From IMG/VR virus record IMGVR_UViG_3300003323_000343, positions 1-42,370 of that record: 42,370 nucleotides of DNA; one strand, 5' to 3'. A program made the translations under genes and the position numbers. The notes below the pieces were generated by a model. That model did not search any database. It saw only the letters and a program-made list of their open reading frames with translations, and was not told the origin of the DNA. Each line of letters starts with the position of its first letter. Positions within the stretch are counted from its first letter, which is position 1. Shown here one piece after another: positions 1 through 42,370 of the stretch. Source of the stretch: a virus.

Positions 1-27
1 CGCCTGACGGCAGCCGTCACCCAGCGC
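1..27. repeat. Terminal overlap, left copy
   Basis: Bases 2-27 are identical to bases 42345-42370; base 1 (c) differs from base 42344 (g). The reading frame at the right end continues in register through this overlap, so the ends join. The unique length is then about 42,343 bases. A short overlap like this is what an assembler leaves on a circular or circularly permuted molecule. It is too short to look like the long terminal repeats of T7. The first base is probably an end error. Confidence 0.85.
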
Positions 28-1356
28 CGTGCCGCCGACGACAAGGCCGACAGCGATTTGTCCGCGCGCGGCGACGACGTCGCCACCCGGATCCTGCATG
101 GCGAAGCGGTGCCGGCCTCCGACCTGGCGCGCATCCGCGCCGATGCCAGGACCGCCCCGCATGGCGACGAGATCGTGGCCTCGACCGACGCCAAGATCCG
201 GCTTGCCAATGCGCTGCGCACCCAGCCGGTCGGCCAGGTCGAGGCCAATCTCGACACGATCCTCAAGGGCGATCGCGCCAGTACACCGGCGAGCGATCTC
301 GACTATGCCCGCACCCAGATCGCCGATGTCAGAAAACAGCTCGCCACCGATCCGCTCGGCGTGGCGGAAAAGTTCGGCCTGGTGCCGGCCGTTCCGCCGA
401 TCGCGCTCGATGCGCTTGCCGATCCGGTGAAACTGCGCGACGCGCTGGCCTATCGGCGCGGCGCGGCCGTGGTGGCGGCGCAGCATTTTGGCGTGCCGGT
501 CAAATATTTCCGGCCCGGCGAGGCCGACCAGATCGTGGCCCAGGCGATGAGCAATCCGGACGCCATGGTCTCGTTTACGCTCAACGTCAACCGCGCCTTC
601 GGGAAGGATACGCCGGACGCCATGCGCGAGATCGCCGATACCGGCCCGGTCATGGCGCATGTCGTCGGCATGGCACTTTCGACCGGCGACGCTTCGCTGC
701 CGCGTGATATCGCCCAGATTTCGGTGATGAAGCAGAAGGGCGAGCTCAATGTGAAAATGCCGGAAGACGGCCGCGTCGATCTCGCCGGCAACACCTATCT
801 CGCCGGCGCGCTGTTCTCGCAACCGAAAATGCAGAGCGCGGTGCTGCAGACCGCAAATCTGCTGTTCCAGAAAGCCGCCGTCGACCAGGGCTTTGACCCG
901 AAGACGGTCAGTGATCCGAAGAGCCCGGCCAGTGCCGCCTATTTCAAGGCACTCGACCGGGCGCTCGGCGGCCAGGTGCTCGCCGGCGTCGACACCGGCG
1001 GCCTCGGCTTCGTCCACGATCGCGGCATCATCGTGCCGCCGCTCATGCCAAAAGACCGGCCGGAAATGCTGCTCAACGGCATCACCGAAAGCACGCTGAA
1101 ACAATTGCCGCCGATCGGCACGATCAACCAGGTGCCGGTGACGGCCGAGGCGATCCGCGACGGTTATCTGGTGTCGGTCGGCGACGGGCTTTACCGCGTC
1201 AGCCTCAACGATCCGCAGGGCGACCAGCCCGATTACGTCGTCGATCCGCGCGGCAAGCCGTGGGTGCTCGACATCCGTCAGCTCGACAAGCTGTTCAAGG
1301 ACCAGCCCTATATTCCGTACCAGCCGGGCGCCGGCAGCAATCCGGGGCAGAACTGA
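1..1356 (+). CDS. Internal virion transglycosylase/peptidase, C-terminal part (continues from 40349-42370)
   Basis: This is the C-terminal 442 codons of the large ejection protein that begins at 40349. Frame 1 is open from the first base and joins the right-end frame through the 27-base overlap, giving an inferred 1116-residue protein. This part has no obvious catalytic motif. It is alanine-rich and mostly helical, with many short D/K/A/Q segments, as expected of the long structural arm of a T7 gp16-like protein that forms the trans-envelope ejection channel. The apparent start inside this stretch (about base 58) is only the first start-like codon after the break and should not be used. The stop TGA at 1354-1356 overlaps the next ATG at 1356, so the two are translationally coupled. 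The role comes from gene order and the N-terminal domains; the C-terminal sequence alone is not diagnostic. Confidence 0.8.
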   Translation, partial: RLTAAVTQRRAADDKADSDLSARGDDVATRILHGEAVPASDLARIRADARTAPHGDEIVASTDAKIRLANALRTQPVGQVEANLDTILKGDRASTPASDLDYARTQIADVRKQLATDPLGVAEKFGLVPAVPPIALDALADPVKLRDALAYRRGAAVVAAQHFGVPVKYFRPGEADQIVAQAMSNPDAMVSFTLNVNRAFGKDTPDAMREIADTGPVMAHVVGMALSTGDASLPRDIAQISVMKQKGELNVKMPEDGRVDLAGNTYLAGALFSQPKMQSAVLQTANLLFQKAAVDQGFDPKTVSDPKSPASAAYFKALDRALGGQVLAGVDTGGLGFVHDRGIIVPPLMPKDRPEMLLNGITESTLKQLPPIGTINQVPVTAEAIRDGYLVSVGDGLYRVSLNDPQGDQPDYVVDPRGKPWVLDIRQLDKLFKDQPYIPYQPGAGSNPGQN

Positions 1357-3302
1357 TGTCCGGGGCCTGGTACTACGACGCCGATATCCCGTCGAATTTC
1401 ACTGCCGCGGGCGGCGTTGCCGGCCTGGGCGAAATCGTCGACGCGGCAGCCAAGCAGATGGCGCTGGTGGACAACACCAATGCGGCCAGCGTCGCCATGA
1501 CCCAGGCCTATGACAACCGCATTGCCGCGATCAAGGCCGCCACCGGCCAGGGGCTGGAAAATCCGATCCGCCAGGCGCAGGCCGATCTCTCGGCGAAAAT
1601 CGGCACGATCGACCCGTCGCTGGCCGGCGCCCAGGCCAACCCGGCTTTGTCCGACCAGTTCGGCCCGCCCATGCCGACATCGGTCGAGCGCCACGGCCAG
1701 GATTTTACCAACCGCCTGCGCGCGCTGCAGCAGCAGTTTCCGCAATTCGCCGACGTGATCCGTGCCGACGTGCCGATCGAAAAGGACGCCGAGGCGCTGG
1801 CAAAGGCGGCCGACGAGCGGCTGAACCTTTTGAGCTCGACGCGATCGCTGATCCCGCAGCTCGCCGCCAACCTGGTGGGCGGTTTCGAGGGCTCGCTCAA
1901 CGATCCCCTGCAGGTCTCGACCATGTTTCTCGGCGGCGGCGCGAGTGCCGGCCGCACGCTGCTGGCGCGGATCGGCAATGTCGCCTTGAAAGAGGCGCTG
2001 ATCAATGGCGCCGTGACTGCCTCGATGCAGCCGGACGTGCAGGCCTGGCGGGGAAAGGCCGGCCTGCCGCATGGTTTCGACGAGGGCCTGAAAAACACCC
2101 TGTTTGCCGCGGGGCTCGGCGCGGCGCTCGGCTCCGGCGGCGAGCTCATCGGCCATCTGCTCGGCGCCGGCGGCAAGCATGTGCTGACCGGCGACACGCT
2201 CGACGCGGTCGCGGAAGTGCTGCGCCAGAAAGCCAATCTGCGGCCGGACATCAATGCCGCCCTGGCCGGCGATCACGACGCGGCACTGACCGCGCTCAGG
2301 CCGATCCGCGACGCGCTGGCGCCGGAAGCCCGCGCCGCCGTCGACCTGCATGAAAGCATTTCCGCCGCGCGCGACAGCGTGCCGAACGTGTCGTCGCCGG
2401 CGGTGCACCAGGCCAATATGGATGCGGCCGAAAAAATCGCTGTGGATCCACGCACGGTTTTTTCGCCGCAGCTCGATCCGGCCAAGGTCGATCGCATCGT
2501 CAACGACCTGGTCCCAGAGGCTCCTGCAGCGCGCAAGAGCGACCGGCAAGGTTTGGCGGAATTCCTCACCCGCGCCGGCGGCGTGCAGGACCAGGGCGGC
2601 GAGCTTTCGGCGCTCGGCCTGCAGAATGTCAGCCAAAAATTCGTCGGCCGGCTGGTCAAGGACAGCGGCATGCCGCTCGACCGCGCCCGCGAGCTGGCGG
2701 CCGAGGCCGGGTTTTTCAACCATCGCTACGGCACGCCGGAGGCGGCGACGGCCAGAAGCACCGTCGCGGATCTGCTCGACGAGCTCGACAACGAAGGCAA
2801 ACGGCCGGGCGACAACCGGCCGGACGATGGCGGCCGAGCTTACGTCGAAAGCCGCGTGACCGAGCTCATGCAGCAGGTCGGGCCGGAGGTGGACGAAAAG
2901 CTGATCGGCAAGGCGGTGCAACTGGCCGAGGCGGAGAAAATGCCGTTGCTGGAAGCCTTCGACCGGGTGGCGATCGAGGACGATGCCAGCCGCTATCCGG
3001 AGTTCGTCCGGCCGGCCGAACAGCAGGCCAGGCCGGCCGCGACGCCGGAGGCCGGTTTGCCGGACGCTGCGCCCGGGTTCATCGATCGCCAGGACGATCC
3101 GCTGGCGCTGCCGACGCCGGAGGCCGAACCGAGCGCCGACCCGGAGGAGGCGCTGTTTACCCCCGCCGATCTCGAGGGCATTGACGCCTATGAAAACCTG
3201 CCGTTTTTCGACGACGGCACGACGATCAACGGCCAGGCCGTCATCGACGATCTTGAGGAGCTGCACGGGCTGTTCCAATTGACGGAGGCTTGCAAGGCAT
3301 GA
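1356..3302 (+). CDS. Internal virion / DNA-ejection protein (gp15-like position)
   Basis: Predicted protein of 648 residues; the ATG at 1356 overlaps the upstream stop (TGATG), which decides the start over an in-frame upstream extension. The protein is helical and alanine-rich. Residues about 170-260 are glycine/alanine-rich and hydrophobic, which could insert in a membrane during ejection. The C-terminal 130 residues are acidic and proline-rich, probably disordered. It lies between the transglycosylase-bearing ejection protein and another large internal virion protein, the place of the gp14-gp15-gp16 core proteins in T7-like phages. I recognise no enzymatic motif. The function is inferred from position, size and composition. 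A structural virion role is fairly safe; correspondence to T7 gp15 specifically is not. Confidence 0.65.
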   Translation: MSGAWYYDADIPSNFTAAGGVAGLGEIVDAAAKQMALVDNTNAASVAMTQAYDNRIAAIKAATGQGLENPIRQAQADLSAKIGTIDPSLAGAQANPALSDQFGPPMPTSVERHGQDFTNRLRALQQQFPQFADVIRADVPIEKDAEALAKAADERLNLLSSTRSLIPQLAANLVGGFEGSLNDPLQVSTMFLGGGASAGRTLLARIGNVALKEALINGAVTASMQPDVQAWRGKAGLPHGFDEGLKNTLFAAGLGAALGSGGELIGHLLGAGGKHVLTGDTLDAVAEVLRQKANLRPDINAALAGDHDAALTALRPIRDALAPEARAAVDLHESISAARDSVPNVSSPAVHQANMDAAEKIAVDPRTVFSPQLDPAKVDRIVNDLVPEAPAARKSDRQGLAEFLTRAGGVQDQGGELSALGLQNVSQKFVGRLVKDSGMPLDRARELAAEAGFFNHRYGTPEAATARSTVADLLDELDNEGKRPGDNRPDDGGRAYVESRVTELMQQVGPEVDEKLIGKAVQLAEAEKMPLLEAFDRVAIEDDASRYPEFVRPAEQQARPAATPEAGLPDAAPGFIDRQDDPLALPTPEAEPSADPEEALFTPADLEGIDAYENLPFFDDGTTINGQAVIDDLEELHGLFQLTEACKA

Positions 3303-3574
3303 GGCGGCTGCGTGTTCCATCTTTCCATTTTCTCGCCAAGCATCTCGCTTTCGGCTGCATGCGCGATCTCTACCGCAACCGTCCGTTCGAGATCTATTTT
3401 CATTGCTTCCGACGTCAAGCGAGAGATTTTGAACTAGACTTTCGCTTCAACTTGATCATCAGTTTCGCCGGCGAAAGGCCCTTCATCGTCAAGGAACTCA
3501 GGATATGGGCGGCGTGGGAAGATGTCCCATCGGTGGTCGCTGAAGCGTCGCGAGTGAAAGGCTGGTTAAGATGA
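3299..3574 (+). CDS. Small basic hypothetical protein between ejection genes
   Basis: Predicted protein of 91 residues, starting at an ATGA overlap with the upstream gene (ATG 3299, TGA 3300-3302) and ending in an ATGA overlap with the downstream gene (ATG 3571). A GGAGG-like site at about 3284-3288 supports the start. The protein is arginine- and phenylalanine-rich (many R, F, H), without a clear signal peptide or membrane segment. Its composition and codon use differ from the alanine-rich ejection proteins on either side, and the DNA is less GC-rich. The double overlap argues for a real, coupled gene, but I recognise no family. It may be a late insertion (moron) or a small virion or chaperone protein; no function is assigned. 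Confidence 0.5.
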   Translation: MRRLRVPSFHFLAKHLAFGCMRDLYRNRPFEIYFHCFRRQARDFELDFRFNLIISFAGERPFIVKELRIWAAWEDVPSVVAEASRVKGWLR

Positions 3575-6081
3575 GCTTCAACGATTGCGTCAACACGGCC
3601 GTCGAGGGCGGCGAGGTGTCGAAGGATAATGCCGAGTGGCTGAAGCGCCGCTTTGCGCAGTTCCAGCGGCAATATGCCGCCAAGGGCGCCATGGCCGACG
3701 CCGAGGCGAAAAGAGCGCTTGCAAAACTGCTGGCGGCCGAGACGGCGCATCAGCGGCGCAAGGCGAAGCTGGTGATCAAGACGGTCAAGCGGATCGACAA
3801 CGACCTGCGCAACCATCGCAACGCCAGGGGCGAGCACGACTATGCCGAGGGCGCGCGGTTTCTGCTCGAGCATTATGGCGAGGCGGCGTTCGAAAGCGTC
3901 GTCGGCCGCACCAACGCCATCGTCGGCATGGCGCATGCCCGCATGGCCTCACTGCTCGACCATTTTCGCCGCGGCTGGATTTTGGGCGACAAGGGCCGGT
4001 GGAATGCGGCGCAGCTCGACAATGTGGCGCGCGAGGCGTTCGGCGAGGCGACCGGCGACGTCGCGGCCAAGGAATTCGCCCGCGTCTGGGAAGACACGCA
4101 CGAACTGCTGCGACAGCGCTTCAACGCCGCCGGCGGCGCGATCGGCAAGCTGGAACGCTGGGGCCTGCCGCAGGCGCATGACGCCCAGGCGCTCCGCAAT
4201 GCCGGCCGCGAGCAATGGAAGGCCGACATCACGCCGGCACTCGACGTCGGCAGGATGAAGCATCCTCTTACGGGCGATCCGGTCGATCCGGCCGAGCTTT
4301 CCGGCATCCTCGACGATCTCTGGCAGAACATCGTCACCGAAGGCTGGAACGATCGCCAGCCGTCCATGCTTGCCTTCGGCCGCGGCGCACTCGCCAACCA
4401 GCGGGCCGAGCACCGCTTTCTGATCTTCAAGAATGCCGACGCCTGGCTGAAATACCAGCGCGACTATGGCAGGAACGGCGACGTTTTCGGGGCGATGATG
4501 GGCCATATCAACATGATGGCCCGCGACATCGCCGCCATGGAGATTTTGGGGCCGAACCCGAACGGCATGATCGAATGGGTCAAGCAGGCGGTGACGAAAC
4601 AGGCGCAGCTGCACCAGGCCGGCCAGAAGAGCTTTTTCGCCGGCAAGCCGAACAATGCGCTGGGCAACGCGTCCTCGACGCTGCACAGCCTCGACGCGGT
4701 CTGGGCCTCGATCCGCGGCACAAGCCAGGCGCCGGTCAACAGCCGCATCGCCGCCTTCTTCTCCGGCGCCCGCAACCTGATTTCCGCCTCGACCATGGGC
4801 TCGGCCTTTCTCTCGGCCTTTTCCGACGTCGGCACATCGATCATCGAGCGGCGCTTTGCCGGCATCGGCGGCTCCGCCATGCTCGATATCGTCAACGGTT
4901 TTCGCGGCGCCACCGAGCGCGAGGCGGTCGACGCCGGCCTGATCCTCGACAGCGCCCGGCATGTGTTCCATGCCCAGGCGCGCTATTCCGGCACGCTCGA
5001 CGGCCCCGGCTGGACAAGCTTCATCGCCGACCGCGTGCTGGCCTATTCCGGCCTGACCGCCTGGACGCAGGCCGCCAAGCACGGTTTCGGCATCGCCTTC
5101 ATGCGCGAGGCGGCCAACCAGGTGGCAAAGCGCTTTGACGAACTGCCGGAGGCGTTTCGCAACACCTTCGCCCGCCACGGCATCACCCCGACCGATTGGG
5201 AGCGCATGCGCTCGGTGCCGGTCTACACCACGCCGGGCGGCATGAAGCTCTTGCGCCCGACCGAGATAGACCGCGGCCCCGGCACGCCGTTCGCGGAAAA
5301 ATACCTGTCGATGATCCACAAGGAAACCGCCTTCGCCGTGCCGGAAGGCGGCCACCGCGCCCGCGTGGCGCTGACCGGCCAGACAAGGCCCGGCACGTTT
5401 CTGGGCGAGGTGTTGCGTTCTTTCGCGCAGTTCAAGAGCTTTGGCGCGGTGTTTGCCATCCTGCACGGCCTCAGGATCCATCGCATGCTGGTCGGCGGCC
5501 AGGTCGGCAAGGGCGCGGCCTATGCCGCCTCGCTGCTGATCTCCACGACTTTGTTCGGCGCGCTGTCGCTGCAGCTGAAGCAGATCGCCGGCGGCCGCGA
5601 TCCGCGCAACATGAAGGACGTGCCGTTCTGGGGCGCGGCTTTGCTGCAGGGCGGCGGCCTCGGCCTGTTCGGCGATTTCCTGTTTTCCAACATCAACCGC
5701 TTTGGCGGCGGCTTTGCCCAGACGCTCGGCGGTCCCGTCGTGTCGCGCGCCAACGATCTCTGGGATCTGACCGCCGGCAACCTGGTGGAGCTGGCGACCG
5801 ACCTTTCGGAGGGCAAGAAGATCAACACCCATTTCGGCCGCGAGCTGATAAAATTCGCGCGCGGCAATATTCCGGGCTCGAACCTCTGGTACATCAAGCT
5901 CGCCTGGGAACGCACGGTGATGGACCAGCTGCAGTTTCTCGCCGATCCGGAAGCGGCGAAAGCCTTCCGCCGGCAGAGCCAGTTCTGGGCGAAGAATTTC
6001 GGCCAGGATTACTGGTGGCGGCCGGGCGCGGCGGCGCCGGATCGCGGGCCGGCTTTGTCTGCCGTGGCTCGCGCGCGCTAG
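3571..6081 (+). CDS. Large internal virion protein (ejection protein D-like)
   Basis: Predicted protein of 836 residues. It is helical, with hydrophobic, glycine-rich stretches near residues 385-420 and around 650-720 (for example the segment containing ALLQGGGLGLFGDFLF), then a C-terminal part with the pattern NIPGSNLWY...ERTVMDQLQFLADPEA. From memory this C-terminal pattern recurs in large internal/ejection proteins of podovirus-like prophages; I could not check it. It is the last gene of the unbroken virion operon before the tail fibre. The expected role is to be ejected with the DNA and help form the envelope-spanning conduit. No transglycosylase motif is seen here; that activity is in the separate protein starting at 40349. 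Start: ATG at 3571 overlaps the upstream TGA. Confidence 0.65.
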   Translation: MSFNDCVNTAVEGGEVSKDNAEWLKRRFAQFQRQYAAKGAMADAEAKRALAKLLAAETAHQRRKAKLVIKTVKRIDNDLRNHRNARGEHDYAEGARFLLEHYGEAAFESVVGRTNAIVGMAHARMASLLDHFRRGWILGDKGRWNAAQLDNVAREAFGEATGDVAAKEFARVWEDTHELLRQRFNAAGGAIGKLERWGLPQAHDAQALRNAGREQWKADITPALDVGRMKHPLTGDPVDPAELSGILDDLWQNIVTEGWNDRQPSMLAFGRGALANQRAEHRFLIFKNADAWLKYQRDYGRNGDVFGAMMGHINMMARDIAAMEILGPNPNGMIEWVKQAVTKQAQLHQAGQKSFFAGKPNNALGNASSTLHSLDAVWASIRGTSQAPVNSRIAAFFSGARNLISASTMGSAFLSAFSDVGTSIIERRFAGIGGSAMLDIVNGFRGATEREAVDAGLILDSARHVFHAQARYSGTLDGPGWTSFIADRVLAYSGLTAWTQAAKHGFGIAFMREAANQVAKRFDELPEAFRNTFARHGITPTDWERMRSVPVYTTPGGMKLLRPTEIDRGPGTPFAEKYLSMIHKETAFAVPEGGHRARVALTGQTRPGTFLGEVLRSFAQFKSFGAVFAILHGLRIHRMLVGGQVGKGAAYAASLLISTTLFGALSLQLKQIAGGRDPRNMKDVPFWGAALLQGGGLGLFGDFLFSNINRFGGGFAQTLGGPVVSRANDLWDLTAGNLVELATDLSEGKKINTHFGRELIKFARGNIPGSNLWYIKLAWERTVMDQLQFLADPEAAKAFRRQSQFWAKNFGQDYWWRPGAAAPDRGPALSAVARAR

Positions 6082-6083
6082 CG

Positions 6084-6120
6084 CAATTAACCGCGTGCGC
6101 GCGACCACACACTGACCCCA
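6084..6120 (+). promoter_or_regulatory. Late promoter-like element, copy a (tail fibre)
   Basis: CAATTAAC at 6084-6091, a 16-base spacer, CACACT at 6108-6113, then GACCCCATCAG. It matches elements at 10814, 14693, 30113, 32060 and 36986 in sequence and spacing, and lies 23 bases before the fibre ATG. The CTGACCCC at about 6112-6119 can also pair with GGGGTGTCAG before the ATG, which would mask the ribosome binding site in a long leader. Promoter activity is inference. Confidence 0.5.
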
Positions 6121-6136
6121 TCAGCAGGGGTGTCAG

Positions 6137-9100
6137 ATGACCGCAGCCACGTTTCCGCTTGCCAGCTCTCTCCGCCAGTCCGACGCGCTTGTGGGTGACG
6201 GCGTCACCACTTTGTTCGGGCCGTTCAATTTCCGTACCTTCGCTCCGGAAGATATCGGCGTTTTGATGAAAGAGGCCGGCGATCTGCGCTTTTCGCTGCT
6301 CGACAGCGGCTATGTCGTGCTGCCGATCGACAATCCGGACGATCCGCAGGACTGGAACCTGTTCTATGTGCGCTTCTCGGTGGCGCCGGCGTCGACGACG
6401 CAATTTTACGTCCAGGGCATGCGCAACCAGAACCGTTCGATGGCGGTGCGCAAGGCCAACCAGATCGACACCGACGCGATCGACAAGCAGCTCTCGCAGA
6501 TCGGCGTGGTGCAGCAGGAACAGAGCCGCGAGCTCGGCTATGCGGTCAAGACCGATCGCGGCATCGATCCGCTCACCATCATCGATGAACCCGAGGCCGG
6601 CGACACGCTGATCGCCGGCGGCGACGGCACCTTGCGCACCGGCCCGAATGCTACCGACCTGATGGCGGTGGCGACGCGGGCGCAGCAATATGCCGACGCG
6701 GCCGCAGCGGCGCGCGATGCGATCGCTGTGCCGACGATCAATGCGACGCTATTCACCGGCGCCGGTTCCGGCCCCTACGACCTCGGACGCACGATCCTCT
6801 CTGCTGCGGCGCTCCAGGTCTATCTTAACAACGAAATCCTCCTGCCGGGCGAAGTGACGGTCTCCGGCCACACGTTCACGCTCGTTGGCTATGCGCCGAC
6901 CAGCGACGACAAGATCCTGGTGATCGACACGACGCCGATTTCCATCGGCAAGCCGAGCGGCAATTCTGTCGACGACAATTCCCTCGACCCGACCAGCTTC
7001 ATCGGCAAATTCGCCGCTTCGGCGCCGAACCTGCTCGGCGCCTTTGGCATCGAGGACGACGGCACCGACCAGACCGCAAAATTCCCGGCTCTGGTCGCGC
7101 GCGCCGCCGGCGGCGTCGTCGACTTCGGCCAGAAATTTCCGGCGGGCGACTGGCCCGAGGGCATCCGCATCGAGAACGGCGGCATGACCATGGCCGGCGC
7201 CCTGGTGCCCGGGCAGAACACGCTCAGGATGGAAGGCTTTCGCCTGACCCGGTCGAATTCCTACGACAAATGGGCGCAGGACAAGGCGCATGTGCTGCCG
7301 CGCGGCGTGCTCTGCTGCGTCTATGTATCCGGCTCCGGCCACCATTCGGCCGACAATATGGTGGTCTGCAAGTTCAGCCATGATGGTGGCGCCAGCTGGA
7401 GCGCCCGCAAGGTGCTGATCGCGCCGGAAACCGAGCTGCAATCGACGCAGACCGGCAACGGCAATGACAAGCTGGCCTGCATGTCGGCCGGCTGCACCAA
7501 TGACGGCCGGCAGTTCCTGCTGTGGATGACTTACGAGCTCTCCGGCCACCGGCATTTTCTCTGGCACCGCAAGGCGCCGGACCATCGCAAGATCAGCTGC
7601 ACGGTGCAGACTTTCATCGGTGAAAGCCGGCTGCGCATCGCCTATGCCGGCCATGGCTACTATGCCGGCGATCCGGTGACCCTGCCCGCTTTGGTCTGCG
7701 GCGGCAACGATATCGGCGCGGCCGGCGCGATCAACGGCCTCACCAAGCCCGGCGGCGGTCTGTCCAACCTTTTGGTCACGGCGGCCGACACCGGCTGGTT
7801 CGAGGTGACGCTCAATGGCACGGCCAGCGCTTCACAAGCCGGCATCGCCACCACGGCGACGCTGCAGAACGGCTGGGGTCCGTTCGTCAAGACGGAAATT
7901 TCCAGCGCGCTGCAGACGGCCTATCTGGCGCTGTGGCCGAGCCTGCCCGGCGCCGGACTGCCCTATCTGCACGGCAGGATGATCGCCGACAATGGCGATA
8001 TCATCGCCTTTCTCTCGACCGCCAACGGCGCGCATCTGGTGCGCATCGCTTCGCTCTACAGCGTGGCGCCGACCGTGACGAAAATCCCGAATATCGGCCA
8101 GGGCGGCGAGGTGACCGGCGTCGCCTGCGGCTCCGGCCGCTATGCCGGCTTTACCCGCGGCACGGATGTCACCGGCACGTCGGACGGCCGCTCGCTGTTC
8201 TGGCGCACCGACGACAATTTCGCCACGACGACCGTCGAGGAAGTGCGGCCGGACGACAGCCACGGCGGCCAGATCTGGGACGAAATCACGCCGATCTGCC
8301 TCTGCAATGGCAAGCTGATGGCGGCGCGGGCCGAACGCACCGACGATCCGCTCGACAGCCAGCCGGCGCAGCCGGCCTCCTGCCGTCTCTATCTCTGGGA
8401 GGCGGATGTCGACGACGCCTTCGCCATCGGCATCAATGCGGCGAAATTCGAGGAGATTGCCCGCCTCCACTGGTCCGGCGCCAAGACGGCACAGAGCTCG
8501 CCCGGCGTCGGCGTCGGCTCCTGGGCGGTGCATACGCCGCCGCCGGATGCGATCAACAACGCCATGACCGGGCTCTCGCCGAACAAGCAGACGGCCTATC
8601 TGTTCATCGGCTGCGAGATCGAAAACCAGACCGGCAAAGACGGCGACTGGAACCGCGGCCAGCTCAACGTTATCCGCTTTACCGACCTGGCGCAGCCGCA
8701 GCGCGCCATCCAGGATGGCGGCGGCGTGTCGGTCGGCGGAACGGACGACATGTTCCTCCGCGAGCTCGCCAGCGGCGAACTCGGCTCCGGCTTCGCCGCG
8801 TCGACCGGCGCCTATATCGGTTCGCCGCCGAGCTCGCCGGTCGATCTCACCACCTCGCCCGATTACAAGGGTGGCGGCATCCGGCTTTACAAGGACAAGA
8901 CCGGTTTCGTTCATTGCTTCGGCAGCCTCGATTACAGCGGCCCGATCAACACCGAGGCGATCGCCTTCGTGCTCGATGAGGACTGGCGACCGCGCTACGA
9001 CGTCGAATGGATCGTGAGCGCCGGAGCCGCGACGATCGCGCGCACCGGTGGCACCAACCTCGTGGTGCGCATCCTCGGCTCCAACAACATTTCTGCCAGC

Positions 9101-9211
9101 GACCGCGGCGCCTGCCATGTCTCGCGCCAGGGAAATGTCGGCATGGCGGCGACAATCACCAACATCCGTTTTGACGGCCTGATGTGGCCCGCCGAGGGAG
9201 ACGCACGATGA
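6137..9211 (+). CDS. Tail fibre/spike with sialidase-like domain
   Basis: Predicted protein of 1024 residues, starting at ATG 6137 with an AGGGG site upstream. Residues 1-130 resemble the virion-attachment head of phage fibres (an N-terminal VGDGVTTLFGPFNFR segment and a helical QIDTDAIDKQLSQI segment), followed by a short linker. From about residue 380 the protein looks like a beta-propeller sialidase: an Asp-box-like SHDGGASW at about 414-421 and a second related element FWRTDDNFATT at about 689. The likely role is recognition or cleavage of a host surface glycan. The exact substrate, and whether the enzyme is active, cannot be told from sequence. It overlaps the next spike gene (ATGA), so both receptor-binding proteins are made together. 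Confidence 0.7.
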   Translation: MTAATFPLASSLRQSDALVGDGVTTLFGPFNFRTFAPEDIGVLMKEAGDLRFSLLDSGYVVLPIDNPDDPQDWNLFYVRFSVAPASTTQFYVQGMRNQNRSMAVRKANQIDTDAIDKQLSQIGVVQQEQSRELGYAVKTDRGIDPLTIIDEPEAGDTLIAGGDGTLRTGPNATDLMAVATRAQQYADAAAAARDAIAVPTINATLFTGAGSGPYDLGRTILSAAALQVYLNNEILLPGEVTVSGHTFTLVGYAPTSDDKILVIDTTPISIGKPSGNSVDDNSLDPTSFIGKFAASAPNLLGAFGIEDDGTDQTAKFPALVARAAGGVVDFGQKFPAGDWPEGIRIENGGMTMAGALVPGQNTLRMEGFRLTRSNSYDKWAQDKAHVLPRGVLCCVYVSGSGHHSADNMVVCKFSHDGGASWSARKVLIAPETELQSTQTGNGNDKLACMSAGCTNDGRQFLLWMTYELSGHRHFLWHRKAPDHRKISCTVQTFIGESRLRIAYAGHGYYAGDPVTLPALVCGGNDIGAAGAINGLTKPGGGLSNLLVTAADTGWFEVTLNGTASASQAGIATTATLQNGWGPFVKTEISSALQTAYLALWPSLPGAGLPYLHGRMIADNGDIIAFLSTANGAHLVRIASLYSVAPTVTKIPNIGQGGEVTGVACGSGRYAGFTRGTDVTGTSDGRSLFWRTDDNFATTTVEEVRPDDSHGGQIWDEITPICLCNGKLMAARAERTDDPLDSQPAQPASCRLYLWEADVDDAFAIGINAAKFEEIARLHWSGAKTAQSSPGVGVGSWAVHTPPPDAINNAMTGLSPNKQTAYLFIGCEIENQTGKDGDWNRGQLNVIRFTDLAQPQRAIQDGGGVSVGGTDDMFLRELASGELGSGFAASTGAYIGSPPSSPVDLTTSPDYKGGGIRLYKDKTGFVHCFGSLDYSGPINTEAIAFVLDEDWRPRYDVEWIVSAGAATIARTGGTNLVVRILGSNNISASDRGACHVSRQGNVGMAATITNIRFDGLMWPAEGDAR

Positions 9212-10701
9212 GCGGAAAACTGAGCGCGCGTCTGAAGGATCCAGCCGACCGGGCAAGCGCCCATCCGAAGCTGCTGGCCGCCCAGGATGGCAATGGCCGC
9301 GATGTGCTGACGCCGACGAAGGTGCTCGACCTTCGCGATTACGGCCTCAAGACGAGCGCCTCGGCGGCGGTCAACACGGCGGCATTCACGGCGGCGCTGG
9401 CCGATGCGCAAGCGCAGAAACTCGGCATGTTCCTGGCCGAGGGCGATTATCCGGTCAACCAGATCATCATTCCGCGCGTTGCGCAGGGGCAGCAGGTTTC
9501 GATCTTCGCCAATCCCGGCACGCGGGCGAACCTGATCAAGAACTCGGCCGATGGCAACGGCCTGTTCCAGCTCGCCACGTCGACGACAACGGGCTATACG
9601 GCACTACTGCGCTTCAGCAATCTCGGCTTCCAGGGCTTTGCCGGCGACAGCCCCTTCGCCTTCCGCGCCTATGACATGGTGCGCTGCATGTTCGACTTCT
9701 GCCAGTTCAACAACGCCAATCTCGGCGTGGACCTGCAGGGCGGCATCGGCAACTCCTTCTTCAAGTGCCAGATCGGCAGCAATGTGGTCGGCGTCAACGC
9801 CAAGCACTATTCGAGCCTGATCGCCGGCTATCCGAACCTCAACCGGTTTATCGATTGCCAGATCGTCGACAACACCCATCTGGGCGTCGATTTCGACGAC
9901 GGCCGGGTTCTGGCGCTGATCGGCTGCGACATCGAGGGCAATGGCACGGCCGGCAACAGCGCCTATGGCGGCGTGCATGTCGGCGCCAATATCGGTTCGG
10001 AGGATCCGACAAATCCGAAGCTGGCGCAGGGCCTGATCGTCAGCGACAGCTGGTGCGAGGCCAATGCCGGCGGCTTTTCCATCGAATGCAACAGCGGCTT
10101 CAACGTCATCGCCAACACGACATTCGAGGCCGACAGTGCGGCAACCTACAGCACGCATATGGTCGGCGGCCGCTACGCTCTCGAAAACTGCCAGTTCCGC
10201 GCCAACAAGACGACGAGCCACAAAGAAGAGAGCACGATCGGCGCCGGCAACAAGATCGACCTCTGCTCTTTCCGTGGCCTGGCGACGTTCGACACCGCCA
10301 AGACGCTGCTCATCGACGACGCGGCCGGGCTGCACACGCCGGACCTCTACGTCTCACGCATCGATGCGCCGACCTCGGCCGGCACAAGGGTGTTCTCCAA
10401 TCTGGCTCATCTGCTCGCCAACATCTTCGAGAGCGGCACGGCCGACAGCTGGGTCGAACTGGTCGGTGGCGCAGGCTATGCGCAGATCAGCGCCGGTTCA
10501 AGCCTGGCCAACTCTGACGTGAAAGTCGTGCCGAAAGGCACCGGCCTGGCCAGGATGACCAATCCACAGATCACATCGAAGGCGGCGCCGGCAAGCGCCG
10601 CCGACACGGGCACGCAAGGCGAGGTACGGTGGGATGCCAGCTTCATCTACATCTGCACAGCAACAAACACCTGGAAACGCGTTGCGATCGCCACCTGGTG
10701 A
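9208..10701 (+). CDS. Beta-helix tail spike
   Basis: Predicted protein of 497 residues, ATG 9208 overlapping the stop of the fibre gene. After about 40 residues comes a pectate-lyase-like entry (VLDLRDYGLKTSASAAVNTAAFTAAL), then repeated short strands with N, G, D, C and F ladders (for example MFDFCQFNNANLG, FFKCQIGSN, LIGCDIEGNG, LENCQFRAN), typical of right-handed parallel beta-helices in phage spikes and depolymerases. The C-terminal 100 residues form a separate head-like end (GEVRWDASFIYICTATNTWKRV), a common short end module of tail proteins. It probably binds or degrades capsular or lipopolysaccharide sugar. Because the preceding gene also encodes a receptor-binding protein, the virion may carry both, or one may branch from the other. 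Confidence 0.7.
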   Translation: MSGKLSARLKDPADRASAHPKLLAAQDGNGRDVLTPTKVLDLRDYGLKTSASAAVNTAAFTAALADAQAQKLGMFLAEGDYPVNQIIIPRVAQGQQVSIFANPGTRANLIKNSADGNGLFQLATSTTTGYTALLRFSNLGFQGFAGDSPFAFRAYDMVRCMFDFCQFNNANLGVDLQGGIGNSFFKCQIGSNVVGVNAKHYSSLIAGYPNLNRFIDCQIVDNTHLGVDFDDGRVLALIGCDIEGNGTAGNSAYGGVHVGANIGSEDPTNPKLAQGLIVSDSWCEANAGGFSIECNSGFNVIANTTFEADSAATYSTHMVGGRYALENCQFRANKTTSHKEESTIGAGNKIDLCSFRGLATFDTAKTLLIDDAAGLHTPDLYVSRIDAPTSAGTRVFSNLAHLLANIFESGTADSWVELVGGAGYAQISAGSSLANSDVKVVPKGTGLARMTNPQITSKAAPASAADTGTQGEVRWDASFIYICTATNTWKRVAIATW

Positions 10702-10840
10702 TGCGCCGCAGCGCTACGAGCTGCTGCTCGCCTGCTACCGATCCGGGCAGATCCCGGAGGCGGCGTGGCATGAGCATCTGGCAAACGAGCACTTTCGCCG
10801 CTGGGTCGAGCCGCAGTTAAGCGCACGCGGCCGGCCCTAA
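10634..10840 (+). CDS. Small hypothetical protein overlapping spike end
   Basis: Up to 68 codons, starting inside the end of the spike gene in another frame. A TTG at 10682 is an alternative start, giving about 52 residues. The part after the spike stop (RYELLLACYRSGQIPEAAWHEHL...RRWV) looks like real helical protein with the G/C-ending codons of the genome, whereas the part before it is a frame shadow. No strong ribosome binding site is visible. It runs into the promoter-like element before the endolysin. No family recognised. Confidence 0.4.
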   Translation: MPASSTSAQQQTPGNALRSPPGDAPQRYELLLACYRSGQIPEAAWHEHLANEHFRRWVEPQLSARGRP

Positions 10841-10859
10841 TCTGGGCTCGATCAGCGAG
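10814..10859 (+). promoter_or_regulatory. Late promoter-like element, copy b (lysis)
   Basis: CAGTTAAG at 10814-10821, a 16-base spacer, TAATCT at 10838-10843, then GGGCTCGATCAG and an AGGGG ribosome binding site at 10857-10861 before the endolysin ATG. This is the copy closest to a bacterial -10 and the best reference member of the family. The -35-like part is not TTGACA, so a phage activator may be needed. Confidence 0.55.
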
Positions 10860-10868
10860 GGGCCGTTC

Positions 10869-11492
10869 ATGAACCGGAAATTCTTCTTCGACACCGTCCG
10901 GCCGATGTTTCCGGGCGGCATCCTGACGCCGGGCCAGGTCGAAGGCATGGGCTTCATCCTCGACAAGCTCGACCAGGACGGAAAATTCCGTCTCGACGAT
11001 CAGGCATACATGCTCGCCACCACTTTTCACGAGACAGCCGCCGAAATGCAGCCGGTGCGCGAGACGCTGGCGCCTTCCGACGACGAGGCGATCCGCCGGC
11101 TCGACCAGGCTTTTGCCAAGGGCCGCATGCATTGGGTGACCAAACCCTATTGGCGCAAGGACAGCGCCGGCCGCAGCTGGCTCGGCCGCGGCTATGTGCA
11201 GCTGACCCACAAGGCCAATTACCAGGCGATGACGAAGATCCTCGACGTCGACCTGGTGGCGGATCCGGCGCTGGCGATGACGCCAGAGGTGGCGATCCGC
11301 ATCATGTTCGAGGGCATGCGCCGGGGTGTGTTCACCGGCCATGCCCTGCACGACTATCTCGACGGCGTGGATGAAGGGGCCGCCGAGGATTATCGCGAGT
11401 TCGTCAACGCGCGAAAAATCATCAACGGCACCGACAGCGCGGACAAGATCGCAAAAGCGGCGCTGACCTTCGAGCATGCCCTGAAGGGCTAA
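10869..11492 (+). CDS. Endolysin, GH19 (chitinase-like) family
   Basis: Predicted protein of 207 residues, ATG 10869 preceded by GAGGGG. The fold signature is that of glycoside hydrolase 19 endolysins: TTFHETAAEMQPVRE with the likely catalytic Glu55 and second acid Glu59 or Glu65, then LGRGYVQLTHKANY (about 103-116), which shapes the substrate groove, and INGTD near residue 190. It should cut the glycan strand of peptidoglycan at the end of infection. No signal peptide is seen, so export depends on a holin, for which the next gene is the candidate. It sits directly behind a late promoter-like element and between spike genes rather than in a compact lysis cassette. Confidence 0.85.
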   Translation: MNRKFFFDTVRPMFPGGILTPGQVEGMGFILDKLDQDGKFRLDDQAYMLATTFHETAAEMQPVRETLAPSDDEAIRRLDQAFAKGRMHWVTKPYWRKDSAGRSWLGRGYVQLTHKANYQAMTKILDVDLVADPALAMTPEVAIRIMFEGMRRGVFTGHALHDYLDGVDEGAAEDYREFVNARKIINGTDSADKIAKAALTFEHALKG

Positions 11493-11506
11493 CCAGGAGC
11501 AGAAGC

Positions 11507-11725
11507 ATGAACAGCAATGCAGTGCACAACATTCTCAACGTCGCCCAGGTGATCCTCGGCTCGCTGCTGACCTTCGACTGGACGTCGGTCGGCGTCTCGA
11601 CCGGCACTGGCGGCAAGATCGTCGGCGGCCTGGTGCTTGCCTCGAGCGTCCTGAAGCTCGGCATCAACGTCGCCCGCGATGGCATCGGCGGCCTCGCCGC
11701 CCCGCAGCCGCCGGTCGAAAAGTAA
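11507..11725 (+). CDS. Small membrane protein, candidate holin
   Basis: Predicted protein of 72 residues, ATG 11507 with AGGAG upstream, 14 bases after the endolysin stop. Two hydrophobic stretches are visible (about residues 10-24 and 36-55), separated by a short polar turn, with a charged end (QPPVEK). Size, two likely membrane helices and its place after the endolysin fit a small holin. No family motif is recognised, and the second stretch is only moderately hydrophobic, so a non-holin membrane role is possible. Confidence 0.5.
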   Translation: MNSNAVHNILNVAQVILGSLLTFDWTSVGVSTGTGGKIVGGLVLASSVLKLGINVARDGIGGLAAPQPPVEK

Positions 11726-11752
11726 GGCAGAACGCGGGAACCGGAGGGCACC

Positions 11753-12043
11753 ATGCCAAGTGTACATTTCACCGCAGACGCTAAGCTGTCGCTCGGCCTC
11801 GAGGCCCGCAGCGAGGCGGGCTATCGCACGGTGCTCTATTCCGGCAATCTCGGCGGCGGCACGCTGAGGATCTCCACCGTCATCGACGGTTACGAGGCCT
11901 GGGTGCCGGACAGCAAGCTGACCGCGGCGACGGTCGACGACAACGGCGACGTGGTCAAGATGATTTCGTTTTCGGCCAGCGGCAACATCCTCGTGTCGCT
12001 GACTGGCTCGACCGCCCCAGACGTCTACGTGGCGGGGCACTGA
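11753..12043 (+). CDS. Hypothetical beta-rich protein
   Basis: Predicted protein of 96 residues with a strong GGAGGG ribosome binding site before ATG 11753. It alternates hydrophobic and polar residues with many T, S, V and G (for example RTVLYSGNLGGGTLRISTVIDG and KMISFSASGNILVSLTG), which suggests a beta-sandwich. Such small beta proteins near spikes are often virion decoration or adaptor proteins. I recognise no family, so the role is open. Its stop overlaps the next start (TGATG). Confidence 0.6.
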   Translation: MPSVHFTADAKLSLGLEARSEAGYRTVLYSGNLGGGTLRISTVIDGYEAWVPDSKLTAATVDDNGDVVKMISFSASGNILVSLTGSTAPDVYVAGH

Positions 12044-12288
12044 TGGCGAGCCTGACGACGATCCGGCCGACCTCGCGCGGCGGCATCCCCATCACCAGCC
12101 TGCAGCAGAGCGGCCGCCCCAAGCGGCCGTTTCTGCAATCCCCGCCCTTCACCAAGACGGCCGGCGCCGCCGTCGTCGTCGGCCCGGCCCCGGCGCCGCC
12201 GGGATATCGCTGGGAATACGTCTTTCACGGCTCCAATCAAATTTTCCATGGCGCGCAGCCAGCCGTTCACCTCACGAGGATTAGCTAA
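12043..12288 (+). CDS. Hypothetical proline-rich small protein
   Basis: Predicted protein of 81 residues, coupled to the upstream gene (TGATG at 12041-12045) and to the downstream spike (TAATG at 12286-12290). The N-terminal half is basic and polar; the middle is proline- and alanine-rich (VVVGPAPAPPGYRWEYVF). No family recognised. The tight coupling between a beta-rich protein and a spike suggests a role in spike attachment or assembly, but this is only from position. Confidence 0.5.
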   Translation: MASLTTIRPTSRGGIPITSLQQSGRPKRPFLQSPPFTKTAGAAVVVGPAPAPPGYRWEYVFHGSNQIFHGAQPAVHLTRIS

Positions 12289-14660
12289 TGTCAGTTCAGG
12301 ATTGGGCAGTCGGGCCAAAGTATTATAACCCGAAGGACTTCGTCCCTGCGGGCATCACAATTGGCAATGGATCGTATAATCCGCTGTCTCAAAAATATGC
12401 CTCTGTTCCAGCTGCTCAGGTTGACTATCCGCGCGCGACGTCGTTGCTGGAAACGTTTGACTGGCACGCGCACGCCAAGACCATTGACGCCATGCTTGCG
12501 GAAGGCATCGGCGGCAGAATGGTTACGGTCGGCGGAAAATACGTCATGTCCGACAACAGCGTTCCCGCCCCGGATGCGCTTCATTTGCCGGTTTTCAACG
12601 ACAGGCAAGTCATGCCGACGCCGACCACATCCAATGTCGAGATCAATTGGCAAGGCGATGGCAATAACGTCACTCGTCTAGAATGGCGGGTGGACAAAGG
12701 CACTGTCGGAAATCTTGGCTCGACCGACTATGCGGTCATGTGCGGCGCTCAAGCCGGTGATCCGAACAGTCAGCAGGCTGATAGCCGCTATGGCTCCGGC
12801 GTCATGTGCGCTGGGGAAATCCGCGATCTAACACTGGTTGGCCCTGACTTTGCCGCGCTCGGTGAAAACGGCTCTCGCGCCGTTGGAGTCGCTGGCTCGA
12901 ATATGTCCGGCCTTTGCTGGGGCGCTCGCAAACGGCTGAAAAATGTTCGTTTCGCCGGATGGCGTGCCGGCCATGACTACGTGGGTGACCACACACATTT
13001 TGAAGGGCTGGTATACTACGGAAATTATTATGACGTGTATATCAATCACAGTTCGCCAACTGTCTACGGCGACAGCAGCTGGGGTGAAAAGTGCAAGTTC
13101 GAAAGCGCCAGAATGGCGAATTTCGGTATCCACTACGGTGGCGATCTGAACAAGCACTCCTTCGCCAATCACTGCTATTTCGCCAGTGCGCCTTATGCCT
13201 TCTTCAAGGAAGCGACACCTGGCAGCCTGCCGACAGGTTTCGTGGAAAAGACTACGGTTCTGTCAGGCGTAGCAATGTGGATGCCGATGTTCGAAAATCT
13301 CGGCAATGGCGTCCTATGGGACGACAATCTCACTGTGAACGGGGCGTTGCGGGCTATTATTGATGGTCTCGTTATGTATAGACCAAATTTCGACCCATGG
13401 GATAACAGCAAAAAGATCTCCGGCCGCGACCGCAACTTTATATCCGTAGCGCAAATGAACGGCGTGAAGCTCGAAGATGTTTTCGAAATGTTCGTAACGG
13501 CATTCACTCGGCCGGCTTTCGAAATTTCGACGTCAATTGCTGGCGAAGTATTAATCGAAGGCGACATGGAAGCTTTCATTGCCGCGTGCGCCGCCAACTC
13601 GCCTTCGGCCATCATGCCAGTGAAACCGCCGAGCGACATCTATGCTCGCCAGGTGCGTATGCGACATAACCGTGGCAGCGGCCAGACCATTTGGGACGGG
13701 CGCGTACACGCCACATTTACCGGCGATACGGTGAATGCCGGGCACTTCTGCGGCACGAAGTTCAATGGCGTTCGACCGATGAAGCAAGACGATATAACCG
13801 TCGTGCCTGTCGGCATCGCGCGAGCGGCGGCGTTCCCGAATAATCCAGGCCAAAGCGGGACGCAGTCCTACACGATCGTTGCGGAGGAGGGGCAGCACGT
13901 TCCGTTCACGACATCCTCGCCAAGCAATGCCGCGACGCCGCAGAAGGTCAGCACCGCTTATGGTGGTCTGACTGACGCCAGCCAGGACGGCGATGGCCGT
14001 ATTGTGGGTTATGGCAGCTCGCAAGCGGGATATCTGAATTTCACCAAATCCATCCGGACATCGCTGAACCCGCTCGACGCGCTGAACCCGATCGAGCTTG
14101 TCGGCACCTCATCGTATACGCTGTCCGCATCTGGCTATGGCTATACGCTCATCGCAGGTGATCGCGGGAAGGAAAAAGGGTTTTCGCACAACGGCTCCAA
14201 GCGTGTGACCGTTGCGACAGTGAATGCAGGCGGCTCCGGCTACACCAATGGTGACGTGCTCACCGTCTCTGGCGGCACGAGCACGGTTGCGGCACAGCTC
14301 ACAGTGACAGGGGTAAGTGGTGGCGCGATTACCAGCGTCTCGATCTCAAACTCGGGCGCCTATACCGTCAATCCGTCCACGCCGGCCTCGGTAACAGGCG
14401 GCACCGGTACAGGTGCAACGTTCAATTTGACGCTCGCGCTGATCCCACTTGTCTTGACGCTCCCCAACAGCTTCCCGAAGGACTATAAGTTTAAGTTCTT
14501 TCAGTATTTCACCAATCCACTGCAGTGGGTGGTCCAATCCGGTGGTACCGTAAACACTGAAGGCGGCATAACGGCTGCGGAGGCGCAGTATCATGTGTAT
14601 GAAGCGCGTGTTGTCGCGAACGTCGGCGGCACAGCTGCGGAGTGGTTGGTCGCCAAGTAA
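12288..14660 (+). CDS. Tail spike with foreign composition
   Basis: Predicted protein of 790 residues, ATG 12288 with a CGAGGA site. The middle contains beta-helix-like ladders rich in G, N, Y and F. The C-terminal region (about 640-715) is the GGSGYTNGDVLTVSGG...GAITSVSISNSGAYTV...GGTGTGATFNLTL module found in many unrelated phage tail fibres, a mobile exchange unit. The last 60 residues form another end cap. The DNA is visibly less GC-rich, with more A/T-ending codons than the flanking genes, pointing to recent acquisition. It probably sets host range by binding or degrading a surface polysaccharide. It has no obvious virion-attachment domain of the sort seen at the start of the 6137 fibre, so it may bind through the small proteins encoded just upstream. 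Confidence 0.65.
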   Translation: MSVQDWAVGPKYYNPKDFVPAGITIGNGSYNPLSQKYASVPAAQVDYPRATSLLETFDWHAHAKTIDAMLAEGIGGRMVTVGGKYVMSDNSVPAPDALHLPVFNDRQVMPTPTTSNVEINWQGDGNNVTRLEWRVDKGTVGNLGSTDYAVMCGAQAGDPNSQQADSRYGSGVMCAGEIRDLTLVGPDFAALGENGSRAVGVAGSNMSGLCWGARKRLKNVRFAGWRAGHDYVGDHTHFEGLVYYGNYYDVYINHSSPTVYGDSSWGEKCKFESARMANFGIHYGGDLNKHSFANHCYFASAPYAFFKEATPGSLPTGFVEKTTVLSGVAMWMPMFENLGNGVLWDDNLTVNGALRAIIDGLVMYRPNFDPWDNSKKISGRDRNFISVAQMNGVKLEDVFEMFVTAFTRPAFEISTSIAGEVLIEGDMEAFIAACAANSPSAIMPVKPPSDIYARQVRMRHNRGSGQTIWDGRVHATFTGDTVNAGHFCGTKFNGVRPMKQDDITVVPVGIARAAAFPNNPGQSGTQSYTIVAEEGQHVPFTTSSPSNAATPQKVSTAYGGLTDASQDGDGRIVGYGSSQAGYLNFTKSIRTSLNPLDALNPIELVGTSSYTLSASGYGYTLIAGDRGKEKGFSHNGSKRVTVATVNAGGSGYTNGDVLTVSGGTSTVAAQLTVTGVSGGAITSVSISNSGAYTVNPSTPASVTGGTGTGATFNLTLALIPLVLTLPNSFPKDYKFKFFQYFTNPLQWVVQSGGTVNTEGGITAAEAQYHVYEARVVANVGGTAAEWLVAK

Positions 14661-14692
14661 CCACACCCGCCCTCGCATCAAATGGGGCTGCC

Positions 14693-14735
14693 CAATTACT
14701 GCCGAGCTAGCCGGGCTACATTGAACTCATCGGGG
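14693..14735 (+). promoter_or_regulatory. Late promoter-like element, copy d
   Basis: CAATTACT at 14693-14700, a 16-base spacer, TACATT at 14717-14722, then GAACTCATCGGGGG. It matches the family seen at 6084 and 10814 and lies 37 bases before ATG 14760. Promoter function is inferred from recurrence. Confidence 0.45.
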
Positions 14736-14759
14736 GCATGCAGCGTTCAAGGGGCAGAA

Positions 14760-15044
14760 ATGGTTGAAACATGGATCCAGTGGGCGGTCGCCTTGAGCTT
14801 CACCGCCCTCTCGGGACTGGTGGGTTATATGTTCAAGCTGATCAGCGATCTCGGCAAACGGCACGACGAGAACATCGCCGCCGTGGGTGAAAAGATCGGC
14901 GACATCCACGAACGCATTAATGGCGTCAAGGAAGGCTATGTCCGCCGGGACGACTTCCGCGACTTCAAGGAAGACCTCAAGGCCACCCTACAGCGCATGG
15001 AAGCAAAGCAGGATGAGACCATGAAACTGATCCGGTCGCATTAG
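14760..15044 (+). CDS. Membrane-anchored coiled-coil protein (possible lysis/spanin-like)
   Basis: Predicted protein of 94 residues. ATG 14760 is chosen because AAGGGG precedes it; the longer in-frame extension upstream crosses the promoter-like element. Residues about 7-30 form one membrane segment (WAVALSFTALSGLVGYMFKLI), followed by a charged heptad-like helix to the end (EKIGDIHERINGV...KEDLKATLQRMEAKQDETMKLI). One membrane span plus a periplasmic coiled coil is the plan of inner-membrane spanins and also of some holin-like proteins. No outer-membrane partner (small lipoprotein) was found overlapping it, so the spanin reading is tentative. Confidence 0.55.
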   Translation: MVETWIQWAVALSFTALSGLVGYMFKLISDLGKRHDENIAAVGEKIGDIHERINGVKEGYVRRDDFRDFKEDLKATLQRMEAKQDETMKLIRSH

Positions 15045-15184
15045 GTCGAAAAACGTCCGTTGCCGTTATCAGCCGTATTTGCAAATGCTTGATTTATCTC
15101 ATTTTCGAACAAACGAGTGGTTTACTTTTTGTCGGAAACGTTAAAATTTTCTTTATGAAATCAGCAGGATAAAAATCGGCCCTC
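15045..15184. other. AT-rich intergenic stretch between converging units
   Basis: About 140 bases with T-runs and no convincing gene, between the rightward late genes and the leftward integrase unit. Being next to the integrase operon, it is the most likely place for the phage attachment core. No repeat or tRNA end is visible to define it. Confidence 0.4.
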
Positions 15185-15229
15185 AAAAATATATGCCATC
15201 CGACATATTAACAAAGTGTCGGATGGCAT
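15185..15229 (-). terminator. Rho-independent terminator of the integrase unit
   Basis: 13-base perfect arms at 15193-15205 and 15217-15229 with an 11-base loop, followed on the - strand by a run of five T (15189-15185). It lies 8 bases beyond the last leftward gene and faces the right way for it. There is no T-run on the + side. Confidence 0.8.
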
Positions 15230-15236
15230 CAGCATA

Positions 15237-15437
15237 TCATGTTGTCCCGTCGCCGAACTCGCCTCGCTTTGCCACTATATCCTCAAGTGCATTAGCGATC
15301 CTGTTGAGATCGGTCAGCACATCGGCGGCGATATTCGCCAGCCACCGATTTGTTTCGTCCTCATTGTGTTCGCGGATCGCCTTGCACAATGCCGCGACGT
15401 TGGTCTCTATGCGTGTTCTCTCTTCGAATGGCGTCAT
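15237..15437 (-). CDS. Small helical hypothetical protein after integrase
   Basis: Predicted protein of 66 residues, coupled to the integrase stop by an ATGA overlap. It is almost wholly helical and acidic (EERTRIETNVAALCKAIREHNEDETNRWL...DVLTDLNRIANALEDI), with no helix-turn-helix pattern, and too acidic for a typical DNA-bending excisionase. It is the last gene before the leftward terminator. Co-translation with the integrase suggests a recombination-related or lysogeny role, but I recognise no family. Confidence 0.6.
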   Translation of the reverse strand: MTPFEERTRIETNVAALCKAIREHNEDETNRWLANIAADVLTDLNRIANALEDIVAKRGEFGDGTT

Positions 15438-16633
15438 CCTGCCTTCCTCCTCTGCTCGAGCTTCTGGACTTCCGACGCGTACCAGGCCTCGAGCTTGGCG
15501 ATGGCGTTGTCGGCGATCTGCAGGTCGATGGCCATGTAGTGGCCCATGATCGCAGTCTCGTTGGAAAACTTGTGACCGGTGATCGAAAAAATTTCCGGGA
15601 TGGTGCAGCCGGCCATGCCCATCCAGGAGGAGGCCGTGCGGCGCAGGTCGCGATCGAGGATATCCTCGACGGATGGCATGGTTTTGGCGGCCTCGTCGAT
15701 GACCATGTGAAAATGACGCCAGTAATACTGCAGGCGCTCGGCCGCGCCTTCGGTGTCCAGGTCCATGACGGTGCGGCGGTTCGGCTTCAGCGCCGGCAGG
15801 CGGGCGCGTATGGCGGCCGAAAGGCCGATCGAGACTTTGGCGCCGGTCTTCTGCTGCTTGAGCTCAATGCGGTTCTCACGGATGTTCGCCCAGGTCATCG
15901 CCAGCCGGTCGCCGGCGCGCTGCGCCGTCCAGACGCCCCAGAGGATCATGTCATAGACCAGATCCTCGCCCATGCGCTCCGCTGTGGCAAGCAGATGCAG
16001 ATATTCGGCGACCGTCGCCGCCCGCTCACGCTTCGTCGGCTTCTTGGTCTTGACCCGATGCACCGGGTTCGTCTCGATGAGCTCGGCCAGGTCATCGTCG
16101 TCGAGCGCCCAATTGTAGGCGACGCGCATGACGACAACCGCCATGTGGGCGACGTCGTCGGAAAACTCTTCGGCGACCAGCTTGTGAATGGCCCGGATCT
16201 CGCGCCGTTGCAGCGCCGCTGCCTCGGTGTAATATTCGGCCGGGCAGGCAATCGATATGGCACGGATGGCGGCGCGGTAAGTCTTGATCGTGCCGGGCGC
16301 ATTGTGGCGGGTGCCGCCGCTGATCCATTGCTCGAGCAGCTGGCCGAGCGTGAAGCTGATCTTGACCGCCGCCTTCGGGATCGCTGCGACGATTTTCGTG
16401 ACCGCCTGCTTTTTCTCCTTCGCCTTGCGGTCGCGCGCCTTCCTGCGATCCGCCTCGATGCGGGCGGAAAAACCCTTCGACCAGTCGAGCGCCTGGCCGA
16501 CGGTCATCCAGGCGCCGGCGGGGGATTTGAGATCGTGGCCCTTGTGGCCGGCCTTGCGCAGCGTCGCCGAGGGCTCGAAGCGCGGCCGGCCATTGCGCCA
16601 TGCGACATAGGGGATCTGGATTTTTTCGGACAT
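15434..16633 (-). CDS. int: Tyrosine-recombinase integrase
   Basis: Predicted protein of 399 residues. The start ATG at 16633 is chosen because AGGTG (16643-16639) stands five bases before it; the 96-codon upstream extension runs through a terminator and is not gene-like. The N-terminal part is lysine/arginine-rich. A core-binding SAM-like domain lies at about 93-185 (FTLGQLLEQW...) and the catalytic domain at about 205-375. Visible active-site residues are Arg239 in TAQRAGD, Arg331 in RDLRRT, His354 in TGHKF and the nucleophile Tyr366 in MGHYM. The usual histidine of the HxxR box is arginine here (RDLR), a variation seen in some integrases. It should integrate and excise the phage at a host site. 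A terminator sits immediately upstream, implying controlled or attenuated expression. Confidence 0.9.
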   Translation of the reverse strand: MSEKIQIPYVAWRNGRPRFEPSATLRKAGHKGHDLKSPAGAWMTVGQALDWSKGFSARIEADRRKARDRKAKEKKQAVTKIVAAIPKAAVKISFTLGQLLEQWISGGTRHNAPGTIKTYRAAIRAISIACPAEYYTEAAALQRREIRAIHKLVAEEFSDDVAHMAVVVMRVAYNWALDDDDLAELIETNPVHRVKTKKPTKRERAATVAEYLHLLATAERMGEDLVYDMILWGVWTAQRAGDRLAMTWANIRENRIELKQQKTGAKVSIGLSAAIRARLPALKPNRRTVMDLDTEGAAERLQYYWRHFHMVIDEAAKTMPSVEDILDRDLRRTASSWMGMAGCTIPEIFSITGHKFSNETAIMGHYMAIDLQIADNAIAKLEAWYASEVQKLEQRRKAG

Positions 16634-16648
16634 GGAAGCACCTGAAAC

Positions 16649-16691
16649 AAAAAGCCCGGCCGCTGGATACGCAATACAGAGCGGCCGGGCT
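16649..16691 (-). terminator. Terminator directly upstream of integrase start
   Basis: 12-base perfect arms at 16653-16664 and 16680-16691 with a 15-base loop, then a T-run on the - strand at 16653-16649. Only six bases separate the T-run from the integrase ribosome binding site. Leftward transcripts from upstream would stop here, so integrase needs read-through, antitermination or a start within this short space. Confidence 0.75.
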
Positions 16692-16919
16692 GTTGGCCGG
16701 CGAGACAGGGAGTGTCGCCGGTGTGGACGCGCGGCATGATGCGGAAGATGCCCCGCGCAATACGTGGCCGGACAGGGTGTTGCTACCGGTCCGGCCGGAC
16801 CTCTGCCAAGGCCCAGGGCAGTCATCCCTGCCCGCCCAAGAGGTGGCCGGGCGCCGTTGGGTAGGCGGCATCCCGGCCCCGGATCGGAAACATGGCTGAT
16901 GGAACCGATCCGGTTTCTC
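16692..16919. other. Gene-free segment enclosed by two leftward terminators
   Basis: About 228 bases without a convincing gene, bounded by - strand terminators at 16920-16962 and 16649-16691. It contains CCGGATCGG/CCGATCCGG arms (16879-16887 and 16905-16913) and other GC-rich pairings. A short - strand RNA starting here and ending at 16649 would be about 150-230 nt long. No clear -10/-35 pair was identified. Confidence 0.35.
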
Positions 16920-16962
16920 AAAAATTTGGGCGGCCGGCCCCCGTTCTATCCGCCGGCCGCCC
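16920..16962 (-). terminator. Terminator of the leftward five-gene operon
   Basis: 11-base arms at 16928-16938 and 16952-16962 (GGGCGGCCGGC and its complement), a 13-base loop, and a - strand T-run at 16924-16920. It begins 8 bases after the stop of the 47-residue membrane protein. Confidence 0.8.
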
Positions 16963-16969
16963 GCTGCGC

Positions 16970-17113
16970 TCATACCCGGGGAGGAGTTCGGGTAGAGCCG
17001 CGAGCCTGCACCGTCGCGCGGACCTGGCCGGCATAGCGATAGGCATAGAAAGCTGCGAACGCGCCGCTGCAGAAGAGCGCGATACCGGCGTAGATCAGGA
17101 GGGCGATGCTCAT
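16970..17113 (-). CDS. 47-residue membrane protein
   Basis: A short gene easily missed by length cut-offs: ATG at 17113 overlaps the upstream stop as ATGA, and TGA is at 16972-16970. Predicted sequence begins MSIALLIYAGIALFCSGAFAAF: one membrane helix at residues 2-24, then a short basic tail (YRYAGQVRATVQARGSTRTPPRV). Codon use and coupling fit the operon, and a terminator follows at once. Tiny single-span proteins in phage lysogeny regions are often superinfection-exclusion or lysis-modulating factors; that is only an analogy here. Confidence 0.65.
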   Translation of the reverse strand: MSIALLIYAGIALFCSGAFAAFYAYRYAGQVRATVQARGSTRTPPRV

Positions 17114-17388
17114 TGCAGCACCTGCTTGGCTGCGCCAAAACGCTCGGCCAGGACGGCGGCGAGCGGCCGGCCGGTGACCAGCTCGTTGACCACCATGCCG
17201 GAGAGAAAGACGAAGGCGGCGCCGAGGTTCTTGGTGCGCATCTGGCGCTCGACCAGCTCGTCATATTCCTCGATCAGGGCGCGGCGCTTTTCGAGCTCGG
17301 CCATGACCTTGTCCATCGCCTCGGAAAATGCGGTGTAGGCATCGTCGACCTCGCGGACCAATGCCGTCGAGAGAGAGTGTTTCGTCAT
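17110..17388 (-). CDS. Coiled-coil protein with a hydrophobic segment
   Basis: Predicted protein of 92 residues, coupled at both ends by ATGA overlaps. Residues 10-55 form a charged helix or coiled coil (VDDAYTAFSEAMDKVMAELEKRRALIEEYDELVERQ). Residues about 56-75 are hydrophobic (LGAAFVFLSGMVVNELV), possibly a membrane segment, followed by an amphipathic end. Together with the next membrane protein it could form a small envelope-associated pair. No family recognised; functional ideas such as exclusion are inference. Confidence 0.6.
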   Translation of the reverse strand: MTKHSLSTALVREVDDAYTAFSEAMDKVMAELEKRRALIEEYDELVERQMRTKNLGAAFVFLSGMVVNELVTGRPLAAVLAERFGAAKQVLQ

Positions 17389-17642
17389 AGCAAAACCATT
17401 CCCTTGATTTTCAGGACCGCCAGCTGGCCCTGCTTGGTGAGAGACAGGCGCGGCTGGCGCAGCCCGAGTGAAATGCGGATCAGGCCGGCATCGGCGAGCT
17501 TTTCGACCGTCGCGCGGCTATATTCGCCGCCGCCGATTTTCCAGCTGTTGCGCTTGTCGAAATGATTGCGGAAGGCGTCGATGGCGAGCAGCGCCCGTTC
17601 CTGGGTTTTGGTCAGGGTGACGGTGTCGGCGGCCGGGGTCAT
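17385..17642 (-). CDS. Winged-helix-like small protein
   Basis: Predicted protein of 85 residues in the leftward operon, with ATGA couplings on both sides. The pattern LTKTQERALLAIDAFRNHF...GGEYSRATVEKLADAGLIRISLGLRQPRLSLTKQGQLAVLK resembles a winged-helix DNA-binding domain: helices, then a two-strand wing ending in LTKQG, as in many prophage marR-like mini-proteins. It may regulate lysogeny genes or bind phage DNA. The similarity is judged by pattern only. Confidence 0.6.
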   Translation of the reverse strand: MTPAADTVTLTKTQERALLAIDAFRNHFDKRNSWKIGGGEYSRATVEKLADAGLIRISLGLRQPRLSLTKQGQLAVLKIKGMVLL

Positions 17643-18016
17643 GCGTGGCCGCCCTCCGTCCTCGGAATTTTGGCCGAAGGCGCGCGCCCCTCGTGGATCT
17701 TGATGAAGCCTTTGGCGAGCGAGCCGTTGAGGCGCATGGAGAAGATCCGGCAGATATCGGACTGCGTGGCGGTGTCGAACGGGATCATGACATTGAGCAG
17801 GAATTCCGCCACCATGTCGCCGGCGGCGCCGACGATGTCGGCGATATGGCTGCCGCGATTGTTCTCAGTCAGCATGTAGCGCAGCAGCTCGGCGCGAAGC
17901 GCGTGGCTGCGCATCTGGATGACATTCGGCGCCACCGTGTCCGGACCCGGCTTCATCTTGCGCATTTCGGCGAGGAAACCTTCCACGGCGCCTTCGACGT
18001 CGTAATGGGTGCTCAT
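17639..18016 (-). CDS. Hypothetical helical protein
   Basis: Predicted protein of 125 residues; ATG 18016 overlaps the stop of the HTH gene (ATGA). The much longer in-frame extension upstream is rejected because it covers the HTH gene and its promoter. The protein is helical with an amphipathic middle (HALRAELLRYMLTENNRGSHIADIVGAAGDMVAEFLLNVMI) and a basic end. No recognised family or catalytic motif. Confidence 0.6.
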   Translation of the reverse strand: MSTHYDVEGAVEGFLAEMRKMKPGPDTVAPNVIQMRSHALRAELLRYMLTENNRGSHIADIVGAAGDMVAEFLLNVMIPFDTATQSDICRIFSMRLNGSLAKGFIKIHEGRAPSAKIPRTEGGHA

Positions 18017-18267
18017 CTTTTCCCTCCCGCGATGACGCGCAGATGCTGGCGCTGGGCTTCGTAGGGATCCGGCGCCTTTGGTTCCGGCATGCCGGAGGCG
18101 AGCGCCAGGTAGCGGGCGATCCCCGGGGCGTAGAAGCGGCCGCCGGCGAGGCGCAGCGGAAAGCCGTCCTCGACGAGGCTCTTGTATTTGCGCTGCAGGG
18201 TGAGCGGCGCCATGCCGAGCAAAGCGGCGACCTCCTCCAGCGACAGCGTTTCGATTGCGGTTGGCAT
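18013..18267 (-). CDS. AlpA/MerR-like helix-turn-helix protein
   Basis: Predicted protein of 84 residues with a strong GGAGG site (18278-18274) before ATG 18267. Residues 7-50 (ETLSLEEVAALLGMAPLTLQRKYKSLVEDGFPLRLAGGRFYAPGIARYL) match the winged HTH of excisionase/AlpA-type proteins. The tail is basic. It is the first gene of a five-gene leftward operon whose promoter overlaps a repressor operator, so it would be silent in the lysogen and made on induction. The candidate roles are excisionase (with the integrase to its left) or early regulator; the sequence cannot tell which. Confidence 0.7.
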   Translation of the reverse strand: MPTAIETLSLEEVAALLGMAPLTLQRKYKSLVEDGFPLRLAGGRFYAPGIARYLALASGMPEPKAPDPYEAQRQHLRVIAGGKR

Positions 18268-18297
18268 GCTTGCCTCCGAGCGTTGCGTACTCGCAAA

Positions 18298-18326
18298 TGA
18301 ATAAGCGTATTCGCTTATTATGGCAA
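18298..18326 (-). promoter_or_regulatory. Leftward promoter with repressor operator (PL/OL-like)
   Basis: On the - strand TTGCCA (18326-18321), 17 bases, TATTCA (18303-18298). The spacer and -10 contain the palindrome ATAAGCGTATTCGCTTAT (18301-18318). A near match of the same palindrome lies between repressor and cro at 19363-19380, and a half-site ATAAGCGTA occurs at 18396-18404. This places the leftward operon under the phage repressor. Confidence 0.6.
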
Positions 18327-18694
18327 GCGCATTTTTGAAGAGCGCTGATGCAATTTGCGCGTCGATTAACGATTGCCACTCAGGTTGTGCGCGCGATAAG
18401 CGTAGGCACCGACGTCAATCAACGGAAAGAGGATCGATAGCGCGGCCGGAAACGCACGCGCGAATTTTAAGTGCAAACCAGCAAAAGCCAGCGCGTTTGT
18501 TAAGTGCAAAAATAATTTTGGTGCTTAGGGAACTTTTTCGAGGAAGCGCGAAAAGCCAGCGCGAATGTTAAATGCCAACCAGCAAAAGCCAGCGCGAATA
18601 TTAAATGCAAAAATATTTATCGGATTTTTGAAATGCACGCGCGAAACTTAAATGCGACGCATTCTATTCGCGACATTTATTCGCATCTGCGAAA
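18320..18694. other. Gene-free switch region with iterons
   Basis: About 375 bases between the leftward operon promoter and the end of the repressor gene. It is AT-richer than the rest of the genome and holds five iteron-like repeats, a half operator (18396) and a TTCGCA/TGCGAA pair (18680-18693) beside the repressor stop. No convincing gene is seen. Confidence 0.6.
18458..18658 (+). repeat. Five iteron-like direct repeats
   Basis: Copies at 18458-18477, 18491-18510, 18559-18578, 18592-18611 and 18639-18658 share GCGCGAAtnTTAAatGC, usually followed by AA. Steps are 33, 68, 33 and 47 bases, so pairs recur at about three helical turns. The stretch AACCAGCAAAAGCCAGCGCG repeats between copies 1-2 and 3-4, showing that a two-copy unit was duplicated (period 101). 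Iterons of this kind usually bind a replication initiator or a partition or regulatory protein; which one here is unknown. Confidence 0.75.
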
Positions 18695-19345
18695 TCAGTG
18701 CCGCAGGCGAAGAACGCCGATGCCTGTGCCGGCGATCGACACACGCTCCTCGTCGACATGCTCCGGCCGCATCGGACCGAGGCGAACCGAATGCGAGCAG
18801 ATGAAAGGCGGCTGATACACGCGAATGACCGTTTCCGCGGTGCCTCGGCCATAGTCGACGATCTGTGCCACAACAATGTCGCCAGGTTTCGGCCGCAGAT
18901 TTTGGTCAACGATGATAACGTCGCCCGGCAGAATGCCCATCCCATCCAGGGCGGCGCCCTTCATGACCCAGGCCTCGACGCCGTTGCGTCCTTTCTTTGC
19001 CTCGTCGACGGCCGCCTTGACCCATCCGCCCGGCTGGCGGTCGTCTAGCTCGAACGGCACGGCGTCGAGCTCGCTGAAGCCTGGGCGGGCTCTGCCCGGA
19101 AATTGGTAAGGTCTAAATCCGGTAAAATTGGCAATCTGTTCGAGTGAGTTCTGCTGGATCGTCAGTACGCCGGTATCGTCATTGACAAAGCGCGTGATGG
19201 TAGACGCAGCCATGCCAGACTTGAGCGCAAGTTGCGAAAGCGATAGCCCCATATGAGAGGCTATCGCCTTGATCCATTCTTTCGTCTCGCGCTGGTCATG
19301 TGCCATGCGCGCAAAATTATTGTGTGTCGACGCAATACTGAACAC
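18695..19345 (-). CDS. LexA/CI-like phage repressor with degenerate S24 domain
   Basis: Predicted protein of 216 residues. GTG at 19345 is preferred over the ATG at 19306 because AAGAGG (19356-19351) stands at the right distance before it. An N-terminal HTH (about 24-78: WIKAIASHMGLSLSQLALKSGMAASTITRFVND) is followed by a linker and an S24-like C-terminal domain (about 122-215: GAALDGMGILPGDVIIVDQNL, PGDIVVAQIVDYG). The position of the catalytic serine (GxSM) is Ala132 (GAAL), and the lysine strand reads TVIRVY without lysine. No Ala-Gly cleavage site is evident in the linker. It should bind the ATAAGC...GCTTAT operators beside both early promoters. Loss of the Ser/Lys dyad suggests that induction is not by LexA-type self-cleavage. 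Confidence 0.85.
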   Translation of the reverse strand: MFSIASTHNNFARMAHDQRETKEWIKAIASHMGLSLSQLALKSGMAASTITRFVNDDTGVLTIQQNSLEQIANFTGFRPYQFPGRARPGFSELDAVPFELDDRQPGGWVKAAVDEAKKGRNGVEAWVMKGAALDGMGILPGDVIIVDQNLRPKPGDIVVAQIVDYGRGTAETVIRVYQPPFICSHSVRLGPMRPEHVDEERVSIAGTGIGVLRLRH

Positions 19346-19362
19346 AAAAACCTCTTTGCGAG

Positions 19363-19404
19363 ATAAGCAAATACGCTTATGACGATAAGCAAATCAGTTG
19401 GCAA
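19363..19404. promoter_or_regulatory. Operator region between repressor and cro
   Basis: The palindrome ATAAGCAAATACGCTTAT (19363-19380) and a half-site ATAAGCAAAT (19385-19394), 22 bases (two turns) apart. A - strand promoter candidate TTGCCA (19404-19399), 17 bases, CATAAG (19381-19376) would drive the repressor and overlaps the operator, as does any rightward promoter here. The TTGCCA/17 layout equals that of the leftward operon promoter. Confidence 0.65.
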
Positions 19405-19415
19405 GGTGATTTGCG

Positions 19416-19649
19416 ATGTTTCCGGAGATTGAACAGCGGCGCGAACTGGCTGGCATCGACCAGGCAGAGCTCTGCAAGCGTGCCGGCGTGCACCCGACAA
19501 CGTACAGCGCCCGCAAGAGCGGCCGCCGCACCATGCATGAAAACACGCTGCGCCGCCTCGACGACGCCCTGAACTCGCTGATCCGCGAGAAGCGCGACCA
19601 GATAGTCGAGGCGAGCAAGGACCAAGAGGATCATCATGCCGCTGAGTGA
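19416..19649 (+). CDS. cro: Cro-like HTH regulator
   Basis: Predicted protein of 77 residues, divergent from the repressor, with AAGGTG before ATG 19416. An XRE-type HTH fills residues 3-55 (IEQRRELAGIDQAELCKRAGVHPTTYSARKSGRRTMHENTLRRLDDAL), with a charged C-terminal helix. As the first gene of the rightward early operon, beside the operators, it is the expected lytic-choice regulator. The symbol is by position, not by homology to lambda Cro. It overlaps the next gene by 14 bases. Confidence 0.75.
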   Translation: MFPEIEQRRELAGIDQAELCKRAGVHPTTYSARKSGRRTMHENTLRRLDDALNSLIREKRDQIVEASKDQEDHHAAE

Positions 19650-19956
19650 TCTTTCCAGCGCAGCCCAGATCTATACCGGCGACCGGGCGCCGTCCGATCC
19701 GTCGCAGAACACAAAATTTCACCAGGAATTGCTCGACTTTCTTATCGACGGCGCGCGCAGCGTCGGGTGGAGCGGGGCGGAGATCTGCGATTACGACCGG
19801 TTTCAGGATGGCGTGTCGATCGGCATCGCGCCCGGCGAGAGCTGGCCGACGCTCGACGACGTGCGGGCCTGGCGCACCGCGCACCGCAACGATCCGCCCC
19901 GGCGGGTGCCGGAACTGGCAATCGACAATCAAGGACAGGGGAGTTTGGCATTATGA
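19636..19956 (+). CDS. Hypothetical early protein
   Basis: Predicted protein of 106 residues, ATG 19636 with AAGAGGA upstream, overlapping cro and the next gene by a few bases. It starts polar, has a helical middle (HQELLDFLIDGARSVGWSGAEICDYDRF), and ends with a charged tail. No recognised family. It belongs to the early rightward operon. Confidence 0.6.
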   Translation: MPLSDLSSAAQIYTGDRAPSDPSQNTKFHQELLDFLIDGARSVGWSGAEICDYDRFQDGVSIGIAPGESWPTLDDVRAWRTAHRNDPPRRVPELAIDNQGQGSLAL

Positions 19957-20774
19957 ATATGCGTTTATCCCATAACCTCGCAAATTTGGAGATCGGCGAG
20001 AAGCCACGGCTGGAATGGATCAACGTCGATCGCATCCGCGTCGACGACAACTATCAGCGGAAGCTGCAGCCGAGGCGCGTCGGCCAGATCCTGCGGGAAT
20101 TCACCTGGGCGCATTTCGGGCCCGTGATGCTCGCCGAGCACGAGGACGGCACTTTCACGGTGTTCGACGGGCAGCACCGCGTGGAAGCCGCACGGCTCCA
20201 TCCGCTTGTCGACCAGGTGCCGGCGATGATCGTCAGCTTTGACGAAGGCTATGCCGAAGCCGGCGCCTTCATCGGCGTCAATGTCAATCGGACGCAGATC
20301 ACCAATATCGAGCGCTATTATGCCGGCATCGAGGCCGGCGACCAGGAAATGATGGCCGTCTGTGCCGTGCTCGAGGAAGCCGGTTGCGAGGTGGTCGAAG
20401 CCGGAAAATATTCGCCGGCGCCGAACAAGACGGCCGCTGTCAGCTCGCTCAACCGCGCGATAAAACGCTACGGCGCCGAGGCGACAACGGAAGCCTGCAA
20501 GGCCCTGCGTGGCGCCTGGCCGCGTGACGCGAGGGCGCTCAACGGTTCGATGATCTACTGCCTGGCCCGGCTGTTTCACAATAATCGCAAGATCATCCTC
20601 GCCGATCGCATGGTGGAAAAGCTGCGTTCGAAGAACCGCGCGCTGCTGACCGGCGACGCCGAGGCGCTGCGCAAGATCGGCGGCGGCGACAGCATGCTGG
20701 CGCTGACGAAGGCGATCGCCGAGGCGTACAATCGCGGCCTGCAGAGCAACACGATCGGCATCGGCGCAAAATGA
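19953..20774 (+). CDS. ParB/Srx-fold protein
   Basis: Predicted protein of 273 residues; ATG 19953 follows GGGGAG and overlaps the upstream stop, so the longer in-frame extension is rejected. Residues about 22-105 form a ParB N-terminal (sulfiredoxin-like) domain: WINVDRIRVDDNYQRKLQ, VMLAEHEDGTFTVFDGQHRVEAARL, VPAMIVSFDEGYAEAGAFIGVNVNR, with the DGQHR nucleotide-binding box. The rest is helical and lacks an obvious ParB HTH. No ParA ATPase is encoded anywhere in the window, so classical plasmid partition is unlikely. Phage homologues of this form are often annotated as ParB-like nucleases or replication-associated. It may bind DNA such as the nearby iterons; that is inference. Confidence 0.75.
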   Translation: MNMRLSHNLANLEIGEKPRLEWINVDRIRVDDNYQRKLQPRRVGQILREFTWAHFGPVMLAEHEDGTFTVFDGQHRVEAARLHPLVDQVPAMIVSFDEGYAEAGAFIGVNVNRTQITNIERYYAGIEAGDQEMMAVCAVLEEAGCEVVEAGKYSPAPNKTAAVSSLNRAIKRYGAEATTEACKALRGAWPRDARALNGSMIYCLARLFHNNRKIILADRMVEKLRSKNRALLTGDAEALRKIGGGDSMLALTKAIAEAYNRGLQSNTIGIGAK

Positions 20775-21064
20775 ACACGCTCCTGCCGATCATCGAGGAA
20801 CTTTCTGACGCGGCGGATGATGCAGAGCGGGCGCGATGGCTTCTGAGCGCACCGGCCAGCGTGCTGATGACTTATCAGACCACGATCGTCAACCGGCTGC
20901 GCAACAAGCATTTCCTTCTAGGCGTGCGCTACCTCGAGGCGGAAATCGCCCGGTACCGGGCCCGGCGATCCTTCGGCGAGATCGCCAAGGACAATCCCTT
21001 GCGTGACGAGATGATGGCGATCGTGGGGTTTCGGCCCTTCGACGCCGAGACAGATACCCGCTGA
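20771..21064 (+). CDS. Hypothetical helical early protein
   Basis: Predicted protein of 97 residues, coupled by an ATGA overlap to the ParB-like gene. It is helical throughout (EELSDAADDAERARWLL, TIVNRLRNKHFLLGVRYLEAEIARYRARRSFGEIA), with a mixed charge pattern. No recognised family; coupling suggests a role with the ParB-like protein. Confidence 0.6.
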   Translation: MNTLLPIIEELSDAADDAERARWLLSAPASVLMTYQTTIVNRLRNKHFLLGVRYLEAEIARYRARRSFGEIAKDNPLRDEMMAIVGFRPFDAETDTR

Positions 21065-21074
21065 GGGGCGGGAA

Positions 21075-21109
21075 GGCCTTTTGTAATGCGTAGGCCGCTT
21101 TTCTTTTTT
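21075..21109 (+). terminator. Weak terminator-like hairpin inside early operon
   Basis: GGCCT (21075-21079) and AGGCC (21092-21096) with a 12-base loop, followed by a T-rich stretch to 21109. The stem is short, so it may only attenuate transcription between the 20771 gene and the dual-HTH gene. Confidence 0.3.
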
Positions 21110-21122
21110 CAACGGCGGCGGA

Positions 21123-21629
21123 ATGACGGACGTGCAGACCATAGAGCAGCAGCGAAAACGCTATGACATTTCCGTCCGGGCCTTGTGCTCGGCCGCAAAC
21201 ATCGACGACAGTACCTATGGCCGCCTGCTGCGCGGCGAGCAAAAAGCGCGCGGCTCGACGATCGCGCGGCTCGAGGCCGGGCTGAAGGCGGCGCGCAAGG
21301 GCGATGCCAATACGCGGCTCGACCTGATCTGGCGGCTTTTGACCGCCTTGATGGCCTTCGACCGCAACATTTCGATCGAGCGGCTGAAGGCGCACAACCC
21401 GCAGGACAAGGCGACCAGCGACCCGAAATGGTGCGAGGTGCAGGAGCTGCGCGACCTGGCCGTCTATGCCCTGCATGCCGTGGTGGGCGTGCCGAATGTC
21501 GAGATCGCCCGCGTCGCCAAAGTCAAGCCGGCGGCCATCACCTATGCCGTGCAGCGCGTCGAGGAACGGCGCGAAAAGCTGCTGACCGACAAGATGTTCG
21601 ATCTTTTGGAAGAGGCGGTGTCAGGATGA
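21123..21629 (+). CDS. Dual helix-turn-helix DNA-binding protein
   Basis: Predicted protein of 168 residues with two candidate DNA-binding parts. An XRE-like HTH covers about 12-60 (YDISVRALCSAANIDDSTYGRLLRGEQKARGSTIARLEAGL). A second, DnaA domain IV-like segment covers about 105-155 (LRDLAVYALHAVVGVPNVEIARVAKVKPAAITYAVQRVEERR). The combination would allow recognition of two sites. In the early operon, just before methyltransferase and primase, it is a candidate replication initiator or activator. The likely targets in this genome are the iterons, the GGTTAG cluster or the late promoter-like elements, none proven. It overlaps the methyltransferase gene (ATGA). Confidence 0.65.
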   Translation: MTDVQTIEQQRKRYDISVRALCSAANIDDSTYGRLLRGEQKARGSTIARLEAGLKAARKGDANTRLDLIWRLLTALMAFDRNISIERLKAHNPQDKATSDPKWCEVQELRDLAVYALHAVVGVPNVEIARVAKVKPAAITYAVQRVEERREKLLTDKMFDLLEEAVSG

Positions 21630-22306
21630 AAGCACTCGACCTGTTCTGTTGCGCCGGGGGGGCATCCGATGGCCTGGTCAGGGCCGGTTTCGATGTGACG
21701 GGCGTCGACATCAAACGCCGGCCGAACTATCCATACCGTTTCATCGAGGCTGACGCGGTCTCGCTCGACATCGACCTTTCCGAGTTCGATTTCATCTGGG
21801 CCTCGCCGCCATGTCAAAGGTATTCTCTCTCCACCCGCAGCCGTAACAATTTCGACGCGGAGAACTATCCGGATCTCATCGATCCGATCCGCCGCAAGCT
21901 CGCAGGCCATCCTTTCACCTGCATCGAAAACGTGCCGCTGGCGCCCTTGCGGCGAGATCTGACGCTCACCGGGCCTTCTGTCGGGCTCCGCAGGATCGAA
22001 CGCAAGCGCTGTTTCGAGCTGAGCTTCCTATGCCTTTCGCCCGGTGCGCCGTCGCTGCCCAGAAGCACATGGGAGAGCGGCGAAGCGATCACGATCACGA
22101 CCAGTCTCAGCTGCAAAAGCCACTTCTATCCGCGCAAGCGTGCCGGCAAAGCAGGCCGCGTGCCGCCAAGCGAGGCGTGCGAGGCAATGGGCATCTTCAG
22201 GCCGATGACCGGGCATGAAGTCGGCGAGGCCATTCCGCCGGCTTATGCGCAGTTCATCGCGACCGAGGCAATCCGCCAAGGCTGCGGCCGGAGGGCTGCC
22301 GCATGA
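21626..22306 (+). CDS. C5-cytosine DNA methyltransferase
   Basis: Predicted protein of 226 residues, short for the family but with the core motifs: motif I LDLFCCAGGASDGL (4-17), motif IV SPPCQRYS with catalytic Cys63, motif VI ENV (101-103), motif VIII-like RRIERKRCFE (122-131), and a motif X-like GEAIPPAYAQFIA near the end. The target-recognition region is small. It would methylate cytosine in phage DNA, probably to evade host restriction; no partner restriction endonuclease is present. It is coupled to genes on both sides by ATGA overlaps. Confidence 0.85.
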   Translation: MKALDLFCCAGGASDGLVRAGFDVTGVDIKRRPNYPYRFIEADAVSLDIDLSEFDFIWASPPCQRYSLSTRSRNNFDAENYPDLIDPIRRKLAGHPFTCIENVPLAPLRRDLTLTGPSVGLRRIERKRCFELSFLCLSPGAPSLPRSTWESGEAITITTSLSCKSHFYPRKRAGKAGRVPPSEACEAMGIFRPMTGHEVGEAIPPAYAQFIATEAIRQGCGRRAAA

Positions 22307-23412
22307 TCTCCGATCGCGACGAGATCAAGGAGATGCTCAAGGTCCGCATCGAGGATCTGTGCAGAAAACTATTGCCGGACGGCCGGCAGGACGGGCGGTT
22401 CTGGGTGTCCTACAATCCGGTGACCGGCGATTACGACCATTCGACGCCGGAATTCAAGGTGCCCCTGAACCGCGATATCGGCGCCTGGAAAGATTGGCGC
22501 AGCGGCGAGAAGGGCGATGTTTTCAGCCTGATCGGCTACATCAAGGGTTTTGACGATTTTCGCGACATCATGCGCTTTGCGCGCGATTTTCTGGGCCTGT
22601 CGCAGATGAGCGCCGCCGATCGGCGGGCGATGGAACAGAAGATGCGCCGGCAGGCCGAGGCCAGCCAGCAGAAAAGCGAGGACGATCGCCGGCGGCAGAT
22701 CGAGCGCGCCGAAAAGCTGTTCCTCGAGGGCCGGGCGCTCGGCGCTGGCAGCGCGGCCGAGATCCATGCCCGAAAGTATTTTGCGGCGCGCGGCTGCGCG
22801 CTGGAAGAAATCAAAAACCTCGACGAGACGACGTTTCGGTTTTCGGCCGCGACCGAATGGTGGCGCGGGGCCGAGTGGCGGCATGAGGGCAACCGGCGGA
22901 TCAAGAGCAAGGACGGCCAAAAGTTTCCGGCCGTGCACAGCGCCATGCGCGGGCCGCTCGGCCAGGTGCTGGCGGTGCATTGCACCTTTCTCGATCCGAT
23001 CAGGCCTGCGAAAGCGCCGGTGACGCCGGCGAAGCTGATGTTCGGCCCGGCCAAGGGCGCCGTGATCCGGCTGACCGATGGCCCGGAGGGAGTTCCTCCC
23101 GAGGCTGCTGTCAAAGCGACGCCGGTGATTGTGTGTGAGGGGATCGAAACCGGGCTGTCGCTGGCATCCGGCATTCCGGAAGCGCGCGTCTGGGCGGCCG
23201 GATCTCTCAGCAACATGGGCAATGCGCCGGTGTGGATGGATTGCGTCGGCGCCGTGATTTTGGCGCGCGACAACAACGAGGGCAATGCCCAGGCGGAAAA
23301 GCAGCTCGAGGGCGTGCTGGAACAGCTCGCCAAGGCCGGCAAGCCGATCGAGGTGATCGCCAGCCATGTGGGCGATGATTTCAACGACTTGGGCCGCGGC
23401 GAGGACGCCTAG
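22303..23412 (+). CDS. Toprim primase
   Basis: Predicted protein of 369 residues, ATG overlapping the methyltransferase stop. The N-terminal 110 residues resemble primase N-terminal regions (FWVSYNPVTGDYDHSTPEFKVPLNRDIGAWKDWRSGEKGDVFSLIGYI) but without a CHC2-type zinc finger. A charged linker follows. The C-terminal half is a Toprim domain: VIVCEGIETGLSLASG with Glu279 and AVILARDNNEGN with the acidic pair site near 320. It should make RNA primers for phage DNA replication, together with the P-loop ATPase at 26303, which carries no Toprim of its own. No DNA polymerase is encoded, so the host enzyme is probably used. Confidence 0.75.
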   Translation: MISDRDEIKEMLKVRIEDLCRKLLPDGRQDGRFWVSYNPVTGDYDHSTPEFKVPLNRDIGAWKDWRSGEKGDVFSLIGYIKGFDDFRDIMRFARDFLGLSQMSAADRRAMEQKMRRQAEASQQKSEDDRRRQIERAEKLFLEGRALGAGSAAEIHARKYFAARGCALEEIKNLDETTFRFSAATEWWRGAEWRHEGNRRIKSKDGQKFPAVHSAMRGPLGQVLAVHCTFLDPIRPAKAPVTPAKLMFGPAKGAVIRLTDGPEGVPPEAAVKATPVIVCEGIETGLSLASGIPEARVWAAGSLSNMGNAPVWMDCVGAVILARDNNEGNAQAEKQLEGVLEQLAKAGKPIEVIASHVGDDFNDLGRGEDA

Positions 23413-23420
23413 CGGCCGAG

Positions 23421-23445
23421 CAAATCAGTCCGGTGGACTGATTTG
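23421..23445. repeat. Perfect intergenic palindrome
   Basis: 11-base arms (23421-23431 and 23435-23445, CAAATCAGTCC and complement) with a 3-base loop, between primase and mazG. No T-run follows, so it is not a standard terminator. From memory it resembles dispersed palindromic units in rhizobial genomes (RIME-like); this was not checked. Confidence 0.6.
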
Positions 23446-23501
23446 AGCGGAGCAAGGCCCGACGGCGACGCCGCCGGAGGGCGGGAAGGAAAGGTGAAGA
23501 G

Positions 23502-23845
23502 ATGGATATGCAGGCATTTTCGCGGGAAAACCGCGCACGTTGCGAAGCTCCGAACGGTTTCAACCATCCGCTCGCCGGCTGGACCTTGTCGGATTGGATG
23601 ACGGCCGTGACCGGCGAGCTCGGCGAGGCGGCGAACGTGGTCAAGAAACTCAACCGCTTCCGCGACGGCATTCCTGGCAACACGAAAAGCTACGAGGATC
23701 TGCGCGCGCAGCTGCAGGGCGAACTCGCCGACACGTACATTTCCTCGACTTGCTGGCCCAGGCAGCCGGTATCGATCTGCCGGCTGCAATCCGCGAGACG
23801 TTCGATCGCAAGAGCGCACAACTCGGATACGTGGCCGGCAAATGA
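23502..23845 (+). pseudogene. mazG: MazG-like pyrophosphohydrolase, frameshifted
   Basis: The N-terminal 80 codons read as a MazG-like protein (GFNHPLAGWTLSDWMTAVTGELGEAANVVKKLNRFRDGIPGN, with the GELGEAAN metal-binding box), up to ELADTYI near 23741. The original frame then turns into arginine-rich non-homologous sequence. The expected continuation (LDLLAQAAGIDLPAAIRETFDRKSAQLGYVAGK) is in the -1 frame and ends at 23845, exactly in an ATGA overlap with the next gene. One missing base near 23742 would explain this. Either the gene is broken or the base is a sequencing error; no standard -1 slippery heptamer is seen. An intact protein would hydrolyse nucleoside triphosphates. Confidence 0.75.
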
Positions 23846-24114
23846 CCTATCCGAAGAACGACGAGGTTTCCGACGAGGTGCACGGCGTTGCCGTCGACCG
23901 GCTGAGAAGCTTTCTCACCCGCATCGAGCGCCTCGAGGACGAAATCAAGGTGATCAACGAAGACAAGAGCGACGTCTACGGCGAGGCCAAAGGCGAAGGC
24001 TTTGACGTCAAGGCGATCAAGCAGCTGGTGCGCGAGCGCCGACGCGATCGCGACCAAGTGAAAGAGGAACGCAACATCCTCGATCTCTACCGCACGGCGC
24101 TCGGCATGGAATAG
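23842..24114 (+). CDS. GapR-like (DUF2312) DNA-binding protein
   Basis: Predicted protein of 90 residues that matches the GapR/DUF2312 pattern along its length: VAVDRLRSFLTRIERLEDEIKVINEDKSDVYGEAKGEGFDVKAIKQLVRERRRDRDQVKEERNILDLYRTALGM. GapR of Caulobacter is a nucleoid-associated protein that clamps overtwisted DNA and aids topoisomerases ahead of replication forks. The family is alphaproteobacterial and common in their phages, which supports the host guess. It is translationally coupled to the mazG frame and lies in the replication part of the early operon. Confidence 0.9.
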   Translation: MTYPKNDEVSDEVHGVAVDRLRSFLTRIERLEDEIKVINEDKSDVYGEAKGEGFDVKAIKQLVRERRRDRDQVKEERNILDLYRTALGME

Positions 24115-24137
24115 CGCCATAACACAGGAGAATGAGC

Positions 24138-24443
24138 ATGAAGGACGAAGAGCAGATCGAAAACGAGATCCATGCCAAGGGCCTCAATGCGCCACGGCTG
24201 ACGCCACAAATGATCGACAATGCGATCGTCGCCGAGCAGTTCCACGTGTTCCCCGGCACCACAATGACCGTCTGCGCGCTGACCTTGCGCAACGGCTTCA
24301 TCGTCATCGGCGAGAGCGCAGCCGCATCGCCGGAGAACTTCGACCAGGAAATCGGCCAGAAGATCGCGCGCGAAAACGCCCGCCAGAAGATCTGGCCGCT
24401 GGAAGGCTATCTGCTGCGGCAGAAGCTCTCCGAATACGCCTGA
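24138..24443 (+). CDS. Gp49-family phage protein (N4 gp49/Sf6 gp66-like)
   Basis: Predicted protein of 101 residues. ATG 24138 is preferred over ATG 24132 because AGGAG (24126-24130) is seven bases before it but only one before the other. The core TVCALTLRNGFIVIGESAAASPENFDQEIGQKIARENARQKIWPLEGYLLRQKL matches the family pattern. The family is widespread in phages; its function is unknown to me. Confidence 0.8.
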   Translation: MKDEEQIENEIHAKGLNAPRLTPQMIDNAIVAEQFHVFPGTTMTVCALTLRNGFIVIGESAAASPENFDQEIGQKIARENARQKIWPLEGYLLRQKLSEYA

Positions 24444-24471
24444 CCCAACCCCAACCCGAAGGAAGCATGAC

Positions 24472-25815
24472 ATGGCAAAGCAGGTGAAAAATGCGCAAGA
24501 GCCAGCAGCAGCAGAGCCGCAGGCGCTCGACGACAATCAGCCGCAAAGCGGCGAAGAACAGGATGCTGCGGCGGTGGTGGCGGGAGACGATAGTGCGCCC
24601 GCTGCAGCAGAGCCGGCAGAACAGCCGACTGAACCGGTCACGGAGACGGCAGGAGATCCTGTCGCGGCCGTGGGTGAAAATGCCGGGCAAGACGTGGACC
24701 AGGCCGCGCCGGCATCGGATGTGGCTGAAGGGCCATCCGCCCAGGATGGTGACGGAAACGAAGGCGGACAAGATCCTGCGCCAGGATCTGCAGGCGATGA
24801 AGGAACGGATGCTGGAGCAGATCCATCAAGCCAGTCAGCGCCGCAAGCAGACGCTGGAACGGATGGCGGAACAGCAGGCGACGACACCGCTGCAGGCTCT
24901 GGCAGCGGAGATCCAGAAGCACCGGGACATGACGGGGGAGAGCCTGCCCCTGCTGGTAATGGAACCGACGCCGGCGACGGAACAGGTGCCGTTTCCGACG
25001 CTGCTGGATCTCTCGACGCCGCAGCCGGCGACGCGGGACATGATGTCGGAACTGAGGCTGGAAATCCGCCAGATGATGCCGGAACTGCCACCGCCGGAAA
25101 TCTCGGAGGGAACACTCCTTCTCCATCAGCGCCGATTGGCGGCGGAGATGCAGAAACGGCTGGACAGGATGACAATGCAGGCACTGCTGGGGCACAGCCG
25201 GCCCAGCCACAGCCCGCTGGAGACGCCGGCAGCACTGGAGCCGCCGACACTGGAGCTCAAAGCGGAGCACCCGCAAGTGCGGACGGATCCGCAGGAGGCG
25301 ATGCGGGACATGGTGGCGTTCGGGACGGGAGCGTGGATCCAGCCCCCGCCCAAGACATAGGCGATGGCAGCGCGGCCGAGGGCATGTCCTTCGAGGAATT
25401 CTACCAGGATCTCGACCGCGAAACCTATTATGCCGCCGAGGCCACGCTTTCGGCCCTGCACGCGATCGCCGAATGCCAGGACGCGCATGCGATGATGAGC
25501 GCCATCCTGCGGCCGGATGCCGCCAAGGTTGCGACGGCGCTGCTCAGACAAATCGGCGAGCGCGCCACAGCGGATGTCATCGCCCAGGAGCTCTATCTCA
25601 AAGGTCATCGCGAAAGCGGTCAACTCGACCCGATTGAGCGCCTGGTGATCGTGCTTTTCGTCAGCACGCTGCGGCACATTGAGGATTTCAAGCTCACGAT
25701 GAAGCGGCTTTACGAAGAGCAGGAAGCCGAGAAGAACAAGCCAGCGCCACGCAAGATCCCGCTCGAGGACACGATGCTGGAGCCCAGCGAAGGGCCGATG
25801 GAGAGGACCTACTGA
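24472..25815 (+). CDS. Long disordered acidic protein with helical C-terminus
   Basis: Predicted protein of 447 residues, AAGGAAG before ATG 24472. Residues 1-300 are low-complexity, rich in A, G, D, E, P and T (many DAG/DGG/TAG-type units), surely disordered. Residues about 305-447 are an ordinary helical domain (SFEEFYQDLDRETYYAAEATLSALHAIAECQDAHAMM...). The disordered part uses GGA, GCA, GCT and GAT heavily, unlike the G/C-ending codons of the rest of the genome; the C-terminal domain returns to normal usage. A second frame (24491-25360) is also open here but is explained as a by-product of GNN codons. No function recognised. Confidence 0.6.
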   Translation: MAKQVKNAQEPAAAEPQALDDNQPQSGEEQDAAAVVAGDDSAPAAAEPAEQPTEPVTETAGDPVAAVGENAGQDVDQAAPASDVAEGPSAQDGDGNEGGQDPAPGSAGDEGTDAGADPSSQSAPQADAGTDGGTAGDDTAAGSGSGDPEAPGHDGGEPAPAGNGTDAGDGTGAVSDAAGSLDAAAGDAGHDVGTEAGNPPDDAGTATAGNLGGNTPSPSAPIGGGDAETAGQDDNAGTAGAQPAQPQPAGDAGSTGAADTGAQSGAPASADGSAGGDAGHGGVRDGSVDPAPAQDIGDGSAAEGMSFEEFYQDLDRETYYAAEATLSALHAIAECQDAHAMMSAILRPDAAKVATALLRQIGERATADVIAQELYLKGHRESGQLDPIERLVIVLFVSTLRHIEDFKLTMKRLYEEQEAEKNKPAPRKIPLEDTMLEPSEGPMERTY

Positions 25816-26225
25816 TGATCACGAGAGAAGAGCAGGAATGGCTGAGGCGGGAGCGCGAAAAGGCCGAGCGTATGCGACCCGATGTTAGGCCTAGCGCGGC
25901 CGACGAACTGGAAAAGGCGAAGGCGGCGGCGCATCAGGATGAAATCATCCGCATCGCGCGAGCAGCCGCTCAAGGAAAACGCGTCGAAGAGGCAGCCCAG
26001 CGACCTTTCCAGGTCGGCGACGTGGTAAGGCTGAAATCTGGAAGCTTCGCCATGACAGTTACTGGCTTGCACCGAGTTGGATGCGACTGTGAAGGTGGCT
26101 GTGTCGATGTCGTATTTACAACGACCAGGCGCAGCGGTGGGACAAAGCTGCAAACAGCGCACCTCAATGCTGCGTGTGTCGAGCTGACGAAAGATATTTC
26201 GCCGTACGGAGATATGCCCTTCTGA
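25815..26225 (+). CDS. YodC-like (DUF2158) protein
   Basis: Predicted protein of 136 residues, coupled to the upstream gene by TGATG. The N-terminal 60 residues are a charged helix; the rest carries the DUF2158/YodC pattern FQVGDVVRLKSGSFAMTVTGL...VDVVFTT, a small SH3-like beta barrel of unknown role. The fusion with the long charged helix is longer than stand-alone YodC. It is the last gene of the early operon; a strong terminator follows 30 bases later. Confidence 0.75.
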   Translation: MITREEQEWLRREREKAERMRPDVRPSAADELEKAKAAAHQDEIIRIARAAAQGKRVEEAAQRPFQVGDVVRLKSGSFAMTVTGLHRVGCDCEGGCVDVVFTTTRRSGGTKLQTAHLNAACVELTKDISPYGDMPF

Positions 26226-26254
26226 CCCCTGCCCTTGCCCGGCCACGACGATGC

Positions 26255-26279
26255 AGGCGGCGTTCGCGCCGCCTTTTTT
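26255..26279 (+). terminator. Early operon terminator
   Basis: 8-base arms AGGCGGCG/CGCCGCCT (26255-26262, 26267-26274) closed by a TTCG loop and followed by six T. A textbook rho-independent terminator, 30 bases after the YodC-like gene. Confidence 0.9.
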
Positions 26280-26302
26280 GACCCAGCAGACCATCGAGCG
26301 AT

Positions 26303-28222
26303 ATGCCGAAAAAACCCAAGACACAGACAGGCACGGCGGCGATCCGCGCGCATTGGCTCGATGCGCAGCGCGCGCTCGAGGACAGCAAGCCGATCGACGA
26401 TCCGGACTATAACCAGGCCCGCACATTCGAAGGCCTCGGCACGATACGCCCCGGCCAGTGGGACGGCTTTCCGCACAATAAAATGCCGCCGCGCTGCCCG
26501 ATCCGCGTGCTCGGCATGAAAGGCGAGCTGATCTACATCGTCGCCGCCACCGGCATTCTGATGCCCGTCGACCGCTGGGATTTTCCGACGATCATGAAGC
26601 TTTTCGCGCCCTACCCGAACTATCCGTTCTGGGCCTGGCCCGGCTTTGGCCCGTCGCCCGGCCGCGACCAGGACGGCAATCCGCTGCCGCCGATCGTCAA
26701 GCGCCTCGAGCGCGACAAATGCTCCGGCTGCCTGATCGCCGAGGCCGGCCGACGCGGCATATTCGATCCGGCCGAGCGCGTGCGCGGCCGCGGCGGCTGG
26801 AAAACCGACGATGAAAGCTTTGTCTGGCATAGCGGCAACAGGCTTTGGCGCGTCGAAAGCCGGAAGCACGGCGACACAATCGAACACGGCCTGCAATGGG
26901 GTAAGCCCGACGAATATATGGGGCATTTCTACGCCCAGGACAGCGGCGTGCTGGAGCCTTGGTCGACCAGCGTCGAGACACGCGACAGCCCGGCGCATGC
27001 GCTGTGGGAAGCGCTGATGAGCTGGAATTGGGAACGCAAATGGCTCGACCCGATCCTGTTTCTCGGCTGGCTGGCGACCGCGATGATGGGCGGCGCGCTC
27101 GACGAGCGGCCGATCATCTTTGTCACCGGCGGCCGCGGCTCCGGCAAATCGACGCTGCACGATCTCGCCAAGGCGATTTTTGGGCGCACGCTGTTTTCCT
27201 CGGCCAACACCACGGCCGCCGGCATTTACCAGAAAATCAAGCACGACAGCCGGCCGGTGATGATCGACGAGCTCGAGGCCAAGGCGCGCGGCGACAAGGA
27301 ACAGGCGATCATCGAGATCGCACGCCAGAGCTATTCCGGCGCAGAACTCTATCGCGGCGGCCAGAACCATGACGGCGTGGAATTCGCGCTGCGCTGCAGC
27401 TTCGCGTTCTCGGCCATCATTCCGCCTGTGCTGACCGTGCAGGACCGCAGCCGCATGGCGATATTGAACCTGCGGCCGCTCGCCGGCGGCACCGAAAAAG
27501 AGCCGGTGATCGGCGCCGAATGGGGCCGGATGATGCTGCGCCAGGTGATGGATGGCTGGCAGGATTTCAACGACACGCTGCTGCCGCGCTGGCGCCGGCG
27601 GCTGCATAAGGCCGGCTTCGACGCGCGCATGATCGCCACCTATGGCACGCTGCTGGCCGCGGCCGAGCTGCTGATCGGCGAATTCGGCCTGGTGGCGGCC
27701 GGTTTCCACGACAATCTCGGCGACGGCAAGATCGACGACGAGCTGGTGATCGAGGCGATCCGCACCGATACCAGGAGCGAGATGATCGACCAGGTGGAGA
27801 AGTGGCAGGACGTGATCGAGCGGATCCTGACCGCCACGATCGACAACTGGAAGAGCGGCGAACGGCCGACGATCGGCCAGGTGCTGCAGGAATACGAGGA
27901 CGGGCTCAAGCCCGGTGGTAGCGGCATCACGCTCGGCGAGGCCCGCCGGCGGCTCGAGGCGGCCGGCCTGGGGCTGGTGGAGGCCAATGCCGGCAAGACC
28001 AAGGGTTACGCGCTGGCGGTGCCCAGGAGCCATCCCATGCTCGACCGGATGTTCGGCGACACGGACTATCGCGGCGGCAACTGGATGGCAGCGCTGAAGC
28101 AGGCGCCGGAGGAGATCGCGCCCAGGCGTTTCTGGGGCCATACGATCAAGATCAGCAAGGCGGCTACCTATTGCCTGCTGGTGGACATCGAGGCGTATGA
28201 GAAGCGCAGCAGCGGGCAATGA
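26303..28222 (+). CDS. P-loop replication ATPase / helicase
   Basis: Predicted protein of 639 residues, ATG 26303. The N-terminal 170 residues include CSGCL and many aromatics, resembling the non-ATPase part of phage primase-helicase relatives. The central domain has Walker A GGRGSGKST (276-284, Lys282) and Walker B VMIDE (319-323), then a sensor-like FAFSAIIPPVLTVQDRSRM. It lacks a Toprim, which is in the 22303 gene. Expected role: the DNA-unwinding or loading ATPase of phage replication. It has its own short unit between two UUCG-loop terminators, so it needs a promoter of its own or read-through. A DUF927-like or other transposon ATPase reading is less likely, given the context. Confidence 0.75.
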   Translation: MPKKPKTQTGTAAIRAHWLDAQRALEDSKPIDDPDYNQARTFEGLGTIRPGQWDGFPHNKMPPRCPIRVLGMKGELIYIVAATGILMPVDRWDFPTIMKLFAPYPNYPFWAWPGFGPSPGRDQDGNPLPPIVKRLERDKCSGCLIAEAGRRGIFDPAERVRGRGGWKTDDESFVWHSGNRLWRVESRKHGDTIEHGLQWGKPDEYMGHFYAQDSGVLEPWSTSVETRDSPAHALWEALMSWNWERKWLDPILFLGWLATAMMGGALDERPIIFVTGGRGSGKSTLHDLAKAIFGRTLFSSANTTAAGIYQKIKHDSRPVMIDELEAKARGDKEQAIIEIARQSYSGAELYRGGQNHDGVEFALRCSFAFSAIIPPVLTVQDRSRMAILNLRPLAGGTEKEPVIGAEWGRMMLRQVMDGWQDFNDTLLPRWRRRLHKAGFDARMIATYGTLLAAAELLIGEFGLVAAGFHDNLGDGKIDDELVIEAIRTDTRSEMIDQVEKWQDVIERILTATIDNWKSGERPTIGQVLQEYEDGLKPGGSGITLGEARRRLEAAGLGLVEANAGKTKGYALAVPRSHPMLDRMFGDTDYRGGNWMAALKQAPEEIAPRRFWGHTIKISKAATYCLLVDIEAYEKRSSGQ

Positions 28223-28248
28223 GCCCGCGCCCGTCAGCGAGGATCCTG

Positions 28249-28272
28249 GCCGCCTTCGGGCGGCTTTTCTTT
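28249..28272 (+). terminator. Terminator after replication ATPase
   Basis: GCCGCC/GGCGGC arms (28249-28254, 28259-28264) with a TTCG loop, then CTTTTCTTTT-like T-rich sequence. It faces the replication ATPase gene. Confidence 0.85.
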
Positions 28273-28322
28273 TGCGTGAAAGCTGCGCAGGATACACGTC
28301 TTGAGTCTCATGGGAGGGGCGA

Positions 28323-28700
28323 GTGGTCATTTTCTGGCTGATCATTGCAGTCGTGGCGTTTGTCGCTTCCAATGTGCTGCTTGAGCTGAGGCGGCGCGCA
28401 GCAAGGCGCACATCGCCACAATCGACAGAGCGCTTCGATGTGTTGTGGCCAGTCCTGAAGCATTATCCTGCGGTCCTGAAGCTGCTGGTAGATATGAACG
28501 GCCTGAAGCTAGGCGACTTCCAGGGGATGCTGCGTGCGATCCTGCATGCCCGCACTGTCACCGGGGCAGACCAACGGCTCTCTCTCCTCGGAGTAGATGG
28601 GGCTCTCAGCGAGAGCTTTTCCGGCGATGTCAGGAGAGAACTGATCGACATGTCAGTCGAAGACCTGCAAAATCTGTGCGCCGTTTTGGAGGCCATCTGA
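28323..28700 (+). CDS. Small membrane-anchored hypothetical protein
   Basis: Predicted protein of 125 residues, starting at GTG 28323 after GGGAGGGG. An N-terminal membrane helix (VIFWLIIAVVAFVASNVLLEL, residues 2-22) is followed by a basic stretch and a soluble helical domain. It stands alone between two terminators, after the replication genes and before the packaging module, with codon use less GC-biased than neighbours. This isolation suggests a moron-type gene, perhaps expressed in the lysogen; function unknown. Confidence 0.6.
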   Translation: MVIFWLIIAVVAFVASNVLLELRRRAARRTSPQSTERFDVLWPVLKHYPAVLKLLVDMNGLKLGDFQGMLRAILHARTVTGADQRLSLLGVDGALSESFSGDVRRELIDMSVEDLQNLCAVLEAI

Positions 28701-28723
28701 GCGTCGCAAATCGATAAATCCCC

Positions 28724-28774
28724 AGCCCATTTTGTGCGGCGCATTTAACTTTTCCCCTGCCCCTGGGCTTTTTT
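28724..28774 (+). terminator. Possible weak terminator
   Basis: AGCCCA (28724-28729) can pair with TGGGCT (28764-28769) directly before six T, but the loop is 34 bases. It lies 24 bases after the membrane protein gene. Confidence 0.35.
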
Positions 28775-28782
28775 AAAGCGGA

Positions 28783-28883
28783 GCTCGCCTGCTGTTCGCT
28801 GCGACGGCTTGTAACGCCTCACCGCCGACCCGATGGACACCATCGTGCCGGCGATCGGCGCAGCCGTCTTGCGGCAGGCGAGC
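28783..28883. other. 101-base nested multi-stem fold
   Basis: Four nested stems: GCTCGCCTGC/GCAGGCGAGC (28783-28792 with 28874-28883), GACGGCT/AGCCGTC (28803-28809 with 28862-28868), CGCCGA/TCGGCG (28823-28828 with 28855-28860) and CGATGG/CCATCG (28831-28836 with 28840-28845). All are perfect and in order, making a long bulged hairpin in a gene-free stretch. It may be a structured RNA or a packaging/replication site. Confidence 0.6.
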
Positions 28884-28950
28884 AACGAACGCAGCGCGAT
28901 CCGTGGGAGATTGGCAGCGTCGGGGCCGATTGCGCCGCCGGCAAGCGCCT

Positions 28951-29185
28951 GGTTAGGCGGGTTAGGGAGCGGTTAGATCCGACCTAACCGTGAAACATAA
29001 ATAAAATCAACGACATGAGCGGGTGGTTAGATGGTTGGGTCTCGATCTATGGATTATCTCACACGCGCGCATGCGCATAGCGCGAGACTTTTACACCTAA
29101 CCATCTAACCGTCAGGATATATATTTGAATTTGTTGAAGAAACACGGTTAGATTTGAACCTAACCGCGATCTGACCGGCCTAACC
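28951..29185. repeat. Cluster of ten GGTTAG/CTAACC hexamers
   Basis: GGTTAG at 28951, 28960, 28971, 29025 and 29146; CTAACC at 28984, 29097, 29105, 29160 and 29180. They form CGGTTAG...CTAACCG pairs (28970-28990 and 29145-29166) and a 12-base inverted pair (29025-29036 with 29099-29110) around a GCGCGCATGCGCA core. AT-rich tracts lie between them. The cluster is just upstream of the small terminase gene, so terminase (pac/cos) binding or a replication origin are the leading readings. Confidence 0.75.
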
Positions 29186-29210
29186 GATTATTTTAATAGG
29201 GAAAAATGCC

Positions 29211-29843
29211 ATGGCGACCGATGACAGCGCCGAAAATGGGACTTTTGAGGGTGCGCACGGGGCGGAAAAAATTTCGGTCGATGCGGCCAGAGCGGCGAAG
29301 GTCGGCATCGTCCAGGCCGAGGCCGAAGCGGCGATGGCGGGTTTCCTCGGTGAGCTCCAGCAGCCGGAGGCCGAGCAGGCGGAGCTCGCCCTCGATGAAG
29401 ATTGCCTGTTCTCTGGGCCTGTCGATCATGTGGCGAAAACCATCGAAGGCGCTCGCGGGCGCGGGAGGCCTAAGGGCAGCCAGAACAAGAACAGCTGGCG
29501 CGACACCATGTTGCGCATGGGCTATCGGCATCCGGGCGAGAACCTGCTGCGCATTGCCAATGCGGATCCGATCAAGCTCGCCGAGGAACTGTCTCAGCCC
29601 TACACCGCCGGCAAGGGGCCGAAAGAGGGCAAGCTGGTCGAGGCCAGCATGACGCCTGCCGAGGCCCTGGGCCTGATCCTCAAAGCCAACGCCGAGCTGC
29701 TGCCGTACTTCGAAGGCAAGGCCGCCCAGGAGATCAACCACAACATCAAGGCGCTCGGCGTCATGGTGATCGGCGACATGCGGACGGAGACCAAGAGCGA
29801 CGGCGGCATGATCTCGCTGACCGATGTCGAAAAGCCGGAGTGA
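29211..29843 (+). CDS. terS: Small terminase subunit (probable)
   Basis: Predicted protein of 210 residues, ATG 29211 after AGGGAAA. An acidic N-terminal 75 residues is followed by GARGRGRPKGSQNKNSW (about 82-98), the basic AT-hook-like entry often seen in phage DNA-binding packaging proteins, then a helical domain with KAAQEINHNIKALGVMVI. It lies directly before the large terminase and after the GGTTAG cluster, which fits a DNA-recognition subunit. The name rests on position and the basic motif, not on a clear family match. Confidence 0.6.
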   Translation: MATDDSAENGTFEGAHGAEKISVDAARAAKVGIVQAEAEAAMAGFLGELQQPEAEQAELALDEDCLFSGPVDHVAKTIEGARGRGRPKGSQNKNSWRDTMLRMGYRHPGENLLRIANADPIKLAEELSQPYTAGKGPKEGKLVEASMTPAEALGLILKANAELLPYFEGKAAQEINHNIKALGVMVIGDMRTETKSDGGMISLTDVEKPE

Positions 29844-29914
29844 ATGATTTCAATGACTTGCGCCGTAAGACTTTTTCGCGCCGATTTTCAGTCTCGCAAG
29901 CCATTGATTTCATT
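29843..29914. repeat. Large imperfect hairpin between terminase genes
   Basis: Arms of 20 bases (29843-29862 and 29895-29914) pair at 17 positions, and AGACT/AGTCT (29868-29872 with 29890-29894) extends the stem inward. It begins at the small terminase stop codon. It could be a processing site, an attenuator or a packaging element. Confidence 0.55.
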
Positions 29915-30197
29915 ACATCGAAGATAAGCAAAACTTAACCGCAGCCCTCGACATGACCATTCCTTTCCGCTGCGGCGCGCGCCGCCGGCCGCCGGACCCT
30001 ACCCCCGGCCCTCGCCTGGGGCATTGCCGGCCAGGCGGCGCTTTCAAAAACCGCGCGCGCCACCCCCGTGGGGGTGTGCGGCATCACACACACCGGCCTT
30101 TCGGCCTATGCCCGCTTAAGCCAGCCCGCGGAAAAATATTATTGGGCCATCGGCTGGGCGCGGGCGCGCGGGCCACGGGTCGAAAGGGTTATGGGTC
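29915..30197. other. Gene-free leader of large terminase
   Basis: About 280 bases with several GC-rich hairpins, for example CACCCCCGTGGGGGTG (about 30062-30077) and GGCC-TTTC-GGCC (about 30095-30106), and the promoter-like copy g. Open frames here are arginine/proline-rich and look non-coding. A long structured leader before a large terminase is unusual. Confidence 0.5.
30113..30155 (+). promoter_or_regulatory. Late promoter-like element, copy g (large terminase)
   Basis: CGCTTAAG at 30113-30120, 16 bases, TATTAT at 30137-30142 (a good -10), then TGGGCCATCGG. 55 bases before the large terminase ATG. Same layout as copies a-e. Confidence 0.5.
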
Positions 30198-31817
30198 ATG
30201 GGCATCGATTTCCAGCATTACCGGCCGCCGGGGCCGATCGGCGCGGCCTTCATCGAAAGCCATGGCCCGATCGACATGATCATGGGGCCCGGCGGCTCCG
30301 GCAAGACAGTCGCGAGCGTGATCAAGGGGCCGACGCTGGCGGCGCGCTATGCGCCGGTGTGCAAGGATGGCTGGGTGCGCGTCAAGACGCTCTGCGTCCG
30401 CGACACCTATCGCGACTTCGCCCGCACAGCGCTGGCCTCCTGGTACAACATGTTTCCGGAAAGCCACCAGTGGACGCAGAGCCACGAGGGCGGCCAGGAC
30501 AGGCCGGTCAAGCATGTGCTCGCTTGGCGCGCGCGCCGCGGCGGCGACGAGATCAAGATCGAATACACGATGGAAACCGGCGCCCCCGGCCAGGACGAAA
30601 TCGAAGGTTTCTACAAGGGCTATGAAATCACCTTCGGCTGGGCGAACGAAGTCGACATCCAGCACCCGAACACGCTGCCGCTGATGCTGCAGCGCTGCGG
30701 CCGCTTTCCGCCGGTGTCGATGATCGCCGACAGCGAGCTCGAGCGCATGAGCCGCGACGGCCGCGCCATGATGCAGGCTATGAACCTATCCGTCGCGCCC
30801 GGCGAGATCGTCCTGCCGCGCATCGTCTGGGGCGACTTCAACCCGCCCGACGTCGAGAACCACGCCTATGTCACGCCCTTCGGCGAAAGCGCCAAGCCGG
30901 GCCAGATCGTGCGCAATGTCACGCCCGGCTGGAACGGTTTCTGGCAGCCCGGCGGCCTGTCGCCGGACGCGGAGAACCGCACCGGCAAGCCGCGCTCCTC
31001 CTACGAGCTCGAGGCGGCGACGACGAAGGACAAGAGCCTGGTGCGGCGCATGGTCCATTCCCTGCCCGCCTATGCCAAGGACGGCAAGCCGGTCTACGAG
31101 AGCGAGTTCAACCCGGAGCGCCACGTCGCCGACCAGCCGCTGATGGCGGTGCGCGAATGGGGGCTGACGATCGGCGTCGACGCCGGCGGCAGCCCGGCCG
31201 CGACGATCGGCCAGATCAGCCCCTACGGACAGAACCGGCTGCTGCGCGAGCTGGTCAGCGAACCCGGCACCGGCCCGACGCGCTTCGGCCAGATGCTGAT
31301 CACGCTGCTGATGAGCGAGTTTCCGGGCTTTGCCATCCGGGGCGCCTGGGGCGATCCGAGCGCTTTCTACGGCCTCGACAAGCAGACCGATGAATTTCAC
31401 TGGATGAACGAATTCATGAAGGCGGTGCGGTTCAACATCCAGCCGGCGCCGTCGAACGAACCTGGCATCCGGCACGAGGCGGTGAAACACTATCTCAACC
31501 TGAACATCGACGGCCAGACGCCGGGCTATATCGTTGATCCGAGCTGCCGCAAGATCAAGGGCGGTTTCGAAGCGCACTACAAGTTGAGCAAGCAGAATTC
31601 GGCTTACGAAACCGACAAGCTGCAGGCGGTGAAGAACGAATATTCGCATCCGCACGACGCCGAGCAATATCGCTGCCTCGGCTTCCTCGGCCTTGCCGGA
31701 CTGTCCGAAGCGATCTCGAAACAGGTTCTGCCGGGCAATGTGGTGAACCTCAACCAGCTCGGCCGCCGCCAGCAGCAGCAACCCGCCCAGCGCGACCGGA
31801 TGGATTTCAACATTTGA
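30198..31817 (+). CDS. terL: Large terminase subunit
   Basis: Predicted protein of 539 residues. Walker A GPGGSGKT (residues 30-37), a Walker B-like ITFGWANEVD near 143-152, and a nuclease domain beginning IGVDAGGS with Asp328, followed by AIRGAWGDPSAFYG near 378 with the second metal-site aspartate. This is the ATP-driven motor and headful or site-specific nuclease that packages DNA through the portal. The nuclease sequence type fits T7/podovirus-like terminases. Its stop overlaps the TTG start of the next gene. Confidence 0.9.
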   Translation: MGIDFQHYRPPGPIGAAFIESHGPIDMIMGPGGSGKTVASVIKGPTLAARYAPVCKDGWVRVKTLCVRDTYRDFARTALASWYNMFPESHQWTQSHEGGQDRPVKHVLAWRARRGGDEIKIEYTMETGAPGQDEIEGFYKGYEITFGWANEVDIQHPNTLPLMLQRCGRFPPVSMIADSELERMSRDGRAMMQAMNLSVAPGEIVLPRIVWGDFNPPDVENHAYVTPFGESAKPGQIVRNVTPGWNGFWQPGGLSPDAENRTGKPRSSYELEAATTKDKSLVRRMVHSLPAYAKDGKPVYESEFNPERHVADQPLMAVREWGLTIGVDAGGSPAATIGQISPYGQNRLLRELVSEPGTGPTRFGQMLITLLMSEFPGFAIRGAWGDPSAFYGLDKQTDEFHWMNEFMKAVRFNIQPAPSNEPGIRHEAVKHYLNLNIDGQTPGYIVDPSCRKIKGGFEAHYKLSKQNSAYETDKLQAVKNEYSHPHDAEQYRCLGFLGLAGLSEAISKQVLPGNVVNLNQLGRRQQQQPAQRDRMDFNI

Positions 31818-32248
31818 TCACCATCCGCCCCGCCACGATCGAGGATTGCCTCGAGCGCGCCGGTTCCCGGCGCACGGCGCGCAAGCGCATGATCCTCGCG
31901 CACCAGACCGGCGAAAGCTACGCGATCGAGGAGGGTCTAGACCCGGGCGGTCTATTGGCGCTGGCCTTCATCGTGCCGGTCGATGGCGAGCGCCGGGAAT
32001 TCTGCCTGTCCCTCACCTCGCGTGCGCGTGCACACATGCGAGAGCTATGCCGTTCTGCGCAGTTAATCCTGGGCCGCCTCGCCCAAGATGGGCCTATCAT
32101 CTGCTACGTCGTGCCCGAAAACCGCGCCGGCGTCCGGATGGCGCGGATCGTCGGCTTTTCGCCGGATCCGGATCATCGCTATCGGTGGATCCATGGTTTG
32201 GGGCGGCAACGAAATGACGGAAATCCTGAGCCTGTTCGGCGGCAATAG
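31814..32248 (+). CDS. GNAT-fold internal virion-type protein
   Basis: Predicted protein of 144 residues beginning at TTG 31814, overlapping the terminase stop (TTGA). The start ITIRPATIEDCLE and the late ICYVVPENRAGVRMARIVGF segment match GNAT acetyltransferase-like phage proteins. T7 gp13 (internal virion protein A) and relatives have this fold; there it is needed for morphogenesis rather than known catalysis. Here it precedes the portal rather than following the tail genes. A promoter-like element lies inside its coding region. Confidence 0.65.
   Translation: MITIRPATIEDCLERAGSRRTARKRMILAHQTGESYAIEEGLDPGGLLALAFIVPVDGERREFCLSLTSRARAHMRELCRSAQLILGRLAQDGPIICYVVPENRAGVRMARIVGFSPDPDHRYRWIHGLGRQRNDGNPEPVRRQ
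32060..32103 (+). promoter_or_regulatory. Late promoter-like element, copy c (head genes)
   Basis: CAGTTAAT at 32060-32067, 16 bases, CAAGAT at 32084-32089, then GGGCCTATCATC. It lies within the GNAT coding sequence, 124 bases before the small gene that leads into the portal. Preservation of the motif within coding sequence strengthens or weakens the case depending on its codon freedom, which is untested. Confidence 0.4.
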
Positions 32249-32444
32249 CGCGCAGAAAGAGGCCGAGCAGCAGGCGCAGCTGCAGGCGGTCAGCAACGAT
32301 CGCCAGGTGGCCGATCTCAACCGGCAGAACGATGCGATCATTGCCTCGCGCCGGGCGCCGCGCGGCCGCCGGCTGTTCGAGGACGGCCCCGGCGGCGATG
32401 CTCCGGGCGCCTCGACATCCAAGGTTCTGGGCGACGCTTCATGA
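32214..32444 (+). CDS. Small head-assembly-region protein
   Basis: Predicted protein of 76 residues; ATG 32214 with GGGGCGG upstream, nested over the end of the GNAT gene and overlapping the portal start (ATGA). It begins MTEILSLFGGNS, then a glutamine-rich helix (AEQQAQLQAVSNDRQVADLNRQNDAII), then a basic and glycine-rich disordered tail. In T7, gp7.3 (tail assembly/host range) occupies this place before the portal; equivalence is positional only. Confidence 0.55.
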   Translation: MTEILSLFGGNSAQKEAEQQAQLQAVSNDRQVADLNRQNDAIIASRRAPRGRRLFEDGPGGDAPGASTSKVLGDAS

Positions 32445-34084
32445 AGGCCGATCCGCTCGCGTCAGAGACATTTACCGCGGTCAAGAAACGCTCCGACAAG
32501 GCCTGGGGCGGCCGCTCCGGCTGGTCGGCGCTCTATCAGGACGCCTATGATTTCGCCGTGCCGATGCGGCGGCCGGACGCGGTGAAGATGGCAACGCCGT
32601 CGAAACTGTTCGACATGACGGCGCCGATGAGCGTCATGCATTTTGCCGGCGGCCTGCAGCGCGATCTTTTCCCGCCGGGCCAGAAGAGTTTCACTATCGA
32701 GGCCGGGCCGATCGCCAAGCAGGCGCTGCTGGTCAGCCAAGGCCAGGGCGCGATCGACCAGCTCAACCGCGGGCTGGAAAATACCGCCGACATCATGCGG
32801 CCGTTTTTCATGACCGGCGAGTGGGATACCTGCATCCACGAAGCCTGCATCGACCTGGCGATCGGAACGGCCGTGATCCTGCCGGTGGCGACCAACGACC
32901 CGTACCAGCCGCTGCGCTTCGCCACCATTCCATTCGACGAATGCGCCATCTGGACGGAATTCATGGGCAGCCTCGAGGGCCTTTCGTGGAAATGCCGGCC
33001 GACGCGCGAGCAGGTCTATCTGATGTGGCCGAAGGCCAACTGGACGCAGGAGCTGATCGACGCGGCGAAGAACCGGCCGGATGAGGAAATCACCCTGGTA
33101 CAGGTGTGGTGGAAAGACCTGACGCCGCTCGGCGGCTGGCATTTCATCGCCTATATCGACAATATGGCGACCGAGCTGGTGCATGAGTGGACACGCACCC
33201 AGCCGATCGCCGTGCCGCGCTATTACCGCGTGCCGGGCGAGCCCTATGGCCGCGGCGTGGTGCTCACTGCCATGCCGTCGATCAAGACGCTCAACAAGGC
33301 GCAGGAACTGGCGCTGAAGGCCGCGGCGATCAAGATGCTCGGCATCTGGGCTTATCGCGCCGGCGGCACGTTCAACCCGAACACGGTGCGCTTCGGGCCA
33401 GGCGAATTCTGGCCAATGCAGTCCACCGGCGGCATTTTGGGGCCGGATGCGACGCGCATCGACCCGGCCGGCGGCGACATCAACGTGGCGCAGCTGATCA
33501 TCGGCAATCTGCAGGACCAAGTCCGCAACGCCATGTACGACACGCGGCTGCCGGATTACCAGGGCACGCCGCGATCGGCCTCGGAAATCACCGGCCGGCT
33601 GCAGCAGGCGGCGCAGATCCATATCGGCGCCTTCGGCCGTCTCGTGGCCGAGATCATGCCGGTCATTGTGCCGCGCGCGGCGGAAATCCTCTATGAGGCG
33701 CGCTTCCTGCCCAACATCACCCGCATCGACAACCTGCTGATCGCCATTGCCGTGCAGTCGCCGATGCAGGCGGCGCTCAATGCCGACCGCCTGGCGGCGC
33801 TGGCGAATTATTTCCAGATCGTCGAGCTGATCGGCGGCCAGGGCAACGAAGAGCTCTACGTCAAGCGGGACGTGGTGATGCAGAAATTCGCCAAGGGCCT
33901 GCAGGTCGACGCCGACGTGGTGCCGACCGCCGACGAGGCGAAGCAGGCGGCGCAGGCCATCCAGCAGCGCCAGGCGCAGCAGCTGCAAATGATCATGGCC
34001 CAGGAGGCGGCCAAGGCCGCGCCGAAAGCCATCGTCAACGCTGCTGCACAACAGGCCGGACAACCCCAGCAACAGGCGGCTTAA
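32441..34084 (+). CDS. Portal (head-tail connector) protein
   Basis: Predicted protein of 547 residues of the T7 gp8 type (bacteriophage head-to-tail connecting protein): an N-terminal WSALYQDAYDFAVPMRRPD, a DMTAPMSVMHFAGGLQRDLFPPGQKSF segment, RYYRVPGEPYGRG near 260, TRLPDYQGTPRSASEITGRLQQ near 370, and a glutamine/alanine-rich C-terminal tail. It forms the dodecameric ring at the unique capsid vertex through which DNA is packed. This is the strongest single marker of the T7-like virion. Confidence 0.9.
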   Translation: MKADPLASETFTAVKKRSDKAWGGRSGWSALYQDAYDFAVPMRRPDAVKMATPSKLFDMTAPMSVMHFAGGLQRDLFPPGQKSFTIEAGPIAKQALLVSQGQGAIDQLNRGLENTADIMRPFFMTGEWDTCIHEACIDLAIGTAVILPVATNDPYQPLRFATIPFDECAIWTEFMGSLEGLSWKCRPTREQVYLMWPKANWTQELIDAAKNRPDEEITLVQVWWKDLTPLGGWHFIAYIDNMATELVHEWTRTQPIAVPRYYRVPGEPYGRGVVLTAMPSIKTLNKAQELALKAAAIKMLGIWAYRAGGTFNPNTVRFGPGEFWPMQSTGGILGPDATRIDPAGGDINVAQLIIGNLQDQVRNAMYDTRLPDYQGTPRSASEITGRLQQAAQIHIGAFGRLVAEIMPVIVPRAAEILYEARFLPNITRIDNLLIAIAVQSPMQAALNADRLAALANYFQIVELIGGQGNEELYVKRDVVMQKFAKGLQVDADVVPTADEAKQAAQAIQQRQAQQLQMIMAQEAAKAAPKAIVNAAAQQAGQPQQQAA

Positions 34085-34501
34085 ATGACCCACGCTTTCA
34101 CCGGCTCGCGCCGCGACGCGCTTCCGCTCGATCTCCTGCAGGCGCAGTCGCGCGAGGATTTGCTCGCCGACGCGCTGAAAGGCCTGTTCCCGGAGGACCA
34201 GGTCAACGGCTTCATGACGCCGAAAGAGGATCTGGCCGAATTCCTGTTTCTGCTCTGCGATCGCGCCGATGGCCGCGAGGTGTTCGACTGGCTGATGGAT
34301 ATCACCATCCGGGCGCCCTATCGCGTCCAGGGCAAGTCGATCGAGGAAACCGCGCTCTGGGCCGCCAGGCGCGAAGGCATGGCCCTTGTCGGCGAGCTGA
34401 TCCTGGCGGCGCTCGCCCGCGGCCGTAATTCCATTGCCGCCAGAAGCCCTGGGGTCACGCCGGGAGCAGACCCTAGGATAAAACCAGGAGCAAGAAAATG
34501 A
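34085..34501 (+). CDS. Hypothetical protein between portal and scaffold
   Basis: Predicted protein of 138 residues, starting one base after the portal stop and coupled to the scaffold gene (ATGA). Helical, with an acidic N-terminal half (LLAEALKGLFPEDQ-like pattern and DLAEFLFLLCDRADGREVFDWLMDITIRAP) and a basic tail. No recognised family; position suggests head assembly. Confidence 0.6.
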   Translation: MTHAFTGSRRDALPLDLLQAQSREDLLADALKGLFPEDQVNGFMTPKEDLAEFLFLLCDRADGREVFDWLMDITIRAPYRVQGKSIEETALWAARREGMALVGELILAALARGRNSIAARSPGVTPGADPRIKPGARK

Positions 34502-35481
34502 AAGTTTTTACCAGCTGGGCCGACAGCGCCCTGCATGACGATCCGTCCTCCGGCGCGGGCACAGCCCCGGCCGGTGGCGGCACACCTCCGGCGGCCGGCG
34601 CTCCTCCCGCGTCCGCGCCAGCCGGTCAGCCGGTGGGCGGTGTTGGTGGCACCCAGCCTCCCGGCAGCCCGCCGCCGGCGGCCGCTCCTGGTGCGCCCGC
34701 GGCGGGCAATCCGCCCGCCGGACAGCCTCCTGCAGCGGGCACCGCGCCGGCCGGAACGCCATACCGCCCCCAGGGCCTGCCCGATCATCTCTATGGCAAG
34801 ACCGACCAGGAGACGATCGACAAGCTCGCCACGGCGATGGCCGGCTATCGCAACCGTGACGCCTCGGTACCGGAAAAGCCGGAAGCCTATAAGCAGTTCG
34901 GCACTGTCGACGCGGCGATCAAGCCGCATATCGACCAGCTCGCCAATGATCCGCTGTTCGACCGGCTGACGGCCAAGGCCAAGGAACGCGGCATGCCGCT
35001 GGCCGATTTCCAGGGCCTGACCGCCGATCTGTTCACGCTCGCCACCGAAATGGGCGTGCTCGAGGCGCCGATCGATTTTGCCGCAGAGCGTGCGAAGCTG
35101 ACGCCGGACAGCGCGAAAAACCTGCCGCCGGCCGACCAGCAGGTGGCGCGCGAAAAGCGCATGAACGACAATTTCGCCTTCATGGACACGCTGGTGGCGC
35201 AGCAGGGCCAGCCGGGTTTGAGCAAGGAAGCGGTCGACTTCGTCAAGTCGCAGATCGGCGACACGGCGGCCGGGCATCAGTTCATCGAACACGTCCGCGC
35301 GATGACCAGCCAGGCCGGCGCCGGCCCGTTGCTGCAGCAGGCGGCCGCAGGCGTCGCCAATGCCCGCGAGGAACTGTCCAAGCGCATGCAGGCCCCGGAA
35401 ATGCAGGCAGGACATCCGCAGTTCAACAAGGCGGCTTATGAGGCGCTGATTGCCGAATACCAGCGGCTGATCCCAGGCTGA
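34498..35481 (+). CDS. Capsid scaffolding protein
   Basis: Predicted protein of 327 residues, directly upstream of the capsid gene. The first 90 residues are almost wholly P, A, G and T (disordered). The rest is charged and helical, without conserved enzyme motifs (DHLYGKTDQETIDKLATAMAGYRNRD...EELSKRMQAPEMQ...FNKAAYEALIAEYQRL). Helical, acidic and placed between portal and capsid is the classic scaffold pattern (compare T7 gp9). Its proline/alanine-rich start is longer than usual. Confidence 0.7.
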   Translation: MKVFTSWADSALHDDPSSGAGTAPAGGGTPPAAGAPPASAPAGQPVGGVGGTQPPGSPPPAAAPGAPAAGNPPAGQPPAAGTAPAGTPYRPQGLPDHLYGKTDQETIDKLATAMAGYRNRDASVPEKPEAYKQFGTVDAAIKPHIDQLANDPLFDRLTAKAKERGMPLADFQGLTADLFTLATEMGVLEAPIDFAAERAKLTPDSAKNLPPADQQVAREKRMNDNFAFMDTLVAQQGQPGLSKEAVDFVKSQIGDTAAGHQFIEHVRAMTSQAGAGPLLQQAAAGVANAREELSKRMQAPEMQAGHPQFNKAAYEALIAEYQRLIPG

Positions 35482-35503
35482 TCAGCACCACGGGACGACG
35501 TCC

Positions 35504-35558
35504 CAATTAAGGCGCTCCCGTCCGTGCGAGCCTCAATCTCGCATACCGGACGGGAGCG
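35504..35558 (+). promoter_or_regulatory. Capsid leader hairpin with weak promoter-like copy f
   Basis: A stem of 12 perfect base pairs (CGCTCCCGTCCG 35513-35524 with 35547-35558), a 3-base bulge, 6 more pairs (TGCGAG/CTCGCA) and a 7-base loop. No T-run follows. CAATTAAG (35504-35511) with GAGCCT 16 bases on is a weak member of the late element family. The hairpin sits 102 bases before the capsid ATG and may be an mRNA processing or stability element for the most abundant virion protein. Confidence 0.55.
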
Positions 35559-35660
35559 ACCTGGTCGAGTAGCGGGCTATCCTTCACCGGACCCTGCGAA
35601 AACACCGGCTAATCGGCCCTCACGGTGATCATCGTCCAATCACTATTTGAGGGTTATCCC

Positions 35661-36617
35661 ATGACCTTGGGTGTCATTTCCAATTGGTTCCGCGAAATCA
35701 TTCGCGACAAGATCCGCGCACGCTACACATCGATGGGCGGCTATCTCGACGGCATGTTCGAACGCGGCGACGGCGGCGCCGGCGTGATCAAGTTCCCGGT
35801 CTATGGCGGCGCGATCCAGATGTACGAGCTGACCGGCTCGCTGCAGGAGATCGATGCGTCGACCGTCAATCTCGACTATGCGCAGGTATCCGTCCGCGAC
35901 TTCGAAGCGGCGGCCTATATGCGCATCCAGGATGAGCGAAAGTGCGGTCCGCAGCAGCAGCAGGCCTATGCCGACCGCATGGCGATCGCGGTGCGCAAGA
36001 AGCGCGACTTCCTTAAGATCGATGCGCTGGTGAATTTCGCCTCGGTCGGCGCTTCAGGGTTTCTGACCGATGCCCCGAGCGCGATCGAAACGATCGGCAC
36101 CGGCTCCGCCCCGATCACCATCGAGGACGCGGTCTATATCGGCGACAGCATTGCCGGCACCGGCACCGACAAGGAAGTGTGGTGCGTCATCCCCTATAGC
36201 TGGATGTCGCAGCTCAACCTGACAAAGTGGTTCGCCAACAGCCAGTACCAGGGGCCGACGAACCTGCCTCTGGCAAGCTCAAGCAAGATCAAGACCAAGA
36301 CCTTCCAGGGCGTCAATTTCGTCGCGCTGCCGAACGACTATTTCTACACCGGCACCGGCGCCTACGGCACCGGCTCGGGCGGTCTGCCCTTCGATCCGAA
36401 CGGCTATATCGACACCTTCGCCTGGGCGACGGACGCGGTCGGCGCCGAAATCGAGTGGAACCAGGAAGACATGACCATGACGCCGCAGCCGCAGCTCAAG
36501 GGCACGCCGACGCTCTGCAAGGTGCAGCTCTCGGGCAACGCCCTCGGCATCATGCCGGAAGGCGTGAAGAAGATCCGCATGCAGGCGATCAACCGCGCCA
36601 CGGCCGCCACCCCGTGA
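35661..36617 (+). CDS. Major capsid protein
   Basis: Predicted protein of 318 residues. ATG 35661 is chosen for its GAGGG site; a GTG 36 bases upstream adds only a weak extension. Content fits an HK97-fold coat: N-terminal helix (SNWFREIIRDKIRARYTSMGGYLDGMFERGDG), a beta-rich middle with glycines (GGAIQMYELTGSLQEIDASTVNLDYAQV), and a C-terminal strand set (PQPQLKGTPTLCKVQLSGNALGI). It follows the scaffold with a structured leader between them. The order portal, scaffold, capsid, tail tubes makes the assignment firm even though the family was judged from pattern. Confidence 0.85.
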   Translation: MTLGVISNWFREIIRDKIRARYTSMGGYLDGMFERGDGGAGVIKFPVYGGAIQMYELTGSLQEIDASTVNLDYAQVSVRDFEAAAYMRIQDERKCGPQQQQAYADRMAIAVRKKRDFLKIDALVNFASVGASGFLTDAPSAIETIGTGSAPITIEDAVYIGDSIAGTGTDKEVWCVIPYSWMSQLNLTKWFANSQYQGPTNLPLASSSKIKTKTFQGVNFVALPNDYFYTGTGAYGTGSGGLPFDPNGYIDTFAWATDAVGAEIEWNQEDMTMTPQPQLKGTPTLCKVQLSGNALGIMPEGVKKIRMQAINRATAATP

Positions 36618-36635
36618 TTGCATCCTGATGCTGGT

Positions 36636-36653
36636 GCGCCGGTCGACCGGCGC
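36636..36653. terminator. Palindrome after capsid gene (possible weak terminator)
   Basis: Perfect 18-base palindrome GCGCCGGTCGACCGGCGC, 18 bases after the capsid stop, followed by CTCCTTTCTG. The T-run is poor, so termination may be partial. Confidence 0.4.
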
Positions 36654-36684
36654 TCCTTTCTGAAACCCTTTGAAGGATCCTTCC

Positions 36685-36978
36685 ATGTCTACACCTGCAA
36701 CGAATGCCGATCCGAAGGTCATGACCAGCGCCGGCAAGTCCATCCGGCTTTCCAACACGCGCTACGTGCACTTCAAGAACTACGCGACCGATCACCTGCT
36801 CTCGGAAATCACCACGGCCGGCTATTTCAACAACTGCCGCAACGACCTGTCGCTCAACACGATCATCTATTGCGTCGCCGACTGCGACGGCACCCCGAAC
36901 TTTGTGATCCTGCGCGTCACCGGCGGCATGGCTGTCGGCAGCGACATCACCGTCGCGATCGACACGCCCGCTTCCTAA
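36685..36978 (+). CDS. Small head-region protein, possible decoration protein
   Basis: Predicted protein of 97 residues; ATG 36685 with GAAGGA nine bases before. Beta-rich with many N, T and V residues (SIRLSNTRYVHFKNYATDHLL, LNTIIYCVADCDGTPNFVILRVTGGMAVG). A small beta protein after the capsid and before a strong terminator fits a head decoration or cement protein. No family match recognised. Confidence 0.55.
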   Translation: MSTPATNADPKVMTSAGKSIRLSNTRYVHFKNYATDHLLSEITTAGYFNNCRNDLSLNTIIYCVADCDGTPNFVILRVTGGMAVGSDITVAIDTPAS

Positions 36979-36985
36979 GCGCCAG

Positions 36986-37020
36986 CAATTAACCAGCCTT
37001 GAGGCTCGCCACAATCGGCG
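36986..37020 (+). promoter_or_regulatory. Late promoter-like element, copy e (tail tubes)
   Basis: CAATTAAC at 36986-36993, 16 bases, CACAAT at 37010-37015. It shares GCAATTAACC with copy a. Its -10 falls in the loop of the terminator that closes the head genes, so stop and restart of transcription would be packed together. Confidence 0.45.
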
Positions 37021-37029
37021 AGCCTTTTT
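37002..37029 (+). terminator. Terminator between head and tail genes
   Basis: 9-base arms AGGCTCGCC/GGCGAGCCT (37002-37010, 37017-37025), 6-base loop, then five T (37025-37029). Strong rho-independent form. Confidence 0.85.
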
Positions 37030-37046
37030 CGTTTCCGGGGGTCTCC

Positions 37047-37694
37047 ATGCCAGTGATCGACATGCCCGCTTTGGTCAACCAGGCGCTGACCCGGCTCGGC
37101 CCCGGCGCGATCTTTTCCGTCGACGATGGCAGCGATCTCGCCAAGGCGGTGCCGAATGTCTGGGATCTGACCGTCGCCGACGCTTTTTCGCTGCACGACT
37201 GGAGCTGGAACCGCCGCACGGTGAAACTTTCCCGCCTCGTCACCATGCCGGATGTCGGCTGGCGCTATGGCTATATGCTGCCGGGCGATCGTATCGGTCC
37301 GCCGCTCGGTTTCACCGAACGCCCAGGTTGCCGCATCCGCAACTATGCCATCGAGGGCAATGCGGTGTTTTGCGACGCCGCCACGCTCTACGGCCAGTTC
37401 AACCGCGTGCCGGATCCGTCCGAATGGCCGCTCGATTTCCTCGACGCCTTCGTGACGCTGCTCTGCGCCAATCTCGCCGTGCCAGTCTGGCAGGACCAGA
37501 ATTTGAAGGCCGATTACACCCAGGAAGCGGTCGGCGCGCCCTCGGAAAAGCGTTCTGGTGGCAAGTTCGCCCGCGTCAAGGCGCGCGACATGTCCGGTGA
37601 ACCGCTCGGCTCGCCGCTGATGGAAGATGATCCGCTGACCGCCGCGCGCCATGCCGGCACGCCCTATGACTTCAACTGGTATGGGCGGTTCTGA
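37047..37694 (+). CDS. Tail tubular protein A (gp11-like)
   Basis: Predicted protein of 215 residues, ATG 37047. The pattern ALVNQALTRLGPGAIFSVDDGSDLAKAVPNVWDLTVADAFSLHDWSWNRRTVKLSRL, then WPLDFLDAFVTLLCANLAVPVWQD, is that of podovirus gatekeeper/adaptor proteins that bind the portal and close the head. It stands directly before the tail tubular B gene, as in T7 (gp11-gp12), with a stop/start overlap (TGATG). Confidence 0.8.
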   Translation: MPVIDMPALVNQALTRLGPGAIFSVDDGSDLAKAVPNVWDLTVADAFSLHDWSWNRRTVKLSRLVTMPDVGWRYGYMLPGDRIGPPLGFTERPGCRIRNYAIEGNAVFCDAATLYGQFNRVPDPSEWPLDFLDAFVTLLCANLAVPVWQDQNLKADYTQEAVGAPSEKRSGGKFARVKARDMSGEPLGSPLMEDDPLTAARHAGTPYDFNWYGRF

Positions 37695-39805
37695 TGTCCA
37701 GAAACCAGGGGCCGCTCAAATCCTCCCTCAATGCTGGCGAGCTCAGCGACGATCTGCGCGAAAAGGTCGGCCTGAAGCAGTTCTATTCCGGCGCGCTGAG
37801 GATGAAGAACCTCGAGCCGGTGCCGCAAAGCGGCTGCCGTCTGGCGCCGGGCTCGGCCTTCGTCGACACGCTGCGCTCCGCCCATCACCGGCTGATCAAG
37901 CTGCCGGTGACCGTGCGCCTCTCCTACATCCTGGTGCTCACCGCCGGGCATGTCGACATCTATCGCGACAGCACCCGGGCCAAGGTGGCGACGATTGCCA
38001 GTTCCCGGATTATGGAAGACCGGCTCGACGAGTACAAATTCTACGGCGAGGCCGACACGGTCGGCATTTTCCACGACGAGGACGCCACCGGCATCCGGCT
38101 GCTGCGCGACGACGCCGACGAAACGTCGTGGACGCTCGACGACTGGCCCTGGGAAAGCAAGCCGCGCGTCGATCTCGGCCGCGACGACTATCCGAAGATC
38201 GACGACATCTGGGAAATCAACATCCGCTACACCGACGATGCGCCGAGCCTGTCGATCCAGATCACCGTCGACGATCAGAAAACCAATTCCATCCGCCTGG
38301 TCGACGGCAGCGGCAATACGATCGCGCCGAGCAATGCCAGCGGCTTTTGGGCGCCGTTCGCTGCCCGCATGCAGACGGCCATACGCGGCCTGCCCGGCAT
38401 GGATAGCGGCGTCACCGTCGTTTATGACAGTACCGCCGACAACGACAATTACCGGCTGCTGCGCGTCACCTTCGGCGGCGATCTGACCGGCGAAGACTAT
38501 GGTTTCGACAGTACCGTGGTCGATAGCGCGCTGGCTTCGGCGCTGCCGGCCCATATCCAGACCGGCAAAACCACCTATGAGGAGCTGATCTCCGACGCGC
38601 GCGGCGGCTATGGCGGCATGGTGCTGATCCAGGATCGCGCCTGGTACTTTGAGCCGCGCGCGGAAAAGGCGGCGCTGGTGCTCTCCGATACCGGCGAATA
38701 TTTCAAGACCGACCAGGAAAAGGTCGGCGATCAGTTCGCCATCGTCACGAAACTGCGCACCCAGACCTCGGAACAGATCCTCGCCGTCATCGAGGACACC
38801 TATGCGCTGATCTTCACCAACAAGAGCGGCTATTTTGTCAACAACCGGCCTGTGAAACAGTCCGAGCCGCTGAATTTCGTCACCGTGCCCGGCATTCGCG
38901 GCACCAAGGATGGCGTCACGCCGGCCACTTTCGACGGCCGCACCTGGTTCATCTCGCCGGACGGCTCGACGCTCAATTCCATCCAGTACGACGCGGTCGG
39001 CGAGAATTTCACCCCGAAGCAGGAAGATATTCTTGCGACCCAGCTGATCGGCCGCGTCAAGCGCATGTGGCCGCAGCGCAAGCGCTCGGAAAGCTTTGGG
39101 CCGCGCCTCTGGTGCCTGCGCGACGACGGCCGCCTGATCGGCGCCTCGATCATCGCCGACCAGGACATTGCCGCCTTCTGGGAATGGATCCCGGCCGGCG
39201 GCGGCCTGGTCTGCGACATGCAGCCGGACGGACGCGACCAGCTGTGGATCACGGTGCAGCGCGGCGATACCGTCACCTTCGAGGTGATGGAAGAGCCGAC
39301 CGACAATCTCTTTCATTGCGCGCTGACCATGAACACCGACCTTGCCGGCGGCCTCTCCGGCCTCGATATTTTCGAGGGCAAGACGGTGTGGGCCGAGATC
39401 AACGGCTACATCGCCGGGCCGTTTGTGGTGCGCGACGGCGCGATCGAAACCGAGTTTCCGCTCGCCACCGCCCAGGTCGGCCTATGGCAGGCGCCGGTGT
39501 TCGAAAGCATGCCCTACTGGAAAGTGGTGCAGGACGAAATCCTCTTCCGCCCCGGCCGCGTCCACACCGTGACGCTCAACCTCAAGAACACGGAAAGCAT
39601 CGCCATCGGCGCCAATGGCCGGCCGCCGCGCAACGTGCCGCTGCTCGATCCCAGCAACGATCTCGACGCCGCGCCGCCGCAGTTCGACGGCACGAAGGAA
39701 GTGTGCGGCATTCAAGGCATGGCGAACGGGCCGACAATCGTGATCACGCAATTGAAGCCGGGGCATCTGCGCCTCAAGAGCTATGTGCCGGGGGTGAAAT
39801 ACTGA
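37694..39805 (+). CDS. Tail tubular protein B (gp12-like nozzle)
   Basis: Predicted protein of 703 residues, coupled to the adaptor gene (TGATG). It begins NQGPLKSSLNAGELSDDLREKVGLKQFYSGALRMKNLEPVPQSGCRLAPGSAFV, the usual start of T7 gp12-type nozzle proteins, and is beta-rich to the end (GLSGLDIFEGKTVWAEINGYIAGPFVV). It forms the distal tail tube that contacts fibres. Length is close to that of T7 gp12. Confidence 0.85.
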   Translation: MSRNQGPLKSSLNAGELSDDLREKVGLKQFYSGALRMKNLEPVPQSGCRLAPGSAFVDTLRSAHHRLIKLPVTVRLSYILVLTAGHVDIYRDSTRAKVATIASSRIMEDRLDEYKFYGEADTVGIFHDEDATGIRLLRDDADETSWTLDDWPWESKPRVDLGRDDYPKIDDIWEINIRYTDDAPSLSIQITVDDQKTNSIRLVDGSGNTIAPSNASGFWAPFAARMQTAIRGLPGMDSGVTVVYDSTADNDNYRLLRVTFGGDLTGEDYGFDSTVVDSALASALPAHIQTGKTTYEELISDARGGYGGMVLIQDRAWYFEPRAEKAALVLSDTGEYFKTDQEKVGDQFAIVTKLRTQTSEQILAVIEDTYALIFTNKSGYFVNNRPVKQSEPLNFVTVPGIRGTKDGVTPATFDGRTWFISPDGSTLNSIQYDAVGENFTPKQEDILATQLIGRVKRMWPQRKRSESFGPRLWCLRDDGRLIGASIIADQDIAAFWEWIPAGGGLVCDMQPDGRDQLWITVQRGDTVTFEVMEEPTDNLFHCALTMNTDLAGGLSGLDIFEGKTVWAEINGYIAGPFVVRDGAIETEFPLATAQVGLWQAPVFESMPYWKVVQDEILFRPGRVHTVTLNLKNTESIAIGANGRPPRNVPLLDPSNDLDAAPPQFDGTKEVCGIQGMANGPTIVITQLKPGHLRLKSYVPGVKY

Positions 39806-40341
39806 TGCAGGCGCTGTTCGGATTGTTTGGTGCGGGAAGTGCGGCGGCACCGGCGGCGGCCACGGCGGCAACGGCGACGGCCGCCGCGGCCGCGCCGGCC
39901 TTTAGCGTGTCGCAGGTCCTCGGCGGCACCGCCACGCTGCTTTCGGCCGTGTCGTCGATCGCCGCCGGCCAGCAGCAGGCCGACGCGCTCGAGGCGCAGG
40001 CGATCGACACGCAAAGCCAGAAATCGCTGGAGCTGATCCAGGGCCTCGACCGCAAAAACCAGGCGAAGAAGGCCACCGCCCAGGCGATCAGCGACATCAA
40101 CACGTCTTATGCCGCGAGCGGCGCCGACCTGACCTTCGGCACGCCGGCCGTGGCCCGCGCCGCCGCCTTCCAGGAGGGCGATTACACGCTCAATTCCAAC
40201 ACTTGGACAACCGGCAGCACTATCGACCGGCTGGAGGAAAAGCGCCAGGAGCTGCTGCGCCAGGCCGGCTATGCCCGCATGGCCGGTCTGTTCGAAGGTT
40301 TTACTACCGGGCTAACCGGCATCGCCAAGCTGACCGCGTGA
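39805..40341 (+). CDS. Internal virion protein B-like (gp14-like)
   Basis: Predicted protein of 178 residues. ATG 39805 overlaps the nozzle stop (TGATG); a much longer in-frame extension upstream is a shadow of the nozzle gene. An alanine-rich hydrophobic N-terminus (GLFGAGSAAAPAAATAATATAAAAAPAFSV-type) is followed by a long helix (AAGQQQADALEAQAIDTQSQKSLELIQGLDRKNQAKKATAQAISDI), as in T7 gp14-like ejection proteins that insert in the outer membrane. It is followed seven bases later by the transglycosylase-bearing ejection protein. Confidence 0.7.
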   Translation: MQALFGLFGAGSAAAPAAATAATATAAAAAPAFSVSQVLGGTATLLSAVSSIAAGQQQADALEAQAIDTQSQKSLELIQGLDRKNQAKKATAQAISDINTSYAASGADLTFGTPAVARAAAFQEGDYTLNSNTWTTGSTIDRLEEKRQELLRQAGYARMAGLFEGFTTGLTGIAKLTA

Positions 40342-40348
40342 GACGCCC

Positions 40349-42370
40349 ATGAACCTCAATCCGAACGTCGTCTCCTATCAGCCGCTCAATCTCCAGCCGG
40401 TGCGCCAGCAAGGGCTGATCCCGATCGAATACGCGGATGGCGACCTCTATCGCCGGGCGGCCGCCGGCTTTGCCCGCATCGCCGACACGTTCGCGGAAAA
40501 ATCCCAGCAGGATCAGCAGTACCAGGCCGCACTTGCCGGGCCGCAGGCGGCCTATGCGGGCCTTCCCGGACGGCCGACGATTACCGGCGGCGACCTGACA
40601 CCGGATCCGAAAGCCGCCGTGCCGGGCATAAAGGTCACGCTGCCGCCAAGCGATATCGCCTCGGCGATCGCCACCTCGGCGAAGAAATACGGCGTGCCGG
40701 CCGACCAGCTGACCGACATCGCCTTCCTCGAGAGCAGCTACAACCCGAACGCCCGCAACGGCACCATGGCCGGCCTGTTCCAGTTCTCGCCGGCAACGGC
40801 GAAACAGTACCAGCTGGCAAATCCGTATGACGTGGCGCAGGCCACCGACGCGGCGGCGCGATTTTTGCGCGACAACCGCGCCGCCTTCCGCAACACGGTC
40901 GGCCGCGATCCGAGCGCCGGCGAGGCCTATCTGATGCATCAGCAGGGCCGCGGCGGCGCGCTCAGCCTGCTGGCCCGGCCGGACGCCAAGGCCGTCGATG
41001 TCGTCGGCCGTGACGCGGTGCTCAAAAATGCCGGCAACGAAAACATGACGGCGGCGGAATTCGCCAGATTGTGGACGGGACGGCTCGATACGGCGAATTT
41101 CACGCCGAATGCCGCGGCGCCGGCGGCGGCACGCGACACGAGCAAGGATCTGCCGATCGTGCTCGCCGACGCCAAGGGCCTCGGCCGGCTGGTGCAGCCG
41201 GATATTTCCAACGTCAAGCCGGCGGTGCTCGACAAGTTCAAGCAGCTGCAGAACGAATGGGGCGCGACGATCCCGATCGCCTCCGGATTTCGCGGCGAAA
41301 AGCAGAACGAAGAGGCCGGCGGCGCCAAGCATTCGCAGCATCTCGATGGCAACGCGCTTGATCTCGACGTCACCGGAATGCCGGTGGAAAAGCGCCAGCA
41401 GCTGATCCGCGAGGCCTCGGCGCTCGGCTTTACCGGCATCGGCGTCTATCCGAACTCGCTGCATATCGATCTCGGCCCGCGCCGCGCCTGGGGGCCGAGC
41501 TATCACGCCGACAGCCTGCCGGATTGGGCCAAGTCGGTGATTTCCGACCATATGGCGAGCACCGCCACGACACCGGATGCGACGGCCTCGACGGACGGCG
41601 TCTCGACCCTGCCGGTGACGCTCGACGGACCGCCGCGGGCGATCCCGGTAACGGTCGACCGCACGCCGCTGCAGATCACACCAGGCAAACCCGGCACGTT
41701 CAAGCTGATGCCCGGCAATTCCATCTATGCCCGCACCTACAATGTCACGGGCATGCGAACCTACTTGCAGGGGCTCAAGACCGACATGGTCGACCTGCAA
41801 TCGCAGCTCTACGACAAATACAAGGACGATCCGGTCAAGCTGAGCGCCGCCTATGATCAGCTGCTGCAGGCCGAAAAGGCCGACCCGAACTGGATGCCCG
41901 AGATCGCGCCGGAATACGAGCTCGATTTCCGCCAGGGCGCGAGCGACTTCCTGCGCCAGGCGCAGAGCGAGCAACTGAAAAAGCAGAACGAACAGGACCA
42001 TGCCGATTTCCTCGATCGCATTTCCTCGCTCGAGGATCGCAAGAGCCAGCTGATCGCCGGCCTCGATCCGAAGGATCCGCAGGCCTCGGCCATGCTGGTG
42101 GATCAGCAGAAGACGATCGACAGCCACTATGACAGCATGGTGGCGCGAAACCTGATGTCGCCGCTCGACGCCGCCGCCGCCAAGGCGAAAAGCAAGTCGC
42201 AGATGGTGGTGCCCTATTATCTCAAGCAGGCGGTCGGGCTCGACGCCGGCTCGATCGACGCGCTGCACCAGAAGATGACCGCCGACTATGCCGCCGGCAA
42301 GCTGACCGGCGTCACGGCGGCCGACTGGCAGGATATCGACCAGGGCCTGACGGCAGCCGTCACCCAGCGC
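40349..42370 (+). CDS. Internal virion protein with transglycosylase and M15 peptidase domains (N-terminal part)
   Basis: Open from ATG 40349 to the right edge (674 codons) and continued at 1-1356, for an inferred 1116 residues. Domain 1 (about 100-210) is a lytic transglycosylase: IAFLESSYNP with catalytic Glu128, then MAGLFQFSPATAKQY. Domain 2 (about 285-390) is an M15-type zinc carboxypeptidase: SGFR (312-315), SQHLDGNALDLD with His331 and Asp338, and LHIDLG with His372 as likely zinc ligands. The rest is helical and repetitive in E, Q, D and K. T7 gp16 has the first activity only; here one ejected protein could cut both glycan and peptide bonds during DNA entry. The gene is easy to miss because it has no stop within the window. 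Confidence 0.85.
   Translation, partial: MNLNPNVVSYQPLNLQPVRQQGLIPIEYADGDLYRRAAAGFARIADTFAEKSQQDQQYQAALAGPQAAYAGLPGRPTITGGDLTPDPKAAVPGIKVTLPPSDIASAIATSAKKYGVPADQLTDIAFLESSYNPNARNGTMAGLFQFSPATAKQYQLANPYDVAQATDAAARFLRDNRAAFRNTVGRDPSAGEAYLMHQQGRGGALSLLARPDAKAVDVVGRDAVLKNAGNENMTAAEFARLWTGRLDTANFTPNAAAPAAARDTSKDLPIVLADAKGLGRLVQPDISNVKPAVLDKFKQLQNEWGATIPIASGFRGEKQNEEAGGAKHSQHLDGNALDLDVTGMPVEKRQQLIREASALGFTGIGVYPNSLHIDLGPRRAWGPSYHADSLPDWAKSVISDHMASTATTPDATASTDGVSTLPVTLDGPPRAIPVTVDRTPLQITPGKPGTFKLMPGNSIYARTYNVTGMRTYLQGLKTDMVDLQSQLYDKYKDDPVKLSAAYDQLLQAEKADPNWMPEIAPEYELDFRQGASDFLRQAQSEQLKKQNEQDHADFLDRISSLEDRKSQLIAGLDPKDPQASAMLVDQQKTIDSHYDSMVARNLMSPLDAAAAKAKSKSQMVVPYYLKQAVGLDAGSIDALHQKMTADYAAGKLTGVTAADWQDIDQGLTAAVTQR
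42344..42370. repeat. Terminal overlap, right copy
   Basis: Bases 42345-42370 repeat bases 2-27 in the same reading frame. This is the basis for reading the window as circular. Confidence 0.85.

Follow-up and report, generated by a model that had tools for sequence, protein, structure and literature searches.

Promoters served by the host sigma70 polymerase together with a phage activator are represented by the MotA/AsiA middle promoters of T4 and by those dependent on P1 Lpa, P2 Ogr and Mu C. The promoter family described below resembles them in that a sigma70-type -10 is kept, a putative activator site replaces or helps the -35 at a fixed distance, and the element is repeated before each gene block. 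It differs from them in the box and in the fold of the candidate activator, and no partner resembling AsiA or the zinc-finger types has been identified. Activator-dependent late promoters of phages are a known kind; the protein architecture and the site code reported here are new.

In Caulobacter, GafY is a direct activator of the genes of a gene transfer agent (GTA) and binds domains 3–4 of RpoD directly (PMC11150451). The candidate activator of the present phages, the product of the gene at 21123 (hereafter 21123), would be, like GafY/GafA of alphaproteobacterial GTAs, a DnaA-domain-IV-like activator of virion genes (PMC11150451, PMC9638019, PMC9632790). Like GafA, it possesses two putative DNA-binding heads, and the late promoters resemble GafY/GafA targets as sigma70 promoters with a poor -35. 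Unlike these proteins, 21123 carries an XRE head in front and has no DUF6456/GafZ part. Its putative box lies at the -35 of many promoters, whereas GafY uses one distant site at about -120 together with IHF, and the characterised GafY site ACTATG differs from the CANTTRAC box. Finally, 21123 is found in complete temperate phages and GafY/GafA in gene transfer agents.

The window, i.e. the whole stretch of DNA analysed, is a 42,370-base IMG/VR virus record coding for podovirus virion proteins (portal phrog_332, capsid phrog_3437 and tail tubes), a leftward integrase and a CI-like repressor. It also contains a 447-aa ORF with a very high content of A, G, D and P (24472–25815; AT skew 0.33). The lineage is an uncultured one of temperate podoviruses, present in many Hyphomicrobiales genomes, and its hosts are soil- and plant-associated bacteria. 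No close cultured member was found in the phage collection searched, and literature searches revealed no earlier description of such an element in these phages. A portal search confirmed by tblastn gave 29 viral loci; a further 15 came from named genomes of Hyphomicrobiales (Aureimonas, Aurantimonas, Mesorhizobium, Stappia, Aminobacter and others). The first set of relatives comprised 34 non-redundant related prophage loci (562 kb); the second, independent set of 40 further loci (679 kb) was retrieved with a portal profile.

In the original prediction, six elements with a 16-base gap and a weak seventh at 35504 were proposed as late promoters used by host polymerase and a phage activator. Coordinates, letters and gap of the six are all as claimed, and so are those of the seventh, which is not weak as supposed but a genuine orthologue of the pre-capsid site. 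One further site, at 28883 (CAACGAAC-N17-AGATT), had been overlooked. The sites of the window are as follows.

28883–28912, + strand: late promoter A, CAACGAAC-N16-GAGATT, degenerate box, 328 bases before terS; its position is that of site A in 24 genomes
30113–30142, + strand: late promoter B, CGCTTAAG-N16-TATTAT, before terL; 18 genomes
32060–32089, + strand: late promoter C, CAGTTAAT-N16-CAAGAT, inside gene 31814–32248, before the portal genes
35504–35533, + strand: late promoter D, CAATTAAG-N16-GAGCCT, before the major capsid gene at 35625; 29 genomes
36986–37015, + strand: late promoter G, CAATTAAC-N16-CACAAT, before tail tube A
6084–6113, + strand: late promoter E, CAATTAAC-N16-CACACT, before the fibre gene at 6137; orthologous site in 22 genomes
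10814–10843, + strand: late promoter F, CAGTTAAG-N16-TAATCT, before the endolysin gene at 10869
14693–14722, + strand: late promoter-like site, CAATTACT-N16-TACATT, ahead of the last late gene; its box is the weakest, and it is the least certain of the window sites

The placement of the elements before virion and lysis blocks holds in every relative; among the relatives, sites are found repeatedly in front of terS, terL and the genes for portal, capsid, tail tube, fibre and lysis. Sites of class A lie 330–540 bases before terS, those of class D 120–170 before the capsid gene and those of class E 55–70 before the fibre gene. Transcription from promoter E is predicted to start at about 6120. The predicted +1 is distinctly a purine at sites B, C, D and G, and not distinctly so at sites A, E and F. 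In a single record (G004), near-duplicate fibre/lysis modules each carry their own E and F (oriented positions 7367/9749 and 46677/49059). The region before terS at 28951–29186 is non-coding and richer in A+T, with CTAACC/GGTTAG repeats in both orientations, and could possibly be an origin or a packaging site.

CARTTAA occurs in the window five times on the + strand (6084, 10814, 32060, 35504 and 36986) and not once on the - strand. When each site was left out of the matrix in turn, it ranked 3–8 among about 85,000 positions (30113 was the exception, at rank 16), so the window taken alone is suggestive. The relatives support the element far better. When relatives were scanned with a matrix built on the six window sites, as had been proposed along with the prediction, the 34 loci (562 kb) gave 25 virion-strand matches and none on the opposite strand at a score of at least 14, and 62 and 3, respectively, at a score of at least 12. 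A fixed pattern applied to the 40 further loci (679 kb) matched 57 times on the virion strand and twice on the opposite one. Same-place sites in related phages are not independent, yet the element stands at about seven unrelated places in each genome, and the existence of the promoter family, judged from these sequences, is nearly certain.

The refined consensus is G-CANTTRAC-N17-A-NNN-T, with exactly 17 bases in the gap. In 18 oriented genomes, A-NNN-T was found at offset 25 from 83 of 125 virion-strand CANTTRAB boxes, a test that selects on the box only; most other offsets gave about three, and the opposite strand gave 1 of 87. The two fixed bases correspond to -11A and -7T of a sigma70-type -10, and each has a frequency of 0.98 in the relatives, partly owing to selection of the sites. 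In sigma70 numbering, the spacer between TTRAC and the -10 is 15 bp, two below the usual 17. The GATCAG-like start region that had been assigned to the element is present in the window and is not conserved in the relatives; it was therefore rejected as a part of the element.

Each genome carries five to eight copies of one conserved promoter, and the -35 variants change together within a genome: CGTTTAA at four sites of one relative (G040), CACTTAAC at five sites of another (G042), and CAATTGAC in the Mesorhizobium phages. Such a concerted shift points to a trans-acting phage factor. Outside prophages, the strict pattern was counted about 42 times in six whole host genomes (28.9 Mb) and about 41 times in the reversed control; since these genomes contain no excess, the element is phage-specific.

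Site C is coding and in frame, near the end of the gene preceding the portal genes. In 17 of 18 genomes the leucine at this site is written with the rare codon TTA/TTG, compared with about one in eight leucines gene-wide, which argues for selection on DNA, and on this ground a pure coding coincidence at 32060 was rejected. The host gene of promoter C (31814–32248, in the interval between terL and portal) is conserved in all relatives and has an acetyltransferase-like C-terminal motif.

Several promoters are overlaid on structures that could affect RNA entering from upstream.

37002–37029, + strand: intrinsic terminator hairpin with a T run; its loop is the -10 of promoter G
35513–35558, + strand: inverted repeat (about 12 bp) around the -10 of promoter D
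6114–6137, + strand: leader inverted repeat of site E; the 5' arm directly follows the -10 and the 3' arm lies over the ribosome site

At both E and F, the inverted repeat starts directly past the -10 and its second arm extends to the ribosome site. The repeat at E in the window alone has p = 0.065; among the E-class leaders, 12 of 21 have p <= 0.05 individually, and the arm sequences differ between genomes. The site at 36986 was also considered as a terminator only; this was rejected, because the orthologues keep box and -10 and the -10 is the hairpin loop.

A related arrangement is described for T4 gene e, whose read-through RNA is masked by a leader hairpin (PMC3014915). In the leaders of T4 genes e, soc and 49, the late promoter lies within the 5' strand of the hairpin masking the ribosome site (PMC3014915), and the present sites are similar. 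Here, in distinction from T4, the arrangement is predicted at the fibre and lysis promoters throughout the lineage, and the capsid and tail promoters carry terminators or inverted repeats with a putatively similar role. A transcript starting about seven bases past -7T would be without most of the 5' arm, and read-through RNA would be terminated or left untranslated by the terminator at G, the long inverted repeat at D and the ribosome-site hairpins at E and F. It is proposed from this overlay that only promoter-initiated RNA is productive, the silencing of read-through RNA being deduced from the predicted structures.

The box of the late promoters recurs in a second context, directly downstream of cI. 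The features concerned are listed below.

18449–18655, - strand: array of five units of box (CA[TC]TTAA) and TTCGCGCNGGCTTTT-like palindrome, directly downstream of cI
18695–19345, - strand: CI-like repressor, adjoining the array
21123–21629, + strand: candidate activator of 168 aa, XRE-type HTH and C-terminal GafY/DnaA-domain-IV-like HTH

In the window the array consists of five 26-nt repeats. Arrays directly downstream of cI comprise 76 units in 23 genomes, with 2–7 units each, mostly 35–36 bp apart; a clear array was not found in about 12 genomes that carry the promoters. Each unit consists of the late-promoter box followed by a genome-specific palindrome whose centre is fixed 15.5 bp from the box start (76 units, 23 genomes), a profile conditioned in part by a palindrome filter, although the arrays were first found without it. 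None of the 76 units has the -10 bases; the box, used here without a -10, is thus in itself a target for a protein. Within a genome, the boxes of the array are similar to those of the late promoters (p = 0.0001), and this likeness is lost after portal phylogeny is removed (p about 0.42). One genome (locus L168, G025) contains two arrays, at 1242–1317 and 2603–2639, with different palindromes (TGGGCGTCCA and GGGCTAGCCC).

The array palindrome tracks the N-terminal recognition region of 21123 (Mantel r = 0.33, p = 0.0002, n = 23), and the correlation persists when portal phylogeny (r = 0.25, p = 0.0006) or CI (r = 0.44, p = 0.0004) is controlled for. The palindrome does not track CI given 21123 (r = 0.007, p = 0.44, n = 15). 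Two natural swaps make the coupling directly visible: G008 and G018 have CI proteins 93% identical and different N-termini and palindromes, and G008 and G011 have CI proteins 37% identical and are alike in N-terminus type and palindrome. The array palindromes were rejected as CI operators, because CI given the N-terminus of 21123 explains nothing; the different repeat in the cI-cro gap of the window, ATAAGC-N6-GCTTAT, also speaks against it. The ATAAGCNNNNNNGCTTAT-like repeats of this gap (19360–19395), similar in several relatives, are likely to be the CI operators.

In fold, the modelled C-terminal HTH of 21123 resembles DnaA domain IV, with Z about 10; the rows of the structural alignment below the DnaA matches are mostly N-terminal XRE domains and are uninformative on other folds for the C-terminus. 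The resemblance makes a role in replication possible. The C-terminal profile matches the ORF beside DUF6456 (gafYZ) in four hosts with E values of 1.7e-11 to 1.3e-13, and in whole genomes it finds gafY and not dnaA. DUF6456/GafZ (PF20057) is absent from 16 phage records, with a positive signal in Caulobacter and in 5/5 host controls. The regions upstream of host gafYZ were scanned for the box and gave no convincing match. The 21123 family is present in 37 of 40 records, the remaining three being short contigs. Of the proteins considered, the dual-HTH protein already named as a candidate in the original prediction is thus the best-supported putative activator, owing to the coupling of its N-terminus to the palindrome, its GafY homology and its presence in 37/40 records. 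Directly after it, an ORF at about 21626–22306 is DNA methyltransferase-like; in tblastn it has 83% identity to the copy in a Mesorhizobium phage (G011), far above other genes.

The -10 half keeps both bases critical for sigma70 and the -35 half is phage-specific, which favours host polymerase with an activator, as first supposed; a phage-specific activator of the late promoters is likely. Plain host sigma70 promoters with a TTRAC -35, a short spacer, a degenerate -10 and no activator could account for the conserved -11A and -7T and for the TTGAC core in the Mesorhizobium clade. They are nevertheless improbable, since the spacer keeps one sub-optimal length of 15 bp throughout, some boxes (CACTGAAC and CGTTTAAC, for example) have no TTGAC, host genomes show no excess and the arrays use the box without a -10. 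It is even less probable that a phage-encoded sigma factor or an unrecognised RNA polymerase reads both halves. The strict spacing and two-box form would suit such a factor, and the C-terminus of 21123 has a sub-threshold similarity to sigma region 4; but sigma70 region 4 exceeds the curated cut-off in 0 of 40 records, with positive controls, 21123 has no region-2-like part, and the box occurs in the arrays without a -10. The earlier comparison with T7 is apt for gene arrangement, with multiple copies before virion and lysis blocks, and fails for the element, which is bipartite and sigma70-like. In distinction from T7, no single-subunit RNA polymerase was found: no RNA polymerase family was seen in the 40 records, where PF00940 was silent as it was in the controls, and the window ORFs scanned gave no match to such a polymerase. 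A conserved RNA or packaging signal instead of a promoter would agree with the hairpins overlapping several sites. It is scarcely credible, as the hairpins vary by site class while the box and ANNNT stay constant, the 17-base gap is exact and the one-strand bias is tied to gene starts.

A more serious alternative, still unlikely, retains activator-dependent promoters but assigns the box to another phage protein, 21123 acting at the array only, as a replication initiator or an early regulator. The similarity of its C-terminus to the origin-binding domain of DnaA and the iteron-like array are consistent with this. Furthermore, box variants do not track the C-terminus after removal of portal phylogeny (p about 0.11), and covariation between box and C-terminus was dropped as proof. 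Because these correlations are lost, the reading of the box by the C-terminal head is based on adjacency, homology and co-occurrence. Against the alternative, the array units carry the late box at a fixed distance from the palindrome coupled to 21123, no DNA-binding protein besides CI and 21123 was found in common with the distant clade, and the closest host relative of the C-terminus is GafY, an activator, and not DnaA.

The best explanation of the whole is that 21123 is the activator of the late promoters, to which a probability of about 0.65 can be given. Host sigma70 would open the -10 half (A-NNN-T), and the GafY/DnaA-like C-terminal HTH of 21123 would read the CANTTRAC box at the -35, holding sigma region 4 and the polymerase 15–17 bp upstream of the -10. 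The N-terminal XRE HTH could read the genome-specific palindrome beside the array box. The array could serve as a high-affinity home site for 21123, with a function in auto-control, control of the early operon or replication. Upon induction, 21123 would accumulate and the five to eight late promoters would fire. A tentative extension of this scheme, rated at somewhat less than even odds, is that the GafY-like head reads a universal late box and the fast-changing XRE head reads a self palindrome near cI. A second immunity-like specificity, independent of CI, could then tie late firing, and perhaps replication, to the phage's own genome. The late activators of phages would then have a common origin with the GafY-type activators of GTAs.

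The analysis provides a base-resolved late promoter code for a temperate podovirus lineage of Hyphomicrobiales and names its probable activator, a relative of GafY/GafA, whose DNA sites are poorly defined. Through this kinship, the DNA target of a GafY-type domain at a promoter can be put directly to the test, and the 23 genomes in which the HTH and the palindrome coupled to it both vary represent a ready specificity data set.

Follow-up and report, generated by a model that had tools for sequence, protein, structure and literature searches.

The window analysed here, a stretch of 42,370 bases, is the whole of virus record IMGVR_UViG_3300003323_000343. The last 26 bases (42345-42370) recur at bases 2-27 and one long open reading frame, for an internal virion protein/transglycosylase, remains in frame across the join of the ends, so that the record is probably circular and complete; the overlap falls inside a gene and looks like that of a circular assembly without end information. 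Portal (PF12236), major head, tail and internal virion proteins are encoded, as is a LexA/CI-like repressor, and the phage is probably a podovirus-like temperate phage. Features of the region leading to the small terminase gene (terS) are collected in Table 1. The C-terminal domain of the dual-HTH protein matches DnaA domain IV (HMM E 0.0013; VIA Z 10.2). This protein is fast-evolving, its gene stands upstream of that for the primase in nearly all core relatives, and the bacterial genomes that harbour these prophages have, in addition, genes for separate small proteins that match its DnaA-IV-like part. A phage-encoded GapR-like DNA-binding protein (23842-24114; PF10073, E 1.7e-26) is kept in most relatives. 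The hairpin that follows the helicase gene is probably the end of the early operon. Across 28200-29300 an Rfam search gave no match near threshold, a sigma-70 promoter scan near the array returned weak consensus matches only, and a DNA-level search of the region against named phages found no match.

The array begins 729 bp beyond the helicase gene. An exact count returned the ten GGTTAG/CTAACC hexamers, five direct and five inverted, that the first-pass annotation had placed there, where 0.027 would be expected locally (P about 6e-23, from the shuffle rate). The window as a whole contains 12 such hexamers against 4.9 expected (maximum of 10 in 100 shuffles), with only two copies outside the 235-bp cluster. 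Other elements of the earlier description were equally borne out: the 12-base inverted pair is free of mismatches (GGTTAGATGGTT at 29025-29036 against its reverse complement at 29099-29110), the tracts described as AT-rich reach 75-76% AT versus 37% overall, and nothing coding is present, in that no ORF of at least 60 aa overlaps 28745-29192. The core is an alternating stretch of 20 bases (CACACGCGCGCATGCGCATA), somewhat longer than claimed. A two-layer G-quadruplex pattern, also proposed, does occur in the window, yet just 9 of the 34 arrays inspected have it, and it was rejected as a conserved feature of the array. Where a minimum of cumulative GC skew had been sought, the skew is instead at its maximum, and the relatives have no consistent switch at the array (left exceeds right in 33 of 55), which makes GC skew uninformative as an origin marker.

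Two degenerate sites, GGTTGG at 29033 and CGGTCAGAT on the minus strand at 29169-29177, also fit the layout, giving four site sets with an AT-rich tract between inner and outer sets on each side and alternating CG at the centre. In relatives such as L006, L008, L009 and L054, the left inner pair has two intact sites 8 bp apart. Upstream of the array, at 28783-28883, there is a conserved stem, GCCCGCGCC ... GGCGCGGGC in most relatives and GCTCGCCTGC ... GCAGGCGAGC in the window, that encloses a variable stretch of some 80 bases and has changed on both sides in 4 of 8 pairs; in most relatives (equivalents from L004 to L084 compared) the motif CACTTAAC comes after it.

Table 1. Coordinates of the array, its parts and neighbouring features in the window
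Feature	Position	Strand	Remarks
ParB-like protein	19953-20774		PHROG E 1.2e-19
Dual-HTH protein	21123-21629		XRE-type HTH and DnaA-domain-IV-like domain
Separate Toprim primase	22303-23412	+	DUF7146 and Toprim_3; conserved partner, in 51/56 loci
Putative initiator helicase, 639 aa	26303-28222	+	proposed array reader, from predicted fold and word association
Helicase C-terminal part (residues 446-639)	27638-28219	+	identity tracks the word; strongest column 623
Terminator-like hairpin after helicase gene	28248-28265	+	consensus match only
Iteron array (proposed replication origin)	28951-29185	.	ten exact and two degenerate sites; homologous arrays at the same place in relatives
Left outer set	28951-28989	.	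direct sites 28951, 28960, 28971; inverted 28984; same >>>< spacing in relatives with other words
Left AT-rich tract	28991-29018	.	75% AT
Left inner pair	29025-29038	+	GGTTAG 29025; degenerate GGTTGG 29033
Core	29060-29079	.	20-base alternating purine-pyrimidine run
Right inner pair, inverted	29097-29110	-	sites 29097, 29105
Right AT-rich tract	29112-29144	.	76% AT
Right outer set	29146-29185	.	29146 (+), 29160 (-), degenerate 29169-29177 (-), 29180 (-)
Small terminase gene (terS)	29211-29843	+	adjoins array; orthologues in 56/56 loci; word not tracked

Relatives were collected by a large terminase search that gave 17; after extension the set comprised 44 viral loci and a further 18 from bacterial genomes, which include Rhizobium, Stappia, Aureimonas, Aurantimonas, Pleomorphomonas and Labrys. 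The array was surveyed in the 56 loci where the region is intact, which are Rhizobiales-type prophages and contigs from IMG/VR, and every one has a cluster of a single short word just upstream of terS, with about 12 sites over about 240 bp. The layout is near-constant, [>>><] AT [>>] alternating-CG core [<<] AT [>>>(<)], with site positions matching to a few bases between phages that have different words, and with the sites of the inner direct pair, like those of the inner inverted pair across the core, 8 bp apart. The alternating run has a median length of 19.5 bases in 34 arrays and is almost never matched elsewhere in the same loci. In the window and in the relatives, this centre is a Z-DNA-prone purine-pyrimidine run, not AT-rich DNA. 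About 15 words were distinguished, each uniform or nearly so inside one phage: GGTTAG, GGTTACC (with GGTTGGC variants in some phages), GGTAACA, GGTAGAC, GGTTGAC, TGTAGG, AATTAGA, CGTTACC, GGTTGAA, GGTTACG, GGTTACA, GGTTATG, GGCTACC, AGTTGCC and GGAACC, the classes having been set by hand from de novo motifs, with a few phages mixing two related words. That a dozen sites change in concert while their scaffold stays fixed implies a trans-acting reader that imposes the word. No paper on rhizobial prophage origins with this layout was found in the literature searched. Repeats in both orientations, in a phage that encodes a ParB-like protein, might also be read as a partition or centromere-like site bound by that protein; this is extremely improbable, as the array is found in all of the first relatives and the ParB-like gene in only three (flanks end near the gene), related copies are embedded in large bacterial contigs in the manner of integrated prophages, and the word tracks a different protein, the helicase.

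For each pair of loci it was asked whether a shared word raises the identity of a protein beyond what the other proteins predict. Significance was taken from label permutation, which removes phylogeny and recombination only in part, and the main safeguards were the helicase's own ATPase core and TerS as controls, TerS being encoded nearer to the array than the whole of the helicase. Among 42 dereplicated loci the helicase stands out (z 4.3, p 0.0005), the primase association is marginal (p about 0.05), and no clear association with the word was found for the dual-HTH protein, the GapR-like protein, TerS, TerL or portal. When domains were compared in 34 common loci, z was +5.0 (p 0.0002) for the C-terminal part of the helicase (446-639), -0.5 for its ATPase core, +1.6 for the primase, -1.9 for TerS and 0.0 for GapR; portal, at +2.1 in this test, indicates how much noise remains. 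Once the ATPase core is included as a control, the C-terminal value is 5.9, and it stays at 4.6-6.1 when each word class in turn, or all loci above 80% TerL identity, are dropped. A sliding window placed the signal mainly at helicase residues 426-621, with smaller peaks at 1-46 and 207-266, and in a column-by-column comparison residue 623 gives the highest signal, with several residues at 553-613 coming next.

Individual loci illustrate the same relationship. L049 (AATTAGA) and L062 (CGTTACC) differ in word, and their helicases are 57% identical, whereas their dual-HTH, primase, GapR, TerS, TerL and portal proteins are 85-97% identical. Conversely, L051 and L062 have one word in common and 85% identity between their helicases, with dual-HTH, primase, GapR, TerS and portal at 35-76% and TerL at 88%. 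At residue 623 L049 has Y, as does the window, and the word of L049 ends in TTAGA like that of the window; close kin of L049 with CGTTACC have K. The comparison of L049, L062 and L051, together with the statistics, moved the reading from the dual-HTH protein, with its DnaA-like domain, to the helicase, which in the first-pass annotation had been the "replication ATPase" and is most likely the array reader on this covariation. Of the readers proposed in that annotation (the small terminase and the ParB-like, GapR-like and dual-HTH proteins) none is favoured; TerS, the GapR-like and dual-HTH proteins, and the primase with its marginal value, were rejected as word readers for want of a clear association.

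That the dual-HTH protein reads the array as an operator or late promoter, controlling the late operon or acting as initiator, is accordingly a quite unlikely account. The DnaA domain IV fold binds 9-mer arrays, orthologues are present in nearly all core relatives and the array lies upstream of late genes, but neither of the protein's two domains follows the word (z +1.1 and +0.7), and the XRE recognition regions of L051 and L062 differ strongly despite the common word. The protein may nevertheless be a second or accessory factor at the array. The region may contain a late promoter too, given that the late operon begins directly behind it and that the terminator-like hairpin follows the helicase gene; this and other functions proposed for the region are compatible with an origin. 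Mere physical linkage, by which word and helicase C-terminus would recombine together without functional contact, is less probable again. The 3' end of the helicase gene does encode the part of that protein nearest the array; however, TerS is far nearer, at tens of bases, with no association, and the gap between helicase gene and array among the relatives runs from 407 to 6471 bp (6.5 kb in L078, 4.1 kb in L069). The uniform layout and the concerted change of all sites call for a trans-acting reader, and arrays also go with the helicase in unrelated phages.

The helicase was modelled with AlphaFold2 and 39 orthologues (mean pLDDT 88.6). Its best structural match is SCCmec type IV Cch (5dgk; VIA Z 16.2, rmsd 6.0 over 428 residues, 55-634), followed by MCM helicases and the SaPI5 primase-helicase (Z 13.2), and Foldseek matched the C-terminal region of NrS-1, SaPI5, PriRep1 and D5/E5 helicases. 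The model thus has the ring ATPase of the Cch/SaPI5 Rep fold plus an extra C-terminal domain. DUF927 (PF06048) scores 15.7 bits, below its gathering cut-off of 22.6; the P4-type primase C-terminal model (primase_Cterm) matches weakly and below cut-off in 14 of 39 members (best E 0.0004); TIGR01613 falls far below cut-off; and a PDB sequence profile gave a weak P-loop match only. On its predicted structure the helicase is assigned to the initiator-helicase fold class, and no named sequence family is claimed because curated families matched only below their cut-offs.

More distant phages, a small sample of partial stretches, were found through the helicase (12 phages, 24-32% identity) or through the terminase (7), and an array was counted where short words exceeded 20 shuffles in the stretch read. 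Eight of the 12 helicase relatives have one (phi1422, S-H1, Acjo_20, MQ-4, MinM1, ZRG1, MT835534 and MT835930), and four have no array above shuffles within the stretch read. Among the terminase relatives, Vibrio phage vB_ValP_VA-RY-3 alone has an array, with nine AGGATA words within 300 bases between genes (L104, near 4867), possibly another kind of array. In Bdellovibrio phage phi1422 an unannotated array of about 12 copies of GGTAAC (L093, 7663-7963), laid out <<<> << >> >>>, starts about 10 bases after the helicase gene. Synechococcus phage MinM1 likewise has, directly after its helicase gene, about 12 unannotated copies of TGTGAG around a CGCGCGCGC core (L098, 8466-8700). From their sequence these two arrays are probably the origins of the named phages.

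The position of the core-family array directly upstream of terS is what would be anticipated for a packaging site (pac or cosB-like), with the small terminase binding the repeats and packaging starting by its own gene; repeats bound by small terminases are known elsewhere. The first-pass annotation had offered packaging and a replication origin without ranking them. The packaging half is unlikely on the present evidence, for TerS fails to follow the word (z -1.0 to -1.9) even with the start of its gene only tens of bases from the array, and the TerS proteins of L049 and L062 are 92% identical although the words differ. In MT835534 several hundred bases separate the array from terS, in phi1422 and Acjo_20 it adjoins the helicase gene instead, and six phages with related terminases (BcepC6B, Ss1, Rollin, Y3, RHph_TM3_14A and Mx8) have no such array in the stretch read. 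The origin half stood, with strong support from the relatives, the helicase covariation and the unrelated phages that have only the helicase in common.

The array is therefore very probably the site at which replication of the phage DNA starts. The fuller reading, in which the array is an origin whose word is read through the C-terminal domain of a self-loading initiator helicase, is held with considerable confidence. Its support consists throughout of sequence statistics and structure prediction, namely the constant layout, the concerted word change, the C-terminal covariation and the initiator-helicase fold. Several points count against it: GC skew carries no signal; the core-family array stays by terS and not by the helicase gene; four of the 12 helicase relatives lack an array above shuffles in the stretch read; and helicase residues 1-46 and 207-266 and, in one test, portal have some association too, under a label permutation that models phylogeny and recombination incompletely. 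In the proposed mechanism, the ring helicase would recognise the repeated word by contact of its C-terminal domain with DNA, and helicase rings would assemble face to face on the inner pairs [>>] and [<<], with the outer sets assisting. DNA would then melt in the alternating-CG core, in the flanking AT tracts or in both, and the separate Toprim primase would start synthesis; origin firing and fork direction we infer as well. Origin word and helicase C-terminal domain appear to change specificity together. As helicase and origin are both phage-encoded, the word is free to change if the C-terminal domain changes alongside, which would give private, phage-specific origins.

The evidence leans modestly toward a broader generalization, that in a large and mostly unannotated set of tailed phages the C-terminal domain of a self-loading initiator helicase and the origin word switch together, providing each lineage with a private address on a conserved 12-site scaffold with a Z-DNA-prone core. 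If this is true, pairs of word and domain would be a natural specificity code and origins would become predictable from sequence. The array offers a concrete way, from sequence only, to locate the origin in a widespread prophage family, and likewise in several unrelated phages with this helicase. With about 15 origin words set against about 40 reader domains, the relatives form a natural data set that makes co-change of initiator and origin specificity directly testable. Speculatively, a private origin might make it harder for satellites to exploit the phage or for co-resident prophages to cross-replicate.

Among known systems, phage P4 offers a phage-type initiator helicase, alpha, acting with short repeats at ori and crr, and weak P4-family primase matches were noted above. 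P4 alpha, which reads its own repeats, combines primase and helicase in one protein, and P4 requires two cis sites apart from each other, whereas here the primase is a separate gene and ten of the window's 12 hexamers fall in a single 235-bp cluster. The origins of SV40 and papillomavirus have two direct and two inverted short sites around a centre, with AT-rich DNA alongside, loading two facing hexamers. They are cited as analogy only, with no homology claimed, and there an N-terminal origin-binding domain is used, while here it is the C-terminal domain that tracks the word; origin recognition by the T-antigen and E1 helicases has been described (PMC7581432). In a DnaA-type oriC a DnaA domain IV would read the array; the dual-HTH protein includes a domain of this kind, although that protein does not track the word. 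SCCmec provides the best structural match, Cch, but SCCmec lacks virion genes, Cch2 has three AAGTG iterons, and DUF927 and primase_Cterm stay below cut-off in the phage helicase.

SaPI Rep and SCCmec Cch2 read iterons with a C-terminal domain, and the purified domain of Cch2 binds iteron DNA (PMC7581432). PICI origins are iteron sets around AT-rich DNA, a pri-rep-ori segment drives plasmid replication (PMC6092414), and the iteron sets lie downstream of rep (PMC7581432, PMC6092414). The present arrangement resembles these elements (SaPIbov1, SaPI5, EcCICFT073) in the fold of its initiator helicase, in element-specific iteron words, and in multiple short iterons downstream of the gene. A C-terminal reader is likewise probable here, on strong covariation, and AT-rich DNA lies between the inner and outer members of four site sets. 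It differs in that the array belongs to a full tailed phage with capsid and tail genes, not a satellite; the origin would lie 0.4-6.5 kb from the helicase gene and against terS, not immediately 3' of rep, a position met only in distant phages such as phi1422; the centre is alternating CG with AT tracts on both sides; twelve sites stand in a fixed layout with inner inverted pairs; and the primase is a separate Toprim protein. By analogy, the best explanation of the scheme is a tailed-phage variant of the SaPI/PICI Rep-ori system.
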